Assembly: GCF_023238205.1 (NCBI RefSeq)
Contig: NZ_CP096659.1
Span: 1 to 64,000 of the forward strand
Source: Halorussus limi
Lineage (GTDB): Archaea > Halobacteriota > Halobacteria > Halobacteriales > Haladaptataceae
Length of the DNA: 64,000 bases
Direction of reading: 5' to 3'
Shown: piece after piece, positions 1 through 64,000 of the stretch
Numbering within the stretch: the first letter of the stretch is position 1
Layout: the number at the start of each line of letters is the position of its first letter
Notes under the pieces: model-generated
The model's input: the letters and a program-made list of their open reading frames with translations, nothing else
Databases searched by the model: none
Told to the model about the DNA's origin: nothing
Program-made: the position numbers and the translations under genes

Positions 1-63
1 GCGCCGAGCGTCACCGCTCTCGGTAGGGGAACCCTCAATACGGACGAGCGACGAGAGTGTGTC

Positions 64-2283
64 ATGAACGCGAAGGGTTCGGCCGCAGTCGAACTCACCG
101 TACAGGGCGCAGAGAAGCGCGACGCGGGCCGGGGAATCGCACGAATCCCCGAGTCGGCCCGGTCGGCGCTCGGCGTCCTCAGCGGCGACACCGTCGTCGT
201 AGAGGGCGAACGCGACACCGTGGTCAAGGTGTGGCCGGCGGGCACCGACGTTCAGCGCGGCGTCCTCCAAGTGGACGGCGAGACGCGGGCCAACGCCGGA
301 GTCAGCATCGGCGACACCGTGACCGTCCGCCAGATTTCGGTGGCGGACGCCGAATCGGTCGCGCTCGCGCCGACCGCGACGTTCGACGAGGACGACCGCG
401 AGACGCTCGAAGCGGCGCTCAAGCGCACGCTCCGGGACCGACCGGTCAAGGAGGGCGAGCGCGTCCGCATCGAACGCCTCGGCGACGCCGGGACGTTCCA
501 CGTCGGGGGCACCGACCCCGACGGCGTGGTCCGCGTGACCGACGACACCGACGTCACGGTAGCGGTGTCGGGCGGGTCCGGCGGGTCGCGGCCGAACGTC
601 GGGTCCGGGTCGGGAAGCGTCTCGATACCTATCGGCGGCGACGGCGGCGACGGCGACGACGGCGACCAGACCCCTCAGAAACCCACGGGCGCGACCTACG
701 AGGACATCGGCGGCCTCGAAGAGGAACTCCGGCGGGTCCGCGAGATGGTCGAACTCCCCCTCTCGAACCCCGCGCTGTTCCGGCGACTCGGCATCGACCC
801 GCCCAAGGGCGTCCTGCTGTACGGCCCGCCCGGCACCGGGAAGACGATGATAGCGAAGGCGGTCGCCAACGAGGTGGACGCCCACTTCGTCACGGTCTCG
901 GGTCCCGAAATAATGAGCAAGTACAAGGGCGAGAGCGAGGAGCGCCTGCGGGAGGTGTTCGAGCAGGCCCGCGAGAACGCCCCGACCATCGTGTTCTTCG
1001 ACGAGATAGACGCCATCGCGGGCGAACGCGACGAGGACAGCGACGTGGAGAACCGCGTCGTCGCCCAGATGCTCTCGCTGATGGACGGACTGGAGTCCCG
1101 GGGCGAGGTCGTGGTCATCGGCGCGACCAACCGGGTGGACGCCATCGACCCGGCGCTCCGCCGGGGCGGGCGGTTCGACCGCGAGATAGAAATCGGGGTG
1201 CCCGGCGAGGCGGGCCGCCGCGAGATTCTCGACGTACACACCCGCGGGATGCCGCTGGCCGACGACGCCGACCTCGACAGACTCGCGGCCAGCACCCACG
1301 GGTTCGTCGGCGCGGACCTCCACGCGCTCTCGACCGAGGCCGCGATGGCGGCGCTCCGGCGGGCGCGCGACGCCGGGGCCGACGAGGAGGCCCTGATGGA
1401 GGTCGAAGTCACCCGCGAGGACTTCGAGACGGCGATGGCCTCGGTGGACCCCTCGGCGATGCGGGAGTTCGTCGCCGAGTCGCCCGAAATCGACTTCTCC
1501 GCGGTCGGCGACTTGGAGGAGGCCAAGCAGACGCTGACCGAGGCCGTCGAGTGGCCGCTGGCGTATCGCAATCTCTTCGAGCAGACCAACACCGAACCGC
1601 CGGCGGGCATCCTTCTACACGGTCCGCCCGGCACCGGGAAAACCCTCCTCGCGCGGGCCTTGGCGGGCGAGAGCGACGTAAACTTCATCCACGTCGACGG
1701 CCCGGAACTGCTCGACCGCTACGTCGGCGAGTCCGAGAAGGCGGTCCGGGAGATATTCGACCGCGCCCGACAGGCGAGTCCCGCAATCGTGTTCTTCGAC
1801 GAGATAGACTCCATCGCGGGCGAGCGCGGGTCCGGGATGGGCGGCGGCGCGGAGGTCTCCGAGCGCGTGGTCTCCCAACTGCTGACCGAGATGGACGGTC
1901 TCACGGAGAACCCCAATCTGGTCGTGCTGGCCGCGACCAACCGCCGGGACGCGCTGGACCGCGCGCTCCTTCGACCCGGCCGGTTCGAGGAGCAAATCGA
2001 GGTGCCCGCGCCCGACGAGGCGGGCCGCCGCGCGATTCTCTCGGTCCACGCCGACGACAAACCGCTCGGCGACGACGTGGACTTGGACGAACTCGCCGCC
2101 GAGTTGGAGGGGTACACCGGTGCAGATTTGGAGGCGGTCGTCCGCGACGCCTCGATGCGGGCGATTCGGGAGGCCGCCGAGGCGTGGGGCGTCGAACAGG
2201 CCGACGAGAACGCCGACGAGATAGAAATCGGCAGGAAGCACTTCGACGCCGCCGTCGAGAAGGTCCGACCGTCGGTAAACTGA
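64..2283 (+). CDS. cdc48: CDC48/VAT-type AAA ATPase (two AAA domains)
   Basis: This is a double-AAA unfoldase of the CDC48/p97/VAT family, which extracts and unfolds proteins in the cytoplasm, often for the proteasome. Residues 8-165 resemble the CDC48 N-domain (double-psi barrel plus lower subdomain). D1 has Walker A GPPGTGKT at 254-261 and a Walker B ending FFDEID; D2 has a second GPPGTGKT at 520-527 and a second FFDEID. Both domains keep the GATNR or AATNR sensor motif and an RRGGRFD or RPGRFEE segment. The length (739 residues) is normal. Residues about 169-207 form a Gly/Ser/Asp-rich linker between the N-domain and D1 that is longer than I expect for the family. ATG start chosen because the N-domain aligns from there. 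Confidence 0.93.
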
Positions 2284-2450
2284 GGAGAGCAAGCCGAGTC
2301 GGTTCGCCCGACTGCGCGCCGTTTCAGCCAGCCGAACTGTTTTCAGCGCAGTGCGACACCCCGTAGGAACTCGACCACGACGGCGAGGCGACGAAGCTCG
2401 TCCGGTACTGAGCGCCGGCCTTTACCTTACCGCTCGTGGTATCACGCGGC

Positions 2451-3032
2451 GTGAACGCGACTACCGCTCTCCGACCGCGAAGGGGACTCGCGCTCCCCCT
2501 GCTCGTCCTCGCAGTCCCGACGCTGTATCTGGTCTATCGGGACGCCAGAATCGGCTGCCCGCCGGGCCGGACGTGTCTGGAACTCGCCCACCTCGGCTAC
2601 GCCGCGGCGGGACTGGCGGCGGGGTATCTCGTCGCCAGCGGCGCGCTCGCGGTCGCAGACGAGAGTGCGCTGGTCGAGCGGTCGGCCCTCGCCCGCCTCG
2701 CGCTCCGGCCCGGCGACTCCACGCTCGCGGTCCTCGGCGTCTACTTCGGCGGTCTCGTGACGTACCTGCTCGCGTCGGCCGCGACGACGATTCCGGGGTG
2801 GCTCGACCTCGCGCTGACGCCGGTCGGACTCGTCGTCGGCCTCCCGGTCGTGATTGCCTACGCCGCGATGACGATGGTCGGGAACGCGCTCGGGCGCGAA
2901 CCCTCGCTGGCGTTCCAACTCGGCGTCGTCCTCGCCGGTCTCGCGGTGACCGGCGCGTGGCTGTTCGTGCTGGCGACCGGGACCGCGAGCCTGCTCGGGT
3001 CGCTATCGCCCGTGAAAGTCGGTTCGCGGTAG
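2451..3032 (+). CDS. Small haloarchaeal membrane protein, unknown function
   Basis: About 193 residues with four or five hydrophobic segments, for example LALPLLVLAVPTLYLVY near the N-terminus and LASAATTIPGWLDLALTPVG further on. One periplasm-sized loop carries two cysteines (IGCPPGRTC). I do not recognise a family. Start is uncertain: GTG at 2451 is about 30 bp after the TATA-like TTTACCTTACC and fits a leaderless transcript; an in-frame GTG at 2436 would lie too close to that box. It stands alone between cdc48 and the CBS gene, on the same strand. Confidence 0.72.
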   Translation: MNATTALRPRRGLALPLLVLAVPTLYLVYRDARIGCPPGRTCLELAHLGYAAAGLAAGYLVASGALAVADESALVERSALARLALRPGDSTLAVLGVYFGGLVTYLLASAATTIPGWLDLALTPVGLVVGLPVVIAYAAMTMVGNALGREPSLAFQLGVVLAGLAVTGAWLFVLATGTASLLGSLSPVKVGSR

Positions 3033-3051
3033 ACGGTCGCCGGCGATTCAG

Positions 3052-3115
3052 GGAAATCGGTCGGCCGCTCGCGGGAGTCGGTCGGCGGTTTGCGGAAGTC
3101 GGTGGGCGGCGGTTC
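3052..3115. repeat. Short tandem repeat, about three copies of 21 bp
   Basis: Three imperfect copies built on GG(A/G)A(G/A)TCGGT(C/G)GGCGG lie between the membrane-protein gene and the CBS gene. The copies start at about 3052, 3073 and 3094. No coding role is evident. Confidence 0.6.
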
Positions 3116-3167
3116 GGGAACAAGGTTCAAGCATGGCTACCGGCTAACGTGAGGTGGTGGGGAATGA

Positions 3168-4415
3168 ATGGATATCTCCGATGCGGTTACGACCGAATAC
3201 GTGGACGTGAATCCCGGCACGAGACTGGGAAAGCTCCGAGGACTGTTCGACGAGGACCGAGGCCTCGACGCCATCATCGTTCGCGGCGAGGGGAAGTTCG
3301 ACGGACTGGTCACTCGCAAGGAACTGGTGAGTTCGCACCGCAACCCCGACTCGAAGGCCCAGTCGGTGGTGCGACAACCGCCCAAGATAGAGCGGACCGA
3401 GGACGTGCGCGAGACAGCGCGACTGATGGTCGAGAACGGGGTGAAACTGCTCCCGGTGTTCGAAGACGGCGTGTTCCAGGGAGTCGTGACGGCGACCGGC
3501 CTCTTGGAGATGGTTCACGACAACCTCGCCGCGCTCGACGTGTCCGACGTGTACACGTCGGAACTGCTCACGGTCGACCCCGACGATAATCTCGGCGAGG
3601 TCATCAACCTGATTCGGACTCACAGGTTCACCCGCGTCCCGGTCGTGGACGACGGCGAGGCGGTCGGCATGATAAGCCTCTTCGACCTCGTGGACTTCAC
3701 GACCCGGAAGAACAAGCAAGAGCAGGGCGGGAACAGCGACGCCACCGACTCGTTCGGCGGCGGCGTCTCCAAGAGTCAGGGCCGCACCCACGGCGGGTGG
3801 GGCGAACGCTCGGGGTTCGAGGCCCGCCTGCTGGACCTGCCGGCCCGCGACGTGATGAACTCGCCGGTCGCCACCATCACGCCCGACGCGGGACTCGACG
3901 AGGCGCTCGACGCGATGCTGGAGAAGAACTACTCGTCGCTGGTCGTCGTGCCCGAGGAGTTCTCCGAACCCGCGGGCATCGTGACCGAGACCGACCTGCT
4001 CCGGGCGCTGACCTGGACCGAGGACGAGACGTACGACGTGCAGGTGTTCGGCGTCGACCTCATGGACGACCTCTCGCGCGAGGACGTCGCCGACCGCATC
4101 GAGGAGATAGACGGGAAGTACCAGAAGATGGACGTGCTCGAAGCCAACGTGGTGTTCCACCGCCACAAGGAGAAACTCCGGGGCACCCCGCTCCTGCAGG
4201 CGACGATTCGGCTGTTCACCGACGAGGGACTGTTCTCCGGCACCGGCGAAGGGTACGGCGCGCGGGCGTCGTTCGACGAGGCCGCGGACATCCTCGAAGA
4301 GAACACGCTGTCGGACAAAGAGCGGAAGTCGCCCAGAAGCCAGATGAAAAACGAGCACGAGCGGACTGCGGAACTACTCCAGTGGTGGAGCGTCGGCGAA
4401 GCGGCCGAGGAGTAG
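3168..4415 (+). CDS. CBS-domain protein with C-terminal HPF-like domain
   Basis: 415 residues. Four CBS motifs form two Bateman modules: about 1-58, 65-120, 128-180, and 224-285 after a Gly/Ser/Asn-rich hinge (182-212). CBS pairs usually bind adenine nucleotides or S-adenosylmethionine. The remaining C-terminus (about 288-385: VQVFGVDL, then VVFHRHKEK and SGTGEGYGARASFDEAAD) looks like a ribosome hibernation-promoting factor fold with an acidic helix bearing DEAADILEE. This suggests an energy sensor joined to a ribosome-associated domain; that coupling is inference. ATG at 3168 follows GGTGGGGA. An overlapping ATG four bases upstream is out of frame. Confidence 0.82.
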   Translation: MDISDAVTTEYVDVNPGTRLGKLRGLFDEDRGLDAIIVRGEGKFDGLVTRKELVSSHRNPDSKAQSVVRQPPKIERTEDVRETARLMVENGVKLLPVFEDGVFQGVVTATGLLEMVHDNLAALDVSDVYTSELLTVDPDDNLGEVINLIRTHRFTRVPVVDDGEAVGMISLFDLVDFTTRKNKQEQGGNSDATDSFGGGVSKSQGRTHGGWGERSGFEARLLDLPARDVMNSPVATITPDAGLDEALDAMLEKNYSSLVVVPEEFSEPAGIVTETDLLRALTWTEDETYDVQVFGVDLMDDLSREDVADRIEEIDGKYQKMDVLEANVVFHRHKEKLRGTPLLQATIRLFTDEGLFSGTGEGYGARASFDEAADILEENTLSDKERKSPRSQMKNEHERTAELLQWWSVGEAAEE

Positions 4416-4496
4416 GCGAGTCGGGGCGCGTCGGCCGACGACCGTCCCGAATCGGCGACCGATATCGCGCGTTCGAGATATGTAAAAAAGCGGTTT

Positions 4497-4512
4497 GAGC
4501 TTACGGAAGCTC
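4497..4512. promoter_or_regulatory. Inverted repeat in the lipoprotein promoter region
   Basis: GAGCTT-ACGG-AAGCTC is a perfect 6-bp-arm inverted repeat between a TATA-like TATGTAAAAAAG (about 4480) and the lipoprotein start at 4541. It could be an operator or a 5' UTR hairpin; no regulator is identified. Confidence 0.35.
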
Positions 4513-4540
4513 CTTTGAAATGCCCCCGAAACGGGGAGGT

Positions 4541-5425
4541 ATGAACCGACGCGAGTTCCTCCATCGCGGTAGCGCGGTAACGGCCGTGGCCGGTCTCGCC
4601 GGCTGTGTGGGCAGTTCTGCGAGCGGGTCGAACCCCGACGAGACCGATACGACTACCGACTCCGAGACGACCACGGACTCCGAGAAGTTCTCCGGCGTCC
4701 GGTCCGCCGACGACGACCCGTTCCGGACGATTTCGGTCGGCGACCGCGAGTCGGTCGCCTTCCCCGACAACAACCGGTCCCGCGGCGTGCGCGTCTGGAA
4801 CGCCGCCGAGGAGGCCCGGAGAATCGACGTGCAGGTCGCGAAGAGCGCGACGATTCTGGTCGACCGGACCGTGGAGTTCGCGGCCGACGCCTACCTCGAA
4901 CTCGCGCTGAACGAACCCGCCGACTACGACGTTACGGTGGGTCTCGCCGACGGCGAGACCACCACCGTCAGCATCGAGCGGAGCCAGTTCGACTGCAATC
5001 AGGCCGGAACCGACGTTGGCGTCATGCCCGACGGTCGGGTCGAGTCGATGTCGATGTCCACCGCGATGGCGTGTCCCGGCCCGAGCGTCGCCGACAGCGC
5101 GCTCTCTGTGGGAACCGGCGAGTGCGGCAAGGCCCACAGCGCGACCGTCGCGTTCGAGGGCGAGGCGGTCCGAGTCGACGGGAGAGTGAAGACGCCGACG
5201 CCCCAGTCCGACCTCGAACTCGCCGCCGCGACCTACGACCGGGACAGCGACGCGCTGACCGTCCGGGTCCGCGACGCCGGAAGCGGTTCGACGGTCGGGA
5301 CCCAGTGCATCGGCGAGGTTCCCTACGAGGCGACCGTGAACTTCGACCACGCGCTCCCGGCGGCGGTCGTCGTCGTCCACGAGAGCATGGACGAGACCGT
5401 CGAGGTGGCGCGAACGGAGCGGTAG
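4541..5425 (+). CDS. Tat-exported haloarchaeal lipoprotein, unknown function
   Basis: 294 residues. It begins MNRREFLHRGS, a twin-arginine signal, followed by a hydrophobic stretch and the lipobox LAGC at about residue 23, so the mature protein should be lipid-anchored outside the membrane. A Ser/Thr/Asp-rich tether (about 26-55) precedes a beta-rich body. The body contains a few cysteines (FDCNQAG, AMACPGP, GECGKAH, TQCIGE) that could form disulfides. No enzyme motif is seen. ATG 4541 is preferred to the upstream in-frame ATG 4520 because the Tat motif begins directly at 4541. Followed convergently by the YihY gene three bases away. Confidence 0.82.
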   Translation: MNRREFLHRGSAVTAVAGLAGCVGSSASGSNPDETDTTTDSETTTDSEKFSGVRSADDDPFRTISVGDRESVAFPDNNRSRGVRVWNAAEEARRIDVQVAKSATILVDRTVEFAADAYLELALNEPADYDVTVGLADGETTTVSIERSQFDCNQAGTDVGVMPDGRVESMSMSTAMACPGPSVADSALSVGTGECGKAHSATVAFEGEAVRVDGRVKTPTPQSDLELAAATYDRDSDALTVRVRDAGSGSTVGTQCIGEVPYEATVNFDHALPAAVVVVHESMDETVEVARTER

Positions 5426-5427
5426 CC

Positions 5428-6222
5428 CTACCCCGACAGCCGAATCCGACCGCCGAGGACCGAGTTCACCACCGCGCCGACGAGGACGACAGCGCCCGCG
5501 AAGTAGAGCCACGTCAGCAGGAGCAACACCGCGCCGATGACGCCGTAGGCCTGATACCGCGCGGCGTTGGAGAGGTAGAGTTGGAAGAGAGCGTGGAGGA
5601 CGACCCACCCGACCCCTGCGACGACCGCGCCGGGCACCGCCTCGCGGACGGTCATCTCGACCGGCGGCATGACGTAGTACAGCGGCAGGAACGCGACGAC
5701 GAGGGCCGCGGCCAGCGCCAGATTGCCGAGGACGTTCCGGTAAGGCACGTCCACGACCACGGAAGGCGACCGCAGGGCGTACCCGACCGCGACCACCAGA
5801 CCGACCGCGAGGCCGACCAGACCGATAGTCACCGCGCCGTCCACGAGTTGTCTGGCGAGCGAGAGGTCGCGCTCGGTGCCGTACGCCTCAGCGAACGCGA
5901 TGTCGAGGCCGCGAAACAGTTTGAACGCGCTCCACGCCACGGTGACGACCCCGACGAGTCCCGCGCCGGTTCGTCCGGTCGAGTTGGTGAGCGCTCGCTG
6001 GAGGACGCGCTCGCCCGACGCGGACAGCGAACCCGCGACCTGTTGGACGACCAAGTTGGCGAAGGCCCGCCCGCCGACGACGCTACCGAGGACGACGACC
6101 AGCAGCGCCAGCGGAATCAGCGAGACGAAGGCGTAGTAGGCGACGCTCGCTGCCAGAAACGTGACGTTCCGGTCGCGGGCGACGTCGAAGACGCGTCTGA
6201 CGCGACTCCGGGAGGTTGCCAT
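5428..6222 (-). CDS. YihY/BrkB-family multi-pass membrane protein
   Basis: 264 residues with six or so membrane helices and the family signature near the N-terminus (FLAASVAYYAFVSLIPL). Later helices include GAVVAGVGWVVLHALFQLY and AVLLLLTWLYFAGAVVLVGA, which match the conserved C-terminal half of YihY proteins (formerly mis-assigned as RNase BN). Cellular role is not established; some members are proposed transporters. ATG at 6222 chosen since the reading frame upstream lacks membrane character. It stands alone, convergent with the lipoprotein gene. Confidence 0.85.
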   Translation of the reverse strand: MATSRSRVRRVFDVARDRNVTFLAASVAYYAFVSLIPLALLVVVLGSVVGGRAFANLVVQQVAGSLSASGERVLQRALTNSTGRTGAGLVGVVTVAWSAFKLFRGLDIAFAEAYGTERDLSLARQLVDGAVTIGLVGLAVGLVVAVGYALRSPSVVVDVPYRNVLGNLALAAALVVAFLPLYYVMPPVEMTVREAVPGAVVAGVGWVVLHALFQLYLSNAARYQAYGVIGAVLLLLTWLYFAGAVVLVGAVVNSVLGGRIRLSG

Positions 6223-6296
6223 GAGTGTAACGGGACACGCCGGCCAACAGTAAAGGAGACACGGCCGGAGTCGGCGTTCTCGCCCGCGCGGACCGC

Positions 6297-6959
6297 TCAC
6301 TGGGTCGTCGTCTCGCCGGGGACCGGGGTCGTCTCGGGCGGGTCGGCCGCCTCGATGGTGAGTCGGTTCAGGCCGTCGCACGGTTCGGCCGTGGCCACGC
6401 GGTACCACGCGCCGAGTTGTATCTCGGGCAACTGCCCGCCCGCCGCAGTTGTCGTCGCTTGGCCCGCCGCCGTGGTCTCCTGACCCGCCGCGGTGGTCGT
6501 CTGGTCCTGCATCGCGGCCTCGGTGGTGGTCTCGCCGGCGGGCGTCGTCTCCGTCATCCCGGCCGCCTCGGTGGTCGTCTGAAGCAGGTCCTCGGCGAGC
6601 GCCTGCTGCGGTGCCAGCAGGCCGCGGAAACCGACGTCGGCGTCCGCCCGGAACGTCCGGACGATGAACAGTTGGTACTCCTCGGACTGGCCGCCGAGGC
6701 AGGCCGCCGGAACCGACTCGGTGGCCGGTTGTCCGAAGGGGTCGCGCGGTCGGAACCGGACCCGGAACAGGTCGCCGTCTTCGAGGCTGAAACTGAAGAC
6801 GCCCGTACCGCCCTCTCCCTGCGCCTGCGTCGTCCCCTGTGTCGTCGTCTCCTGCGCCGAGGCACCGTTCAGCGAGAGGCCCGCGACTCCGAGCAGGCCC
6901 GCGGTCGCACCGGCTTTGAGCAGGTCGCGTCGTCGTGGTGAGTTGCTGTCGTCCGCCAT
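6297..6959 (-). CDS. Tat-exported protein with Thr/Ala/Gln-rich insert (paralog A1)
   Basis: 220 residues. MADDSNSPRRRDLLKAGATA is a twin-arginine signal and cleavage is likely after NGASA. Two conserved halves (about 45-115, with GDLFRVRFRP, SVPAACLGG and FIVRTFRADADVGFRGLL; and about 178-205, with GAWYRVATAEPCDGLNRL) flank a repetitive TTTEA/TTAAGQ insert. The two conserved Cys may pair. It is a clear paralog of the next gene at 7151-8020, from which it differs mainly in insert length. TATA-like GGTATAAGTCG lies about 27 bp before the ATG, so it is probably leaderless and transcribed alone. Function unknown; surface or secreted. Confidence 0.8.
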   Translation of the reverse strand: MADDSNSPRRRDLLKAGATAGLLGVAGLSLNGASAQETTTQGTTQAQGEGGTGVFSFSLEDGDLFRVRFRPRDPFGQPATESVPAACLGGQSEEYQLFIVRTFRADADVGFRGLLAPQQALAEDLLQTTTEAAGMTETTPAGETTTEAAMQDQTTTAAGQETTAAGQATTTAAGGQLPEIQLGAWYRVATAEPCDGLNRLTIEAADPPETTPVPGETTTQ

Positions 6960-7150
6960 GCCCGGACGCCCGCCGTCGCTCGACTTATACCGCGGCGGCC
7001 GTTCACGCGGGGAGTCGGGACATAACGTCGGGGAATCCGCGTTACGCCGAGGAAATCTCGATTACGACCGAAAAGCCGTGAGGTAGTCCCCGGAGAACGG
7101 GTTGCCTCGGGCGCACCGGACCGCGCCCGCGACCGGTCGCGCGGTCGCGT

Positions 7151-8020
7151 TCAGCGAGAGTCGGCGGGTTCGAGCGCGGTCGTCGGCGGTTCAGTCGGTT
7201 CGAGAACCAACTGCGAGAGGCTATCGCATTTCGACATCGACGCGACTCGGTACCACTCTCCGACCCGCACCGTGAGTCGCTCGCCACCGGGCGTTGTTTC
7301 GGTCTCGGAAGGAGTCGTCTCGGCCTCCGGCGTCGTCTCGGTTGCCGGAGTGGTCGTCTCGGTTGCGGGAGCAGTCGTCTCGGCATCGGACCCGGGCGTC
7401 GTCGTAGTCGTCTCGTCCTGAACCGCGGCCTCGGTCGCCGTGGAGTCGGTCGTGGTAGTCGTCTCGTTCGCAGGTCCGGAGGTCTCTGTCGCGGCCGTCT
7501 CGTTCGCCGCACTCGTCTCGTCCGGCGCGGTCGTCCCCGTCGTCTCCGTGGTGGTCGTCTCTGTCGTGGTCGTTTCGTCAGTGGTCGTCTCCGTCGCGGT
7601 CGTCGTATCCTCGCCGGTCGTCGTTCCGGTGGTCGCGGTCTCCGAGACCTGCTGGGCGACGAACAGTCCCTCGTACCCGAGTTGGATTCCGCCTCGCCGT
7701 GCCCGGACGACGAACGTCGAGAACTCCCGCGGCCCGCCGTCGAGACAGGTCGCGGGAATCGTCTCGGTCACGGGGTCGCCCTCCGGGGTGCGCAGTCGGG
7801 ACTGCACGCGGAAGACGTCGCCCTGTTGTAGACCGTAACTGAAGGCGAACTCGCTCGCCGAGTCTCCCGTAGTCGTCTGCTGGCCTGTCGTCGTCTGCTG
7901 GTCCGTGGTCGCCTGCCCTTCCGCCGATACGTCGCTCGCCGACCATCCGAACGCGACCAGTCCCGCGGCGGCGCTCGCTCGAAGCAGGTCGCGGCGACGC
8001 GGCGATTCGCCGTCTACCAT
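7151..8020 (-). CDS. Tat-exported protein with long Thr-rich insert (paralog A2)
   Basis: 289 residues. SPRRRDLLRASAAAGLVAF is a twin-arginine signal. The conserved halves match paralog A1: GDVFRV, ETIPATCLDGG, FVVRARRGGIQLGYEGLF, then GEWYRVASMSKCDSLSQLVLE. Between them sits a Thr/Glu-rich low-complexity insert of about 110 residues (many TTT, TET and TTTD runs) against about 50 in A1. Such stretches are typical O-glycosylation or spacer regions in haloarchaeal surface proteins (inference). Its own TATA-like CTATAACTTCC lies about 28 bp before the ATG. Function unknown. Confidence 0.8.
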   Translation of the reverse strand: MVDGESPRRRDLLRASAAAGLVAFGWSASDVSAEGQATTDQQTTTGQQTTTGDSASEFAFSYGLQQGDVFRVQSRLRTPEGDPVTETIPATCLDGGPREFSTFVVRARRGGIQLGYEGLFVAQQVSETATTGTTTGEDTTTATETTTDETTTTETTTTETTGTTAPDETSAANETAATETSGPANETTTTTDSTATEAAVQDETTTTTPGSDAETTAPATETTTPATETTPEAETTPSETETTPGGERLTVRVGEWYRVASMSKCDSLSQLVLEPTEPPTTALEPADSR

Positions 8021-8127
8021 GCCGTCACTCCGTCGGAGTGGAAGTTATAGTGTTCCGACCGTTCAACCGTTTAGGCGCGCTCGCGCCGGATAATTCGCGT
8101 TACGACGCGGTAACGGAGCGTTCCCCC

Positions 8128-10980
8128 TCAGTCCCAGAACGACTGGGTGCGGGCGTACTGGCGCTCCTGTTCCAAGATGTCCCGGTAGAAGTCGTCCTCG
8201 TTCTCGCGCAACTTGGCGATGATGCGGGCCGCGTTCTGCGGGCCGACGCCGCGGGCCGCCAGCGCGACGACCGCCCGCTTGCCGTGGCTCTGGACGAGGT
8301 TTGCGGCCTTGTAGGCGCGCTCGGTCATCTTCTCCTGCTCGTCGTCCTTCTCCGGGGCGCGGACCGCCTTCACCACCTCGTCGGCCCACGGGTTGAGCGC
8401 CGCGATGCGGGTCGAGTCGCACTCGGGACAACTCGGCTGGTCGCGGACCCGCCGGACCGGCTTCTTGCGCTTCCAGTCCTCGCAGTGGAGGCACAACAGG
8501 ATGACCTCGTCGTCGCGAATCCGGTCTTTGACCGTCTGGATGACGCTGGCGTCGGCGTTCTCGGGCGCGAGCAGTTCCCGGCCCGACGAGCGCCCGCCCG
8601 ACCCGACCGGGGTGCGACCGCCGGTAGTCACGACCTCGATTTCGCCCGCCCGGACCCGCCGGAGAACGTCGCTGGCGGCCTCGACCGCGAGGTCGTCGTG
8701 GAACACCTCGCGGACCGCCTCGTCGTACATCGGCGTGTCTTCGAGCGCGGCCATCAGGCGGCTTATCTGCGGCCCGCCCGCGTTGCCCTCCCACTTGCGG
8801 AGCGCACCGAACTTCGCGGCGACCTGCGAGAGTTTGAACTTGAGCGTGTCCGAGTGCTTGAGGCTCAACTCGATGATGGCCTCAACGTGGTCGGGGTCGG
8901 TCTCTTCGAGGACCGCCGCGACCTCTTGGCCGTTGACCTTCGCGGGCACGTCCAACTCGATGCGGTAGGGGTCCACCTCCAGTCCGACCGACGACCCCGT
9001 GCGCTGGCCCACGAGCGACGAGAGGACCCGACCGAGCGTCTCGTTGACCTTGTGGCCGAAGCACGCGTTGACGACTACGGTGTTGGCGGCGTGTTCGACG
9101 ACGATTCGGTCCGCGGTCGGGAGCGGGGCCTCGGTCTCGGCGTGGCGGTCGAGTTGCGAGAGCGCCTCGCTCGCGGTGTACTCGTCGGTCGGGTAGCGGT
9201 TCGTGAACTCCCTCGCGACGCCCTCGCGGGGCGCGCCGCGCTCGAACTGCGGTCCCGCGACGGCGCGCATCTCGCCGACCTCTTGGGCCACGTCGTAGGG
9301 CACCGGAATCTCCTCGCCGACCCACGAGGGAATCTCGCCGCCGGGGTCCTCGATGGGCGAGACCTTGACCGTCTCCTCGTCGTCGTCGACCTCCGTAATC
9401 CGCCACATCTCGCCGCGTTGGACGAAGATTTCGCCGGGTTGGGCGAAGTTGACGACGAACCGCTCGTCGAGCGTGCCGACCTGCGACCCCGACGCGATGT
9501 CCTCGACGGTGTACTTCTGCTCGTCGGGAATCATCGAGAGGTTGGCGTAGAAGTACTGCCACGTCTGACTCGACTTCTCCAGTCGGTCCTCCTCCTCGTC
9601 GAGCCAAACCAGCCGGTTCCCCTTCAACTCGCGGCAGACCGCCTTGAACTGCGACTTCGAGAGGTCCCGGAAGGGGTAGGCCCGCGTGACGATGTCGTAG
9701 GCCCGCATCGCCGAGAGGTCGCCGAAGTCCATCACGAGACCGACTATCTGGTTGGCCACCGTGTCCAGACTCCCGTCGTGAATCTCGGCGTCCTCAACGT
9801 CGCCGTCCTTCGCGCGGCGGGCGATGGCGAGGGCTTCGAGGGTGTCGTCGGGGTGTTTGGTGAGTATCGTGCCGTGAGAGACCTGCTCGCTCCGGTGACC
9901 CGCGCGCCCTACGCGCTGGAGCAGGCGCGCGACCTCTCGGGGACTGGAGTACTGGACCACGTGGTCGATGCGGCCCACGTCGATGCCCAACTCCATCGAG
10001 GAGGTACAGAGCAGGGCGTCGAGTTTCCCGGCCTTGAACCGGTCTTCCACGTCGATTCTGGCCTCCTTCGACAGCGACCCGTGGTGGACGCCGACGTTGG
10101 CGTCGAGTTTCTTGAACCGCGAACCGAGCGCCTCGGCGGTCTGGCGCGTGTTGACGAATATCAGCGTCGAGTCGTGGTCCTCGACCACCTCCAGAATCGC
10201 CCGGACGTGGCTGGCGACCGACTCGTCGGTGACGAGTTCGCCCGCGAGTCGCTCGTCCTCGTCGGTAATCTCGGGTTCGCGGACCCCGAACTCGACCTTG
10301 CTCCCTACGTCCACCTCCACGATTTCGCACTCGTCGCCGCCGGTCAGGAAGCGTCCGACCTCGCCGGGGTCGCCGACCGTCGCCGACAGGCCGACCCGCT
10401 GGAAGTCGCCCGCGAGTTCGCGCAGACGCTCCAGTCCGACTGTCAGTTGCGCGCCGCGCTTGGCGCTGGCGAGTTCGTGGACTTCGTCTACCACGACGTG
10501 ATGCACGTCTTCGAGGGCCTTCCGAAGCTTCGACCCGGTCAGCATCGCCTGCAGCGTCTCCGGCGTCGTCACCAGCACGTCGGGCGGGTCGTTGGCCTGC
10601 TTCTGGCGCTGGTAGTCGGTGGTGTCGCCGTGGCGCACGTCCACGTCCAAGTCGAGTTCCTCGCCCCACCACTCCAGTCGCTGGCGCATGTCCCGGTTCA
10701 GCGCGCGGAGCGGAGTGACGTACAGCGCCGAGATGCCGAATCGGGGACCGTCCTCGGCCTGATTCTCCGCTATCGCGTCGAACACCGGCAGCATCGCGGT
10801 CTCGGTCTTGCCCGTCCCGGTCGGCGCGATGACCAGTGCGTCTTCGCCCCGAGCGAGCGGCGGGATGGCCCGGCGCTGTGGCTCGGTCGGCGTCGAGAAT
10901 CCGCGCTCGGAGAGCGCCGCCCGCACCTGCTCGCCGAGTTGTGCGAAGGCCGCAGAACCCGCGGCCCGTTGGTCGCTCAT
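8128..10980 (-). CDS. lhr: Lhr-type DEAD/DEAH-box superfamily 2 helicase
   Basis: 950 residues, the usual length for archaeal Lhr core helicases, which unwind nucleic acids and are linked to repair. Visible motifs: Q-like TEPQRRAIPPL at about 32-42, Walker A APTGTGKT at 52-59, TPLRALNRD (Ia), TTPETLQ, DEVHE at 165-169 (II), SATVGD (III), then the second RecA domain with FVNTRQTAE and QRVGRAGHRS (VI). A winged-helix and Lhr-specific region follows. A zinc-ribbon-like segment (LCLHCEDW and SCPECDS) comes near the C-terminus. TATA-like GCTTATCACC about 27 bp before the ATG suggests a leaderless transcript. The symbol is generic; the exact Lhr subgroup is not resolved. Confidence 0.92.
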   Translation of the reverse strand: MSDQRAAGSAAFAQLGEQVRAALSERGFSTPTEPQRRAIPPLARGEDALVIAPTGTGKTETAMLPVFDAIAENQAEDGPRFGISALYVTPLRALNRDMRQRLEWWGEELDLDVDVRHGDTTDYQRQKQANDPPDVLVTTPETLQAMLTGSKLRKALEDVHHVVVDEVHELASAKRGAQLTVGLERLRELAGDFQRVGLSATVGDPGEVGRFLTGGDECEIVEVDVGSKVEFGVREPEITDEDERLAGELVTDESVASHVRAILEVVEDHDSTLIFVNTRQTAEALGSRFKKLDANVGVHHGSLSKEARIDVEDRFKAGKLDALLCTSSMELGIDVGRIDHVVQYSSPREVARLLQRVGRAGHRSEQVSHGTILTKHPDDTLEALAIARRAKDGDVEDAEIHDGSLDTVANQIVGLVMDFGDLSAMRAYDIVTRAYPFRDLSKSQFKAVCRELKGNRLVWLDEEEDRLEKSSQTWQYFYANLSMIPDEQKYTVEDIASGSQVGTLDERFVVNFAQPGEIFVQRGEMWRITEVDDDEETVKVSPIEDPGGEIPSWVGEEIPVPYDVAQEVGEMRAVAGPQFERGAPREGVAREFTNRYPTDEYTASEALSQLDRHAETEAPLPTADRIVVEHAANTVVVNACFGHKVNETLGRVLSSLVGQRTGSSVGLEVDPYRIELDVPAKVNGQEVAAVLEETDPDHVEAIIELSLKHSDTLKFKLSQVAAKFGALRKWEGNAGGPQISRLMAALEDTPMYDEAVREVFHDDLAVEAASDVLRRVRAGEIEVVTTGGRTPVGSGGRSSGRELLAPENADASVIQTVKDRIRDDEVILLCLHCEDWKRKKPVRRVRDQPSCPECDSTRIAALNPWADEVVKAVRAPEKDDEQEKMTERAYKAANLVQSHGKRAVVALAARGVGPQNAARIIAKLRENEDDFYRDILEQERQYARTQSFWD

Positions 10981-11068
10981 TGGTCGTTTTTAGCTGTTAG
11001 AGGGTGATAAGCGCGTCGCCTCCGAATATCGAGAGGTCGGCCGAGAGGGGTTTCTGGCCACCGTGGTT

Positions 11069-11848
11069 ATGGCGTCGGGTACCGTCGTCGAATCAGTGCG
11101 GGACACGAACGAGTCCGAACCGAGTACCGACGGGAGCGCCGGACGCGACGGCGTGTTCACCACCGACGACGCGGTCGAACTCTACACCGACCGAATAGAG
11201 GACCCGACGCTGTTCCCCCAAGAGCGCAAGATAGTCGAGCGGTACTTCGCCGACTCGTCGGGGTCGGTGTTGGACGTCGGCTGTGGCGTCGGCCGGGTCT
11301 CCTCGCTCCTCCACGAGCGGGGGTTCGACGTGACCGGCATCGACGTGAGCGAACCGCTGGTCGAGAAGGCGCGGTCGCTGTTCCCCGACGTCGAGTTCCG
11401 CGTCGAGGACGTGAGGGACACCGAGTTCGACGCCGAGTCGTTCGACTACGCCGTGTTCTCCTACTACGGGCTGGACTACCTCCTGCCGAAAGTCGAGCGA
11501 GTGGCGGCGCTCAGGGAACTGTACCGGGTCCTGAAACCCGCCGGAATCGTCGCCTTCTCCTCGCACAACAGTTGGTCCCCTCTGGTGCCGCTGTCGGCCA
11601 GCGACCTCCGACGCGCGATAGGTGACGTCGGCGACTTCTACAAGAAGCGGCGGAACCACGAGCGACTCTTCTCCAGATACAAGTTCGAGACGGTTCCGCT
11701 CGGGGAACTGGAGGTCTACCTGTCGAACCCGGTCCACCAGTGGCTCCAACTCCGGAAGTGCGGGTTCACGTTGCTCGACGTCGTCGGCGAACGAGACGGC
11801 GTCGCCCGGTTCTTCGAACGCGACACCCACTACGTCGCGAAGAAGTAG
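11069..11848 (+). CDS. Class I SAM-dependent methyltransferase
   Basis: About 259 residues. Motif I VLDVGCGVGRVS is followed by an acidic end of strand 2 (DVTGIDVSEP) and the helix LVEKARSLFPDVEF, then a motif-IV-like FDYAVFSYYGLDYL and LRELYRVLKPAGIVAFSSHN. This is the normal Rossmann methyltransferase order. The substrate is not evident; the family includes UbiE-like and small-molecule enzymes. ATG 11069 chosen over GTG 11063. Divergent from the Lhr helicase, with which it may share a promoter region. Confidence 0.87.
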   Translation: MASGTVVESVRDTNESEPSTDGSAGRDGVFTTDDAVELYTDRIEDPTLFPQERKIVERYFADSSGSVLDVGCGVGRVSSLLHERGFDVTGIDVSEPLVEKARSLFPDVEFRVEDVRDTEFDAESFDYAVFSYYGLDYLLPKVERVAALRELYRVLKPAGIVAFSSHNSWSPLVPLSASDLRRAIGDVGDFYKKRRNHERLFSRYKFETVPLGELEVYLSNPVHQWLQLRKCGFTLLDVVGERDGVARFFERDTHYVAKK

Positions 11849-11908
11849 ACTCCGCGGAGGCTTCGACCGCCGGCGAACGTTTTTCTCCGCGAGCGTCGAA
11901 GCGGTTGC

Positions 11909-12382
11909 ATGGAGACCCACGTTCACTTCCGAGAGACACAGTGGTTCGACCAGCCGTGGCTCTGGGGTCTGTTAGCTCTCCGCGCGCTCGCCGACCTCGT
12001 CGCCCTCGCGCGCCGGAAGCGCGGCCTCGGCGAGACCGCCCGCCGACTCGCGGCGCTCGGAGCGGTCGCGCTCTTCCTCCGGGTCGCGCGCCTCGACACC
12101 GAAGTCCGCGACGACGGACTCTACGTCAAGTTCGTTCCGGTCCACCGGTCGGCGAAACGCGTGCCCTTCTCGGACCTCGCGGACGTGCAAGAGACCGGCT
12201 ACAGCCCTCTCCGCTACGGCGGGTGGGGACTGCGCTGGACGCCGGGCGGGACGGCCTACGCAGTGCGCGGGACCGGCGGCGTCCGGTTCGAGCGCACCGG
12301 CGGCACGTCGCTGGTCGTGGGGTCCGAGCGGCCAGACGAACTCGTCGCCGCGGTCCAAGAAGCGAGCGAACGGGAAGTGTGA
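11909..12382 (+). CDS. Small membrane-associated protein (DUF6141-like)
   Basis: 157 residues. Starts METHVHFRETQWFDQPW, then hydrophobic helices (WLWGLLALRALADLVAL and TARRLAALGAVALFLRVA) and a beta-rich C-terminal half resembling a PH-like domain (LYVKFVPVHRSAKRVPFSDL, YGGWGLRWTPGGTAYAV). The YGGWGxRW signature recalls DUF6141 proteins; that name is from memory. Function unknown. Follows the methyltransferase by 60 bp on the same strand and might be co-transcribed with it, although a TTTTTCTCCGCG tract separates them. Confidence 0.72.
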   Translation: METHVHFRETQWFDQPWLWGLLALRALADLVALARRKRGLGETARRLAALGAVALFLRVARLDTEVRDDGLYVKFVPVHRSAKRVPFSDLADVQETGYSPLRYGGWGLRWTPGGTAYAVRGTGGVRFERTGGTSLVVGSERPDELVAAVQEASEREV

Positions 12383-12432
12383 GCGAGACGGACGCCTCCG
12401 CAGAACGGTGAGCGTCGTGGGCAGTCGAGGCG

Positions 12433-13176
12433 TCAGACGGTCCGATAGTCGCCCAGTCGCGTCCCGTCGAGCAGGTACGCCTGCCCGTCGGCCAACCCGT
12501 CGGGGAGGAACGGCGCCAGAAACTCCTGTCCCGCGACGTTGACCCACGTCTTGCCCACGAGGTCGTTGAACGCGGGGAAGACGACGAGTTCCGCGCCGGG
12601 CCGGACCGACCCCTCGCGGTCGGCGAAGGCCTCGGCGGCCAGCGACCCTCGGAGCCAGACGCGCTCGACCCGGCTTCCGCCGACCTCGTCCTCCAGTCGG
12701 ACCGCGGGGTGTTCGTGGCCGACGCAGGCGACTTCGCTGTCGAGGACTTCGGGCGCGGGCCACGTGTGGCCGTGCGCGAACCCCACGTCGCCGAGTCGAA
12801 CCCCCGCGCCGTCGGTGACGTCGAGGTCGGCCCACGACTCTATCGCGCCGTCGTGGTTGCCCTTGACGAGCGTCGCGGCGACGCCGCGCTCGTCTAAGCG
12901 TTCCAGCAGGACCTCTATCTCGCCGCGCTCGGCCCCGCCGGGGTCTCCGATGGCGTGCATCAGGTCGCCCAGGAAGACGACGCGGTCGGCGTCGGTTCGG
13001 GTGACGAGCGCGAGCAGTCGCTCGCGGCGCTCGCTCGCGCGGCTATCGAGCGAGACGCCCTCTGCCCGGAGCGCCTGCTCGATGCCCGCGTGGAAGTCGG
13101 CGACCACCAGCGCGCGCTCGCCGCCTAACTCGGCGAGCGCGGCCGGTTCGCCGGGAACCGGCTCCACGAGGCTCAT
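12433..13176 (-). CDS. rpe: Calcineurin-like metallophosphoesterase of the RPA operon
   Basis: About 247 residues. Metallophosphoesterase motifs in order: ALVVADFHAG (D-x-H), FLGDLMHAIG (GDxxx), KGNHDG (GNHD), and GFAHGHTWP plus VGHEHPAVRL (GH-x-H). These coordinate two divalent metals. It is the third gene of the rpa1-rpap1-phosphoesterase operon, as described in Haloferax, where it is called rpe. Start at 13176 overlaps the upstream stop codon by one base (TGATG), which argues for translational coupling. The substrate is unknown; a nucleic-acid role is inferred from the operon. Confidence 0.87.
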   Translation of the reverse strand: MSLVEPVPGEPAALAELGGERALVVADFHAGIEQALRAEGVSLDSRASERRERLLALVTRTDADRVVFLGDLMHAIGDPGGAERGEIEVLLERLDERGVAATLVKGNHDGAIESWADLDVTDGAGVRLGDVGFAHGHTWPAPEVLDSEVACVGHEHPAVRLEDEVGGSRVERVWLRGSLAAEAFADREGSVRPGAELVVFPAFNDLVGKTWVNVAGQEFLAPFLPDGLADGQAYLLDGTRLGDYRTV

Positions 13177-15077
13177 CAGATGGGCTTGAGCGTCTCCTCG
13201 CCAGACTCGTAGCACCGGCCGGCCATCAGCGCGGCTTCGAGCGCGTCCTCCACGTCGGCGGGCGTCACGTCGTAGTCCTGCACGACGGCGGCCAGCAGGG
13301 TCTCGCGCTCGACGCCGTCGCCGTCGTTCAGTTCGCGCATCTGGTCCATCACGGTGTCTTCGAGGTTCGCGGGCGCTTCGGCCTCCTCGCCGCCCGCCTC
13401 CTCGTCGCTGTCAGCAGCCTCGCCCTCGTCGCCTTCGTCCGCAATCTCGTTTTCGGCGATGGACGCGCCGGGCGCTTCCGCGGCCGCCGAAGCGCCGCCC
13501 GCGGGAGCCTCGTCGTCGGTGTTCACGACCTCCTCGGTGCCGCCCGACGCGGACTCCACGTCCTGTAGCTCGTCGGTATCGACTTCCTCGGCGGTCGGGT
13601 CGGCGGGTTCGCCCGCGTTGGGTTCGTCGTCGTCCAGTTCGGTCTCGCGCTCGGTCGTCGGTTCGTCGGGACCCCGTTCGGGGTCCGGACTCGGGGCGTC
13701 CATCTCCGACTCGCCGGGGCTCTCGACCTCGGACCCAGAGGAGAACTCGAGACCGTACTCCTCCTCGACCTGCTCGCGCTCCTCGTCGTCGAACTCGTAC
13801 ATCTCGTCGCCGGCGCCCGCGGTGCCGATGTCCGGCCCCTCGTCGTCGCCGTCGGTCTCGGGCGCGAACTCCTCGTCGGTCGAGGTGTCCTGCTCGGACT
13901 CGACGGTCGGCGGGTCGTCGGTGCCGATTTCGTCCTGTAGCTCCGCGGCGTCCTCGGCGTCCTCGACCGTGCCGGTGGGGGCGTCGCCGAGGCCGTCGTC
14001 CGCGGTCGTCTCGGTCTCTTCGGTCGTCTCGGTCCCCGGTTCCGGAGCGTCGCCGAGGTCCTCGTCGGCGGTCGCCGTCGATTCCGGGGCGTCGCCGAGG
14101 CCGGACTCGGTATCGGTCGATTCGGTGGGGGCGGCGGTTTCGGTCGCTTCCGTCGATTCGGTCGCCTCCGCGGTTTCGGTCGCTTCCGGGGACTCTGCGG
14201 TCTCGGTCGCGTCGGCGGCGCCAGCCGATTCGGGCGACTCGGTCGCGACAGACCCCTCGGGCGCGCTCGCACCGGTTTCGAGGTCGGAGAGGTCGCCCGC
14301 CTCGGCGTCGGTCAGCGAGTAGTCGAGGTCTACGCCCACTTCGTCGCCGCCCTCGTCGGGCGCGAGTTCGAGCGGTCCCACGTCGTCGGCGTCTATCTCG
14401 CCCGCGACGACGCGGGCTGAGTCGACGGCGAGGTCCCAGACGTCCGCGAGGTAGGCCCTCGTCGTGCCGTAGTGGTCGAGCGCGAGCGGGATTCCCGCCG
14501 CGAGGCCCGAGTCCACGCCGTTGGCTTCCAGCGCCTCGCGGAGCGGGTCGCCGCGCTCGCCCGAGTCGAGGGCGTCGGCGAACGTCGAGACCCGCGAGAG
14601 GGTCTGCTCGGCGGTCTGGACCACCCAGCGGTCGCGGGTGTCGGCGTCCACGCGGTTGATGGACTCGGGCCGAATCGAGGTGAACACGCGGTCGGAGTCC
14701 TCCGGCTGGAAGGTCCGTGCTTTGCCCGTGACCGCGACGAACGCGGGCGGGGACGCGTTCTCCAAGAAGGCCATCTCGTCGGGTTGGTACTGCCCGGCGT
14801 AGAGGACGAACGCGCCGGTCGGGTCCACGACCCGCGCCCGGAGCACGTCGTCGCTGACCTGTTCGACCTCGGTCAGGACCCCGACCACGAACAGGCGGTT
14901 GATGCGCGCGCCGGTCGGCGTGACCACGTAGTTGGGCGCGCGCTCCTCGTCGCTCTCGGAGTAGTCGAAGTCCGAGTCGTCGTACTCCGCGGCGAAGACG
15001 CGCCACGCGACTTCGCGGCGGCCCGCGCCGCCTTGGTTGTCGTCACGGTCACCGTTTCCGTCGCCGTTGGAACTCAT
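13176..15077 (-). CDS. rpap1: RPA-associated protein (Rpap1-like) with acidic disordered middle
   Basis: 633 residues. The N-terminal part (about 20-240) looks like an OB-fold RPA-associated domain (REVAWRVFAAEYDD, NRLFVVGVLTEVEQ, DPTGAFVLYAGQYQP, PAFVAVTGKARTFQPE). Residues about 250-560 are a very long Glu/Asp/Ala/Thr/Ser low-complexity region with repeats such as TETAES, ATESTE and GLGDAP. The C-terminal 60 residues (MDQMRELNDGDGVERETLLAAVV, VTPADVEDALEAALMAGRCY) look like a winged-helix domain. Start overlaps rpa1 by four bases (ATGA). Haloarchaeal RPAPs act with their cognate RPA in binding single-stranded DNA; this assignment rests on operon order and length. Confidence 0.82.
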   Translation of the reverse strand: MSSNGDGNGDRDDNQGGAGRREVAWRVFAAEYDDSDFDYSESDEERAPNYVVTPTGARINRLFVVGVLTEVEQVSDDVLRARVVDPTGAFVLYAGQYQPDEMAFLENASPPAFVAVTGKARTFQPEDSDRVFTSIRPESINRVDADTRDRWVVQTAEQTLSRVSTFADALDSGERGDPLREALEANGVDSGLAAGIPLALDHYGTTRAYLADVWDLAVDSARVVAGEIDADDVGPLELAPDEGGDEVGVDLDYSLTDAEAGDLSDLETGASAPEGSVATESPESAGAADATETAESPEATETAEATESTEATETAAPTESTDTESGLGDAPESTATADEDLGDAPEPGTETTEETETTADDGLGDAPTGTVEDAEDAAELQDEIGTDDPPTVESEQDTSTDEEFAPETDGDDEGPDIGTAGAGDEMYEFDDEEREQVEEEYGLEFSSGSEVESPGESEMDAPSPDPERGPDEPTTERETELDDDEPNAGEPADPTAEEVDTDELQDVESASGGTEEVVNTDDEAPAGGASAAAEAPGASIAENEIADEGDEGEAADSDEEAGGEEAEAPANLEDTVMDQMRELNDGDGVERETLLAAVVQDYDVTPADVEDALEAALMAGRCYESGEETLKPI

Positions 15078-16342
15078 TCGGCCACCTCCGCGAGCAGCGC
15101 GTCGGCGCGGTCGGCGGGCGCGTCCTCGGAGCGCTCGAACTCGGTCACTTCGAGGTTCGCGCCGTAGTCGTCGACCGAGAGGTTCCCCCGGACGCGGTAC
15201 TCGTGGCCGACGACCCGGTCGCGGATGGAGTCGGCGACGACCTCCTTGTCCATCGCCTCGCGGGCCTGAGCCTTGGCGTCCTCCACGTCACCGCCGTAGA
15301 CCTCCTCGGTGCGCTCGTCGTCGAGGACCGCGGTCACGGTCCCGGTGCCGTCGTCGATAATCGCCTTCACGCGCAGGTCGTCCTGCCCGTCCACGTCGCC
15401 GTGACTCCGGCACTGGCCGTTCTGGACGACGCGGCCGCACTCGGGACACCGCTCGATGAGGCCCGAACCGTCGCGGACCGCCACGACGCTCCCGACGACC
15501 TCCACGTCGTACGCGCCGCCGGTCTCGACGGCGTCGCGGACGGTCATCCGGGTGCCGGTGTCGCTTATCGCCAGTTCGCGGTCGAGCGGCGACACCTCGG
15601 TGAACTCCGAGAGGTTGACCGAGGGGACGCCCCGGAACTCCCGGACGTAGACGTCTTCGAGTCGCATCGTCGCGCCCTCGGCGACTTCGGGGCGGGCCTC
15701 CCAGTCGGTGAACGGGAGGCGGGCCGACTCGTCGGCGAGGACGCCGCTCTTGATTTCGGTCTCGCCGTCGCGCCCGTCGATGGTCTTGGTCTCGCAGTCG
15801 ACCACTTCGACTTCGAGGTCGATGCCCCGGTCGCCGGGTTCGAGGGCCGCGAGGTCCGAATCGCCGCCGACGGGGTAGGGAACCTCGATGTCGTCCTCGA
15901 AGGCGACGTTCGTGCTCTCGCCGAGGTTCAGTTCGGGTTCGCCCTCCCACTCGCGGACGCCGGCGTTGCCCGCGGTGATGGTGTCGCCCGCCGAGAGGCC
16001 GAAGTCCTCCCACGCGGTGTACGAGATTTTCCCGGTGTCGTCGGCGAGTTCGCCCTCGCGGATGACCTGCTCGTTGCCCTGATACCGAATCGAGCGCGTG
16101 CCGACCGTCAGCACCTTCGCGGTGACGGTGACGTTGCTGTCCTCGGTCGAGATGTCGGCGACGTCGGCCCGCGAGGGTTCGCTCGAACCCCCGCCGCCGT
16201 CGCCGTACTTCCGCCTGAGGCTCTGTTTGGCCTCGTCCACGGGGACGCTGTACTCCACTAAGTTCTCGAGGTCCGCCTTGACCTCCTGCTTGTCGACGCC
16301 GAGGTCGGAGGCGAGATCCTCGGCATGGTCGTCCAAACTCAT
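15074..16342 (-). CDS. rpa1: Replication protein A, single-stranded DNA-binding (RPA1-like)
   Basis: 422 residues with three OB-folds (about 60-160, 165-270, 275-380; conserved openings such as NVTVTAKVLTVGTRSI and GSVVAVRDGSGLIERC). A zinc-binding segment, CPECGRVVQNGQCRSHG, is embedded in the third. The N-terminus (MSLDDHAEDLASDLGVDKQE) is a helical region typical of haloarchaeal RPA. It protects single-stranded DNA in replication and repair. It is the first gene of the operon with rpap1 and the phosphoesterase. TATA-like ACTTTTAATCC lies about 27 bp before the ATG, so the transcript is probably leaderless. Confidence 0.88.
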   Translation of the reverse strand: MSLDDHAEDLASDLGVDKQEVKADLENLVEYSVPVDEAKQSLRRKYGDGGGGSSEPSRADVADISTEDSNVTVTAKVLTVGTRSIRYQGNEQVIREGELADDTGKISYTAWEDFGLSAGDTITAGNAGVREWEGEPELNLGESTNVAFEDDIEVPYPVGGDSDLAALEPGDRGIDLEVEVVDCETKTIDGRDGETEIKSGVLADESARLPFTDWEARPEVAEGATMRLEDVYVREFRGVPSVNLSEFTEVSPLDRELAISDTGTRMTVRDAVETGGAYDVEVVGSVVAVRDGSGLIERCPECGRVVQNGQCRSHGDVDGQDDLRVKAIIDDGTGTVTAVLDDERTEEVYGGDVEDAKAQAREAMDKEVVADSIRDRVVGHEYRVRGNLSVDDYGANLEVTEFERSEDAPADRADALLAEVAE

Positions 16343-16404
16343 CAGTGGGACTTTGCCCGGACGGATTAAAAGTGTTCGTCACGGGAACCGACGGTCGCGT
16401 CCGG

Positions 16405-17733
16405 TCACTCGCGGCGAACCGGCCACTGGAACGTCACCGGGAGCGAGACGTTCCGGAACTCCAAGACCGCCCACGCGACCACCGTCAGCGCGAGCAGGAC
16501 CGCGACCGCGGCGTCGCTCAGACCCATCCAGACCGGGAGGACGAACGAAATGCTGTTGGTGACTTTCCGGGGCGTGTACCCGGCGAAGGAGGGCGCTTCG
16601 GACCCGTTGACGAGCGAGGCGGTGTCGCGCGAGTCGAGGTTCGCCGCGGCGGCGCTCGGCCCGCCCTCGCTCTCGTCGCCCGTGCCGAGGCGTTCGAGTT
16701 CGTAGGGCGCGTAGAACTCCGCGCTCCAGACCACCGCGCCGGTCTCGTTGACCTCCAGCACGCGGTGGGCGTTGGTGTCGGCGATGAGGGTGTTGCCGTT
16801 CGGGAGGCGGTCGGCGTCGCGGGGCCACTTCATCTCCTCGTCGGTCCAGACCCACGTCCGGTTCCACCGGCCGTCCTCTCGCTGGTACTCGACGACGCGG
16901 TCGTTGAGCGAGTCGGCGACGACGACCGCCGGGCCGCCCTCGGACTCGGGGATGTAGTCGGGGTTGTGCTGCTCGTAGAGGATGCCATGGGAACCGTCGG
17001 CGCCGAGCGTCCAGTTCTCCTGCACGCCGGTCTGCTTGTCCACGAAGACCACCGAGTCCTGATTCCGGAGACTGGTCATGATTCGTCCGTCGTCGAGTCG
17101 CTCCACGTCGTTGAGGTGGGCCCAGTCGGCCGGGTAGGGTCCGCCGCCCGAGATGGGGTAGGACTGCGTGGTGGACCACTCCCACGTCGTCATCCCGGTG
17201 GTCGTGTTGACGACGTACATCTCGTCGGTGTTGATTGCTCCGACCAGCAGGCGGTCCTCGCCGAGACGGTCCACGTCGTGCCAGTTGGCCCCGCGGTCCT
17301 GCGGGATGACCTGCGAGTAGACGCGCTCGACTTCGCCGGTCGTGAGGTTGACTCGCTCGACCACCGAGACGGTACACTTCCCGCCGCAGTCGTCGCCCTC
17401 GTAGTTGTGTTCGGCGACGTACTCGACGGTCGTTTCGGTCCCCTTCACGGGGTCAACGTCGAAGTAGCCGTGGTGGGTGTCGTTGTGATAGAGGACCGTC
17501 CCTTCGGGACCGAACGCGACTAGCGCGGCCGACTCGCCTTTCATGCCGTGGCCGGCGACGACGGTGACGTTGTTCCGAGGCGCGACGACCTGCGCGCGCT
17601 CGTCGGCCGGCAGTTCGGACTGTCGCTCGTAGGTCGTCACCGCGGCGTTGGCGGGCGAAGAGACGTAACTGTACCCGAGCGTACTGGCACAGACGAGGAC
17701 GACGAGGGCGAAGACCGCACGGTATCGGCGCAC
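16405..17733 (-). CDS. Arylsulfotransferase-like beta-propeller membrane protein
   Basis: 442 residues from the GTG at 17733. A single N-terminal membrane helix (AVFALVVLVCASTLGYSYV) and a C-terminal one (SDAAVAVLLALTVVAWAVL) bracket an extracellular propeller. Repeated blade motifs include WAHLNDVERLDDGRIMTS, DADRLPNGNTLIADTNAHRV and HNPDYIPE. This matches the ASST/PQQ-like family common in haloarchaea. Actual sulfotransferase activity is unproven; bacterial ASST uses a catalytic His, and HGMKG and HGILYEQHNP are candidates here. Start choice: GTG precedes the RRYRAVFALV signal anchor and no ATG fits. Divergent from the riboflavin-pathway gene. Confidence 0.78.
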   Translation of the reverse strand: MRRYRAVFALVVLVCASTLGYSYVSSPANAAVTTYERQSELPADERAQVVAPRNNVTVVAGHGMKGESAALVAFGPEGTVLYHNDTHHGYFDVDPVKGTETTVEYVAEHNYEGDDCGGKCTVSVVERVNLTTGEVERVYSQVIPQDRGANWHDVDRLGEDRLLVGAINTDEMYVVNTTTGMTTWEWSTTQSYPISGGGPYPADWAHLNDVERLDDGRIMTSLRNQDSVVFVDKQTGVQENWTLGADGSHGILYEQHNPDYIPESEGGPAVVVADSLNDRVVEYQREDGRWNRTWVWTDEEMKWPRDADRLPNGNTLIADTNAHRVLEVNETGAVVWSAEFYAPYELERLGTGDESEGGPSAAAANLDSRDTASLVNGSEAPSFAGYTPRKVTNSISFVLPVWMGLSDAAVAVLLALTVVAWAVLEFRNVSLPVTFQWPVRRE

Positions 17734-17803
17734 ACGTCGAACTACACACTCGGCGACATAAATCGACCGAAAGCGGTTTTCCGACCGGCGCACTACCGGG
17801 AGT

Positions 17804-18466
17804 ATGCGCGTGGTCGTCAACGCCGCGATGAGCGCCGACGGGAAACTCTCCTCGAAGCGCCGAGACCAGATTACCATCAGCGGACCCGACGACTTCGACC
17901 GGGTCGACGCCCTCCGGGCCGGGAGCGACGCGGTGATGGTCGGCGTCGGCACGGTGCTGGCCGACGACCCGCACCTCACGCTGGACGACCCCGAACGCCA
18001 GACCGCCCGGCGCGAACGCGACGAACCCGCCCACCCGGCGCGGGTCGTCGCCGACTCCCGAGCGCGGACGCCGACCGACGCCCGGATTCTGGACGACGCC
18101 GCTACGACCTACGTCTTCGTCGCCGAGTCCGCGCCCGCCGAGCGAATCGAGGCGCTGGAGGCCGCGGGCGCGCGCCTCGTCACCGCCGGAGAGGAGCGCG
18201 TGGACCTCGCGAGCGCGCTCCCGTCGCTGGAGCGGGAGGGCGTCGAGCAACTGATGGTCGAGGGCGGCGGCGAACTCATCTTCTCGCTGTTCGAGGCCGG
18301 ACTCGCCGACGAACTCCGGGTGTTCGTCGGGTCGAAACTGGTCGGCGGCCGAGACGCGCCCACGCTGGCCGACGGCGAGGGGTTCGTCGCTGAGTTCCCG
18401 GAGTTGGAACTCGACGACGTGGAGCGTGTAGACGACGGGGTGTTACTCCGGTACGCGGTCGTCTGA
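17804..18466 (+). CDS. 2,5-diamino-6-ribosylamino-pyrimidinone 5'-phosphate reductase
   Basis: 220 residues, a RibD C-terminal (dihydrofolate-reductase-like) fold. Motifs: VVVNAAMSADGKLSSKRRDQ at the N-terminus, DAVMVGVGTVLADDPHLTL, AHPARVVADSRARTP, and the Gly-rich VEGGGELIFSLFEAGLADE. It reduces the ribose of 2,5-diamino-6-ribosylaminopyrimidinone phosphate with NAD(P)H in archaeal riboflavin/F420 synthesis (ArfC/RIB7 type). TATA-like CGGTTTTCCGACC stands upstream. It is alone on its strand, divergent from the sulfotransferase-like gene. Confidence 0.9.
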   Translation: MRVVVNAAMSADGKLSSKRRDQITISGPDDFDRVDALRAGSDAVMVGVGTVLADDPHLTLDDPERQTARRERDEPAHPARVVADSRARTPTDARILDDAATTYVFVAESAPAERIEALEAAGARLVTAGEERVDLASALPSLEREGVEQLMVEGGGELIFSLFEAGLADELRVFVGSKLVGGRDAPTLADGEGFVAEFPELELDDVERVDDGVLLRYAVV

Positions 18467-18501
18467 GCGAGAGCGGCGGGCGACGGTCGAGACCGGCGGC
18501 G

Positions 18502-18657
18502 TCACTCGTCCAGTCGGTCGATGGCGAGCGTGTGTCCGGTCCGCTGGCCGTGGTCGATGAGAACCTCCGCGGGTTTCTCGTCGTCGGTACTGCTCACGGT
18601 CCTCTCGAACGAACAGTCCCGACAACTCACTCGGATTCGAGTTCCTTCTTCGCCCAT
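18502..18657 (-). CDS. Small CxxC haloarchaeal protein, unknown function
   Basis: 51 residues from ATG 18657: GTRIRVSCRDCSFERTV, an Asp/Glu-rich turn, then EVLIDHGQRTGHTLAIDRL. One CxxC plus two His (DHG and GHT) could bind a single zinc, as in many tiny haloarchaeal zinc-finger proteins (inference). TATA-like GTTAAAAACC about 65 bp upstream would leave a 40-nt leader. Upstream near-cognate starts would add an Arg-rich, unlikely N-terminus. Confidence 0.65.
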   Translation of the reverse strand: MGEEGTRIRVSCRDCSFERTVSSTDDEKPAEVLIDHGQRTGHTLAIDRLDE

Positions 18658-18842
18658 CGCTGTCGTTCCGAGCGCATTTCGGGCGCGTCGGGGGAGTGAC
18701 TGTTCCCTGCCATGCAAACGGTTTTTAACGTCGAGGCGACGGAACTCGGAGAGACTCCGGGAGGGCGTCGCCGTGACCGGCGCGTCCGCTGGAGGCGACA
18801 GTTCGGACGGTCGGGTCGGAAACGGTCAGCGAAAGGAGAGCG

Positions 18843-19142
18843 TCAGTGAGAGTGGCCGGTCATCTCGCCGAACGTCTGGCCGAACCGCTCCTCGAACAGT
18901 TCCATCGTCTTCTCCTCGTTGGCGAGGACCTCCTCGTCGGGGTCCTCGGGCGCGTGGTGGACGAGCGCGTGGGCCTGCTGTGCGAACGAGAGCATCGTCA
19001 GGTCGCCCAGCACTTCGGTGTCGGTCTCCGAGTCGTTCTCGCGGAGCAGGTCCACGACGCCCTTCGGGAGGGTCAGGTCCTCGGAGTCGCCGTCCGGCGA
19101 CTCGATGGTGTACGTTACCGTCTCGACTTCGTTGTCGGTCAT
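18843..19142 (-). CDS. Haloarchaeal conserved small acidic protein, unknown function
   Basis: 99 residues, strongly acidic, no cysteine. VETVTYTIESPDGDSEDLTLP suggests a beta hairpin. A helical second half follows (VVDLLRENDSETD, LSFAQQAHALVHHAPEDPDEE, MELFEERFGQTFGEMTGH). I do not recognise a named function; similar proteins occur across haloarchaea as hypothetical. It lies between the CxxC gene (same strand, 185 bp away) and the divergent TetR gene. Confidence 0.72.
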   Translation of the reverse strand: MTDNEVETVTYTIESPDGDSEDLTLPKGVVDLLRENDSETDTEVLGDLTMLSFAQQAHALVHHAPEDPDEEVLANEEKTMELFEERFGQTFGEMTGHSH

Positions 19143-19249
19143 ACTCCCCCATTCCCCGGGCGGACGTAAAGATGTGCGGGTGTCAGGTCGAACGGACGCC
19201 GAGGCGCGAGAGCGTCCGACGGTCGATGTTTCGATTCAAAATCCTTTTG

Positions 19250-19263
19250 ACTGACTGGTCAGT
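19250..19263. promoter_or_regulatory. Probable TetR operator (palindrome)
   Basis: ACTGAC-TG-GTCAGT is a perfect inverted repeat lying between an AT-rich TATA-like stretch (CAAAATCCTTTT, about 19237-19248) and the TetR start at 19279. Position and shape fit autoregulation by the TetR protein it precedes. Confidence 0.6.
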
Positions 19264-19278
19264 AAGTTCGTGTAGAGA

Positions 19279-19860
19279 ATGGACGCAGAGACTTCCGAAC
19301 AGATGATGGACGCGACGTACCGTGCCCTCTGCGAACACGGCTACGCCGACCTGACGATGCAGCGGATAGCGGACGAGTCGTCGGTCTCGAAGGCGACGTT
19401 TCACTACCATTTCGACACGAAAGAGGAGTTGCTGAACGCGTTTCTCGACCACCTGATAGAGGAGTTCGAGCGGCGACTGGCCTGCGAGGCGAGCGACCCC
19501 CGAGAGCGACTCGACGCGTTTCTGGACGCGATTTTCACGCCCGCCGAGGACACGGACGTGTCGCCCATCCCGCTCATGGAACTCAAATCGCAGGCCCCGT
19601 ACCACGACGCCTACCGCGAGCGGTTCGTGGAGATGGACGACCGGTTGCGGGAAGTCGTCGCCACCGCCGTCCGCGACGGCATCGAGTCGGGGCAGTTCGA
19701 CGACGCCGACCCGGAGGAGGTCGCCCAGTTCATCGTCACGGCGATAAACGGCGCGCACATCCGAGAGGTCGCGCTGGGTGAGGACCCGAACGAGACCCGG
19801 CGACTCGTCGAGGAGTACCTCGAACGACGGCTCGGGTACACGTCGGAGGTGGTGGCGTGA
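19279..19860 (+). CDS. TetR/AcrR-family transcriptional regulator
   Basis: 193 residues. The N-terminal helix-turn-helix (about 8-55) has MMDATYRALCEHGYADLTMQ, then RIADESSVSKATFHYHF, the family hallmark. A helical ligand-binding C-terminal domain follows, ending with VEEYLERRLGYTSE. The gene overlaps the downstream MATE transporter by four bases (GTGA) and a palindrome sits in its own promoter, so it very likely represses its own operon and is relieved by a substrate of the pump (inference). Confidence 0.92.
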   Translation: MDAETSEQMMDATYRALCEHGYADLTMQRIADESSVSKATFHYHFDTKEELLNAFLDHLIEEFERRLACEASDPRERLDAFLDAIFTPAEDTDVSPIPLMELKSQAPYHDAYRERFVEMDDRLREVVATAVRDGIESGQFDDADPEEVAQFIVTAINGAHIREVALGEDPNETRRLVEEYLERRLGYTSEVVA

Positions 19861-21347
19861 GCCTCTTCAAAGGGCAGGAGGACCTCGACCTCACCGAGGG
19901 CGGTATCGTCAGACCGCTCATCTTCCTCTCGCTCCCCATCGTCATCACGAACCTGATGCAGACGGCGTACAACCTCGCCGACACGTTCTGGCTCGGCCAG
20001 TACTCGACCGAGGCGCTGGCGGCCATCAGTTTCGGCTTCCCGATGGTGTTCCTGCTCATCTCGCTGGGGATGGGCCTGTCGGTCGCGGGGAGCGTCCTCG
20101 TGGCCCAGCACACCGGGGCCGGCGAGACCGAGGAGGCCGAGTACGCCGCCTCCCAGACGGTCTCGTTCGCGTTCATCGCGTCGGTGATACTCGGCGCCGT
20201 CGGCTACCCGTTCGTCCGACCCTTCCTCGATTTCCTCGGGGCCTCGCCCGCCGTTCTCCCCGGCGCGACAGCCTACATGCAGGTCATCGCGCTCGGTCTC
20301 CCGTTCATGTTCGGGTTCTTCGTGTTCATCTCGCTGATGCGCGGTGCCGGCGACACGCTCACCCCGATGTTCGTGATGGGCGGAACGGTCGTCCTGAACG
20401 TCATCCTCGACCCGTTCCTCATCAACGGGTGGACGGTGGTCCAGAACGCGCCGGTCGTCGGCACCGTCGGGTTCCCCGAACTCGGCATCGAGGGCGCGGC
20501 CATCGCGACGGTGTTCTCCCGGAGCGTGGCGATGCTGGTCGGACTCGGCATCATGCTCTCGGGGAACCGGGGCATCCAAATCAACGCGGAGGACATGCGC
20601 CCGGACTTCCAGTACCTCCGGAAGATTCTCCAAATCGGCATCCCCGCGAGCATCGAGGGGACCGGGCGCGCCCTCTCCATCAACGCGCTGTTGCTCATCG
20701 TCGGCCTGTTCCCGACGACCATCGTCGCCGCATACGGCATCGGTACCCGAGTCTTCTCGGTCATCTTCCTCCCGGCCATCGCGGTCGCTCGGGGCGTCGA
20801 GACGATGACCGGCCAGAACATCGGCGCGGGGAAGTACGACCGCGCGGCGCAGGCAAACTACGTCGCCGCCAAGGGACTGTTCGTCGTCCTCGCAGTCGTC
20901 GGCGTCCTCATCTTCCTCGTTCCGACGCCCATCGTCGCGGTGTTCACCGACGACCCCGACGTGCTCGCGACCGGCGCGACCTTCCTGCGGTACGTGTCGC
21001 TCTCGTTCGGCTTCATCGGCATCATGCGCGCGTTCACCGGCGGGTTCCGCGGCGCGGGCAAGACGATGGTCGCCGCCGCCATCGCCATCGCCACGCTCGC
21101 GGGCATCCGACTGCCGGTCGCGTACGTCGCCTCCCAGTTCCGCCTCGCGATTCCGTTCGTCCCCTCCGAGGCTATCTACGGCGTCGAGGGCATCTGGGTC
21201 GCGTTCTTCGCGTCGAACGTCGCCGGCGCGATTATCGCGTGGCTCTGGTTCCAGCGCGGGACGTGGCGCGAGGGCGACGTGCGCGGCACGCCCGGTCCGG
21301 GTCCCGTCGACGCGGACGACGGCGACGCGGCGGTGTCGGACGACTGA
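19857..21347 (+). CDS. MATE-family multidrug/sodium antiporter
   Basis: 496 residues with about 12 membrane helices. It starts with LTEGGIVRPLIFLSLPIVIT, then NLMQTAYNLADTFWLGQYS, the conserved MATE helix 1 containing the Asn and Asp. Inner halves repeat (IGIPASIEGTGRALSINALL matches the start of the second bundle). It exports drugs or metabolites by Na+ or H+ exchange. GTG start overlaps the TetR stop, so the two genes form an operon. A short acidic tail (DADDGDAAVSDD) is typical for a halophile. Confidence 0.92.
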   Translation: MSLFKGQEDLDLTEGGIVRPLIFLSLPIVITNLMQTAYNLADTFWLGQYSTEALAAISFGFPMVFLLISLGMGLSVAGSVLVAQHTGAGETEEAEYAASQTVSFAFIASVILGAVGYPFVRPFLDFLGASPAVLPGATAYMQVIALGLPFMFGFFVFISLMRGAGDTLTPMFVMGGTVVLNVILDPFLINGWTVVQNAPVVGTVGFPELGIEGAAIATVFSRSVAMLVGLGIMLSGNRGIQINAEDMRPDFQYLRKILQIGIPASIEGTGRALSINALLLIVGLFPTTIVAAYGIGTRVFSVIFLPAIAVARGVETMTGQNIGAGKYDRAAQANYVAAKGLFVVLAVVGVLIFLVPTPIVAVFTDDPDVLATGATFLRYVSLSFGFIGIMRAFTGGFRGAGKTMVAAAIAIATLAGIRLPVAYVASQFRLAIPFVPSEAIYGVEGIWVAFFASNVAGAIIAWLWFQRGTWREGDVRGTPGPGPVDADDGDAAVSDD

Positions 21348-21499
21348 CCGGGAGTCGGTCGTCCGCCGCAGGTCTCGACTTCGAACCGACGACTTCCGGT
21401 GTCGATTCGTTCGCAGAAGAAATACGTGATACCGACGGACAGCGACGCCGAGTTCCGCTTCCGCGTGTCCGCGACGCCGCGTTGACGCGCGTCGGAGAG

Positions 21500-22192
21500 T
21501 CACCCGTTTTCCGTCTCGGTGGCGTTCACGATGACCTGTTCGGTCGTCTCCGCCGCGGTCGTGGCTTCGTCCGGCGGTGTCGTCGTCCCGTCCACCGGTG
21601 TCGTGGTGGTTCCGTCAGCAGTGGGAGTCGTAGTCTCGGTCGTCCCGTTGGTCGTAGTCGTCTCCGTCGCAGTCGTCTCCGTCGTCGTGGTCGTCGTTCC
21701 CTCCGGTGCAGTCGTCGTCTGCTCGGTCGTCGGTGTCCCCTCCGGCGCGGTCGTTTCCTGTGTCGTGGCCTCCTGCGTCGTGGTCTCGGCTTCACCCTGT
21801 CCTGTGGTCTCGCCTTGTGCTCCTGCCTGCTGTCCCGCCTGTCCGGCGCCTCGCTGTATTCGGGCTTCGAGAAGCTGGAGCCGGTGGCTGAAGTAGACGG
21901 CGTCGGTGGTGAACGAGTAGGTCTGGCCCTGCTGGAGCAGTCCTTCCCGGAGGAAGACGAGATTGTAGTTCCCGGGACCACAGCCGAGGTAGTTGACGAC
22001 GTACCCGTTCCAGTCCGTGGGGTCTACGACCGCGCCGTCGCCTCCGTCGGGGTTGGCCGGGTCCACGTAGCCCAGAATCTGGTTGACCGTCGGTTGCTGG
22101 ATTCGACTCACGGGACGGAACCCGACTCCGGGCTGGTAATCGCCCACGAACGCCAGTCCGGTGTTCGGTTGCTGTGTGTTTTCCTGCGTCAT
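21500..22192 (-). CDS. Surface-protein paralog B2, without export signal, Thr-rich tail
   Basis: 230 residues. The first 105 match the upstream neighbour (B1): QQPNTGLAFVGDYQPGVGF, SRIQQPTVNQILGYVDPANP, DWNGYVVNYLGCGPGNYNLV, FLREGLLQQGQTYSFTTDAV. Residues about 115-215 are TTT/TET-rich low complexity. Unlike B1 it has no signal peptide: homology starts right at the ATG (TMTQENTQQPNTG against TGAQENAQQPNTG in B1). The in-frame codons before it show no Met and no hydrophobic core, up to a stop. It may be a decayed copy or need fusion by frameshift. No AT-rich promoter of its own is seen; it may be co-transcribed with B1. Confidence 0.72.
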   Translation of the reverse strand: MTQENTQQPNTGLAFVGDYQPGVGFRPVSRIQQPTVNQILGYVDPANPDGGDGAVVDPTDWNGYVVNYLGCGPGNYNLVFLREGLLQQGQTYSFTTDAVYFSHRLQLLEARIQRGAGQAGQQAGAQGETTGQGEAETTTQEATTQETTAPEGTPTTEQTTTAPEGTTTTTTETTATETTTTNGTTETTTPTADGTTTTPVDGTTTPPDEATTAAETTEQVIVNATETENG

Positions 22193-22304
22193 GGTCCCCG
22201 TGACGATTCCGCGCCGCTTTCTCGACCGGGGTCGCGCGCTCCGCCGCGGACGAACTCCCGGACGGGCCGACCGGTCGCGTGCGCGCTCCCCCGCCGTCTG
22301 TTCT

Positions 22305-22841
22305 TCATGACGGACTGGTCATGTTTCCGCCGCCGTTGCCACCGCCGCCGCCACCGCCGCCACCGCCACCGCCGCCCGTTCCGGTTTGCATCTCCGATTC
22401 CAGCAGACTGAGGCGGTTGCTGAAGAAGACGGCGTTGGTGGTGAACGAGTAGGTCTGGCCTTGTTCGAGCAGTCCTTCCCGGAGGAAGACGAGGTTGTAG
22501 TTCCCGGGACCACAGCCCTGATAGTTGATGATGTACCCGTTCCAGTCGTCCGGGTCGACGACCGCACCGTCGCTCTGGTCGGGGTTGGCCGGGTCCACGT
22601 AGCCCAGAATACTCTCTACCGTCGGCTGCTGAAGCCGACTGACCATCTGGAACCCCACGCCGGGTTTGTAGTCGTCCACGAACACCAACCCGGTGTTCGG
22701 TTGCTGTGCGTTCTCCTGTGCTCCCGTAACGCTTCCACTACTGGCGAGTCCGAGCGCGACTGCACTCGACGCCAACGCACCCTTCTTCATGAACGACCGC
22801 CGCGAATCGTCGCTCTCGTCTGCGTTGTGTTCCTCTGACAT
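22305..22841 (-). CDS. Tat-exported surface protein (paralog B1), Gly-rich tail
   Basis: 178 residues. DDSRRSFMKKGALASSAVAL is a twin-arginine signal with likely cleavage near SVTGA. The body has QQPNTGLVFVDDYKPGVGF, LQQPTVESILGYVDPANP, DWNGYIINYQGCGPGNYNLV and FLREGLLEQGQTYSFTTNAV. It ends in a run of over ten glycines and NMTSPS (a possible N-glycosylation site). ATG 22841 is preceded by a good ribosome site (GAGGAGAG); an upstream in-frame start would lack the Tat context. Function unknown; B2 downstream is its duplicate. Confidence 0.8.
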   Translation of the reverse strand: MSEEHNADESDDSRRSFMKKGALASSAVALGLASSGSVTGAQENAQQPNTGLVFVDDYKPGVGFQMVSRLQQPTVESILGYVDPANPDQSDGAVVDPDDWNGYIINYQGCGPGNYNLVFLREGLLEQGQTYSFTTNAVFFSNRLSLLESEMQTGTGGGGGGGGGGGGGNGGGNMTSPS

Positions 22842-23349
22842 AGTTCTCTCCTCACCCCTGTGAGGGCACCTGTACATGGGACTGACTGATTGATAAAAAA
22901 GCACGACCGTTCGGTCAGAAACCCATTATTGTATCCGAGGAACAGATATTATATCCGCCTCTCATTTCGTATTATCCGTTACCCGGACGTATGTCACTAT
23001 TTACCAAACGTCGGTCTAGGTTGAGCGAGCGGTAACGATTACAAACGCCGAAAGACACCGACTGCGACCCGAATCGACCCGACCGCACGGTGGTGTCGAA
23101 CCGACGCCGATTCGCTCGTCACGCCGGTCGGCACGTAGCGGAGGTACGACCCGCGAGATTGCGGTCGTTCGGTTCGGGAATCTGGCGAAGCGGACGGCGG
23201 CTTTCCCGGTCGGACCGGTCATCGAGGGTTATCGCGCTCTAATCGGGAGATAACGCGTGAACGGTCGTGAGAGTATAACCTGCGATACGGAGTGGGTCCT
23301 GACACGACATGTGTGCCAGAAAAATAAGGTTTTTCGAGGTGACGACCCG
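22842..23349. other. Divergent intergenic region (508 bp) with promoters only
   Basis: No convincing gene is seen. On the minus side, TTTTTTATCAATC (about 22888-22900) is a TATA-like box for paralog B1. A palindrome GACCG-TT-CGGTC (22905-22916) sits just upstream of it and may be an operator. AT-rich stretches (AGATATTATATCC and CGTATTATCCG, 22944-22980) contain three ATCCG repeats. On the plus side, AAAAATAAGG (about 23321) is the TATA box of the Thr-rich protein at 23350. Confidence 0.5.
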
Positions 23350-24882
23350 ATGATTTCGCGAGGCGAGCGACGCCGGACGGCGGCGATAGCACTCGTCGCC
23401 GCGCTCGTCGTTACGGGGGCGGGAGTGGTCGCGGGCGGAGCGACGACACCCACCGACGACGCCGCGGCGGGTCAGGAGACGACCACGACGACTGAGGCCC
23501 CGGCAACCCTCTCGGTCGAGAACCTCACGGCGCCCGAGCAGGTCCGCGTCGGGACGAACTACACCGTCTCGGCGACCATCGTCAATCGCCGCAACGAATC
23601 GGTGGTGAATCAGGCCCGCTATCAGATTGCCGGGAACGTCATCGCGGCCAAGTTCACCAATATTCCCGCCAACGGGGCGAGAACCGTGCAGTTCAACGTC
23701 ACGGCGAACGACACCGCCGGGTTCCCCACGGGAACGTTCGTCCACGGCGTGTTCAGCGAAGAGGCGTCGGCAACTGCCAATCTGACGCTAGTCGGTGGGG
23801 AGGCCGAAGCGACAACGACCGAGACCACGGCGGCCGCGAACGCCACAACCACGGCGGCCGAAACCGCGACGACGGCGACCACGACAGTCGAGAACGCTAC
23901 GACGACTCAGACGACAGCGACCACGACGACACCGGTCACCACTGTCGAAAACGCCACGACCACCACGGCCGAGAACAACACGCCGACCACGGAGACGGCG
24001 ACGACCGAAGCGACTACGACGGAGGGGACGGCCCAAGCGGAAGTGACGACTACGGAAGGGACGGTTCAAGCAGAAGTCACGACCGCGGAGGGAACGACCG
24101 AAGAGACGGTTCAGGCGGAAGTCACGACCGAAGAAGGAACGACCACTACGACGGCGACCGAAACCGCGACTCCGACGAACGAGACCACTACGACGGCTAC
24201 GACCCCAGAGGTGGAGGCAGCCAACGCTACGACGACCGTCACTACGACGAATGTAACCACGACGAACGCGACTGCGACGACCACCACTGCGACGACTGTA
24301 ACCGCTACTCCCGCGACGAACGTGACGACGACGCAGGCGGAGCAAGAGGCGACTCCTCCGACGACGAACGTAACCGCCACTACGACCACGACGACGAACG
24401 CAACTACCACAGCGAACCCGACGACCACGACGGCGACGAACGCCACGACCACGCAGGCGGAGGCGAGGACCGCGAATCTCACGTTCGAGCGCCAGAACTC
24501 GAACGGCAGCGCGGTCACGGTGCAGTCCGTGACCCTCCCAGAAGGCGGCTTCGTCGTGGTTCACGATACCGGCGTCATCGAGGGGGAGGTCGTCGAGAGT
24601 ATCGTCGGCGTATCGGACTACCTGTCGGCGGGGTCCCACGAGAACGTCACGGTCGAACTCGACCGGTCGCTGAACCAGTCCCAGCGACTCGTCTCCGTCG
24701 CGTACCGGGACTCGAACGGCAATCGAGAGTTCGACTTCGTGTCCTCGAACCGGACGGCCGACGGGCCGTACACGAAGACGGATTCGAGAGAAGCGGTCAA
24801 CGCCATCGCGGTCGTCGATATAACGGAGGAAACGACGAACGGGACCGCCAACGGAACCACTACCGAGACGACCGCCGGATGA
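23350..24882 (+). CDS. Exported Thr-rich surface protein with DUF7282-like C-terminus
   Basis: 510 residues. A signal peptide (RRTAAIALVAALVVTGAGVV) is followed by a CARDB-like beta domain (about 45-155: VENLTAPEQVRVGTNYTVSA, RTVQFNVTANDTAGFPTGTF). A Thr/Glu/Ala/Asn low-complexity region of over 200 residues (about 160-375) is rich in NATTT, TTTET and AEVTT. The C-terminal domain (about 378-500: LTFERQNSNGSAVTVQSVTL, GGFVVVHDTGVIEGEVV, YLSAGSHENVTVELD) resembles DUF7282 (name from memory). Many NxT sites suggest heavy glycosylation. ATG 23350 chosen over an upstream in-frame ATG because it begins the signal peptide and sits about 27 bp after TATA. Confidence 0.8.
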   Translation: MISRGERRRTAAIALVAALVVTGAGVVAGGATTPTDDAAAGQETTTTTEAPATLSVENLTAPEQVRVGTNYTVSATIVNRRNESVVNQARYQIAGNVIAAKFTNIPANGARTVQFNVTANDTAGFPTGTFVHGVFSEEASATANLTLVGGEAEATTTETTAAANATTTAAETATTATTTVENATTTQTTATTTTPVTTVENATTTTAENNTPTTETATTEATTTEGTAQAEVTTTEGTVQAEVTTAEGTTEETVQAEVTTEEGTTTTTATETATPTNETTTTATTPEVEAANATTTVTTTNVTTTNATATTTTATTVTATPATNVTTTQAEQEATPPTTNVTATTTTTTNATTTANPTTTTATNATTTQAEARTANLTFERQNSNGSAVTVQSVTLPEGGFVVVHDTGVIEGEVVESIVGVSDYLSAGSHENVTVELDRSLNQSQRLVSVAYRDSNGNREFDFVSSNRTADGPYTKTDSREAVNAIAVVDITEETTNGTANGTTTETTAG

Positions 24883-24891
24883 GATGACTGT

Positions 24892-26208
24892 TCAGTCGTC
24901 GCCGGCGGCGGCCTCTGTCGCGCCCTCCTCGGCTTCGAGTTCGGCGGTTTCGAGGTAGTCGTCGGCGTCGAGCGCGGCCTTGCAACCCATGCCCGCCGCG
25001 GTCACGGCCTGCTGGTAGTGGTAGTCCACCACGTCGCCGGCGCCGAAGATGCCGGGGACGCCGGTCTTCGTCTGACCGCCGCCCTTGCCGCCCTCGGTCC
25101 GGATGTATCCGGCCTCGTCCATCTCGACCGCCGTGTCTTCGAGGTAGTCGGTGTTGGGCGTGTGACCGATGGCGAGGAACACCGCGCCCACGTCCATCTC
25201 GAACTCCTCGGTCTCGGGGTCGTCGAGTTTGTCGGAGGGGTAGCCCTCGGGGTGGCGGACGAGTTCGACGTAGTCGACGCCCTCCTCGACGGAGCCGTGA
25301 ATCTCACGGACTTCGGCGTTCTTGACTATCTCGATGTCGCCCTCTTCGACCTTCTCGTGGGTGCGGTCTATCCAGTAGTCCTCCGCGCGGAACTCCTCGC
25401 GGCGGTGGACGAGGTAGACCTTCGAGGCGAACTTGGTGAGGAAGTTGGCCTCCTCCATCGCGGCGTCGCCGCCGCCGACCACTATCATCTCCTCGTCGCG
25501 GAAGAACGCGCCGTCGCAGGTCGCGCAGGTCGAGACGCCGTAGCCCATCAGGTCGTCCTCGCCGGGGATGCCGAGCGTCCGGGCGCTCGCGCCCGAGGCG
25601 GCGATGAACGCGTCGGTGGTGTACACGTCGCCGTTCGAGAGTTCGACGCGGTAGGGCCGCGAGGAGTCGTCCACGTCCGCGATGACGCCGTTCTTGATTT
25701 CGGCGCCGAACCGCTCGGCCTGCTCTTTCATGTTGTTGATGAGGTCCGGGCCGCTGATTCCCTCGGGGAACCCGGGGAAGTTCTCCACGTCGGTCGTCAG
25801 CGTCAACTGCCCGCCGGGTTCGTCGCCCTCCAGCACGAGGGGGTCGTTGTTCGACCGGGCGGCGTAGATGGCCGCGGTCAGGCCCGCGATTCCGCTCCCG
25901 GAGATGATTAGCTTGCGGTGTTCCGTTCCTCCGCCGGCCGTCGCGATGCCGAGTTTCTCGTCCAACTCCCCCGTCTCGTCCAACGCCTGCGTGTCGTCCC
26001 AGCCGCCGATTAGCTCGTCGTCGATGAAGACCTCGGGTGCGGTCTGGCGACCGTCCGCGCGCTCGACCATCTCGTCGAACAGTTCCTCGTCGCCGGTGAC
26101 GTTGTAGGTCACGTACTCGACGCCCTTCGAGTCGAAGAGGTCCTTGGCCTTCTCGCAGTAGGAGCAGTTTTCCTTCGTATAGATCTCTACCTGCGGGTGT
26201 TCGCTCAT
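24892..26208 (-). CDS. trxB: Glutaredoxin-thioredoxin reductase fusion
   Basis: 438 residues. Residues 5-85 are a glutaredoxin domain with active site CSYC (15-18) and cis-Pro in TAPEV (56-60). Residues 98-420 are a low-molecular-weight thioredoxin reductase: FAD motif GSGIAG at 104-109, redox centre CATC at 228-231, NADPH motif GGGDAA at 245-250, and the C-terminal FAD motif GIFGAGDVVD. The TrxR half reduces thioredoxin with NAD(P)H; the fused glutaredoxin could be the direct electron acceptor (inference). An acidic, Ala/Glu-rich tail ends the protein. TATA-like GCTAAATACC about 28 bp before the ATG indicates a leaderless transcript. Confidence 0.92.
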   Translation of the reverse strand: MSEHPQVEIYTKENCSYCEKAKDLFDSKGVEYVTYNVTGDEELFDEMVERADGRQTAPEVFIDDELIGGWDDTQALDETGELDEKLGIATAGGGTEHRKLIISGSGIAGLTAAIYAARSNNDPLVLEGDEPGGQLTLTTDVENFPGFPEGISGPDLINNMKEQAERFGAEIKNGVIADVDDSSRPYRVELSNGDVYTTDAFIAASGASARTLGIPGEDDLMGYGVSTCATCDGAFFRDEEMIVVGGGDAAMEEANFLTKFASKVYLVHRREEFRAEDYWIDRTHEKVEEGDIEIVKNAEVREIHGSVEEGVDYVELVRHPEGYPSDKLDDPETEEFEMDVGAVFLAIGHTPNTDYLEDTAVEMDEAGYIRTEGGKGGGQTKTGVPGIFGAGDVVDYHYQQAVTAAGMGCKAALDADDYLETAELEAEEGATEAAAGDD

Positions 26209-26355
26209 GATGCAATATTGCTACCGGGAGGGTATTTAGCTTGTGTTGTCTCCGCGATTTTCCGCTTTCTCCGGCGGTCGTCCGTCGGTCAGTCAGAGGA
26301 GTGACGAGGATTGGCTCTCGAAGGCCTTACCCCTATACCCTCCGTCCTACCACGT

Positions 26356-26640
26356 ATGCCCGCCGACCTGGAAGAGAAGACCGACCGCTACGAGGGCCTG
26401 CTCGCGGAGGCGCTCGACGCCGCCGAAATCGCGCCGCCCGAGGACACGCCGATGGGCGAGGCCGCGGCCGAGTGTCTGGAGATGGCGACCTCGTACCTCG
26501 AAGACGGCCGCCACTTCCGCGAGAACGACGACCCCGTGAACGCGCTCGCTTCGTTCTCCTACGGTCACGCGTGGTTGGACGCGGGCGCTCGCGTGGGGTT
26601 GTTCGACGTGCCCCGAGAGGGCCACCTCTTCACCGTCTGA
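26356..26640 (+). CDS. DUF357-family archaeal protein
   Basis: 94 residues, all helical and acidic. It matches DUF357, a small archaeal protein of unknown role: TDRYEGLLAEALDAAEIAP, MATSYLEDGRHFRENDDPVN, ALASFSYGHAWLDAGARVGL. The tyrosine/alanine-rich second helix is typical. ATG 26356 is chosen over a near-cognate upstream start. It stands alone, divergent from trxB. Confidence 0.83.
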   Translation: MPADLEEKTDRYEGLLAEALDAAEIAPPEDTPMGEAAAECLEMATSYLEDGRHFRENDDPVNALASFSYGHAWLDAGARVGLFDVPREGHLFTV

Positions 26641-26766
26641 CGCCCCACCGACCGTGCGGACGACTCTCCCGAGGCGTAACTCTGCGGCCCGAAAACGGTG
26701 AATTTGGCCGAGACCTGACGAAAACTTTGGGAAACCGACTTGTCCCATTCTGTGGTGCTTGCTAGC

Positions 26767-27285
26767 ATGGAACTGAACAGACGAACGCTCCTACGGGCCT
26801 CGGTAATCGGCGTCGCGGGGTCGATTGCGGGACGAGTTGGCGCGAGCGAGAACCGACAGGAGACCCAGACGACGAACGAGAGAACACAGGAGACGACGAC
26901 CGTCGCGCAGGACCCCGACGAAACCATCGTCCTCGGCGGGCAAGTCGAGTACTGGTACGGCGTCGCACCGTCGTCCATTCAGGGTCGGGAAAACCCGATG
27001 TTGGCGATGGAACCGGGAACAGTGTACGAAGTCGTCTGGGTCAACCTCGACGGGGAGGAACACGAACTACGCATCTTCGACGGAAACGACGAGGTAGTCG
27101 CGGCGACGGAGTCGGCCAGCGAGGTCGGAGAGACTGGTTCGGTGGTCCTCGAAGCCACCGAGCAACTGGCGCGGTACGACTGCGAGTATCACCCCGAGAG
27201 CATGCGCGGACAGGTGCGAACGGAGGCCGGAGGAACGACCGCCGGTACGACTACGACGACCACCGAAAGTGGTGGTCCGTACTGA
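26767..27285 (+). CDS. Tat-exported cupredoxin-like copper protein
   Basis: 172 residues. MELNRRTLLRASVIGVAGS is a twin-arginine signal. A Thr/Gln/Glu-rich spacer follows, then a plastocyanin-like fold. Copper ligands of a type-1 site can be seen: His in GEEHELRIFD, then Cys, His and Met in DCEYHPESMRGQV (C-x2-H-P-x2-M). It is probably an extracytoplasmic electron carrier of halocyanin type. No lipobox is visible. The protein ends in a TTAGTTTTTT tail. ATG 26767 chosen because the Tat motif starts there. Confidence 0.82.
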   Translation: MELNRRTLLRASVIGVAGSIAGRVGASENRQETQTTNERTQETTTVAQDPDETIVLGGQVEYWYGVAPSSIQGRENPMLAMEPGTVYEVVWVNLDGEEHELRIFDGNDEVVAATESASEVGETGSVVLEATEQLARYDCEYHPESMRGQVRTEAGGTTAGTTTTTTESGGPY

Positions 27286-27367
27286 CAGGTCGCTGGGCGG
27301 GGTTCGGAGTCGACGTTTCGCCGACGAATCCGTAACTTCGAAGAAATAGCGTCTTCCAGAATCCGCG

Positions 27368-28117
27368 TCAGTGCGACGAGTGGCGACGCTCCGTCTCGCG
27401 CTGGCTTCCCTGTCCGCGACGACTGCCGTAACGTCGGTCGTTCTCGCTGGTCCCGCCTTCGCCGCCGTGGCGGTGTTCTCGCTCGCCGCGAATCTGGTCG
27501 CGGAACTCCGAGTCCGACGGGTTACCGTGCCGGTCAGAACTGCCTCGTTGGCCGGTCATGCGTCCGGAAATCCCCTGCTCGCGGTGGCTCCCGCGCTGAC
27601 TGCCGGTTCGCGGGGACCCGGTGTCGCGGCCCTGCGGTTCGCGGTGCTGGCCGTGTCGGTCGTCGCCTCGCTGGCGGCCCTCTCCGCGGTGGCTACTTTC
27701 GCCCTGTTCCGTTTCGTGGTGGCCGCCCGACTGTCCGCCGGTTCTCGGACTCCGAGACGTGCCGGAGTCGTCCGCACCGCGACTCCCGTACCGATTGGTG
27801 TGCCCACGGTCGTCGCCGAAGTCGTGACCCTGCTGACTTGCGGTGCCGCCGCGAGAGCCACCACGGTCGCTCTCGTCGTGACTGCCCTGCGTCCGGGAGT
27901 GAGCGTCTTCCGCGAGTCGCTCGTAATCTCGCTGTGACCGGTCGGACTGGTCGCCGTGGTGATGGTGGTGGTGATGGTGGTGGTGAGTCCCCTCGTCACC
28001 CTCGTCTCGGTCGCCTTCGAGGTCGGTCCAGTCTCGATGACTGGTCTCGCCGCTCTCGTGGAGACCGTGCTCGTTCGCCGCTTCGCGCCGTCGCTGTTCT
28101 TTGTGCGGATTTGCCAT
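27368..28117 (-). CDS. His/Gly/Ser/Arg-rich intrinsically disordered protein
   Basis: 249 residues with almost no hydrophobic residue. It contains a run of ten histidines at about 45-54, then repeated RG, QRG, SHR and GSRG motifs and a closing RRYGSRRGQGSQRE. No fold or export signal is expected. RG-rich tails often bind RNA, and the His run could bind metal ions (inference). The closing segment resembles RRYGSRQSQGQQ in the Gln-rich protein at 35182-36699. Both genes share an identical-distance promoter element, so they may be co-regulated. ATG 28117 follows the TAAG box by 36 bp. The function is not known. Confidence 0.72.
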   Translation of the reverse strand: MANPHKEQRRREAANEHGLHESGETSHRDWTDLEGDRDEGDEGTHHHHHHHHHHGDQSDRSQRDYERLAEDAHSRTQGSHDESDRGGSRGGTASQQGHDFGDDRGHTNRYGSRGADDSGTSRSPRTGGQSGGHHETEQGESSHRGEGRQRGDDRHGQHREPQGRDTGSPRTGSQRGSHREQGISGRMTGQRGSSDRHGNPSDSEFRDQIRGEREHRHGGEGGTSENDRRYGSRRGQGSQRETERRHSSH

Positions 28118-28153
28118 TCTCGTAACCCCCAGAGGGAGTTGCCCGAGAACGTC

Positions 28154-28169
28154 CTTAGCCGTGCTGGCT
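28154..28169 (-). promoter_or_regulatory. Shared promoter element, copy 1
   Basis: On the minus strand this reads AGCCAGCACGGCTAAG, ending 36 bp before the ATG at 28117. Fifteen of 16 bases match the element at 36736-36751, which also ends 36 bp before its ATG. The TAAG end may act as the TATA box and the 5' part as BRE or an activator site (inference). Confidence 0.6.
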
Positions 28170-28171
28170 GA

Positions 28172-29377
28172 CTATCCAAGCACGCCGAGACCGAACAGCG
28201 GTCCGAACAGGAGGTGGAGGCCGACGCCCACGAGCAGGGCCGGAATCGTGGTGTAGATGGAGGCGACGACCGCGGCGGTCCGGTCTATCGCGAGCAGGGG
28301 AAACAGCGCGTCGCCGTCCTGACTGATGGCGTTGGCCGTCAGCGCCGAGAAGGGAATCGCGCCCTCGGCGTAGACGCCCGCGAGGACTATCTGGGGGCCA
28401 CACCCCGGAATCAGTCCCACGAGCGCGCCCGCGATGGGTGCGAGCAGTCCCGCGGCCGCCGCGAGCGCGCCCACGTCGACGCCGAGCGCCACGACGCCGT
28501 ACTCGTAGAGTAGGTACGCGGCCAGCACCCAGACCGTGACGAAACTCGTCTCCATCGCGGCGTGAACCAGCGTGTCGTAGGTGTCCGAGAACGACTCGCG
28601 AGCGCGACCGACTTCCCCGTCGCCGAGGTACCGCCGACCGACGAAGTAGAGGTAGAACGACAGCGTCGTGCCGGTGACCCCGACCACGGTGAACAAACCC
28701 GCGAACGAGACGCCGAGTTCGAGAGGGACCTCGGGCGCGCCGGCGAGGAGGTACGTGACGCCGAGCGCGAGCGCGGCCGCCGCGGCGACCCACCAGAGTA
28801 CGTGGACCGCGTGAGAGAGCGGCGTGAGAAAGTCGGACTCGCGGGCGGGTCCGCGTTCGTGGCTCCCGCAACTGTCGGCCTCGAAGTCGTGGGGACCCGT
28901 CGTGGGAGCGCCCCGCGTCAGTACGCCGCCGTCGGTCGCGGTCCGGTCGAGGCGCCGAACCGCGGCGTCCACCCGGCCGACGCCGACGCCGAACCGGTCG
29001 ATGGCGTACCCGGAAACGATAGCCGTGCCGAACGCGATTCCGTAGGCGTAGAGGCCCGCCTTCGGCGCGAGCGCCAGTATCACGAACGCCGAGTCGCCCG
29101 CCGTGGCGACGAGCGTGGCGACGACGGTGCCGAAACTCACCGTTCCCCGGACGTAGAGGGGCATCATGACGATGGCCCCGCCACACCCGGGGGTCAGTCC
29201 CATCGCCGCGCCGACCAGCGGTTGGAGGCGCTCGCTGTCGCTCAGTTTCTCGACCAGCGCTCCGCCGGTCCGGTACTGGACGAGGCTGAAGAGCAGGACC
29301 GTCACCGCGACGAACGCGCTGACCTGCACGTAACCGTCGCGGACCGACGCGACGAAGATGTCCGCGAGTTCGACCAT
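28172..29377 (-). CDS. ArsP_2-like 10-TM putative heavy-metal (manganese) exporter
   Basis: 401 residues with about ten membrane helices in two halves. Each half carries a GxxPGCG loop: GLTPGCGGAIVMMPLY near 60 and GLIPGCGPQIVLAGVY near 315. A hydrophilic loop rich in His, Cys and Asp (PHDFEADSCGSHERG, about 165-180) lies between the halves and could bind metal. This matches the family labelled putative 10-TM heavy-metal exporter or putative manganese transporter (name from memory). A ribosome site (GGAGG) precedes the ATG. The promoter carries overlapping palindromes like metalloregulator operators, which supports metal-controlled expression. Confidence 0.82.
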   Translation of the reverse strand: MVELADIFVASVRDGYVQVSAFVAVTVLLFSLVQYRTGGALVEKLSDSERLQPLVGAAMGLTPGCGGAIVMMPLYVRGTVSFGTVVATLVATAGDSAFVILALAPKAGLYAYGIAFGTAIVSGYAIDRFGVGVGRVDAAVRRLDRTATDGGVLTRGAPTTGPHDFEADSCGSHERGPARESDFLTPLSHAVHVLWWVAAAAALALGVTYLLAGAPEVPLELGVSFAGLFTVVGVTGTTLSFYLYFVGRRYLGDGEVGRARESFSDTYDTLVHAAMETSFVTVWVLAAYLLYEYGVVALGVDVGALAAAAGLLAPIAGALVGLIPGCGPQIVLAGVYAEGAIPFSALTANAISQDGDALFPLLAIDRTAAVVASIYTTIPALLVGVGLHLLFGPLFGLGVLG

Positions 29378-29418
29378 CTCACTCCGCCTCCGCGACGAGT
29401 CGGCCGCGAGACACTATA

Positions 29419-29445
29419 TTAGACATGTCTAAACTAGAGTTTAGA
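29419..29445. promoter_or_regulatory. Overlapping palindromes, DtxR/MntR-type operator
   Basis: TTAGACATGTCTAA (29419-29432) is a perfect 14-bp palindrome that abuts the minus-strand TATA box TCTAATATAG of the exporter. It overlaps TCTAAACTAGAGTTTAGA (29428-29445), an 8-bp-arm inverted repeat with a 2-bp spacer. TTAG...CTAA palindromes are typical of DtxR-family metalloregulators (SirR/TroR/Idr) in haloarchaea, so metal-dependent repression of the exporter or of the divergent gene is likely. Confidence 0.6.
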
Positions 29446-29538
29446 TTAGAGGAACGTATAGCTTTCGGCGCCTGTCCTTCTCACGAACTGGAATCCCGCG
29501 ACAAGTTTTTTCTATCAGCCACGCGCATGGTACCTTGT

Positions 29539-29718
29539 ATGAACGAAACGTACGTGCGGTTGCTCTGCCCGGAGTGTGGCAAGGACTGGGAAGAGTCGCC
29601 CGACGACCTCCCCACCCACGACGAGACGTTCCACTGTCCGAACTGCCACGCTTCGCGCCGGACCGCGGAGTTCACGCGGACCGAGCGCGACTTGGAGACG
29701 CTAAAACAGTTCCAGTAG
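29539..29718 (+). CDS. Small zinc-ribbon protein (DUF7836-like)
   Basis: 59 residues. Two CxxC pairs, LLCPECGKDW and HCPNCHAS, form a rubredoxin-like zinc ribbon. A charged helix follows (TERDLETLKQFQ). The DUF name is from memory; function unknown, perhaps transcription or translation related. ATG 29539 follows AAGTTTTTTCTATC, a plausible TATA about 35 bp upstream. It runs tail to tail into aIF2-beta with no gap. Confidence 0.75.
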   Translation: MNETYVRLLCPECGKDWEESPDDLPTHDETFHCPNCHASRRTAEFTRTERDLETLKQFQ

Positions 29719-30126
29719 TTAGCTGCTGGTCGCGGAGCGGGCGCCGCACGCTTCGCACCGCAACAACAGCGCACCCTGTTCTCGTTCGAGTTGCGTGTCC
29801 GGCAGGCCACACTCCGGACAGAGGACGAACTCCTCCACGTAATCGTCGACTGCGTCCTCGATGCGGCGTTGGCTGAACTCGCCGGTCAGGCGCGCTCGGC
29901 CGCTCTCGTCGATGTGTGCGCTGGTTCCGAGTTCGTTCTGGAGGAACTTCAGGACGCGGTCCTCGTCCCTGCCGAGTCTGTCGAGCGTGTCCTGAAAGTT
30001 CTCGTAGACGGTGACGTTGCCCTCTTGGCGCACGTCGGCGTCGGGCACGTCGAAACGGTCGCCGCTACCCTCTATCTCGGGCGTCTCGTCCATCGCCCGT
30101 TCGAGGTGGTCGTCGTAACCCTCCAT
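29719..30126 (-). CDS. eif2b: Translation initiation factor aIF2, beta subunit
   Basis: 135 residues, the standard archaeal length. An alpha-beta core (VTVYENFQDTLDRLGRDEDR, VLKFLQNELGTSAHIDESGR, ARLTGEFSQRRIEDAVDDYV) is followed by a C-terminal zinc ribbon CPECGLPDTQLE...CEACGA. The factor binds initiator tRNA with the alpha and gamma subunits. TATA-like TTTTTATCGG about 25 bp before the ATG indicates a leaderless transcript. Divergent from the UPF0058 gene across a region holding two TTGCA palindromes. Confidence 0.95.
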   Translation of the reverse strand: MEGYDDHLERAMDETPEIEGSGDRFDVPDADVRQEGNVTVYENFQDTLDRLGRDEDRVLKFLQNELGTSAHIDESGRARLTGEFSQRRIEDAVDDYVEEFVLCPECGLPDTQLEREQGALLLRCEACGARSATSS

Positions 30127-30208
30127 AGGTGGTCCAAGGGTCGTAATCCGATAAAAATGTTTCAGACCGAGGACTCCGACTCGGAACGCGCGTTACGCGC
30201 GACCAAGC

Positions 30209-30253
30209 TTGCATTTCCGAATGCAACGAACAGAACGGTATGCAACAATTGCA
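30209..30253. promoter_or_regulatory. Paired TTGCA palindromes between aIF2-beta and UPF0058 genes
   Basis: TTGCATT-TCCG-AATGCAA (30209-30226) is a perfect 7-bp-arm palindrome. TGCAA-CAA-TTGCA (30241-30253) shares its half-site 14 bp further on. Four copies of one half-site in a divergent promoter region suggest a dimeric regulator binding two sites. Confidence 0.5.
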
Positions 30254-30374
30254 CAATACCGTGTTACTGGGTATCACCTTCGATTACGGCGGAATCGGGA
30301 GGAGTAATGCGTAGCCCGTGTTAACGGGACTCAAGATAATACTATAACCCTGCAACTGTTAGCCTCGTTTGCTC

Positions 30375-30614
30375 ATGAAGAAGCAGGAACTCATCCACCT
30401 TCACGGCCTGCTCGCGGAGGTCGGAAACTACTTCGAGGCAGAGAACAGCGCACAAATCGACTTCGACGAGTACGAGTCTCTCGGCGTACGACCGACTTCC
30501 ATTCATAAATCGAAAACAGACCACAAAGCAGCAGTTTTCGCGATGGCGAACGCAATCACATCAGAGATGACCGAAGCCGAGGCGGACGAGACGGTCGCCG
30601 CCAAGGCCGACTGA
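30375..30614 (+). CDS. UPF0058-family archaeal protein
   Basis: 79 residues: MKKQELIHLHGLLAEVGNYF, then SLGVRPTSIHKSKTDHKAAV and FAMANAITSEM. This is a clear match to UPF0058, a small helical archaeal protein of unknown function. TATA-like CTATAAC about 30 bp before the ATG indicates a leaderless transcript. ATG 30375 begins the conserved segment. Confidence 0.88.
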   Translation: MKKQELIHLHGLLAEVGNYFEAENSAQIDFDEYESLGVRPTSIHKSKTDHKAAVFAMANAITSEMTEAEADETVAAKAD

Positions 30615-30814
30615 ACTCCGGCGCGACGCTCCCTCACGAAATCGACCACGCGATAGCGACAGCGCTCTCCTGTAAGCGATACGCTGATACCGACTTCGAC
30701 CGAGTGGGTTCTACTACTCGACTGCGAAGAGACAGAGATGTCGTTGTGCCGGGCGATAGGACGGTGGACGCGTCCGTCACGCCGCCGCCGGCGGGAGACT
30801 GACAGTCCCGAGCG

Positions 30815-31270
30815 CTACTCGATGAGGTCCTCGAACTCGGGGAGAACCTCGTCGTCCTCGTCGCGGTCGCTCGTCTCGACCTCGGTGTCGTCGGACGAAT
30901 CCTCGGCTTCGGATTCGTCCTCGTCGTCGTCTTCCTCGATGACTTCGACTTCGAGGACGGTCAGGGGGATGTTTTCGAGGCGCTGGCCGATCTCCTTGCG
31001 AGCGATGCGCGAGGCGTGTTCCTCGCGCTCGACGTTGAACACCGTCATCTCCAACTCCAGTGCGACGAGGCTTTCGTCGGCCGCGATGAACGCCGGTTCG
31101 AGTTCCTCCCCGCAGTGGGGACAGGAACGCTCCCCCATGTTGATTTCGACGTAGTTGAGGTCGGGATTGAGCAACTCGCCGGTCTTCGAGATGGCGATCC
31201 GAACCGCTTCGTCCGGCGTCTCCACGTCGTAGACCGGGACTGCGGCTTCCACGACAACTCTGCAGTTCAT
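30815..31270 (-). CDS. UPF0212 (DUF555) family protein
   Basis: 151 residues. Conserved core MNCRVVVEAAVPVYDVETP, DEAVRIAISKTGELLNPDL, YVEINMGERSCPHCGEELEP (one CxxC) and a second beta-rich half with LEVEVIEEDD. The last 40 residues are an acidic tail (DDDEDESEAEDSSDD) typical of halophilic extension. Function unknown; the family is archaeal. Start at 31270 begins the conserved segment. Divergent from ogg, 85 bp away. Confidence 0.85.
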   Translation of the reverse strand: MNCRVVVEAAVPVYDVETPDEAVRIAISKTGELLNPDLNYVEINMGERSCPHCGEELEPAFIAADESLVALELEMTVFNVEREEHASRIARKEIGQRLENIPLTVLEVEVIEEDDDEDESEAEDSSDDTEVETSDRDEDDEVLPEFEDLIE

Positions 31271-31355
31271 GGCACCAAGAGATAGTAGCGCCAACAGTAT
31301 CAAGTTTGGCCCTAAAGCGAAAGGTTTCAACGTGTCGGTCCCCTTCGGTCCCGCG

Positions 31356-32261
31356 ATGGAGTCGGGTTCGATACCGGTCGGGGACCTCTCGGGGGGCGTA
31401 GACGTACAGGCGACGCTGGAGAGCGGCCAGAGTTTCCGGTGGCACCGCGAGGACGGCCGGATGTACGAGGCCGACGGTCCGAGCGGCGGGTCGGCGTGGT
31501 ACGCGACCGCCGTCGGAGGCCACACCGGCGGCGACCCCGAGGTAGTCCGAGTACGTCAGCGCGACGGTCTGCTCGAATGGGAGGCGACGACCGACGCCGA
31601 CCGACTGCTGGTCGAACGACTCCGACTCGACGACGACCTCCCGGCCATCTTCGACGCGATTCCCGACGACGAACTGCTCTCGGCGGCGACCGACGCCTAC
31701 CGGGGGCTTCGCGTCGTGAACGACCCCTTCTTCCCCTGTCTCGTCTCGTTCATCTGCTCGGCCCAGATGCGGGTCGAGCGCATCCACGAGATGCAGGCCG
31801 CCCTCGCCCGGGAGTTCGGCGAGACGGTCGTCTTCGACGGCGAGACCTACCACGGGTTCCCGACCCCCGAGCGCCTCGCGCGGGCCGGCGAGGACGAACT
31901 CCGGGCGTTGGGTCTGGGCTACCGCGCGCCCTACGTCCAGCGTTCGGCGGAGTTGGTCGCCTCGGGCGAGGCGACGGCCGACGACGTGCGGGGCCTCGAC
32001 TACGAGGACGCCCGCGAGGCGATGCAGGCGTTCGTCGGCGTCGGCGACAAGGTCGCCGACTGCGTGCTGATGTTCTCGCTGGGCTATCTGGAGGCGGTCC
32101 CGCTCGACACGTGGATTCGGACCGCCATCGGCGAGTACTACCCCCACTGCGAGCGGGGGTCGTACGCCGAAACGTCGGACGCCATCCGAGCGGAGTTCGG
32201 CGGCGAGTACGCCGGTTACGCCCAGACCTACGTCTTCCACTACCTCCGGAATCGGGCGTGA
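31356..32261 (+). CDS. ogg: 8-oxoguanine DNA glycosylase (OGG1-like HhH-GPD)
   Basis: About 301 residues. The N-terminal OGG_N-like domain has the signature VQATLESGQSFRWHRE. The HhH-GPD domain ends in GVGDKVADCVLMFSLGYLEA, then VPLDTWI. The Lys of GDKVADC (residue 232) and Asp of VPLDTW (residue 251) are 19 apart, as are K249 and D268 of human OGG1; these are the Schiff-base Lys and catalytic Asp. It removes 8-oxoguanine opposite C and has lyase activity. ATG 31356 is preferred; an in-frame ATG at 31269 would add a non-conserved Lys/Ser-rich stretch overlapping the UPF0212 start. Confidence 0.9.
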   Translation: MESGSIPVGDLSGGVDVQATLESGQSFRWHREDGRMYEADGPSGGSAWYATAVGGHTGGDPEVVRVRQRDGLLEWEATTDADRLLVERLRLDDDLPAIFDAIPDDELLSAATDAYRGLRVVNDPFFPCLVSFICSAQMRVERIHEMQAALAREFGETVVFDGETYHGFPTPERLARAGEDELRALGLGYRAPYVQRSAELVASGEATADDVRGLDYEDAREAMQAFVGVGDKVADCVLMFSLGYLEAVPLDTWIRTAIGEYYPHCERGSYAETSDAIRAEFGGEYAGYAQTYVFHYLRNRA

Positions 32262-32286
32262 GAAGTCGGGAGTCCGGAAACCCGAC

Positions 32287-33456
32287 TCAGGGCCGGAAAA
32301 CGGCCCTGACACAGCCGTCCTCCTTCTCCTTGAACATCTCGTAACCGCGGGGCGACTCTTCGAGCGAGAACTCGTGGGTCGCCAGATAGGAGGGGTCCAT
32401 GCGACCCTCGGCGACGTGGTCGAGCAGTTCCGGAACGTACCGCTGGCCGTGCTGTTGGGCCGTGCGGATGGTGAGGCCCTTGTTCATGGCGATGCCAAGC
32501 GGGAACTTGTCCATCACGCCGTAGACGCCCAGAATCGAGAGCGTCCCGCCCTTCCGGCAGGCCACCATCGCCTGCCGGAGCGCCTCGCCCCGGTCGGTGT
32601 GGAGGCGCATCTGCTGTTTGACCTCGTCGTAGGCGTGGGCGATGCCGGTGCCGTGGGCCTCCATCCCCACCGCGTCGATGCAGGCGTCGGGGCCTCTGCC
32701 GCCGGTCATCGACTTGAGTTCGTCCACGACGCTGTCGACTTCGGTGTAGTCGATGGTCTCGGACCCGGCCTCGTTGCGGGCCATGCGGAGGCGCTCGGGG
32801 AAGCGGTCGATGCCGACGACTCGCTCGGCACCCATCAGGGCGGCGCTCTGCTGGGCCATGAGGCCGACGCCGCCGCAACCCCAGACCGCGACCGTGTCGC
32901 CCTCCTCGATGTCGCAGAAGTCCGCGCCCATGTAACCGGTGGGCCACGCGTCGGAGGCGAACAGCGCCTGTTCGTCGCTGAGTTCGTCGGGCACGGCGAA
33001 GCAGTTGCTGTCGGCGTGGGGCACCCGGACGTACTCGGCGTGGGACCCGGCGTATCCGCCGAAGGCGTGGGTGTAGCCGTAGATTCCCGCGGTCGGGTAG
33101 CCGAGAATCGGTTCCTGTAGCTCCGGGTTCGGGTTCGTGTTGTCACACAGCGACCAGAGGTCGTCCATGCAGTAGCCGCAGTTGCCGCATCCGACGAACG
33201 ACGGGACGACCACCCGGTCGCCCTCCTCGACCGATTCGACTTTACGCCCGACCTCGGCGACCGTCCCCATGAACTCGTGGCCGATGACGTCGCCCTCGCG
33301 CATCGTCGGGAGGTAGCCGTCGATGAAGTGGAGGTCCGACCCGCAGGTCGTAGTGAGACCGACCTCCAGAACCACGTCGCGCGGGTTGACGAGTTCGGGG
33401 TCGGGGACGCTCTCGACGCGGAGGTCGTTGACGCCCTCCCAGCAGAGCGCCCTCAT
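32287..33456 (-). CDS. Zinc-dependent alcohol/formaldehyde dehydrogenase-like enzyme
   Basis: 389 residues, medium-chain dehydrogenase. Catalytic zinc ligands appear in LTTTCGSDLHFIDG and GHEFMG; structural zinc in CGNCGYCMDDLWSLC (four Cys). The coenzyme fold shows VWGCGGVGLMAQQSAALMGA and VVGIDRFPERL, whose Asp suggests NAD. The long insertion and sequence type recall glutathione-independent formaldehyde dehydrogenase-like enzymes of haloarchaea; the actual substrate is uncertain. Start ATG 33456 overlaps the SRPBCC gene stop (ATGA), so the two are one operon. Confidence 0.87.
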   Translation of the reverse strand: MRALCWEGVNDLRVESVPDPELVNPRDVVLEVGLTTTCGSDLHFIDGYLPTMREGDVIGHEFMGTVAEVGRKVESVEEGDRVVVPSFVGCGNCGYCMDDLWSLCDNTNPNPELQEPILGYPTAGIYGYTHAFGGYAGSHAEYVRVPHADSNCFAVPDELSDEQALFASDAWPTGYMGADFCDIEEGDTVAVWGCGGVGLMAQQSAALMGAERVVGIDRFPERLRMARNEAGSETIDYTEVDSVVDELKSMTGGRGPDACIDAVGMEAHGTGIAHAYDEVKQQMRLHTDRGEALRQAMVACRKGGTLSILGVYGVMDKFPLGIAMNKGLTIRTAQQHGQRYVPELLDHVAEGRMDPSYLATHEFSLEESPRGYEMFKEKEDGCVRAVFRP

Positions 33457-34178
33457 ACCCAATCACCGCTCCCGCGGGCCGACGGGTTGCGTTCGAGCGT
33501 GGGAATCTCGCCCGTCTCGGCGAGGCTCTTGAACCGATAGAGCATCTTGTTCGCCAGCGCCTCGGGCACGACGCCGAGCAGGTTCATCGCGGAGCGCCCG
33601 ACTCGGCCGCCGGGCGGGTCGAACCGCAGCGTGAGCGTCACCTCGGTCCCGCGGTCGGCCGGGGCCGGTCGGAACCGCACCGACCCCTCGTTTGGTATCG
33701 GCGCGCCCTCGACCGACTTCCAGCGCAGGAACTCGCCGGGACGGTCCTCGACCATCTCGGTCTCCCACTCGACGGTCCGGCCGAACGGTGCGGGCACCGA
33801 CCAGCGGTGGCGGTCCTCGCCCCCCAGCGTTACCTCGGCGAACCCGCCCACGATGCGGTCGAGCAGGTCCGAGTCGCGCCAGAAGCGGTAGAGTTCGTCG
33901 GCCGACTCGCCGACCGTGACGGACTTCTCGACCTCGGTCGCGCCCGACGCGACCCCGGGTTCGGTCTCGTCCGGTTCGACCGCCGCCCCGCCGTTCTGAG
34001 AGCGGCGGCCGCGTCCGTCGACCCCGCGGTACAACAGCCAACCGCCGGCGAGCGCCAGCGCGGCCCCGCCGAGCGACCGTTTCCGGAGTCCGACGGCCAG
34101 CAGCGTGCCGCCGACCGCCGCGGCCGCCGTGCGACGGCCCCGGCTCGCGGTGCGTCCCCCAGTAGCGTTCCGTGTCAC
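33453..34178 (-). CDS. SRPBCC (START-like) domain protein with N-terminal membrane segment
   Basis: 241 residues. A basic start and a hydrophobic region (TAAAAVGGTLLAVGLRKRSLGGAALALAGGWLLYRGV, about 17-53) form one or two membrane helices. They are followed by a polyketide-cyclase/START-like domain from about 80 (VEKSVTVGESADELYRFW, FGRTVEWETEMVEDRPGE, TEVTLTLRFDPPGG). It may bind a lipid or small hydrophobic ligand at the membrane (inference). GTG start, with an inverted repeat overlapping its ribosome site. It overlaps the dehydrogenase gene. Confidence 0.8.
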   Translation of the reverse strand: MTRNATGGRTASRGRRTAAAAVGGTLLAVGLRKRSLGGAALALAGGWLLYRGVDGRGRRSQNGGAAVEPDETEPGVASGATEVEKSVTVGESADELYRFWRDSDLLDRIVGGFAEVTLGGEDRHRWSVPAPFGRTVEWETEMVEDRPGEFLRWKSVEGAPIPNEGSVRFRPAPADRGTEVTLTLRFDPPGGRVGRSAMNLLGVVPEALANKMLYRFKSLAETGEIPTLERNPSARGSGDWV

Positions 34179-34184
34179 GTGTTA

Positions 34185-34201
34185 GTTCCCCCACAGGGAA
34201 C
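34185..34201 (-). promoter_or_regulatory. Hairpin over the SRPBCC gene ribosome site
   Basis: GTTCCC-TGTGG-GGGAAC (minus strand) is a perfect 6-bp-arm inverted repeat ending about 6 bp before the GTG start. The purine-rich GGGGGAAC, the likely ribosome site, lies in its 3' arm, so the hairpin could limit translation. Alternatively it is an operator. Confidence 0.35.
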
Positions 34202-34331
34202 TTGCGAGAGCGGACATTGTATCTTGTGCCCGAGTGCCGGGCCGTCCGCGACGACCGACTCTGGTACCGGTCGCGCCGACCGCGCCGTCCAAACCGCCTT
34301 AAGCGAGAGCGACGAATCACCGTCCAGAGCC

Positions 34332-34628
34332 ATGACAGACCGCTCCGACGAGGGAGACCGAACCCGAGCGCACGTCTTCGTCTCCGGAAACGTACAGGGC
34401 GTCTACTACCGGGCGAACACCCGCGACGCCGCCCGAGAGAGGGGCGTCGACGGGTGGGTCCGGAATCTCGACGACGGTCGCGTCGAGGCCGTCTTCGAGG
34501 GTCCGCAGGACGCCGTCGAAGAGATGGTCGAGTGGTGTCACACCGGCAGTCCCGCCGCCGACGTGGACGGCGTGGAGGTCGAGTACGACGACCCCGAGGG
34601 CGAGGACGGCTTCCGCGTCCGACGGTAG
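34332..34628 (+). CDS. acyP: Acylphosphatase
   Basis: 98 residues. The active-site loop VSGNVQGVYYRANTRDAARE keeps the phosphate-binding Arg and the GxVQGVxYR signature. The catalytic Asn lies in VDGWVRNLDDGRVEAVFEGP. It hydrolyses acyl phosphates such as carbamoyl phosphate. The ATG at 34332 begins a short acidic, halophile-like extension before the domain. TATA-like CCTTAAGC lies about 32 bp upstream. Confidence 0.95.
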   Translation: MTDRSDEGDRTRAHVFVSGNVQGVYYRANTRDAARERGVDGWVRNLDDGRVEAVFEGPQDAVEEMVEWCHTGSPAADVDGVEVEYDDPEGEDGFRVRR

Positions 34629-34712
34629 CCGAGACGCCGCCGACGCGACCGTCCGGACCCGGCGAGGCCAGCACGGTTTTCCCCGTCAGTCGCGTACTGC
34701 TTCCGACCAGCC

Positions 34713-35147
34713 ATGCGCGAGAACACGCCCGAAATCGGCGTCGAAGTGCGAGGTACCGACACCGAACCGCTCCCGCAGGGTACCGCCGGGGACGGGACCG
34801 ACCCCGGCGAGCAACTCGTCGTCCGCGTCGCCGTCCCCGTCGTGAACCCCCAGTCGAACACCCGCGACTCGACGGTGGACGGCGACGCCATCGTCGGCCG
34901 GATTCCGGTGGCGAACGCCGACACTCCCTGCGCGGACGACCTGCTCGACGCGGCGGTCGTCACGGTCCTCGAAGAGCGCGTGACCGCTTACTACCCCCGG
35001 CCCGACGAGGGCGAAGTCGCGGCGCTCGTCTGGGAGGCCGCGACCGACGAGTGGCGCTGCGAGGAGTGGGAACTCGACGGCGGGTTCGAGGTCGAGTCCG
35101 GGCGCAGGGACGACGACGAGGCGGTTCTCTGGGAGCCGGAAGAATAA
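34713..35147 (+). CDS. Haloarchaeal hypothetical acidic protein
   Basis: 144 residues, strongly acidic, no signal or membrane segment. A conserved-looking stretch (PGEQLVVRVAVPVVNPQSNT, then ILGRI-like VGRIPVANADTPCADDLLDA) suggests a compact beta-alpha fold. A Trp-rich acidic C-terminus follows (AATDEWRCEEWELDGGFEVE). I do not recognise a family. Upstream lies GCCAGCACGG-TTTT (34667-34680), which partly matches the shared element of the disordered-protein genes. It converges on the Gln-rich gene. Confidence 0.65.
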   Translation: MRENTPEIGVEVRGTDTEPLPQGTAGDGTDPGEQLVVRVAVPVVNPQSNTRDSTVDGDAIVGRIPVANADTPCADDLLDAAVVTVLEERVTAYYPRPDEGEVAALVWEAATDEWRCEEWELDGGFEVESGRRDDDEAVLWEPEE

Positions 35148-35181
35148 GGAAATTCGGAACGACCGCGAGTTCGAGCGGAGT

Positions 35182-36699
35182 TCAGTACCGGTCGTCGCGG
35201 CGGTCCTGCCGGTCGCCGCCGCGATACCGGCCGTCGCCGGACTGCGAGTGCGGGTCGGCCTCTCGGTTCTCGACCTGCCGACTGTAGGTCTCGCCTCGGT
35301 GCTGCTCGTGGCGACCCTGCGACTGGTTCTGCTGCTGCCCCTGCGGCGGGTTCTGCTGCTGGCCCTGCCGCTGATTCTGCTGCTGGCCCTGCCGCTGATT
35401 CTGCTGATAGCTCTGCGGCTGATTCTGCTGAGGACCCCGTGACTGCTGGCCCTGCGACTGGCGACTACCGTATCGGCGGCCACCTCGCTGGCTTTCCCCG
35501 CGCTGGCTTTCCCCGCGCTCTCGCTCGTCGCGCCGTTGGGGCGTCCCGGCCGGTCCGGTCGGAATCGGTCCCGACCGGCGCTCGGTCCGCTGGCGGGTCA
35601 CTCTGAGTCGCTGAGAGTAGGACGGCCCGCCGCTCGGTTGCTGGTGTGGCTGCTTCGACGCCGTTCGCTGAGTGGACTGCTCGGGCGATTGCTGTCGGGA
35701 CTGCTGTTGGGATGGCTGTCGGGACTGCTCCTTCGGTGCCTGTCGGGACTGCTGTTGGGGTTGCTGCTGCGGCGACTGCCCGGACTGGTGCTGCGGTGAC
35801 TGCCGCGACTGCTCCTGATACGACTCCTGCTGGTGGGACTGCTGGGGCGACGGTCGCCGCTGGGGCATCTCGGCGGGCGCGTCGCGTCTCGACTGCTGTC
35901 CCTGCTGGCGTCCCCGCTGGTCGTCCTGCCGCCGGCCGCCCTGGTACCGGCCCGGCGAGGACTGCCCGCCCCGTCGCTCCGACGGCGAGAACTGCTCGCC
36001 GCCGTGGGGATGGTCGGCGTGACTCTGCTGGTGGCGCGACTCGCCCCCGAACGAGAGGCTGTGACGGCTTCCCTGCGTTTGCTGGCCGCCGGTCTGTTGC
36101 TGACCGCCGGTCTGACCTCGGTCGTCCGTCTGCGACTGGCCCTGTACCGGTGGCTGACTCTGTTCCGGTTGCTGGCCCTGCGCCGGTGGCTGACCCTGCG
36201 TCTGCTGATGGCTCTCCCCCTGCGGAGACTGTTGCTGTCGCGGTTGAGACTGCGGGCTTCCGGACTGCTGGCGGCGTCCGCCGTATCGACGCGGCGAGGA
36301 CTGCTGTCCCGACGATTGCTGGCGCGACGGCTGCTGACCGAGCGCCTGCTGGCGCGACGCCTCCGGTCCGGGCGACTCCCGACTTCCGGTCTCGCCGCGG
36401 GCCTGCGTGGAGTACTGCTCGCGCGGGGTGTGGTTGCCCTGCTGGCGCGAGTCGCCCCCGAAGCGCATGCTGACCTGCCGGTCGGACCCCGACTGGTCCG
36501 ACCCGCCCCGACCCTGACCGCCCTCGACTGGCACGATAACTTCGCTGCCCTGCATCCGCTCTTTCACGTCGTGCTCGACCTCCTCGGGGCTTCGGTCGTC
36601 GCCGCGCCCTCGCTGGTCGGGTCGTCGCTGGTCGCCGCGACCGCGTTCCTCGTTCTGACGGTACTCTCGGCCTCCCTGTCGGTACTGGTCGTTCGACAT
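35182..36699 (-). CDS. Gln/Ser/Arg-rich intrinsically disordered protein
   Basis: 505 residues, about one quarter glutamine, with long QQ-rich and RGQQ repeats such as QQSRQQSPEQ and NQRQGQQQNQRQGQQQN. Two short conserved-looking patches, KERMQGSEVIVPVEGGQG (about 50-67) and VSMRFGGDSRQQ (about 78-89), occur early; a similar RHSLSFGGESRHQQ recurs later. No transmembrane segment or signal. Low-complexity Q/R/S composition suggests phase separation or a filament or surface-binding role (inference). It resembles the His-rich protein at 27368 only in composition and the RRYGSR motif. Internal tandem repeats make length variation likely. ATG 36699 is 36 bp after the shared element. Confidence 0.72.
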   Translation of the reverse strand: MSNDQYRQGGREYRQNEERGRGDQRRPDQRGRGDDRSPEEVEHDVKERMQGSEVIVPVEGGQGRGGSDQSGSDRQVSMRFGGDSRQQGNHTPREQYSTQARGETGSRESPGPEASRQQALGQQPSRQQSSGQQSSPRRYGGRRQQSGSPQSQPRQQQSPQGESHQQTQGQPPAQGQQPEQSQPPVQGQSQTDDRGQTGGQQQTGGQQTQGSRHSLSFGGESRHQQSHADHPHGGEQFSPSERRGGQSSPGRYQGGRRQDDQRGRQQGQQSRRDAPAEMPQRRPSPQQSHQQESYQEQSRQSPQHQSGQSPQQQPQQQSRQAPKEQSRQPSQQQSRQQSPEQSTQRTASKQPHQQPSGGPSYSQRLRVTRQRTERRSGPIPTGPAGTPQRRDERERGESQRGESQRGGRRYGSRQSQGQQSRGPQQNQPQSYQQNQRQGQQQNQRQGQQQNPPQGQQQNQSQGRHEQHRGETYSRQVENREADPHSQSGDGRYRGGDRQDRRDDRY

Positions 36700-36735
36700 A
36701 GTAATCTCCCCGGCAGTATTTCGGGCCGCGAGACT

Positions 36736-36751
36736 CTTATCCGTGCTGGCT
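36736..36751 (-). promoter_or_regulatory. Shared promoter element, copy 2
   Basis: On the minus strand this reads AGCCAGCACGGATAAG, ending 36 bp before the ATG at 36699. It differs at one base from the copy at 28154-28169, which has the same spacing. Confidence 0.6.
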
Positions 36752-36944
36752 AGCCGGGGTCGAAACGCCCGGTATGGAAACATCTGTGTTTCTTTAAGAT
36801 ACCTTTTCAATTTCAATAGAATCGTACGTATTTCTCTCGCCGCGTTCGTGTCTTCTGATTGATAACGGGGTAGCGGCACCTCTCGCACCCCGTCGCGTAC
36901 CGCCGACAACAGGACTTAACGCGGTCCCCGACCAACGCCCGGAC

Positions 36945-38387
36945 ATGATTTCGTCCGAGCGGATGGCACAGGTGGACGCCAACGCGGCCGCCCTCGGCGT
37001 GCCCCGCAAACAGTTGATGGAGTCGAGCGGCAACGCGGTCGCCCGCGAGGTCCGGGCGGTCGCCGACCCCGGCGCGCGGGTAGCGGTCGTCACGGGCCGC
37101 GGGAACAACGGCGGCGACGGCTTCGTCGCGGTCCGGTTCTTGGACGACTACGACACGTCGGTCCATCTGCTGGGCCGCGAAGAGACCATCGCGACCGACA
37201 TCGCCCGCGAGAACTGGGCGGCGCTCCGGCGGGGCGACTACGCGACCGAGACCGTCACCGACTCGCGGGCGTTCGAGTTGCCCGAGTGCGACGTGGTGGT
37301 GGACGCGATGCTCGGCACCGGCGTGACGGGCGCGCTCCGGGAACCCGAGGCCACCGCGGCCGAGCGAATCAACGAGAGCGACGCCACCGTCGTCGCGGTG
37401 GACGTGCCCTCCGGCGTCGACGCGAACACGGGGGACGCCGACGGCACCGCGGTCGAGGCCGACCGCGTGGTCACGTTCCACGACCGCAAGCCCGGTCTCG
37501 ACTCGCTCGACGCCGAAGTCGCGGTCGCTGACATCGGCGTCCCCGCCGCGGCCGAGCGGTTCGTCGGGCCGGGCGACATGCTCCCGGTCCGACAGGGGTC
37601 GGGGGCCGACGACGCCCGCGTCTACGTCGTCGGCGGCGGCCCGTACACCGGTGCCCCGGCGCTCGCCGCGCAGGCCGCGCTCCGAGCGGGCGCGAACCTC
37701 TCGTTCGTCGCCGCGCCCGGCCCGGTCGCGCCCCAGATTCAGGGCTACGCCGAGGACCTCATCGTCCAGTCCTACGAGGGCGAGCGACTCGACCCCGAGC
37801 AGGTACCGGACCTCGTGGACACCGCCGAGAGCTACGACGACGTGGTGGTCCTCGGGCCGGGTCTCGGAAACGCCGACGAGACCTTGGAGGCCGCCGAGCG
37901 GTTCCTCGCGGAGTTCTCGGGCCGGGCGGTCGTGGACGCCGACGCGCTCCCGGTCGTGCCGGAGGTCGAGACCGACGCCACGCTGGTCTGCACGCCCAAT
38001 CGCAAGGAACTCGCGAAGATGGGCGGGCCGGAGGTCGAGAGCGCCGACGCGCTCGCCGACCGCGCCGACGAAATCGAGGCCTTCGCCGCCGAGTTGGGCC
38101 ACGTCGTGGTGGCGAAGGCGGAAGATGACGTGATTTCGGACGGCGAGCGCACTCGCGTCTCGAAGGCCGGAACCTCGGGCATGACCGTCGGCGGCACGGG
38201 CGACACGCTCGCTGGCGCGACGGCGGGTCTGTTCGCGGCCCACGACGCTTTCGAGTCGGCCTGCATGGCGACCTACGCCAACGGTCGGGCGGCGGAACTC
38301 CTCGACGAGGAGCGCCACGACGGCCTGCTGGCTTCGGACCTGCTAGACGCGCTCCCCCGCGCCATCTGGGGTGATGACGATGCGTGA
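36945..38387 (+). CDS. nnr: Bifunctional NAD(P)H-hydrate epimerase/dehydratase
   Basis: 480 residues. The N-terminal YjeF-like epimerase (about 1-210) has VTGRGNNGGDGFVAVRFL and VVDAMLGTGVTGALREPEA. The C-terminal ADP-dependent dehydratase (about 215-480) has YVVGGGPYTGAPALAAQAAL, VVVLGPGLGNADETLEAAE, and the catalytic Gly/Asp loop GMTVGGTGDTLAGATAGL. Together they repair the R and S hydrates of NADH and NADPH. ATG 36945 begins the epimerase domain. The end overlaps the start of moaC, so the two are co-transcribed. Confidence 0.95.
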   Translation: MISSERMAQVDANAAALGVPRKQLMESSGNAVAREVRAVADPGARVAVVTGRGNNGGDGFVAVRFLDDYDTSVHLLGREETIATDIARENWAALRRGDYATETVTDSRAFELPECDVVVDAMLGTGVTGALREPEATAAERINESDATVVAVDVPSGVDANTGDADGTAVEADRVVTFHDRKPGLDSLDAEVAVADIGVPAAAERFVGPGDMLPVRQGSGADDARVYVVGGGPYTGAPALAAQAALRAGANLSFVAAPGPVAPQIQGYAEDLIVQSYEGERLDPEQVPDLVDTAESYDDVVVLGPGLGNADETLEAAERFLAEFSGRAVVDADALPVVPEVETDATLVCTPNRKELAKMGGPEVESADALADRADEIEAFAAELGHVVVAKAEDDVISDGERTRVSKAGTSGMTVGGTGDTLAGATAGLFAAHDAFESACMATYANGRAAELLDEERHDGLLASDLLDALPRAIWGDDDA

Positions 38388-38913
38388 TTCGACCGAGGAC
38401 GACGGGGAAGCGCGCGACGACCCCGAACTGACCCACACCGACGAGTCGGGCGAGGTCCAGATGGTGGACGTGGGCGACAAACCCGACACCGCCCGCCGGG
38501 CGGTCGCCGCGGGCGAGATTCGCCTCCGGCCAGAGACTATCGGCGCCATCCGCGACAACGACGTGAAAAAGGGCGACGTGCTGGCAACCGCCCGTGTCGG
38601 CGCGGTGCAGGCGGTCAAGCACACGTGGGAGACCATCCCGATGTGCCACCAGATTCCGATTACGAACGTCGAGACCGACTTCGAACTCGGCGACGACCGC
38701 GTGACGCTGGAAGTCGCGGTCGAGACCACGGGCAAGACCGGGTGCGAGATGGAGGCGCTGGAGGGGGTCACGACCGGCCTGAACGTGGTCTGGGACATGG
38801 TGAAGGCCGTCGAGAAGCGCGCGGAGTCGTCCCCGGAGGACGCCGACGGCCCGTACCCCGCCACCGGCATCGAGGACGTGCGGGTGGTCGAGAAGACGAA
38901 GCGCGAACTCTGA
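38380..38913 (+). CDS. moaC: Cyclic pyranopterin monophosphate synthase MoaC
   Basis: 177 residues. Conserved MoaC blocks: MVDVGDKPDTARRAVAAGEI, KKGDVLATARVGAVQAVKHT, IPMCHQIPITNVETDFEL, and TGCEMEALEGVTTGLNVVWD (with the Lys/Asp-rich active site later). It converts the GTP-derived intermediate to cyclic pyranopterin in molybdopterin synthesis. ATG 38380 sits 6 bp after GGGGTGAT and overlaps the nnr stop by 8 bases; GTG 38371 and ATG 38374 are in-frame alternatives adding two or three residues. Confidence 0.94.
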   Translation: MRDSTEDDGEARDDPELTHTDESGEVQMVDVGDKPDTARRAVAAGEIRLRPETIGAIRDNDVKKGDVLATARVGAVQAVKHTWETIPMCHQIPITNVETDFELGDDRVTLEVAVETTGKTGCEMEALEGVTTGLNVVWDMVKAVEKRAESSPEDADGPYPATGIEDVRVVEKTKREL

Positions 38914-38964
38914 CGGTCGCCTCCGACGCAGACGGGAGGTGACGGTACTCCGACGGACCGCCGG

Positions 38965-39723
38965 TCAGCCGTCTCGGTCGTCGGTCGTCTCCCCGTCCAC
39001 CGCGTCGTCGGTCCGGTTCCCGCCGGCGCTCTCCCCGTCCTCCGACCCGTCGCCATCCTCGTCTTCCGACCCGTCGCCCTCCTCGTCTTCCGACTCGTCG
39101 CTCTCCGCTTGGGGGTCCCGATACGTCACTTCCTCGCCGAGCGTGACCCGGAAGTCCGGCGGCATGTCCTCGTTCGCTCGCCGCCAGCGGTACACGTCGT
39201 ACCAGTGGCCGAGACTCGCCACCGCGAACAGGGCGACGACGAGCGCGGCCACGGCGACCGAACCCACCTCGGCGAACGGCGGCACGCCGAACCGGACCAG
39301 CGCGAGGAGACCGGCAGAAATCGCGGTGACGGCGAGGTACACCTTGTACCACGCCACCCGCGTTCGGGGGTCGTTCGCCAGCAACAGTTCGACGGTCGGG
39401 TCGGTCACGCGCCCCACCACCCGGTCGCGCCGGCGGTCGTCGTAGGCGACGAGGTCGCACTCGACCAGCGCCGGAACGTGACGCCGCCGAAGCGACGCCG
39501 CGACCGACGCGGTCCGCTCCGGGGCCACCTCCTCGGGCGTGGTGGTCCGCTCCCACGCGGCCACCTGTCTCGCCACCTCCTCGACCGGGACGGGACCGGA
39601 CTGCTCGTGCAGGTAGTAGAGTGCATATCTGCGTCGGCGACTGCCAACGGTCGCGGCGACGAGTCGCTCCCGAGAGCGGGACGCGCCGGTCTTCGAGCGC
39701 CTGCGGTTTCGGTCGCTTACCAT
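38965..39723 (-). CDS. DUF7344-like winged-helix protein with membrane helices
   Basis: 252 residues. Residues about 22-110 form a winged-helix domain (RRRRYALYYLHEQSGPVPVE, VARQVAAWERTTTPEEVAP, RRRHVPALVECDLVAYDD), a type found in haloarchaeal regulators (DUF7344 name from memory). Two membrane helices follow (about 125-145, TAISAGLLALVRFG, and 152-172). The protein ends in a very acidic SDESEDEEGDGSED tail. It may be a membrane-linked transcription regulator (inference). ATG 39723 chosen; it stands alone. Confidence 0.78.
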   Translation of the reverse strand: MVSDRNRRRSKTGASRSRERLVAATVGSRRRRYALYYLHEQSGPVPVEEVARQVAAWERTTTPEEVAPERTASVAASLRRRHVPALVECDLVAYDDRRRDRVVGRVTDPTVELLLANDPRTRVAWYKVYLAVTAISAGLLALVRFGVPPFAEVGSVAVAALVVALFAVASLGHWYDVYRWRRANEDMPPDFRVTLGEEVTYRDPQAESDESEDEEGDGSEDEDGDGSEDGESAGGNRTDDAVDGETTDDRDG

Positions 39724-39919
39724 CGTCGGGGGACGGAGCGTTCGACGCGCCGACCGCGGCCGCGTCTGCCGTGCGTGTCTGACGGTCGGGACCACTTTGT
39801 TATTCGCCGTCGTCGGGGTCCCGCGGCGAGACTATCGAAAATACGCGGCGCGACATCGGCGTTACCGCCGTCCGGCAGTCGGCGTAACGAGCGTTGCGCG
39901 ACGGCGAACGGGAGCGTCG

Positions 39920-41215
39920 TCAGGCCGAGAGCGCGCTGGCCAACTCCCCGGCCTTCGCCCGCGACTGCTCGACGATGGCGGGCCGGGCCTCGAAGTCGAC
40001 GACCACTTCGTCGTCGGCGTAGGACACGTCGTTGACCCGCGCGTGGTCGTGGACCCACGAGACGACGCTCATGGTGTCCTCGGTCATCGGCAGGACGAGG
40101 CGCTCGCGCTCCCAGTCGGGGAGTTCGTCGTCGATGCGCTCGCGCAGGCCCGTCAGGTTCGTCTGCTCCTTGCCCGAGACCGCGATGGGGTTCGGAGCGA
40201 GCGCCGAGAGGGCTTCGACCTTCTCGGCGAGTTCGTCGTCGCTCACGGCGTCGATTTTGTTCAGCACCGTCACGATGGGTGCTTCGTTGCGCTCGTAGAG
40301 GGTGTCGTGGCAGGTGACGAGTTTCTCGCGTATCTCCTCGACGGGTTCGCTCACGTCCACGACGAGCAAGACGAGGTCGGCGTAGTACACCGCGTCGAGG
40401 GTGGACTTGAACGACTCGACCAACCAGTGGGGCAGGTCGCTGATGAACCCGACGGTGTCGGTCAGCAGCACGTTCCGGCGCTCCATGTCCATCTTCCGGG
40501 TCGTCGTCCCGAGCGTGGTGAACAGGCGGTCTTGGGCCTCCGCCGTGGTGTCCAAGTCCGGATGGAGTTCCTCGTTCTCGCCGAGTTCGAGGTCGGCCGC
40601 GAGGCTCTGCATCAGGGTCGATTTCCCGGCGTTGGTGTACCCGGCCATCGCTACGAGGTCGAATCCCGACTCCCGGCGGCGGTCCCGGCGGTCGGCCTCG
40701 GTCCGGGCGATGGAGTCGAGTTCGTCCTTGATGTTCGAAATCTGGTCTTTGATGTCCTGTTCGCGGCTCTCGTCGTACTCACCCAGTCCCATGAACCCCG
40801 GTCGCTCGTCGCGCTTGGCGAGACTGGTCTTGGCCTCCGCCCGCGGGAGTTCGTACCGGAGTTCGGCCAGTTCGACCTGCAGCTGGGCCTTCCGGGTCTG
40901 GGCGCGCTGGCCGAAGATTTCGAGGATGAGTCTGAACCGGTCGATGACCTTGGTCTCCTCGGGGAACTTCTGACCGAGGTTGTACGTCTGGTACGGGCCG
41001 AGTTCGTTGTCGAAGACGACCACGTCGGCCCCGGTCTCGGCGACCGCGGTCCCGATTTCGGCGGCCTTCCCCTCCCCGACCTGTAACGCCGGGTCCTCCT
41101 TGCGCGACTGGGTGAACTCGGCGGCGACCTCGTAGCCCGCGGCGCGGGCGAGGTCGCGTATCTCTTCGGTGTCTGGCGTGCCGGAATCGACTCGCTTGAC
41201 GATGATGGCTTTCAT
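39920..41215 (-). CDS. hflX: HflX-family GTPase
   Basis: 431 residues. An N-terminal HflX domain (ETGADVVVFDNELGPYQTYN) and a coiled helix pair (RKAQLQVELAELRYELPRAE) precede the GTPase. G1 is MAGYTNAGKSTL, G3 DTVGF, G4 NKIDA and G5 VSGKE. It binds ribosomes and may rescue stalled or stressed subunits. Start 41215 overlaps the stop of the DUF2209 gene by four bases (ATGA), so they form an operon with DUF2209 first. A short C-terminal domain after the GTPase is normal for HflX. Confidence 0.95.
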   Translation of the reverse strand: MKAIIVKRVDSGTPDTEEIRDLARAAGYEVAAEFTQSRKEDPALQVGEGKAAEIGTAVAETGADVVVFDNELGPYQTYNLGQKFPEETKVIDRFRLILEIFGQRAQTRKAQLQVELAELRYELPRAEAKTSLAKRDERPGFMGLGEYDESREQDIKDQISNIKDELDSIARTEADRRDRRRESGFDLVAMAGYTNAGKSTLMQSLAADLELGENEELHPDLDTTAEAQDRLFTTLGTTTRKMDMERRNVLLTDTVGFISDLPHWLVESFKSTLDAVYYADLVLLVVDVSEPVEEIREKLVTCHDTLYERNEAPIVTVLNKIDAVSDDELAEKVEALSALAPNPIAVSGKEQTNLTGLRERIDDELPDWERERLVLPMTEDTMSVVSWVHDHARVNDVSYADDEVVVDFEARPAIVEQSRAKAGELASALSA

Positions 41216-41568
41216 AGGAACAGTTTTCGGGCGGAGTACGCGGCGTGGTGTGCGGCTTGTACGGTCTTGCGTTCGGCTATACTCTCGACGTACTTGAACC
41301 TCGGGCCGAGGAACTGCTCGACCTTCACTTCGGGTTCCTCGTAGAACTCGCCGCGTTCCGCGACCACGGGACCTTCCGGCGGTTCGGGGAGTTCCGCGAC
41401 AGCGTCGGCGACGACCCGGGCGGCGTTCTCGAACGTCGGCGGGTTCTCGCTCGTGGCGAACCCCATCCCCTCGACCGCTCTGAGACGGGTCGTACCTACG
41501 GCAGCGTAGACCGCCGCCGCCACCATCAGGTACTCGCCGGACTCCTCGTGGCGGCCGCTGATGTCCAC
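41212..41568 (-). CDS. DUF2209-family protein (RNase H-fold-like)
   Basis: 118 residues from GTG 41568. DISGRHEESGEYLMVAAAVY is the signature of this archaeal family, whose core resembles an RNase H fold with an early Asp. FVESIAERKTVQAAHHAAYS near the end is also conserved. Homologs usually start a few residues earlier with a Val-rich strand; here codons TVVG precede the GTG but no ATG lies between them and a stop, so a non-standard start upstream is possible. Co-transcribed with hflX. Confidence 0.8.
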   Translation of the reverse strand: MDISGRHEESGEYLMVAAAVYAAVGTTRLRAVEGMGFATSENPPTFENAARVVADAVAELPEPPEGPVVAERGEFYEEPEVKVEQFLGPRFKYVESIAERKTVQAAHHAAYSARKLFL

Positions 41569-41802
41569 GCCGACGACGGTGGCTTCGCTGGTGTTAGCCT
41601 CGCCGGGCCTTCACTCCGGTTGTCCGGGCCACGGTGCCCATGCGATGTCGATACGGTCCCGACCCATTTCAATCATACGTCGGGTCGTTCGAGTCAGCTA
41701 GCCGATGGTTATCGACGTGTAATGAACCGGTCTCCGCCGTCGGTTCAAGCTCCGGCCGCGCTTACCACAAGAGCCTTATTCCGTCGTTGTGGGGTTGGTC
41801 GT

Positions 41803-42123
41803 ATGCCCCTCGAAATAGATCCCCAGCAACTCGGACTCGAATTCGGGTCCGGGGCCGTCGTGGGCGGCGTCATCGGGTTCGCTGCGAAGAAGGTAGCGAA
41901 ACTCGTCGCCGTCATCGTCGGTCTCGAACTGGCGCTGTTCAAGTTCCTCGAATCGCGCGGCATCCTGACGGTCGACTGGAACAAGCTCACCGCGGGCGTC
42001 CTCAAGGCGAGCGAAACCGCCCAGAGCGGCACGCCACCGTCGTGGGTCACGACCATCCTCTCGACGCTCTCGGTCGGGGCCGGATTCAGCGGCGGCTTCC
42101 TGCTCGGCTTCCGGAAGGGATAG
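41803..42123 (+). CDS. FUN14-family membrane protein
   Basis: 106 residues. It matches the FUN14 domain: two or three membrane helices (FGSGAVVGGVIGFAAKKVAK, VAVIVGLELALFKFLESRGI, ILSTLSVGAGFSGGFLLGFR). Archaeal function unknown; eukaryotic FUNDC1 is a mitophagy receptor. TATA-like GCCTTATTCC about 27 bp before the ATG suggests a leaderless transcript. CCACAA and TTGTGG arms flank this TATA. Convergent with the SBDS gene. Confidence 0.88.
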   Translation: MPLEIDPQQLGLEFGSGAVVGGVIGFAAKKVAKLVAVIVGLELALFKFLESRGILTVDWNKLTAGVLKASETAQSGTPPSWVTTILSTLSVGAGFSGGFLLGFRKG

Positions 42124-42233
42124 TTTCCGTCTCGGACCGCTTGACCGCCTCACGGCGGTCGAGTCTCCGCAGTGACGCTCGGAAGAACCGTTCCATTTTC
42201 GACGACCGACGTTATCGCGAATCCGAACGCGCC

Positions 42234-42959
42234 TCAGCGCGTGCTGAGTTCGTCCTCGTCTTTGATGATTCGGGTCTCGGCCTCGCCGCTGGTGTGTTCG
42301 TTCACGAGGTCGTAGAACTCGTTTTGCATCCCGGCGGGGAACGTGAGGACGCCGACCCATCCGCCGTCGTTCTGCCACTCCTCGCGTTCGAGGTCGCCGA
42401 ACTGGCGAATCTTGGCCTGCGCGCTCCCGGCGTAGTCGGCGGGCACCTGCACCGCCACCGTCACCTCGTCGAACCGGATGGGGATGACCGGCCGGAGCGC
42501 GTCGAGCGCCTCGTCGACCTGCGTCTCGACGGGTTCCATCGGGTCCACCCGGAAGTCGGTCTCTTCGAGCGCGCTCTCGATGCGTTCGGGCGGGTGAGGC
42601 GCGTTGTCCATCTGGGGGTTGACCGCGTTGCGCGTGATGCGGTTGACCAGATTCTTGTGCTTCTGTTCCTGCATCTCGCGGCGCTGTTCGGCGGTGATCT
42701 GAATCTCCCCGTCCTTGATGACCTGGGGGATGATTTCGAGCGGGTCCGTCGTGCCGAACACCTCCTCGAGCGCCGACTCGGCGGGTCGGTCGCCGCGACT
42801 CGCGTTCTCGAACACGTCCTCGGCCGCGATGACGTCCTCCAGTTCGCCGTCGAACTCGCCGCGCTTGATGGCGAGCGCCGCGTCGGGGTCCACCAGTACC
42901 TCGAACCGCTCGCCGTGGGATTCGAGGCGGGCAGTGACCGCCTCTTCGAGTGGTATCAT
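42234..42959 (-). CDS. Ribosome maturation factor SBDS
   Basis: 241 residues, the normal archaeal length. MIPLEEAVTARLESHGERFE, VDPDAALAIKRGEFDGELED and VFGTTDPLEIIPQVIKDGEI (N-terminal FYSH domain) are followed by QITAEQRREMQEQKHKNLVN and a C-terminal ferredoxin-like domain. It helps release aIF6 from the 60S-like subunit (by homology to Sdo1). ATG 42959 is preceded by TATA-like CTTATTTTAG about 27 bp upstream; the upstream open frame is a chance extension. Confidence 0.93.
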   Translation of the reverse strand: MIPLEEAVTARLESHGERFEVLVDPDAALAIKRGEFDGELEDVIAAEDVFENASRGDRPAESALEEVFGTTDPLEIIPQVIKDGEIQITAEQRREMQEQKHKNLVNRITRNAVNPQMDNAPHPPERIESALEETDFRVDPMEPVETQVDEALDALRPVIPIRFDEVTVAVQVPADYAGSAQAKIRQFGDLEREEWQNDGGWVGVLTFPAGMQNEFYDLVNEHTSGEAETRIIKDEDELSTR

Positions 42960-43425
42960 ACGGTACGGTAGTGTCCCCCGTCTAAAATAAGCTTGCGTCG
43001 CCGCGGCGGTTCGGTCGCCGGACACCGATTCGCTCGCGGCGGACGGTGCGTCGTCGGTACGGCGCATCCGGCGCGCACACGGCCGGCCGACCCTGCGGGA
43101 CAGTTCGTATCTCTCTGACTGCGTACAAGTCTACTATCACATCGTAGAAATGACTCGCCAAAACCGGTGTCAAGCGACCGTACCGTTCGGCTACGGTGGT
43201 GAGTAGGTCGACTATCGAGCGAGCGGAACCCCCGACAGAAGTGAAGTGAACGTATCTAAATAGATACCAATGGCGTCACGTCCCCCGATACTCCGCGGCC
43301 CGAACGTGACCGAGAGAGTAGACGAGTCTCTACTGATGGAGTTTTGTACAGGTCACGGAGTGGCGAAAGCGGTTATTAGCGTCGCCGTCATGCTACGGAA
43401 CTGCGGTGCGAGCGAGGGAAATACA
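42960..43425. other. Intergenic region (466 bp), no gene seen
   Basis: Contains the SBDS promoter (TTATTTTA) and, on the plus strand, GGTTATTAGCG about 50 bp before the PepSY gene with a GAGGG ribosome site. AAATAGATACC (43258-43268) is AT-rich. No hairpin or repeat stands out. Confidence 0.45.
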
Positions 43426-44394
43426 ATGAACGGTCGTACACTTCTACCGGTCGGACTGGGGGCGCTGCTCGTAGCCAGTATGGTCGCAGGAGCGGCTGGC
43501 TCGGCAGTCGCCGCCGGTTCGACCGACCGGACCGCGGTCGAAGGGGGACAGTATCTACAGGAAACCGAACAGGCGAACCAGACCGGGGGACTCAATCTCT
43601 CCGACCTCAGCGTGACGGCGTACGAGGCCGCCAGACTCGCGCAGAACGAGACCGGCGGCACGGTTCTGGGGGTTCGACTCAAGCAGGTCGACGGCACGCC
43701 GGGATACGAGGTCCTCGTCGCCAACGAGTCGGGTAAAGTCACCGGCGTCGTCGTCAACGCCACCGAGGCCGGAATTCTCGAAACCCGCGAGAACCTCGCA
43801 CAGGTGAACCAGACCGTACTGGAACAGCAGGGCGTCAGCGTGAGCGACATCAGCGGGGCTTCGACCATCGAGACGGCCCAACAGGAGGTCGGCGAGCAGT
43901 TCGTGCCGATAGAGGTTTCCATCGAAGCGGAACAGAACTTCATGGGACAGCAGGTCACGTTCGTCTCGCCGAACGGGACCCAGTCGGTCGTCGTGGACCT
44001 GTCCAACGGTTCGGTCGTCCAGGTGAGCGACGTCGCCCCGAAGCGGGGCGCTCAGATGGGAACCACGATGGCCGAGTCGGAGAACACGACCACCGAGGCG
44101 GCGCTGACCGACGCCGACGGAACGAACGCCGCCCAGGAGGGCGACGACACCCTCGTCGGTGACGACGAACTCAGTCACGAGTTCGGCGACGCCAGCGAGT
44201 ACGTCTCGCCCACGCTCACGGGCTACGCGGACAACGTGTTCGCCTCCGACGACGAGTTCGACACCGCCGACGCCTACGGTCCCTTCGTCGGGAACGAGGG
44301 GAACGAAGACGAAGGCCTCTTCGACGGTGAAGGCGGTGAGGAGGGAGAATCTGAAGGCTTCGTCGGCGAAGAGGACGAAGACGGCTGGTTCTGA
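43426..44394 (+). CDS. Exported PepSY-domain protein with acidic tail
   Basis: 322 residues. A signal peptide (MNGRTLLPVGLGALLVASMV) is followed by a PepSY-like region (about 60-195: ARLAQNETGGTVLGVRLKQV, PGYEVLVANESGKVTGVVVN, QVTFVSPNGTQSVVVDLSNG). PepSY domains often inhibit proteases or bind peptides. The last 110 residues are very acidic, Gly/Asp/Glu-rich with Tyr/Phe (YVSPTLTGYADNVF, EDEDGWF). ATG 43426 chosen since the signal peptide starts there. A T-tract terminator follows. Confidence 0.78.
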   Translation: MNGRTLLPVGLGALLVASMVAGAAGSAVAAGSTDRTAVEGGQYLQETEQANQTGGLNLSDLSVTAYEAARLAQNETGGTVLGVRLKQVDGTPGYEVLVANESGKVTGVVVNATEAGILETRENLAQVNQTVLEQQGVSVSDISGASTIETAQQEVGEQFVPIEVSIEAEQNFMGQQVTFVSPNGTQSVVVDLSNGSVVQVSDVAPKRGAQMGTTMAESENTTTEAALTDADGTNAAQEGDDTLVGDDELSHEFGDASEYVSPTLTGYADNVFASDDEFDTADAYGPFVGNEGNEDEGLFDGEGGEEGESEGFVGEEDEDGWF

Positions 44395-44439
44395 CCGCCG
44401 TCACCCGCTGCCGGCGGAACCGCGTCTCGACGACTCCGA

Positions 44440-44445
44440 TTTTTT
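44440..44445 (+). terminator. Poly-T terminator after the PepSY gene
   Basis: Six T (CCGATTTTTTCGCG) lie 46 bp after the stop codon, as expected for archaeal T-tract termination. It sits between convergent genes. Confidence 0.4.
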
Positions 44446-44465
44446 CGCGCGTCGCCTCGCGTTCG

Positions 44466-44915
44466 CTACTCGTCTTTCGCCGCGAACTCGACCAGCGTCA
44501 GGTCCCGGTCGAGCATGCAGTAATCGTGGGGCGGGTCACCGACGACGTCGGTAATCTGGTAGTCCTCGTCGAACTCCGCGCCGACCGGTTCGCAGTACTC
44601 GTGGCTCGGACACTCCGTGTGCGGGCACGGTCCGGCGAGACTGGCCTTGCTCCCGGCGTAGGCGTTCGCGGCCGGCACGTTGGCCTTCATTCCGACCGGT
44701 TCGACCTCGACCGCCGTGACGCCGGTGTCGTGGACGCCGCAGTCGAGGGTCTGGGCGCCCTCGCGCACGTCGCTGACGCGGTAGCGGACGCCCTCCGAGA
44801 GGTTCAGACACTGGTCGCGGTACGGACACCCCTCGCAGGCGGAGGCTTCCCCCTGATAGACGAACTCTTGGCCGGGTTCGGCGAGGCGGGTTCCGATGAG
44901 GGTGATGGACGACAT
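44466..44915 (-). CDS. UPF0179-family cysteine-rich protein
   Basis: 149 residues. Conserved cysteines: GEASACEGCPYRDQCLNLSE, LDCGVHDTGV and GPCPHTECPSHEYCEP, enough for two metal sites or an Fe-S cluster (inference). This matches UPF0179, an archaeal family of unknown function. TATA-like GCCTTAACC about 27 bp before the ATG suggests a leaderless transcript. Confidence 0.88.
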   Translation of the reverse strand: MSSITLIGTRLAEPGQEFVYQGEASACEGCPYRDQCLNLSEGVRYRVSDVREGAQTLDCGVHDTGVTAVEVEPVGMKANVPAANAYAGSKASLAGPCPHTECPSHEYCEPVGAEFDEDYQITDVVGDPPHDYCMLDRDLTLVEFAAKDE

Positions 44916-45097
44916 GGGGACGGGTATGCGGGCCTCCCGGTTAAGGCTCTCGTCCTCTATTTCTCGTTAGAATTACAACTCGCACTCCCCGCGAAGACTT
45001 TCCGTCTGCTCTCGCGGGTCCGGAAGCGTCGCTTCGAAAAGGGCGTCTTGCGGTCCGAAGTGCGAGTACGACCGCCGCGAGAGGTCCCGCGCGTCGG

Positions 45098-45535
45098 CTA
45101 TTCCCCGGTCAGGTCGTCGAGTTCGTCCAAGTACTTCTCGCGAGGGACCTGATACGCGCCGCGGTGGTCGAGTTCGCCCGCGGCGAACTCGTCGGCGAGT
45201 CCGCGGGCCTCCTCGATTGCCTCCTCGCGCGTGTCGAGCGTGCGCGCGGGAACCAGTTCCACCTCTGGTTCGAGGAAGAACTCGACGCGCCAGACGTTCG
45301 TCCGGCCGTATTCGGCCTCCGAGGCCGGGCGGTTGGGCGCGCCCGCCGCGACGTACAGCGTGGGCATGCACGCCGCGGGGAACTGGTCGGCGTCGAACAC
45401 GTCCGGGCGGTACGCGAAGATGACCCGCCCGCCGGGTTCCTCGTTCCAGACGGTCCACCCGTCGGGCAGGTCGGCGTCCGCCGGTTCGTCGCGTCCGGCC
45501 GAGTCGGCGCGGGTCGGGTCGTCGCCGTCGCTCAT
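45098..45535 (-). CDS. Haloarchaeal DUF5820-like protein
   Basis: 145 residues, acidic. LPDGWTVWNEEPGGRVIFAY, RPDVFDADQFPAACMPTLYV and YGRTNVWRVEFFLEPEVELV suggest a compact beta-rich fold; an alpha-helical end follows. The DUF name is from memory; function unknown. ATG 45535 follows TATA-like GCCTTACCC by about 25 bp, so the transcript is probably leaderless. A 7-bp-arm palindrome lies just upstream of that TATA. Confidence 0.75.
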   Translation of the reverse strand: MSDGDDPTRADSAGRDEPADADLPDGWTVWNEEPGGRVIFAYRPDVFDADQFPAACMPTLYVAAGAPNRPASEAEYGRTNVWRVEFFLEPEVELVPARTLDTREEAIEEARGLADEFAAGELDHRGAYQVPREKYLDELDDLTGE

Positions 45536-46105
45536 GCGCGTCGGTTCGGCCCTGCCGGGTAAGGCCTTGCCGGTCGCCGACCGGCGACAGCGGCCCGCAC
45601 GCGTCGTCGCACTTAAAGGTACAATCTGATGACGACCGTCGCGTACGGTGCGACGCCACTCGCCCGCGTCACTCGTCGCGCTCGACGACGTTAATCCATC
45701 CTCGCGCGACATTGAATCGAGCCAACAGTTATATATTGCCTCATCCCATCCATTAAATAGTATCGGTGGTAACGACCCACGCGGTACACGGTAACACCTA
45801 CCAGAACCCATTCACGTCCGCCCGAACCTGTCGCCCTCCGACGTAGCGTCGCAGTGAATGTGGTGTGGGGATGGCACGCACATGAACGGCCAGCACGTGA
45901 GCGTCCCGCGCGGGAGCGGGACCGAAGGGGTTGGAAGGGGCATCTGGCACCGACAGCGCCGGGCTTGCGATAAGTTGTCAATAGACATACTGGCCGACAC
46001 CTCTTTGTGCGTGTACACCTACCACATATTTCGACCGCGAACAGCCCGAACCACCGGTCGGCCGTTCGCACGCGCTCGGCCTCTCCCAACGAAACACGTG
46101 ATACG
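45536..46105. other. 570-bp region upstream of the PrkA operon
   Basis: Contains the palindrome GCCGGTC-GCC-GACCGGC (45569-45585) by the DUF5820 promoter. An AT-rich block (GTTATATATTG about 45729-45739 and ATTAAATAGTATC about 45753-45765) could be a strong promoter for plus-strand transcription. A hairpin GTCCCGC-GCGGGA-GCGGGAC lies at 45903-45922. The more proximal AT-rich CACATATTTCG (about 46023-46033) could drive the operon itself. No coding potential is convincing. A long leader or a small RNA from about 45780 is possible. Confidence 0.45.
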
Positions 46106-48169
46106 ATGACAGAATCACTGGAAGAACTCAGCCAGCGGTACCAGGAATCGATGCCCGAAGACCTCCGCGAGACCAAGTCGTTCGACTGGTATCTCGACGA
46201 GGTGTACGAGGACCCCAAAATCGCCCGCAACGCCCACCAGCGGGTCGCAGACATGTTCGACTACTACGGCACCGAGTACGACGAGGACGCCGGCGTGGTC
46301 GAGTACCTGCTCGCCTCCGAAGACCCGCTCCACGACGGCGAGAACACCTTCTACGGCCACGAGATTCACCGCGCCATCCACGAGTTCGTGAACAAGGTCA
46401 AGTCCGGCGCTCGGGGTCTCGGGCCGGAGAAACGCATCAAACTCCTGTTGGGTCCGGTCGGGTCCGGCAAGTCCGACTTCGACCGGCAGGTCCGGACCTA
46501 CTTCGAGGACTACACGCTCACCGACGAGGGGCGGATGTACACCTACCGGTGGACCAACCTCTGTGACGTCATCCACGACCAGGACCCCGCCGACGACACG
46601 GTCCGGTCGCCGATGAATCAGGACCCTCTCGTCCTACTTCCGCTCGACCAGCGCCAGCGAGTCATCGACGACCTCAACGAGAATCTGGACGCGCCCTACA
46701 CCATCCAGAACGAGCAGTCGCTCGACCCGGCGTCGGCGTTCTACATGGACGAACTGCTGGCGTACTACGACGACGACATCAAGCAGGTGCTGGATAACCA
46801 CGTCGAGGTCGTCCGCCTCACGGCCGACGAGAACAAGCGCCAAGCCGTCGAGACCTTCGAGCCCAAAGACAAGAAGAACCAGGACGAGACCGAGTTGACC
46901 GGCGACGTCAACTACAGCAAAATCGCCATCTACGGCGAGTCCGACCCCAGAGCCTTCGACTACTCCGGGGCGTTCTGTAACGCCAATCGGGGCATCTTCT
47001 CGGGCGAGGAACTGCTCAAACTCCAGCGGGAGTTCCTCTACGACTTCCTCCACGCGACCCAAGAGCAGACCATCAAGCCCAAGAACAACCCCCGAATCGA
47101 CATCGACCAGGTCATCGTCGGCCGGACGAACATGCCCGAGTACCGGGACAAGAAGGGCGACGAGAAGATGGAGGCGTTCAACGACCGGACCAAGCGCATC
47201 GACTTCCCGTACGTCCTCGAGTACGACGAGGAGGCCCAGATTTACCGGAAGATGCTGTTCAACGCCGACGTGCCCGACGTTCACATCGAGCCTCACACGC
47301 TCGAAATGGCGGGGCTGTTCGGCGTCCTGACCCGCATCGAGGAACCCGACAGCGAGATGGTCGACCTGATGCAGAAGGTCAAGGCCTACAACGGCGAAAT
47401 CAAGGACGGCGAGGACGTGGACGTGAAGAAACTCCGCGAGGAGGGCGAGGAGTCGGCCGACATCGGCGAGGGGATGGAGGGCGTCTCCGCGCGGTTCATC
47501 GGCGACGAAATCGCGGAGGCCATCATGAACTCCACCCACCGCGACAAGGGGTTCCTCTCCCCGCTGTCGGTGTTCAACCACTTCGAGGAGAACCTCGAAA
47601 ATCACGGCTCCATCCCGGAGGAGAACTTCGAGACCTACTACCGCTACCTCGAGATGGTCCGCGAGGAGTACAAGGACCGCGCCATCGAGGACGTGCGCCA
47701 CGCGCTGGCCTACGACATCGAGGAGATTCAGCGGCAGGGCGAGAAGTACATGGACCACGTCATGGCGTACATCGACGACGACACCGTCGAGGACGAACTC
47801 ACCGGCCGCGAGCAGGAACCCGACGAGAGCTTCCTCCGGGCGGTCGAGGAGAAACTCGACATCCCGCGCGACCGGAAGGACGACTTCCGGCAGGAGGTCA
47901 GCAACTGGGTCTCCCGTCGCGCCCGCGAGGGGTCGCCGTTTGACCCGCAGGACAACGACCGCCTGCGCCGCGCGCTGGAGCGCAAGCTCTGGGAGGACAA
48001 GAAGCACAACATCAACTTCTCCGCGCTGGTGTCGAGCAACGAGATGGACGACGACGAGCAGAACGCGTGGATCGACGCGCTCGTCGACCAAGGCTACTCC
48101 CGCGACGGTGCCAAGGAGGTGCTGGAGTTCGCCGGCGCAGAGGTCGCCCGCGCGGAGATGGAGGACTAA
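46106..48169 (+). CDS. prkA: PrkA-type serine protein kinase, first paralog
   Basis: 687 residues. The AAA-like domain has Walker A GPVGSGKS at 116-123 and MYTYRWTNLCDVIHDQDP after it, typical of PrkA/YeaG. The rest (IAIYGESDPRAFDYSGAFC, CNANRGIFSGEELLKLQREF, NPRIDIDQVIVGRTNMPEY) matches the PrkA C-terminal. Bacterial PrkA kinases act in stress and nutrient adaptation. ATG 46106 chosen over an upstream frame without family match. First gene of prkA-prkA2-DUF444-spoVR; the next gene starts 2 bp after its stop. The charged C-terminus (KLWEDKKHNINFSALVSSNE) is intact. Confidence 0.93.
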   Translation: MTESLEELSQRYQESMPEDLRETKSFDWYLDEVYEDPKIARNAHQRVADMFDYYGTEYDEDAGVVEYLLASEDPLHDGENTFYGHEIHRAIHEFVNKVKSGARGLGPEKRIKLLLGPVGSGKSDFDRQVRTYFEDYTLTDEGRMYTYRWTNLCDVIHDQDPADDTVRSPMNQDPLVLLPLDQRQRVIDDLNENLDAPYTIQNEQSLDPASAFYMDELLAYYDDDIKQVLDNHVEVVRLTADENKRQAVETFEPKDKKNQDETELTGDVNYSKIAIYGESDPRAFDYSGAFCNANRGIFSGEELLKLQREFLYDFLHATQEQTIKPKNNPRIDIDQVIVGRTNMPEYRDKKGDEKMEAFNDRTKRIDFPYVLEYDEEAQIYRKMLFNADVPDVHIEPHTLEMAGLFGVLTRIEEPDSEMVDLMQKVKAYNGEIKDGEDVDVKKLREEGEESADIGEGMEGVSARFIGDEIAEAIMNSTHRDKGFLSPLSVFNHFEENLENHGSIPEENFETYYRYLEMVREEYKDRAIEDVRHALAYDIEEIQRQGEKYMDHVMAYIDDDTVEDELTGREQEPDESFLRAVEEKLDIPRDRKDDFRQEVSNWVSRRAREGSPFDPQDNDRLRRALERKLWEDKKHNINFSALVSSNEMDDDEQNAWIDALVDQGYSRDGAKEVLEFAGAEVARAEMED

Positions 48170-48171
48170 CC

Positions 48172-50520
48172 GTGGCGACCGGCCACGACGAACGGACCGG
48201 CCGCGACGACGCCGGCCGCGAGGAATCGCCCGACGGCGGCGAGTTCATCGAGGCGGCCGACCGCGAACTCCGGGAGACCTACGAGGAACCGAAGAGCCTC
48301 GCGGACTTCGTGGACGAGGCGTTCGAGAATCCGACCGTCGCGGCCCACGCCAGCAAGTACCTGCTCGAAGCCATCGAGTCGATGGGCACCCGGACCGTCA
48401 TCGAGGAGGGCGAGGAGAAGGAGCGATACGTCTTCTTCGACGACCCGCACAACGACGGCGAACACGCCATCCTCGGCAACACGGAGGTCCTGAACGCCTT
48501 CGTGGACGACCTGCGGTCCATCGCGGCCGAACGGGGCAAGGCCGAGAAGATAATCTGGTTCGACGGCCCGACCGCGACCGGCAAGTCCGAACTCAAGCGG
48601 TGTCTCGTCAACGGCCTCCGGGAGTTCTCGAAGACCGAGGCGGGACGCCGGTACACCGTCGAGTGGAACATCGCGAGCGCCACCGAGGCCCGGAGCCTGA
48701 GTTACGGCGACGAGCGCGCGGCCGCCGACGAGGAGAACTGGTTCCCGAGTCCGGTGCAGGCCAACCCGCTGTCGGTGTTCCCCGAGGAGGTCCGCGAGGA
48801 GATTCTCGCTCGAATCAACGCGGGAATCGACGACCACATCGACCTCAAGGTCGACGGCGCGCTCGACCCCTTCAGCCGCGAGGCCTACGACTACCTCGAA
48901 GAGCAGTACCGCCGGACGGGCGAGGACGACCTGTTCTCGGCCATCACCGACCCGAACCACCTCCGGGTGAAGAACTACGTCGTGGACATCGGCAAGGGCA
49001 TCGGCGTCCTCCACTCGGAGGACTCCGGCCCGCCCAAGGAGCGACTCGTCGGGTCGTGGATGCGGGGCATGTTGCAGGAGTTGGACTCCCGAGGCCGGAA
49101 GAACCCGCAGGCGTTCAGCTACGACGGCGTCCTCTCGCAGGGCAACGGCCTGCTGACCATCGTGGAGGACGCGGCCCAGCACGCCGACCTGCTCCAGAAA
49201 CTGCTCAACGTGCCCGACGAGAAGACGGTCAAGTTGGACAAGGGCATCCAGATGGACATCGACACCCAGTTGCTCATCATCTCGAACCCCGACTTGGAGG
49301 CCCAACTCAACCAGCACGCCGACGCCGGGGGCGCCGACCCCCTGAAGGCGCTGAAGCGCCGACTCGACCGGCGGCGGTTCAAGTACCTCACCAACCTTAG
49401 TCTGGAGGCCGAACTCATCCGTCGGGAGTTGACCAACGAGACCGACGTGTGGAAGGCCGAGAGCTACGACGAACTCGAATCGCTCATCCGGGAACCGCTC
49501 GCGGTGCAGGTCCGCGACGACGACCACGGCGCGGGCGTCGGCGAGCGCGAACTCGCGCCCCACGCCGTCGAGGCCGCCGCGCTCTACAGCGTCGTGACCC
49601 GACTCGACGGCGAGGACGTGCCCGCGGGACTGGACCTCGTGGACAAGGCGAAACTGTTCGACCGGGGCTACCTGCTCGACGGCGACGACCGCCTCGACAA
49701 GGACGACTTCGAGTTCGGCGACGCCCCGAGCGACGGCGAACAGGGGATTCCCGTGACCTACACCCGCGACGTCATCGCCGACCTGCTCAACGACGAGAGC
49801 GAGCGGGCTCACGCCGAGTACCCCGTCGAGTCGGTCATCATGCCCCGCGACATCCTGAACGCGATGGCCGAGGGGCTGACGGGCGCTCCCGTGTTCTCGA
49901 CGGCCGAGCGGACCGAGTACGAGAACAGGCTCGTCCCCGTGAAAAATCACATCTTCCAGAAGCAGGAGGAGGACGTGCTGGACGCCATAATGGCCGACAA
50001 GCGCGTCGACGAGGAGACGGTCGAGGAGTACATCGAACACGTCTACGCGTGGGCGACCGACGAACGGGTCGAGAACGACCGCGGCGAGCGCGTCGCCCCC
50101 GACCCGCTGAAGATGAAGGTGTTCGAGACCGAGCATCTGGGCCGGTTCTCGCCCGAGAGCTACGGCGGCGACCACGCGCCCTCCCCGGCGGTCGAGGAGT
50201 TCCGGCGCAACAAGGTCATCACGGCGCTGAACCGCCACGCGTGGGAGAACCGCGACGAGGGGTTCGAGGCCACCGACATCGACCCCAAGGAGATTCCCAT
50301 CATCAAGACGGTGCTGGCCAACTACGACTGGGACGACGTGCGCCGGGTGTACGAGGACTTCGACCCCAACCAGTGGGCCGACCCGCCGGGCAACACCGAG
50401 ACGGCCGCGGTGAAGGCCGAGACCATCGACAACATGGTCGAGATGTTCGGCTACACCGAGGCGTCGGCCGAGTTGACCAGCCAACACGTCATGAGTCAGG
50501 TGAGCTACAAATGGGACTGA
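48172..50520 (+). CDS. PrkA-type serine protein kinase, second paralog
   Basis: 782 residues from GTG 48172, two bases after the first kinase. A Gly/Asp/Glu N-terminal extension (about 1-25) precedes the core. Walker A is GPTATGKS at 132-139. Core blocks include [59 protein letters not shown] and [20 protein letters not shown]. It is clearly related to, but more diverged than, the first kinase. Division of labour (two substrates, or a heteromer) is inference. Its end overlaps the DUF444 gene by 10 bases. Confidence 0.9.
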
Positions 50521-51821
50521 GAGAGGACTTAGAGCGGTATCGAGAGGTCGGCGAGGCCAAGCGAGAGGACCTCGCGGACTTCATCCAGTACGGCGACCTC
50601 GGCCAGAGCCTGCCCGACGAGATAAACATCCCCATCAAAATCGTGGACCTGCCGGAGTTCGCCTACGACCGGATGGACAAGGGCGGCATCGGGCAGGGCG
50701 ACCCCGACGTGGGCGACCCCGTCGGCGAGCCACAGCCGCAACCCGGCGACGGCGACGAGGAGGGCGACCCCGGCGACGAGTCGGGCGACCACGACTACTA
50801 CGAGATGGACCCCGAGGAGTTCGCCGAGGAGTTGGACGACGAGTTGGGTCTGGACCTCGAACCGAAAGGCAAGGAGGTCATCGAGGAGAAGGAGGGCGAC
50901 TTCACCGACATGACCCGGACCGGCCCGGACTCGACGCTCGACTTCGAGCGCATGTTCAAGGAGGGCCTGAAGCGAAAGCTGGCGATGGACTTCGACCCGA
51001 ACTTCCTCGAAGAGGTGCTGCGAATCGACGGGTGGGGACCCGACCGGACGTTCGACTGGGCGCGCGAGAACGCCATCAACGTCTCGAAACACTGGCTCGA
51101 AGAGGCCTACCGTCAGATTCCGGCCGACGAGAAGACCAAGTGGGACTCCATCGAGGAGGTTCAAGAGAACGTCCCCCACCGGAGTACGGCCCAGAAGATA
51201 AAGGAGGAGGGCGTCCGCCACGTCCCCTTCCGGAAGGAGGACGAGCGCTACCGCTACCCCGAAATCATCGAGGAGCGCGAGAAGAACGTGGTCGTCGTCA
51301 ACATCCGGGACGTGTCGGGGTCGATGCGCGAGAAGAAGCGCGAGTTGGTCGAGCGCACCTTCACGCCGCTCGACTGGTATCTGACCGGCAAGTACGACAA
51401 CGCGGAGTTCGTCTACATCGCCCACGACGCCGAGGCGTGGGAGGTAGAGCGCGACGAGTTCTTCGGCATCCGGTCGGGCGGCGGAACCAAGATTTCGTCG
51501 GCGTACGAACTCACCGCCGAGATTCTGGACGAGCGCTACCCGTGGAGCGAGTGGAACCGCTACGTGTTCGCGGCCGGCGACAGCGAGAACTCCCGGAACG
51601 ACACCAGCGAGAACGTCATCCCGCTGATGGACGAGATTCCGGCCAACCTCCACGCCTACGTCGAGACCCAACCCGACGGGAAGGCCATCAACGCGACCCA
51701 CGCCGAGGAGGTGGACGACCACTTCGGCGAGTCGAACGAGGTGGCGGTCAGTTACGTCAACAGCCCCGAGGACGTGACCGACGCCATCTACGAGATACTC
51801 AGCACGGAGGCCGAATCGTGA
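50511..51821 (+). CDS. DUF444/YeaH-like VWA-fold protein
   Basis: 436 residues from ATG 50511, overlapping the kinase stop. An acidic Gly/Asp-rich segment (about 75-110: [19 protein letters not shown]) lies before the VWA-like domain. The metal-binding site DVSGSM starts at residue 267 ([20 protein letters not shown]); [19 protein letters not shown] and [18 protein letters not shown] follow. UPF0229/YeaH proteins are partners of PrkA (YeaG) in bacteria. Translational coupling with the kinase is likely. Followed 40 bp later by spoVR. Confidence 0.9.
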
Positions 51822-51861
51822 ACCGAGCCACCGCGACGACGGTCACCCCGGAGGCAGACCC

Positions 51862-53847
51862 ATGAGAGAGCGACCCCGAACCAAGAAAGCCGCAGAACCG
51901 CTGCAGGAACCGGCCGAGGAGGCCCGGAATCTGGCCCACAAACTCGGACTCGACCCCTACGACGTGAACTACTGGGTGGTCGATTACGACGAGATGAACG
52001 AACTCATCGCGTACAACGGCTTCCAGCAGCGGTACCCCCACTGGCGGTGGGGCATGCAGTACGACCGCCAGCAGAAGCAGGGCCAGTACACCGGCGGGAA
52101 GGCCTTCGAGATAGTCATCAACGACGACCCCTCCCACGCCTTCCTGCAGGAGTCGAACGCCATCGCCGACCAGAAGGCGGTCATCACCCACGTCGAGGCT
52201 CACTCGGACTTCTTCGCCAAGAACCGGTGGTACCGCATGTTCGCCGACGAGTTGGACGCCGCGGCGATGTTAGAGCGCCACGCCCGGCGTATCGAGGAGT
52301 ACATGTCCGACCCCGAAATCGAGCGCGAGGCGGTCGAGCGCTGGATAGACAGCGTCCTCTGTCTGGAAGACAACATCGACCAGCACGAACCGTTCAAGCG
52401 CCAGTTCGAGCGCGAACGCGACGAGGACGACGACATCCCCGACGACGAGTTGGCCGAGCGACTCGACGAGATGGACCTCAGCGACGAGGTGAAACGGCAG
52501 GTGTTCGACGAGGAGTGGATGGACGAGCAGGCCGACGCGGCCGAACTGGACGAACCCGAGATGGACGTACTGGCGTTCCTCCGGGACCACGGCAAGGCCT
52601 ACGACGAGGACTCCCAGAAGGCCGAGGAGATGACCGAGTGGCAGAAGGAGATTCTGGAGATGCTCCGGGCCGAGTCGTACTACTTCGCGGCCCAGAAGCT
52701 CACGAAGGTGATGAACGAGGGGTGGGCCGCCTACTGGGAGTCGATGATGATGGGCGAGGAGGCGTTCGCGGGCGACGACGAGTTCCTGAGTTACGCCGAC
52801 CATCAGGCCCGCGTCCTCAACTCGCCGGGGCTGAACCCCTACCAACTCGGCAAGGAACTCTGGGAGTACATCGAGAACACCGAGAACCGCCGGGAGGTCT
52901 GCCGAAAGCTCCTCCGGACCGAGGGAATCACGTGGCGCAACTTCCACGACACCGTGGACTTCGAGGAGGTGCAGAACCTGCTCGCGCCCGACCCCCGAAT
53001 CGACAGCATCGACCCCGAGAGGCTGGACGAGTTGGACGCCCTCGCGCCCGAGAAGGTCGACGAGGAGGCGCTGGCGGCCGCCAAGGACGGCGAGATAGAC
53101 CTCCAGCGGTATCCGTGGAAGGTGCTGACCTACCGGGGTCTCGCCGAGCGCCACTTCTCGCTGTGCAAGCGCCAGAACCGGGGGTTCCTCCGGTCGGTCT
53201 CACAGCAGGACTTGGAGCAGTTCGCCCGGTACATCGTGGACGACGCGCGCTACGAATCGGTCGAGGAGGCCCTCGCGGACGTGGACTACGCGACCGGGTG
53301 GGACAAGATGCGCGAGGTCCGCGAGAGCAACAACGACGTGACGTTCCTCGACAGCTTCCTGACGCAGGAGTTCGTCACCGACAACCAGTACTTCACCTAC
53401 GAGTTCAGCCAGACCACCGGCGACTACCGGGTCGCCAGCACCGACTACGAGGACGTGAAGAAGAAGCTGATGCTCCAGTTCACCAACTTCGGCAAGCCCA
53501 CCATCGCGGTGTACGACGGCAACTACAACAACCGCAACGAGTTGCTGTTGGGCCACCACTACAACGGCGTGATGCTCGACATCGATCAGGCCAAGCGCAC
53601 GCTGGAGCGCGTGTTCGACCTCTGGGGTCGCCCGGTGAACCTCAAGACCATCGTGAAGGAGGTCGACGACCGCGACGCCGAAATCGCGCGGCGGCGCGAC
53701 AGGGAACCCGAACCCGAGGAGGTCGGGAAGTTGCTCCGGTACGACGGCGACCAGTTCACGGTGGAGGACCTCAACTGGAACGAGGTCGAAGACATCGCGG
53801 CGACCGAAGTGGACTACGACACCAAGCCGGAGGATTGGCTGGCCTGA
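51862..53847 (+). CDS. spoVR: SpoVR-family protein (YcgB-like)
   Basis: 661 residues, somewhat longer than the bacterial family (about 500). Conserved core: LDPYDVNYWVVDYDEMNELI, RYPHWRWGMQYDRQQKQGQY, FFAKNRWYRMFADELDAAAM, VMNEGWAAYWESMMMGEEAF, ADHQARVLNSPGLNPYQLGK and DSFLTQEFVTDNQYFTYEFS. An Asp/Glu-rich insert lies near 190-230 (ERDEDDDIPDDELAER). Function unknown; it always tracks with PrkA and DUF444. ATG 51862 begins the protein; no separate promoter is obvious, so it is the last gene of the operon. Confidence 0.92.
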   Translation: MRERPRTKKAAEPLQEPAEEARNLAHKLGLDPYDVNYWVVDYDEMNELIAYNGFQQRYPHWRWGMQYDRQQKQGQYTGGKAFEIVINDDPSHAFLQESNAIADQKAVITHVEAHSDFFAKNRWYRMFADELDAAAMLERHARRIEEYMSDPEIEREAVERWIDSVLCLEDNIDQHEPFKRQFERERDEDDDIPDDELAERLDEMDLSDEVKRQVFDEEWMDEQADAAELDEPEMDVLAFLRDHGKAYDEDSQKAEEMTEWQKEILEMLRAESYYFAAQKLTKVMNEGWAAYWESMMMGEEAFAGDDEFLSYADHQARVLNSPGLNPYQLGKELWEYIENTENRREVCRKLLRTEGITWRNFHDTVDFEEVQNLLAPDPRIDSIDPERLDELDALAPEKVDEEALAAAKDGEIDLQRYPWKVLTYRGLAERHFSLCKRQNRGFLRSVSQQDLEQFARYIVDDARYESVEEALADVDYATGWDKMREVRESNNDVTFLDSFLTQEFVTDNQYFTYEFSQTTGDYRVASTDYEDVKKKLMLQFTNFGKPTIAVYDGNYNNRNELLLGHHYNGVMLDIDQAKRTLERVFDLWGRPVNLKTIVKEVDDRDAEIARRRDREPEPEEVGKLLRYDGDQFTVEDLNWNEVEDIAATEVDYDTKPEDWLA

Positions 53848-54110
53848 CGGCGTCCGCTCCGGGGCTCTCCTTCTCGGTAGTTCGGAATGCGCACCGACGT
53901 GAACTGAACGCCTCGGTACGTCGGCGCGACGACGCCGGCGCGTCGGGAGGCGTTCAGTCCGAACGAGACGGTGCGGTCGAACGTCCCACGTTTCGAGGGG
54001 TGCAATCGACCGCAGTGAGGCGACGCGTCCGCGTCGCACGATTCCCACCGCGACGAACGTGTCACTCGGATATTCGTTAAAGCTAATACTCCCGAAAGAG
54101 GCATTTCCGT

Positions 54111-54263
54111 ATGGCCGACAGCGAGGAGCAGGAGATGGCGATAGAGGAACTACGGACCGCATTAGACGCGGAGGAAGAAGGCGAGAAGGACTTTCACGTG
54201 CGACAGGCCCTCCAACTGCTGAAACTGGAACGAAAGAACGACCGCGAGATGAACGCCGAGTAA
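54111..54263 (+). CDS. 50-residue acidic helical protein, unknown function
   Basis: It reads MADSEEQEMAIEELRTALDA, then EEEGEKDFHVRQALQLLKLE and a short charged end. Highly charged, helical, no Cys. TATA-like GCTAATACTCCC lies about 27 bp before the ATG, so a leaderless transcript is likely. I believe close homologs exist in other haloarchaea as hypothetical proteins, but this was not checked. Confidence 0.68.
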   Translation: MADSEEQEMAIEELRTALDAEEEGEKDFHVRQALQLLKLERKNDREMNAE

Positions 54264-54361
54264 CGTTCGCTACGCGCGTTCCGCCCTCACCGCTTCGGTA
54301 TCGCTCATCTAAACCGCACCGTCTAAACGGAGAAAAGTCGGCGCTCGCCCCGACGAGAGCG

Positions 54362-55549
54362 TCAGGAGAGCGTCGTCGGCACTTCGATTTCGTTCTTGAT
54401 GATGGCTCGCCGGGAGGCGTCGAGTTTCGCGGTCACGTCGTCGGGAATCGCCGACCCGAGGTCGGTCCCGTACACCGCCCGGACGCCGCCCTCCAGCAGG
54501 CCGAGCGTGTTGACCGTGCCGACCCGGAACCGGAACTTCCGGTCCACGAGGCTGGCTATCGACCGGAACACCGCCTTGTCGACGTGCTTGACCATGCTGG
54601 CGAGGATGACGTCGCTGTACTCGGGGACGCTGCGCGACTGGTCGTTGTCCACGCCGATGGCGAATCGCCCGGCCTTCTGGGCCGCCCGGAACACCCCGAT
54701 ACCGCTCCCGCCCGCGGCGTGGTAGACGACGTCCGCGCCGTCGGCGTACATCTCGCTGGCGAGTCGCTCGCCGGCGTCGGGGTCGGCGAACGACCCCGCG
54801 TACGCCGACGTGACCTCGACGTCGTCGCCGGCGCGGGCCACGCCCGCCCGGTATCCCGCCTCGAACTTGTGGATGAGCGGCACGTCCACGCCGCCGACGA
54901 ACCCGACCGTTCGGTCGCCGGTAGTCTGACCGGCCCCGGCGCCGAACTCCCGTTGGGTGACGAGTCCGGCGAGGAGACCGACTTGGAACGACCCCTGATG
55001 CTCCGCGAACGTGTAGTTGGCCACGTTCGGGAGGAGCGCTCCGCTCTCGTCGGTGGCGACGCCGTCCACGAGGAGGAACTTCTGGTCGGGGTACTCCGTC
55101 GCGTTCGAGACGACGCCGGCGGCCTGCGCGAAGCCGATACCGCAGACGAGGTCCTTCGGCGGGTCCGTCGCCGACGCGAACTCCCGCTGGAGTTTCGGAA
55201 TCTGCTCCGCCGAGGTGGGTTCGGCGTTCTCGAAGCTGATGCCGAACCGCTCGCGGGCCTTCTTCGCCCCCGCGTGGGCCATGTCGTTGAACGAGTTGTC
55301 GCCGAGACCTCCGAGCGCGTACACCATCCCGACGCGGGCGTCCCTGTTCTCGGCGCGTTCGGTCGTCGTCCACCGCGTCGTCGTCTCGGTCGTCGCGCCG
55401 GTCGCCGCGTCGGAGGCAGTCGCCCGCTCGTCCGGGTTCTCGCCGGAACAGCCAGCGAGACCGGCAGTACCGAGCGCGCTCGCCATCCCGCCGAGGAGTC
55501 GCCGCCGCGAGACCGCCGCGCTACTCCGCGTCGCGTCGCCCTCGCTCAT
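54362..55549 (-). CDS. BMP-family (PnrA-like) substrate-binding lipoprotein
   Basis: 395 residues. [21 protein letters not shown] is a twin-arginine lipoprotein signal with lipobox LAGC, Cys at about 34. The binding domain has [100 protein letters not shown] and [20 protein letters not shown]. Nucleosides are typical ligands in the family. Its start overlaps the stop of the chemoreceptor (ATGA), so it likely hands its ligand to that receptor rather than to an ABC permease, as none is nearby. A short Ser/Thr/Glu-rich tether follows the lipid anchor. Confidence 0.9.
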
Positions 55550-57945
55550 TTCGGATGCACCTTCCGGTCGGCCACGTCGGCTCTCGGACCGCTTCCCGCG
55601 TCACTACCGCGGCCGCTCCGTCCGTCGTCCTCGAAGTCGAACTGTTCGAGCAGGTCGCTGAGTCGCTCGGCGCGGTCCGCGAGGTCCTCGACGCCGCTCG
55701 AAACCTCGGTCAGCGAGGCGGTCTGCTCCTCGGCGGCCGCCGAGACCGTCTCGGCCTGCGCGGTCGTCTCCTCGCTCACGCTGGAGACGTCCTCGACGGT
55801 CGTGACGACCTGTTGGACCGAGTCGGCCTGACTCTCGGTCGCCCGGCTTATCTCGTGGATGCTCTCGTTGGTCTCGGAGACGTCCTCAACGAGTCGTTCG
55901 AGCGCTTCGAGCGCCGTCTCGACGGTCTCGGTGCCGTCCGAGACGCTGGTCCGGGTCTCGTGCATCTCCTCGACGGTCGTCTCGGTCTGGTCGCGGACCC
56001 GCTCGATGGAGTCGCCGATTTCGTCGGTGGCCGACTGGGTCTGCTCGGCGAGGTTCTTGACCTCCTCGGCGACCACCGCGAAGCCCTGCCCGGCCTCCCC
56101 GGCGCGGGCCGCCTCGATGGAGGCGTTGAGCGCGAGGACGTGGGTCTGCTCGGCGATGTCGGTCACGAAGCCGACGACCTCCTCGATGTCGCCGACCTCC
56201 TCGCGGAGGCGCTCGACCGACTCGGCGGTCCGCTCGGTCCGTTCCTCGATGCTGGCGAGTTCCTCGATGGCGTCTTCGGCGGCGTGCTGGCCCTCCTCGC
56301 CCTCTTCGGCGGCCTGCTCGACGCGCTGGGCGACGGTCTCGGTCGAGGAAGCGACCTCCTCGACGGTCGCCGAGAGGTCGCTCATCTCCTCGCTGGCCCG
56401 CTGGAGGCTACGGTTCTGCTCGACCGCGCCGTCCGATATCTCCTGGACCGACTCGCTGACCTCCTCGCTCGCGCGCTCGACTTCGGCGAGGCTGTCGGTC
56501 GCCTGCTCGCTCTCGCCCGCGACTTCGCGGCTGAACGACCTGACCTCCAGCATCGCGTCGGTCAACTCGTCCATCATGCGGTTGTACGCCGAGGCGATTC
56601 GCGCCATCGCGTCGCTCTCGGCGTCGGCGTCCATCCGCCGCGAGAGGTCGCCGTCGGCGGCCTCCTGCATCACGTCGCTGTAACTGTCGGCCTTCCGTTC
56701 GAGATGGGCGTTGAGCGTCTCGGCCCGCTCCTTGGCCTCTTGGGCCTCGCGGCGCTCCCGCTCGGCGACCTGCTGGGCCTCTTGGGCCTCCTCGCGTGCG
56801 GACTCGGCCGCCCGAATCTTCTCGGCGAGCGAGTCGCGCATGCTCGCGAACGCCTCGTAGAGTTGGCCGAGTTCGTCGATGCGACCGCTCCGGAGTTCGG
56901 TGTCGAGGTCGCCGCGCTCTATCTCCTCGGCCTTCGAGGTGAGTTCCTTGAGCGTCGCGGTCGTCCGGCGCTCGAAGACGACCGAGACCAGGCCGAGCGC
57001 GAGGAGCGCCGCCAGAATCGTCGTCAGGAGACTGGTCCCGACTCGGTCGCGCATCGCGAACGCGCTCGCCTTCGGCGCGTACGAGACGACGACCCAGTTC
57101 GCGCCGGTGACCGACTTGTGGTTGGCGACGAAGTCGCCGGTGGTCACGAGGCCGTCGTTCGCGCTCGACCCGACGATGGCGTCGCCGGCGAGTTTGCCGT
57201 CCAACTGGGCGTCGCCGGTGTCGAACACCTCGTCACCGTCGGCGTTGTACACCACCGTCTCGCCGTCCTTGACCGGTTGGTGGAGGCCGTTGACTTGCGC
57301 GGAGATGTTCGCCGTCAGGACGACCGCGCGGTTCGGCTTGTCCGGGACGGGACTCACGAACGCGACCACACGGGTGTCGCTCCCGGGCGCGTCGTAGGGT
57401 CGACTCGAGACGAACACGTCGCGCGGTCGTTCGAGGTCCGCCGCGCGGTCGTCGGTCGCCCACGGCACGCCGCTCTTCCGGAGGTCGGTGCCCGTGGCGT
57501 CTTCGTTCGAACTGACGACGACGTTCCACGACGTGCTGTTGACGAAGTGAACCGCCTGAACGTCGTCGGGGAGCGACGGTTCCTGCGCTTCGAGGTAGTA
57601 GCTCACGCCGCGCCGGTTGTAGGTGCGGAACGCTTGGGCCTGCGAGAGCGTGCGGGTCAGCGTCCGCTTGCTCCGGACCCACTCGCCGAGACTGCTGGCT
57701 TGCAGTTCGGCCGTGGACGTGACGCGGTTCTTCACGTCCGACTCCAGCGCGTCCTGCGTGGAGGCGTAGTTGTACGCGCCCACGCTACTCGTGACGAGCA
57801 TCACGACGAGGACGACGCCGAAGAACTTGGCCGCGAACGTCCGTCGGAGGACGTTCGGTATCGCTCCGGTCGGGAGACGGTCGTCGAACCGGGAGAACAG
57901 CCCCTTCGACGACTCCCCCGTCGAGTCGGGTGGTCGTTTAGACAT
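55546..57945 (-). CDS. Methyl-accepting chemotaxis protein
   Basis: 799 residues. TM1 at about 42-58 ([18 protein letters not shown]) and TM2 at about 308-330 ([20 protein letters not shown]) bracket a Cache-like extracellular sensor ([40 protein letters not shown]). HAMP follows (about 330-385), then a helical linker, a second HAMP-like stretch, and the signalling domain whose hairpin tip [20 protein letters not shown] lies near 620-640. Methylation helices surround it. ATG 57945 with TATA-like AGTTATTAAGAG upstream. First gene of the operon with the BMP lipoprotein. Confidence 0.93.
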
Positions 57946-58092
57946 ATTCGTTGGAGACCGCGACGTACTCTTAATAACTTCGACCAGAATCAAAATTGAT
58001 ATTCGACTGTCGGGCCGCTAACTAAGGAACGTTAAAAATTCGAATACGACGCCGTTCGGGCGTGAGCGCGTCGGTGCGCGCCGGTCGGCGGT

Positions 58093-58665
58093 CTACTCCC
58101 CGCCGGGCGCGAAGTTCCGGAGCAAGCGGTCGCCGAACGCCAGCACGAGGAGCGCCCCGAGCAGGTCGAACGCCAAATCGAGCGCGGTGTCGCGGGCGCT
58201 GTACTGGACGAGCAGGGGTTCGATGCCGAGGCGACGGCTGACCGCGTGAATGACGTACTCGAGCAGTTCCCAGAGCAGTCCGGCGAAGACCGAGACGGCG
58301 AGGACCCGGGGTCGCGGGTCGCGGCCCCGGCGGTCGGCGGCGACGTGGACGAACCCGGCGAGCAGCGTGGTCGAGAGGGTGTGGGTCACGTGGTCCCACC
58401 ACCACGTGTCGTCGTACGGACCGAGCATCCCGACAGCGTGGGCGAGCATCGCGACGCCGGCATAGACCCGCTGCCACGGCCGGAACTCCACGCCCCAGAC
58501 GCGTTCGACCGCGTCGGGGAGGAAGGTGGCCGCGAACGAGAACGCGGCGTTCACGACGGCGCCGGGACTCCGGCGGCGGAACCCCTCGCCGAACACCGCG
58601 ACGATACCGTACCGGAGACCGCGTTCGACCGCCCGCCCGACCTCGGTCCGCCTGCTTCGACTCAT
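58093..58665 (-). CDS. DUF2238/YjdF-like membrane protein
   Basis: 190 residues. Membrane helices include VVNAAFSFAATFLPDAVERV, WQRVYAGVAMLAHAVGMLG and the conserved YDDTWWWDHVTHTLSTTLLA, followed by VLAVSVFAGLLWELLEYVIH. His and Glu in the membrane (HVTHT, ELLEYV) suggest a metal site, as in related proteins (inference). Function unknown. It stands alone, downstream of the chemoreceptor's promoter on the same strand. Confidence 0.8.
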   Translation of the reverse strand: MSRSRRTEVGRAVERGLRYGIVAVFGEGFRRRSPGAVVNAAFSFAATFLPDAVERVWGVEFRPWQRVYAGVAMLAHAVGMLGPYDDTWWWDHVTHTLSTTLLAGFVHVAADRRGRDPRPRVLAVSVFAGLLWELLEYVIHAVSRRLGIEPLLVQYSARDTALDLAFDLLGALLVLAFGDRLLRNFAPGGE

Positions 58666-58837
58666 GCTCGGTAGTCGATATGTGATGGAGCGAGGAAATA
58701 CTGTTCGTCTCCGGGTGAGTAGGTCCGTTCGAGGACGGTGAACGGAGAGACCACGACCGAGTGGGAGAAGCGGTAGCGCCCGCGTCCGACGGAGAATGGT
58801 GTAGATTTCTTTTCCGATTCTACATAATCATTAAAGA

Positions 58838-58849
58838 ACGGAGTTCCGT
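58838..58849 (-). terminator. Hairpin terminator after the amidohydrolase gene
   Basis: On the minus strand ACGGA-AC-TCCGT lies 8 bp after the stop and is followed by a T-rich TTCTTTAATG. A second weak stem TGTAGA...TCTACA (58800-58824) comes further on. It is a plausible terminator. Confidence 0.4.
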
Positions 58850-58856
58850 CCTTACT

Positions 58857-60059
58857 TCACCACGCGTACTCCTCGCGCGGGTCCACGTCGTCGCGTTCGC
58901 TGTCGTAGACGCGTTCGCCCTCCACGAACACCTGCTCGGCGTCCGAGTCCAACTCGAACATCGGGCCGTCCCAGACCACGAGGTCGGCGTCGGTGCCCTC
59001 CTCCAGCGTTCCCACGCGGTCCTTGACGCCCAGAATCTCGGCCGGGTTGCGCGTGACCGTCCGGAGCGCCGCCTCTTCCGGCAGGCCCTCCCGGACCGCG
59101 AGACCGACGCACACGTCGAGGTGCTCCTGCGGGAGGACCGGCGCGTCGGTCTGGATGGCGACCTTCACGCCCGCCTCGTGGAGGATGCCCGGCGTCTCGA
59201 AGGTGATGTTCCGGAGTTCGTACTTGCTCGCCGACGAGATGGTCGGGCCGACGACGGCGGGCACGTCGCGCTCGACGAACTCCTCGGCGAGGACGTGGCC
59301 CTCGGTGGCGTGTTCGATGGACAACTTCTCGATGCCGAACTCGTCGGCGATGCGGAACACCGTGGCGATGTCGTCGGCGCGGTGGGCGTGGACCCTCAGG
59401 GGCAAGTCGCCCTCAACGACGCGGGCGAGGTTCTCCATCCCGAGGTCGCGCTCGAAGGGGTCGCCCTCCTCGCGGGCCTGCGCCCGGCGCTCGACGTAGT
59501 CTTCGGCGTCCATCAGGGCTTGGCGGAGCGTGGCCGCGACGCCGGGCCGCGTGGACGGCTGGCGGTCCTTCTGGTCGCCGTGGAACCGCTTGGGGTTCTC
59601 TCCGAACGCCGCCTTCATGCCGTCCTCCCGAATCAGCATCCGGTCGGCCACGTCGCCGTAGGTCTTCATCGAACAGATGACGCCCCCGACGACGTTCGCG
59701 CTCCCCATGCGCGCCGAGACGGTCGTCACGCCGCCCTGAAACGCGTGCTTCAACTCGTCGTCTCGCGGGTGGAAGCCGTCGAGCGCGTTGACGTGGGGCG
59801 TCACGGGGTCCGACACCTCGTTGAAGTCGCCGTCCTCGGGTTCGCCCCACTCGGCCATCCCGGCGTGACTGTGGGCGTCGACGAGTCCCGGCGTGACGTG
59901 GCGACCCTCGGCGTCGAACACCTCGGCGTCGTCCGGAACCGCCACCTCGTCGGCCGCCCCGACCGCCGCGATTTCGCCGTCTTCGACCAGTACCGTGCCG
60001 CCCTCTACGGTTCCGCGCTCGGACACCGTGTGGACCGTCCCATTGACGATTGCTCGCAT
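58857..60059 (-). CDS. Imidazolonepropionase-like amidohydrolase
   Basis: 400 residues. Metal ligands: VTPGLVDAHSHAG (HxH), LRVHAHRADDIATVF, SIEHATEGH and QTDAPV (Asp). N- and C-terminal beta strands form the composite domain (MRAIVNGTVHTVSERGTVEG, ADLVVWDGPMFELDSDAEQV). This is the imidazolonepropionase-like clade; the substrate is unknown (peptide or cyclic amide are options). ATG at 60059 with TATA-like AAATACTCATACT about 30 bp upstream. Divergent from the S9 peptidase gene, perhaps in the same peptide-degradation theme. Confidence 0.88.
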   Translation of the reverse strand: MRAIVNGTVHTVSERGTVEGGTVLVEDGEIAAVGAADEVAVPDDAEVFDAEGRHVTPGLVDAHSHAGMAEWGEPEDGDFNEVSDPVTPHVNALDGFHPRDDELKHAFQGGVTTVSARMGSANVVGGVICSMKTYGDVADRMLIREDGMKAAFGENPKRFHGDQKDRQPSTRPGVAATLRQALMDAEDYVERRAQAREEGDPFERDLGMENLARVVEGDLPLRVHAHRADDIATVFRIADEFGIEKLSIEHATEGHVLAEEFVERDVPAVVGPTISSASKYELRNITFETPGILHEAGVKVAIQTDAPVLPQEHLDVCVGLAVREGLPEEAALRTVTRNPAEILGVKDRVGTLEEGTDADLVVWDGPMFELDSDAEQVFVEGERVYDSERDDVDPREEYAW

Positions 60060-60163
60060 ACCACGAAGGTTCGAAAGGCAGAGTATGAGTATTTCGGTTC
60101 GAAAGACCCCCGTCGCTCTCCGCTACCCGGAGACATAAACGCACGTCACGCGATACCACGGCC

Positions 60164-62035
60164 ATGTATCGACGCGACCTGCGCGACACCCGGGCCGACG
60201 ACCTGCTGGCCGACGCCGCCACCGCCGAGATGGCCGAGCAGGTCGTGCCGGAACCCGAGGGGGACCGACTCGCCTACGCCGTCAGCCGCGAGCATCGCAC
60301 CGACCTCTACCTGAAGGACGGCGACGAGACCCGCAAACTCACCAGCAGGGGCGTCCTCGCTCAGCGCTACACTCACCTCGACCCGCGGTGGTTCGACTGG
60401 CACCCCGCGGGTGACCGAATCGTCTACGCCGGCGAGGACGACGACGGCCTCTCGGTATGGACCGTCGACACCGAGACCGGCGAGAAGACCCGCGTCACGG
60501 CCCACGACGCCGCCGACTCCAATCCCCGATTCTCGCCCGACGGCGAGGAGATAGCGTTCGTGACCGACTACCGGTCACCGGGCGCGCTGGCGGTCGCCTC
60601 CGCCGACGGCCGCCGCGTCGAGGTCCTGCGCGACGACGAGTTCCTCTACGCCGACCCCCGGTGGGCCGGCGACGCGCTCTACGCCGTCCGGACGCGCCAC
60701 GAGGACCTCGCGGACCGCGCGAGTCAGGTCGTCCGCGTGGACCGGGACGGGGAGGTCGAACCGGTGTTCGCCGACGACTCGGTGAACGCCTACGCGCCCC
60801 GACCCCGCCCACGCGCCGACGCGAACGCCGACGGCGAGGAAATCGCGTTCGTCCACGACGCCAGCGGTTACGACGCGCTCTACGTCACCGGACCGGACCG
60901 CGACGACCCCGAGCAACTACTCGCCGAGAGCGGCACCGACTTCGGCGCGCCGTCGTGGGACGCCGACGGTGACCACCTCGCATTCACGGCCACTCGGCGG
61001 GGCGAGGTCCACGTCCGGACGGTTGCGGCCGACTCCGGCGAGACCGAGACGCTGACCGACGACCCGGGCGACCGCTACTTCCCCGAGTGGCACGACGGCG
61101 ACGTACTCGCCGTGGCCGCGGACCCGACCACGCCGCCGGAGGTCCGGAACCTCTCGACCGGCGAGCGTGTGGCGGGCCGACCTCCGGCGGGTCTCGAAGA
61201 GAGATTCGTCGAACCCGAGAGCATCACCTACGATTCGACCGGGGGCGTCGAAATCCACGCGATGGTCTACCTGCCGGAGGGCCACGACGACGCGGACCCC
61301 GACTCGATTCCCCTGCTCGTCCACCCCCACGGCGGCCCCACCGCGTTCGACGGCTACGAGTTCAACTACCGCGCCCAGTACTTCGCCGCGCAGGGGTTCG
61401 CCGTGATAGAGCCGAACTACCGGGGTTCCAGCGGGTTCGGCCGCGAGTTCCGGAACCGCAACGACTTCGCGTGGGGCGAGGGCGACTTGGACGACGTGGT
61501 GAACGCCGCGGACGCGCTGGCAGACGCCTACCCCGCGGTGGACCCCGACCGCGCGGGCATCTACGGCGGTTCGGGCGGCGGCCTGATGACCGTCAACGCC
61601 TTGGGCCGGACCGACCGCTTCGACGCCGGGGCCGCCTTCTACGGCGTCTACGACTACGAGACGTTCATGGACGACACCGACGACGTTGGCTGGCGACTCA
61701 TGAAGCGCGAACTCGGCTTCCCCGCGACCGACATCGACAACTACCGCGAGGCGAGTCCCATCCGGAGCGTCCCCGACATCGACGCGCCGTTGCTCGTCCT
61801 CCACGGCGAGCAGGACGTTCGGGTCCCGCTCAGCCAGTCCGAGCAACTGGTCGCCGAGTTGGAGAAGCACGGCAAGACCCACGAACTCCAGACCTACGAG
61901 GACGAACCTCACGGCTTCCTCCGGCGCGAGAACGTGCTGGACGCCTACTCGCGGGTCGCCGACCTGTTCGCCAAGTACCTCGAAGTGAACCCCGACGACG
62001 GGAGCAGTCGACCCCACCGCCCCGACGACGAGTGA
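60164..62035 (+). CDS. S9-family (prolyl oligopeptidase-like) serine peptidase
   Basis: 623 residues. An N-terminal WD-like propeller (about 20-330: DSNPRFSPDGEEIAFVTDYR, FGAPSWDADGDHLAFTATRR) is followed by an alpha/beta-hydrolase domain. Catalytic Ser 470 lies in GGSGGGLMTV, Asp 551 in LHGEQDVRVPLSQ and His 583 in EDEPHGFLRR. It is of the acylaminoacyl-peptidase or dipeptidyl type; no signal peptide, so cytoplasmic. ATG 60164 with TATA-like GACATAAACG about 27 bp upstream suggests leaderless. Confidence 0.93.
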   Translation: MYRRDLRDTRADDLLADAATAEMAEQVVPEPEGDRLAYAVSREHRTDLYLKDGDETRKLTSRGVLAQRYTHLDPRWFDWHPAGDRIVYAGEDDDGLSVWTVDTETGEKTRVTAHDAADSNPRFSPDGEEIAFVTDYRSPGALAVASADGRRVEVLRDDEFLYADPRWAGDALYAVRTRHEDLADRASQVVRVDRDGEVEPVFADDSVNAYAPRPRPRADANADGEEIAFVHDASGYDALYVTGPDRDDPEQLLAESGTDFGAPSWDADGDHLAFTATRRGEVHVRTVAADSGETETLTDDPGDRYFPEWHDGDVLAVAADPTTPPEVRNLSTGERVAGRPPAGLEERFVEPESITYDSTGGVEIHAMVYLPEGHDDADPDSIPLLVHPHGGPTAFDGYEFNYRAQYFAAQGFAVIEPNYRGSSGFGREFRNRNDFAWGEGDLDDVVNAADALADAYPAVDPDRAGIYGGSGGGLMTVNALGRTDRFDAGAAFYGVYDYETFMDDTDDVGWRLMKRELGFPATDIDNYREASPIRSVPDIDAPLLVLHGEQDVRVPLSQSEQLVAELEKHGKTHELQTYEDEPHGFLRRENVLDAYSRVADLFAKYLEVNPDDGSSRPHRPDDE

Positions 62036-62294
62036 GCGACGCTCCCACGACCACGAACGCGACGACGGCGAACGCGCCGGAAATCTGTCCGCTCGCTAAA
62101 CTGACTCAGCCTCGGACACGTCAGCCTGTCGGACGGAAATCGAACACCGATACACGCGCTCGCTTCGGCCTGATTCGGGACTTCGGCGCGCGGGAACGGT
62201 TGTCCATCTGACGACACTCGGCGAAAATCCACCGCCGTACCGTCACGAAATCGGAAGGTCAAGCATTTAATATCCGGCGGGAAACCCTAACCGT

Positions 62295-63665
62295 ATGAAG
62301 CGAGTGGACGTTGCCATCGTCGGCGGCGGTCCGGCAGGGACCTCCGCCGCACGTGCGGCCGCCGAGCAGGGGGCCGACGCGCTCCTCGTCGAGAAAGGCG
62401 TTCCGCGCGCCGACCGCGAGGAGTTGGGACCGGACTCGACCGACGCCGCCGGAATGCTCGACTACTGGGTGGACATCTTGGACGTGCCGTTCGAGGAGAT
62501 TCCCGACCACGTCGTCCTCCGAGAGCTAGAGCGGACGGAATTCTTCGGACCCAACGAGACCGCCGTCATGGAGAGCACGGGCATCGAGTCGTCGTACGAC
62601 GGGTTCGGGTTCACCTTCGACCGCACCCGCATGGACGACTGGTTCCGCGACCGGGCCGAGCGGGCGGGCGCGGAGTACCGCGTCGGCGTCGGCGTGACCG
62701 ACGTGACGACCGACCTGACGGGGTCGCCGACACACACCCTCCAACTCTCGGACGGCGAGGAAATCGTGGCCGACTATCTGGTGCTGGCCGACGGTCCCCA
62801 GCGACAGGTCACGATGCGGGCGCTCGACCGGTTCTCGCCCGCGGACCGACCGATTTCGGAGGTGTTGGCTCCGAACGAGGCCAACCACATCGCGTATCAG
62901 GAGTACCGGGAGTTCCCCGAGGAACTGTTCGACCCGAGTTCGCTCAAGTTCTGGTGGGGCGTGATGCCGGGCGAGACCGCCTATCCGTGGATTTTCCCGA
63001 ACGACGGCACGGTCGCGCGCGTCGGCCTGACGATGCCCATCGGGATGAACCTCGAAGACGTCGAGAACCCAGCGGACTACGACCTGCTCCGCGAGGACGA
63101 CGACGCCATCCCGCGGCCCGCCGAGTACGTCGAGCGCCTGCTCGACCGCCAGTTCGGCGACGAGTACGACGTAGAGGACTTCCCGCTGGTGGAGGACCGG
63201 GGCAAGAGCGAGGGCACCGAGACGTACCCCATCTCCTCGACCCGACCCATCGACTCGCCGACCGCGGCCAACATCGCCGTCGCGGGCGGCGCGATGGGCA
63301 CGACCTCGGCGTTCCACGAGGGCGGCTACCACGTCGCGGCCCGGACCGGCCAAATCGCGGGGGAACTCGCGGGCAAGGGCCGACTCGGCGGCTACAACGA
63401 CCGCTGGAAGGACGCCATCGGCGAGGAGATAACCCGGAACGTCACCTTCGCGGACATCGTGGCCGACTACGGTCCCGACGACTGGGACAAGACGTTCTCG
63501 GCCGCGAGCGACATTCTGGCCGACGAGGGCGAGGGCGGACTCCTGAAGTACAAGCTCTCGTCGGGACTCACGGGTGCGAAACTCGTCACGAAGTACAAGA
63601 CGGCAAAGCGGAAGTTCCGGAACGGCAAGTACGTCCAGTTCGAGGAGTCGGAGTACACGGTCTGA
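62295..63665 (+). CDS. Geranylgeranyl reductase-family flavoprotein
   Basis: 456 residues. FAD motif VDVAIVGGGPAGTSAARAAA at the N-terminus and a second one (VADYLVLADGPQRQ). Substrate region IAYQEYREFPEELFDPSSLK, then FWWGVMPGETAYPWIFPNDG; C-terminal VAGGAMGTTSAFHEGGYHVA. Family members saturate the isoprenoid chains of archaeal membrane lipids (digeranylgeranylglycerophospholipid reductase). Specific role here is uncertain because haloarchaea carry several paralogs. TATA-like TTTAATATCC about 24 bp before the ATG suggests a leaderless transcript. Confidence 0.87.
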   Translation: MKRVDVAIVGGGPAGTSAARAAAEQGADALLVEKGVPRADREELGPDSTDAAGMLDYWVDILDVPFEEIPDHVVLRELERTEFFGPNETAVMESTGIESSYDGFGFTFDRTRMDDWFRDRAERAGAEYRVGVGVTDVTTDLTGSPTHTLQLSDGEEIVADYLVLADGPQRQVTMRALDRFSPADRPISEVLAPNEANHIAYQEYREFPEELFDPSSLKFWWGVMPGETAYPWIFPNDGTVARVGLTMPIGMNLEDVENPADYDLLREDDDAIPRPAEYVERLLDRQFGDEYDVEDFPLVEDRGKSEGTETYPISSTRPIDSPTAANIAVAGGAMGTTSAFHEGGYHVAARTGQIAGELAGKGRLGGYNDRWKDAIGEEITRNVTFADIVADYGPDDWDKTFSAASDILADEGEGGLLKYKLSSGLTGAKLVTKYKTAKRKFRNGKYVQFEESEYTV

Positions 63666-63731
63666 CCCGGCAGTTCGACCGGTCTCACCGCTATTTCACG
63701 CACTTTCGGCGGCCCGGAGCGTCCACGTCAG

Positions 63732-63784
63732 TCCGGAACCCCACATCGGTCCGGAACCCCGCGTCGGCCCGGAGCTCGAATCGG
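63732..63784. repeat. Short tandem repeat, about three copies of 18 bp
   Basis: TCCGGAACCCCACATCGG (63732-63749) and TCCGGAACCCCGCGTCGG (63750-63767) are followed by a degenerate CCCGGAGCTCGAATCGG. They lie in the intergenic stretch before the dipeptidase; role unknown. Confidence 0.6.
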
Positions 63785-63834
63785 TCCGCCTCCGATAGTT
63801 TGACACGTCCTCGCGACGCTCGTTCGTTCGACCG

Positions 63835-64000
63835 ATGACCGACTCCGAGTTGCGACTCTTCGACGGGCACAACGACGCCCTGCTGGACCTCTCCGACGAG
63901 ACCGGTTCCGGACGCTCGTTCTTCGAGCGGAGCGAGGCGGGCCACCTCGACCTCCCGCGGGCGCGCGAGGCGAACCTCGGGGCCGGACTGTTCGCCGTCT
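63835..64000 (+). CDS. Membrane dipeptidase (peptidase M19), 5' part only
   Basis: Only the first 55 residues are in the window. LRLFDGHNDALLDLSD contains the His-x-Asp metal ligands that open the M19 renal-dipeptidase fold. SGRSFFERSEAGHLDLPRAR follows with AREANLGAGLFAV, also conserved. It hydrolyses dipeptides with two zinc ions. The end of the window cuts the gene; the start ATG fits the family N-terminus. Confidence 0.87.
   Translation, partial: MTDSELRLFDGHNDALLDLSDETGSGRSFFERSEAGHLDLPRAREANLGAGLFAV

Follow-up and report, generated by a model that had tools for sequence, protein, structure and literature searches.

A candidate manganese-type DtxR-family operator with a leader start codon in its spacer at a haloarchaeal PF11449 transporter gene

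The PF11449 locus and its two palindromes

The window, by which we mean the whole 64,000-nucleotide stretch of DNA analyzed, encodes on its minus strand a transporter of family PF11449 preceded by a tiny leader ORF and, divergently, a small zinc-ribbon-like gene (Table 1). Nothing was found in this analysis to indicate that the operator described below serves the divergent DUF7836 gene. Just downstream of the transporter gene, on the minus strand at 27368-28117, is an ORF with a ten-His run, which could encode a metal-binding protein or be open by chance.

The two palindromes, TTAGACATGTCTAA at 29419-29432 and TCTAAACT-AG-AGTTTAGA at 29428-29445, have five bases in common, exactly as the preliminary description had placed them. 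They are the sole AT-rich palindromes of their kinds in a window of 67% G+C, and symmetry alone is weak evidence because the window holds five perfect 14-bp palindromes and six with 8-bp arms and a 2-bp gap; what sets the two apart from chance is their conservation. The same description had a TATA-like box flanked by the palindromes, and here the comparison of promoters gave a different picture: the box beside the first palindrome is not conserved, whereas a conserved BRE/TATA, CGAAAG-CTATAC on the minus strand, lies on the opposite side, upstream of both palindromes in the direction of the gene. With the conserved TATA box there, the predicted start site would be covered by the operator.

Table 1. 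Features of the transporter locus, with the candidate regulator gene elsewhere in the genome
Feature	Position	Strand	Basis and remarks
PF11449 transporter	28172..29377	-	PF11449 (ArsP_2), 382 bits against a gathering threshold of 32.5; NF037962, 277 bits
Leader ORF, MSNIVSRGRLVAEAE-stop	29379..29426	-	ATG inside the operator spacer; stop 1 nt before the transporter ATG; 15 codons
Main palindromic operator (putative), TTTAGA-CATG-TCTAAT in gene orientation	29418..29433	-	Agrees with the consensus at 11 of 12 positions; conserved in the upstream regions of PF11449 orthologues
Second overlapping palindrome, TCTAAACT-AG-AGTTTAGA	29428..29445	.	Taken to combine a third half-site with the TTTAG half of the main palindrome
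Third half-site (putative), CTAAA, on the side facing TATA	29440..29444	-	Sequence, promoter comparison
Predicted TATA box of the transporter gene, CTATAC	29456..29461	-	Position conserved in alignment; haloarchaeal TATA/BRE motifs as given in PMC4983044
Predicted BRE, CGAAA	29463..29467	-	Alignment; haloarchaeal motifs as given in PMC4983044
Divergent small zinc-ribbon-like gene, DUF7836	29539..29718	+	Profile match
L016, SirR/MntR-like DtxR-family regulator	contig C1 near 2398530		Domains PF01325, PF02742, FeoA

Conservation, promoter architecture and the leader ORF

Upstream regions of 300 nt each were compared, for which 80 named PF11449 loci were fetched. The motif TTTAGA-N4-TCTAAA is matched at 10 or more of its 12 letters in 85 of the 90 haloarchaeal regions (12 letters in 28, 11 in 40, 10 in 17 and fewer in 5), not all of which are independent, some genomes being present twice; the coding control gave 0/90, with a maximum of 8/12 letters, and mononucleotide shuffles attain the same threshold in about 0.5%. 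Outside the haloarchaeal set (bacteria, marine Euryarchaeota and one AT-rich relative), 6 of 18 upstream regions reach 10/12. The inverted TTAG...CTAA half-sites characteristic of DtxR-family (SirR/MntR-type) operators are present, and this conservation upstream of orthologues, the promoter of the DtxR gene itself and the content of the regulon (see below) together give good support to the earlier proposal that a DtxR-family site lies at the promoter of a metal transporter.

In a relative, genome G007, the PF11449 gene (L046) is truncated to 158 codons, with its operator altered symmetrically to TTTTAGGTATACCTAAA, and the same genome has a TroA importer with a Mn-type site. In salt-loving Bacteroidota and relatives (L178, L179, L182, L188, L190), PF11449 proteins 53-59% identical to the haloarchaeal one have TTTAGNNNNNNCTAAA-like palindromes upstream, suggesting gene transfer with a similar operator.

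Architecturally, after redundancy was cut at 85% identity (here and for the leader ORF), two arrangements stand out. The main PF11449 layout reads, in gene orientation, BRE/TATA, about 15 nt, CTAAA, N6, TTTAGA-N4-TCTAA and then the gene; the mirrored layout, a class assigned by eye from the upstream alignment, reads TTAGA-N4-TCTAA, N8, TTAGA and then BRE/TATA, and is found at 12 non-redundant PF11449 promoters and most of 22 TroA rows. At regulator, UPF0016 and some importer genes the palindrome comes directly after TATA. Where a third half-site is present, it stands at spacing 8 from the main palindrome and faces the TATA box, and the second palindrome at our locus can be read as just such a half-site. 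At least 4 of its 5 letters are matched in 35/53 main-layout promoters, 10/12 mirrored PF11449 promoters and 14/22 TroA rows, against shuffle means of 1.2, 0.3 and 0.4, respectively; in the main layout (n = 53) the next best spacing scores 16/53, and the shuffle maximum is 6. The other 18 of the 53 main-layout promoters fall below 4/5 letters, which counts against the mechanism proposed below. Site position was also considered as a predictor of import or export and was rejected: TroA sites lie both upstream and directly downstream of TATA, and PF11449 genes occur in both main layouts.

The start codon of a tiny leader gene appears to be held in the operator. An ATG lies inside the palindrome spacer, in one of two registers, in 47/53 non-redundant main-layout promoters. 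In 45 of these 47 the stop codon of the ORF so opened is no more than 11 nt away from a codon that could start the transporter, often in an ATGA overlap; the nearest candidate (ATG, GTG or TTG) was taken, a choice that favours coupling. A frame control for the leader ORF gave 36/53 for the ATG+7 frame, 18 for the +5 frame and 7 for the third. Six main-layout promoters have no spacer ATG: in four the transporter ATG is at most 15 nt from the site, and the remaining two are that of Halogeometricum limi and the truncated G007 copy. In other site classes an ATG occurs at those positions in 4/12, 4/22, 0/12 and 0/8 rows.

Leader ORFs are not confined to the main layout. In all 12 mirrored PF11449 promoters the first ATG after the TATA region comes 53-62 nt past the site, and the ORF it opens is 24-44 codons long in 11 of them and 5 codons long in L175; overlap with the start of the transporter gene was judged by eye and only in part. 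Standalone UPF0016/GDT1 genes have a leader ORF of 22-25 codons running from 11 nt past the site to the gene start in 10/10 cases, with an ATGA overlap in 9 (L002, at G000:C1 near 3207400, and its genus relatives L075, L082, L106, L108, L110, L111, L114, L115 and L117); the peptides are poorly conserved, and the leader therefore looks like a translation device. At the importer and regulator promoters displayed, the gene's own ATG lies, by eye, at leaderless distance from TATA. Shine-Dalgarno motifs are reported to have no role in de novo initiation at 5'-UTRs of Haloferax volcanii (PMC6728339), and overlapping genes there are described as coupled via re-initiation (PMC6728339; PMC3986360). That re-initiation points to translational coupling to the transporter as the likely purpose of the leader ORF. 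A riboswitch in the leader was considered and set aside: the yybP-ykoY Mn riboswitch gave no Rfam match at E ≤ 1, and the fold was ordinary (z −1.1).

The regulon and its candidate regulator

The preliminary description had suggested a genome search for the motif. Only three sites in the organism's own genome are within one mismatch of TTTAGANNNNTCTAAA, one each at the PF11449 gene, a DtxR-family gene and a UPF0016/GDT1 gene. Across 28 family genomes, 27 of them with a match, there are 60 unique TTTAGANNNNTCTAA sites, 53 at regulon genes: 16 at PF11449, 21 at DtxR genes, 10 at standalone UPF0016, 5 at TroA-type importers and 1 at NRAMP, the other 7 being at no recognised regulon gene or at a gene that was not examined. 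Counted by strand, these genomes hold 84 matches to the motif and 21 to the reversed control pattern. The DtxR gene's own promoter thus bears the motif in our genome and at 21 sites in the family; several of the 21 have UPF0016 next in line, one is at a paralogue of 48% identity, and in one genome the DtxR gene is directly upstream of PF11449. The motif also stands at 18 of 20 TroA-type importer genes, 19 of which come from other families and all of which were hand-picked from the listed matches by where the profile match ended, and at 5 of the best 30 NRAMP loci returned. As judged from motif occurrence, the operator family would thus define one manganese-type regulon of SirR/MntR-like DtxR, PF11449, UPF0016/GDT1, TroA-type and NRAMP genes.

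A distinct motif, TTTAGG-N4-CCTAAA, is also present in the genome. Five perfect TTTAGGNNNNCCTAAA sites (G000, C1:1593745, 1889413, 2356299, 2825929 and 3175367) lie 0-68 nt before the starts of genes for an ABC ATPase, a lipoate-ligase-like protein, DUF5059, an RGP-like protein and DUF7551/7552. Being one letter off the Mn-type motif, TTTAGGNNNNCCTAAA suggests a second DtxR regulon, perhaps for iron; no clear iron regulon was evident among the genes behind the five perfect sites and one mismatched site.

The protein that binds the operator is probably L016. It scores 223.3 bits against the NCBIfam MntR equivalog NF047407, under the cut-off of 350, and is therefore named SirR/MntR-like only; it aligns with Mn/Fe sensors of known structure, and the nearest solved relatives, 5zr4 and 8pvt, are metal-dependent regulators. 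An alignment with IdeR sets Asp8 and Asp101 of L016 against Met10 and Cys102, the remaining IdeR ligand positions of both core domains being retained. Hard Asp ligands in the primary metal site, on the IdeR ligand roles that we assume for the aligned positions, presumably mark a Mn-type DtxR sensor. L016 shares Lys11 and the His98 equivalent with DR2539, which is described as a dual Mn and Fe sensor that binds DNA in its metal-bound state (PMC3327659). The genome contains a second DtxR-type gene, L017.

Proposed mechanism, transport direction and known systems

We read the palindromes, at a probability of roughly 70%, as one extended operator for L016, with Mn-type repression, a second dimer and leader re-initiation. 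One L016 dimer would sit on TTTAGA-N4-TCTAA, and a second would probably dock on the third half-site, 8 nt off, toward the TATA box. Since the operator reaches from immediately behind TATA to beyond the predicted start site, L016 bound there should keep out the basal machinery or RNA polymerase; Mn(II) is the probable effector, perhaps with Fe(II) as well. With the promoter open, transcription would begin a few nt before the ATG of the operator spacer, and ribosomes would read the 15-codon leader ORF and then re-initiate at the transporter.

Several other readings bear on the same observations. The preliminary description had two different proteins competing for the two palindromes, and the second DtxR-type gene L017 and the distinct TTTAGG-N4-CCTAAA motif could furnish a competitor, yet we regard this as highly improbable: the palindromes share a TTTAG half, and the rest of the second one repeats this half-site a third time, at the fixed spacing of 8 and, at importers too, on the side towards TATA; a single protein bound to an extended operator is the simpler account. 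The conserved CTAAA might instead be a core-promoter element, since a haloarchaeal -10 'WW' has been proposed (PMC4983044) and in the main layout CTAAA is found at roughly that position; the mirror half-site TTAGA, upstream of TATA and again at spacing 8, at TroA importers and 12 PF11449 promoters makes this unlikely.

The remaining alternatives keep the operator and change its logic. As in Bacillus, where MntR is reported to activate mneP and mneS (PMC9993123), a metal-bound regulator could repress importers while activating PF11449 and UPF0016 exporters; bacterial UPF0016 members are reported to export Mn (PMC7380456), sirR is listed among early metal-response genes (PMC3600143), and the leader ORF groups PF11449 with standalone UPF0016, importers and regulator looking leaderless by eye. 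Such a dual role nevertheless seems improbable to us, because in the main PF11449 layout the operator lies past TATA, on top of the predicted start, where an activator would hardly be expected, and position does not separate the groups: some PF11449 genes are arranged like TroA importers, with the site upstream, and some importers like UPF0016. Because importers have sites on either side of TATA, with the half-site pointing to it from both, promoter occlusion is the simplest common mechanism. Less probable again is that metal-free regulator represses PF11449 and UPF0016 exporters until Mn releases it, which would fit both the export label and an operator over the start site; the related DtxR-family DR2539 binds DNA when metal-bound (PMC3327659), and importer mRNA goes up, not down, in a Halobacterium sirR deletion with Mn (PMC1779511).

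Whether repression of an extended operator by L016 makes sense physiologically depends on the direction of transport, since Mn-dependent repression makes none if the transporter exports Mn. UPF0016, a family with Mn exporters among its bacterial members (PMC7380456), stands in the same regulon. Pfam calls PF11449 a 'putative 10TM heavy-metal exporter' and annotated plasmid homologues bear the label 'putative manganese transporter'; 'exporter' comes from the family name, the homologue names carry no direction, and our literature search found no experimental study of PF11449. The family is present in 29/59 relatives and 76/195 genomes of the order. Within the genus, 2 of 17 genomes have both PF11449 and PF01297, 10 only the former, 5 only the latter and none neither (Fisher p 0.003; p 0.013 when the 62% complete G012, omitted from the count, is included; phylogeny not corrected). 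In the 195 genomes of the order the corresponding counts are 43, 31, 81 and 40 (p 0.22), so replacement of TroA importers by PF11449 holds in the genus and not in the order; PF01297 is a mixture of zinc and manganese types, and the truncated G007 copy and a G188 fragment were scored absent, other fragments present. Also in the order, PF11449 and NRAMP co-occur above expectation (57, 17, 70, 51; p 0.008), and the occurrence of PF11449 is independent of that of UPF0016 (54, 20, 82, 39; p 0.52). On balance, the operator layout and the published SirR data favour manganese repression, which would suit import: the layout is of repression type, an importer with the same operator shows Mn-dependent repression, and PF01297 is excluded in the genus. 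Against import stand the lack of exclusion in the order and a leader ORF in common with UPF0016, whose bacterial members export Mn. Only tentatively, then, and as something we think rather doubtful, do we suggest that the operator does double duty, its spacer being the start codon of a coupled leader ORF, and that PF11449 is a Mn-repressed uptake system replacing TroA-type importers. If so, a single element of 28 bp would control the transcription as well as the translation of a Mn transporter, and the 'exporter' name would be contradicted.

DtxR control of haloarchaeal metal genes is already known. Leyn and Rodionov (2015) reportedly predicted DtxR sites and regulons in archaea, Halobacteria among them. 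Four halobacterial UPF0016 genes are placed under Mn-responsive control in a review that cites that work among others (PMC7380456). The three-half-site layout and the embedded leader ORF look new, our literature search having found no description of the operator or leader ORF at these genes. A palindrome pair thereby becomes a testable haloarchaeal manganese regulon, with a regulator, a TTAGA half-site code, importers and putative exporters; the 'exporter' label of a widespread transporter family is put in question, and an operator spacer would double as a start codon.

The nearest counterpart is SirR of Halobacterium salinarum, whose targets zurA, zurM and ycdH are reported to have raised mRNA in a sirR deletion with Mn (PMC1779511; also PMC3600143). 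Upstream of the metal ABC transporter binding-protein gene on pNRC200 of strain NRC-1, taken to be ycdH, stands ATTTGATACATCTAAA (10/12 consensus letters), followed by TTAGATAG at spacing 8 and then by a TATA box, that is, the same Mn-linked operator pattern with a third half-site; the site is upstream of TATA at this importer, whereas ours is downstream of TATA at the PF11449 gene, and SirR and L016 are likened here through the operator pattern. Regulators of the Deinococcus DR2539/MntR/IdeR type resemble L016 in their Fe_dep_repress, Fe_dep_repr_C and FeoA/SH3-like domains, Lys11 and the His98 equivalent, and differ in that here the promoter context is archaeal and the half-site is TTAGA. 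Coupled overlapping gene pairs likewise have the stop/start overlap ATGA and a Shine-Dalgarno motif before the second start, but at our promoters a short leader, mostly of 12-24 codons, takes the place of the first gene, and its start codon lies inside the operator. The Bacillus subtilis MntR regulon is alike in having one motif at importers and putative exporters, and unlike in that here the main PF11449 layout has no site upstream of the promoter.
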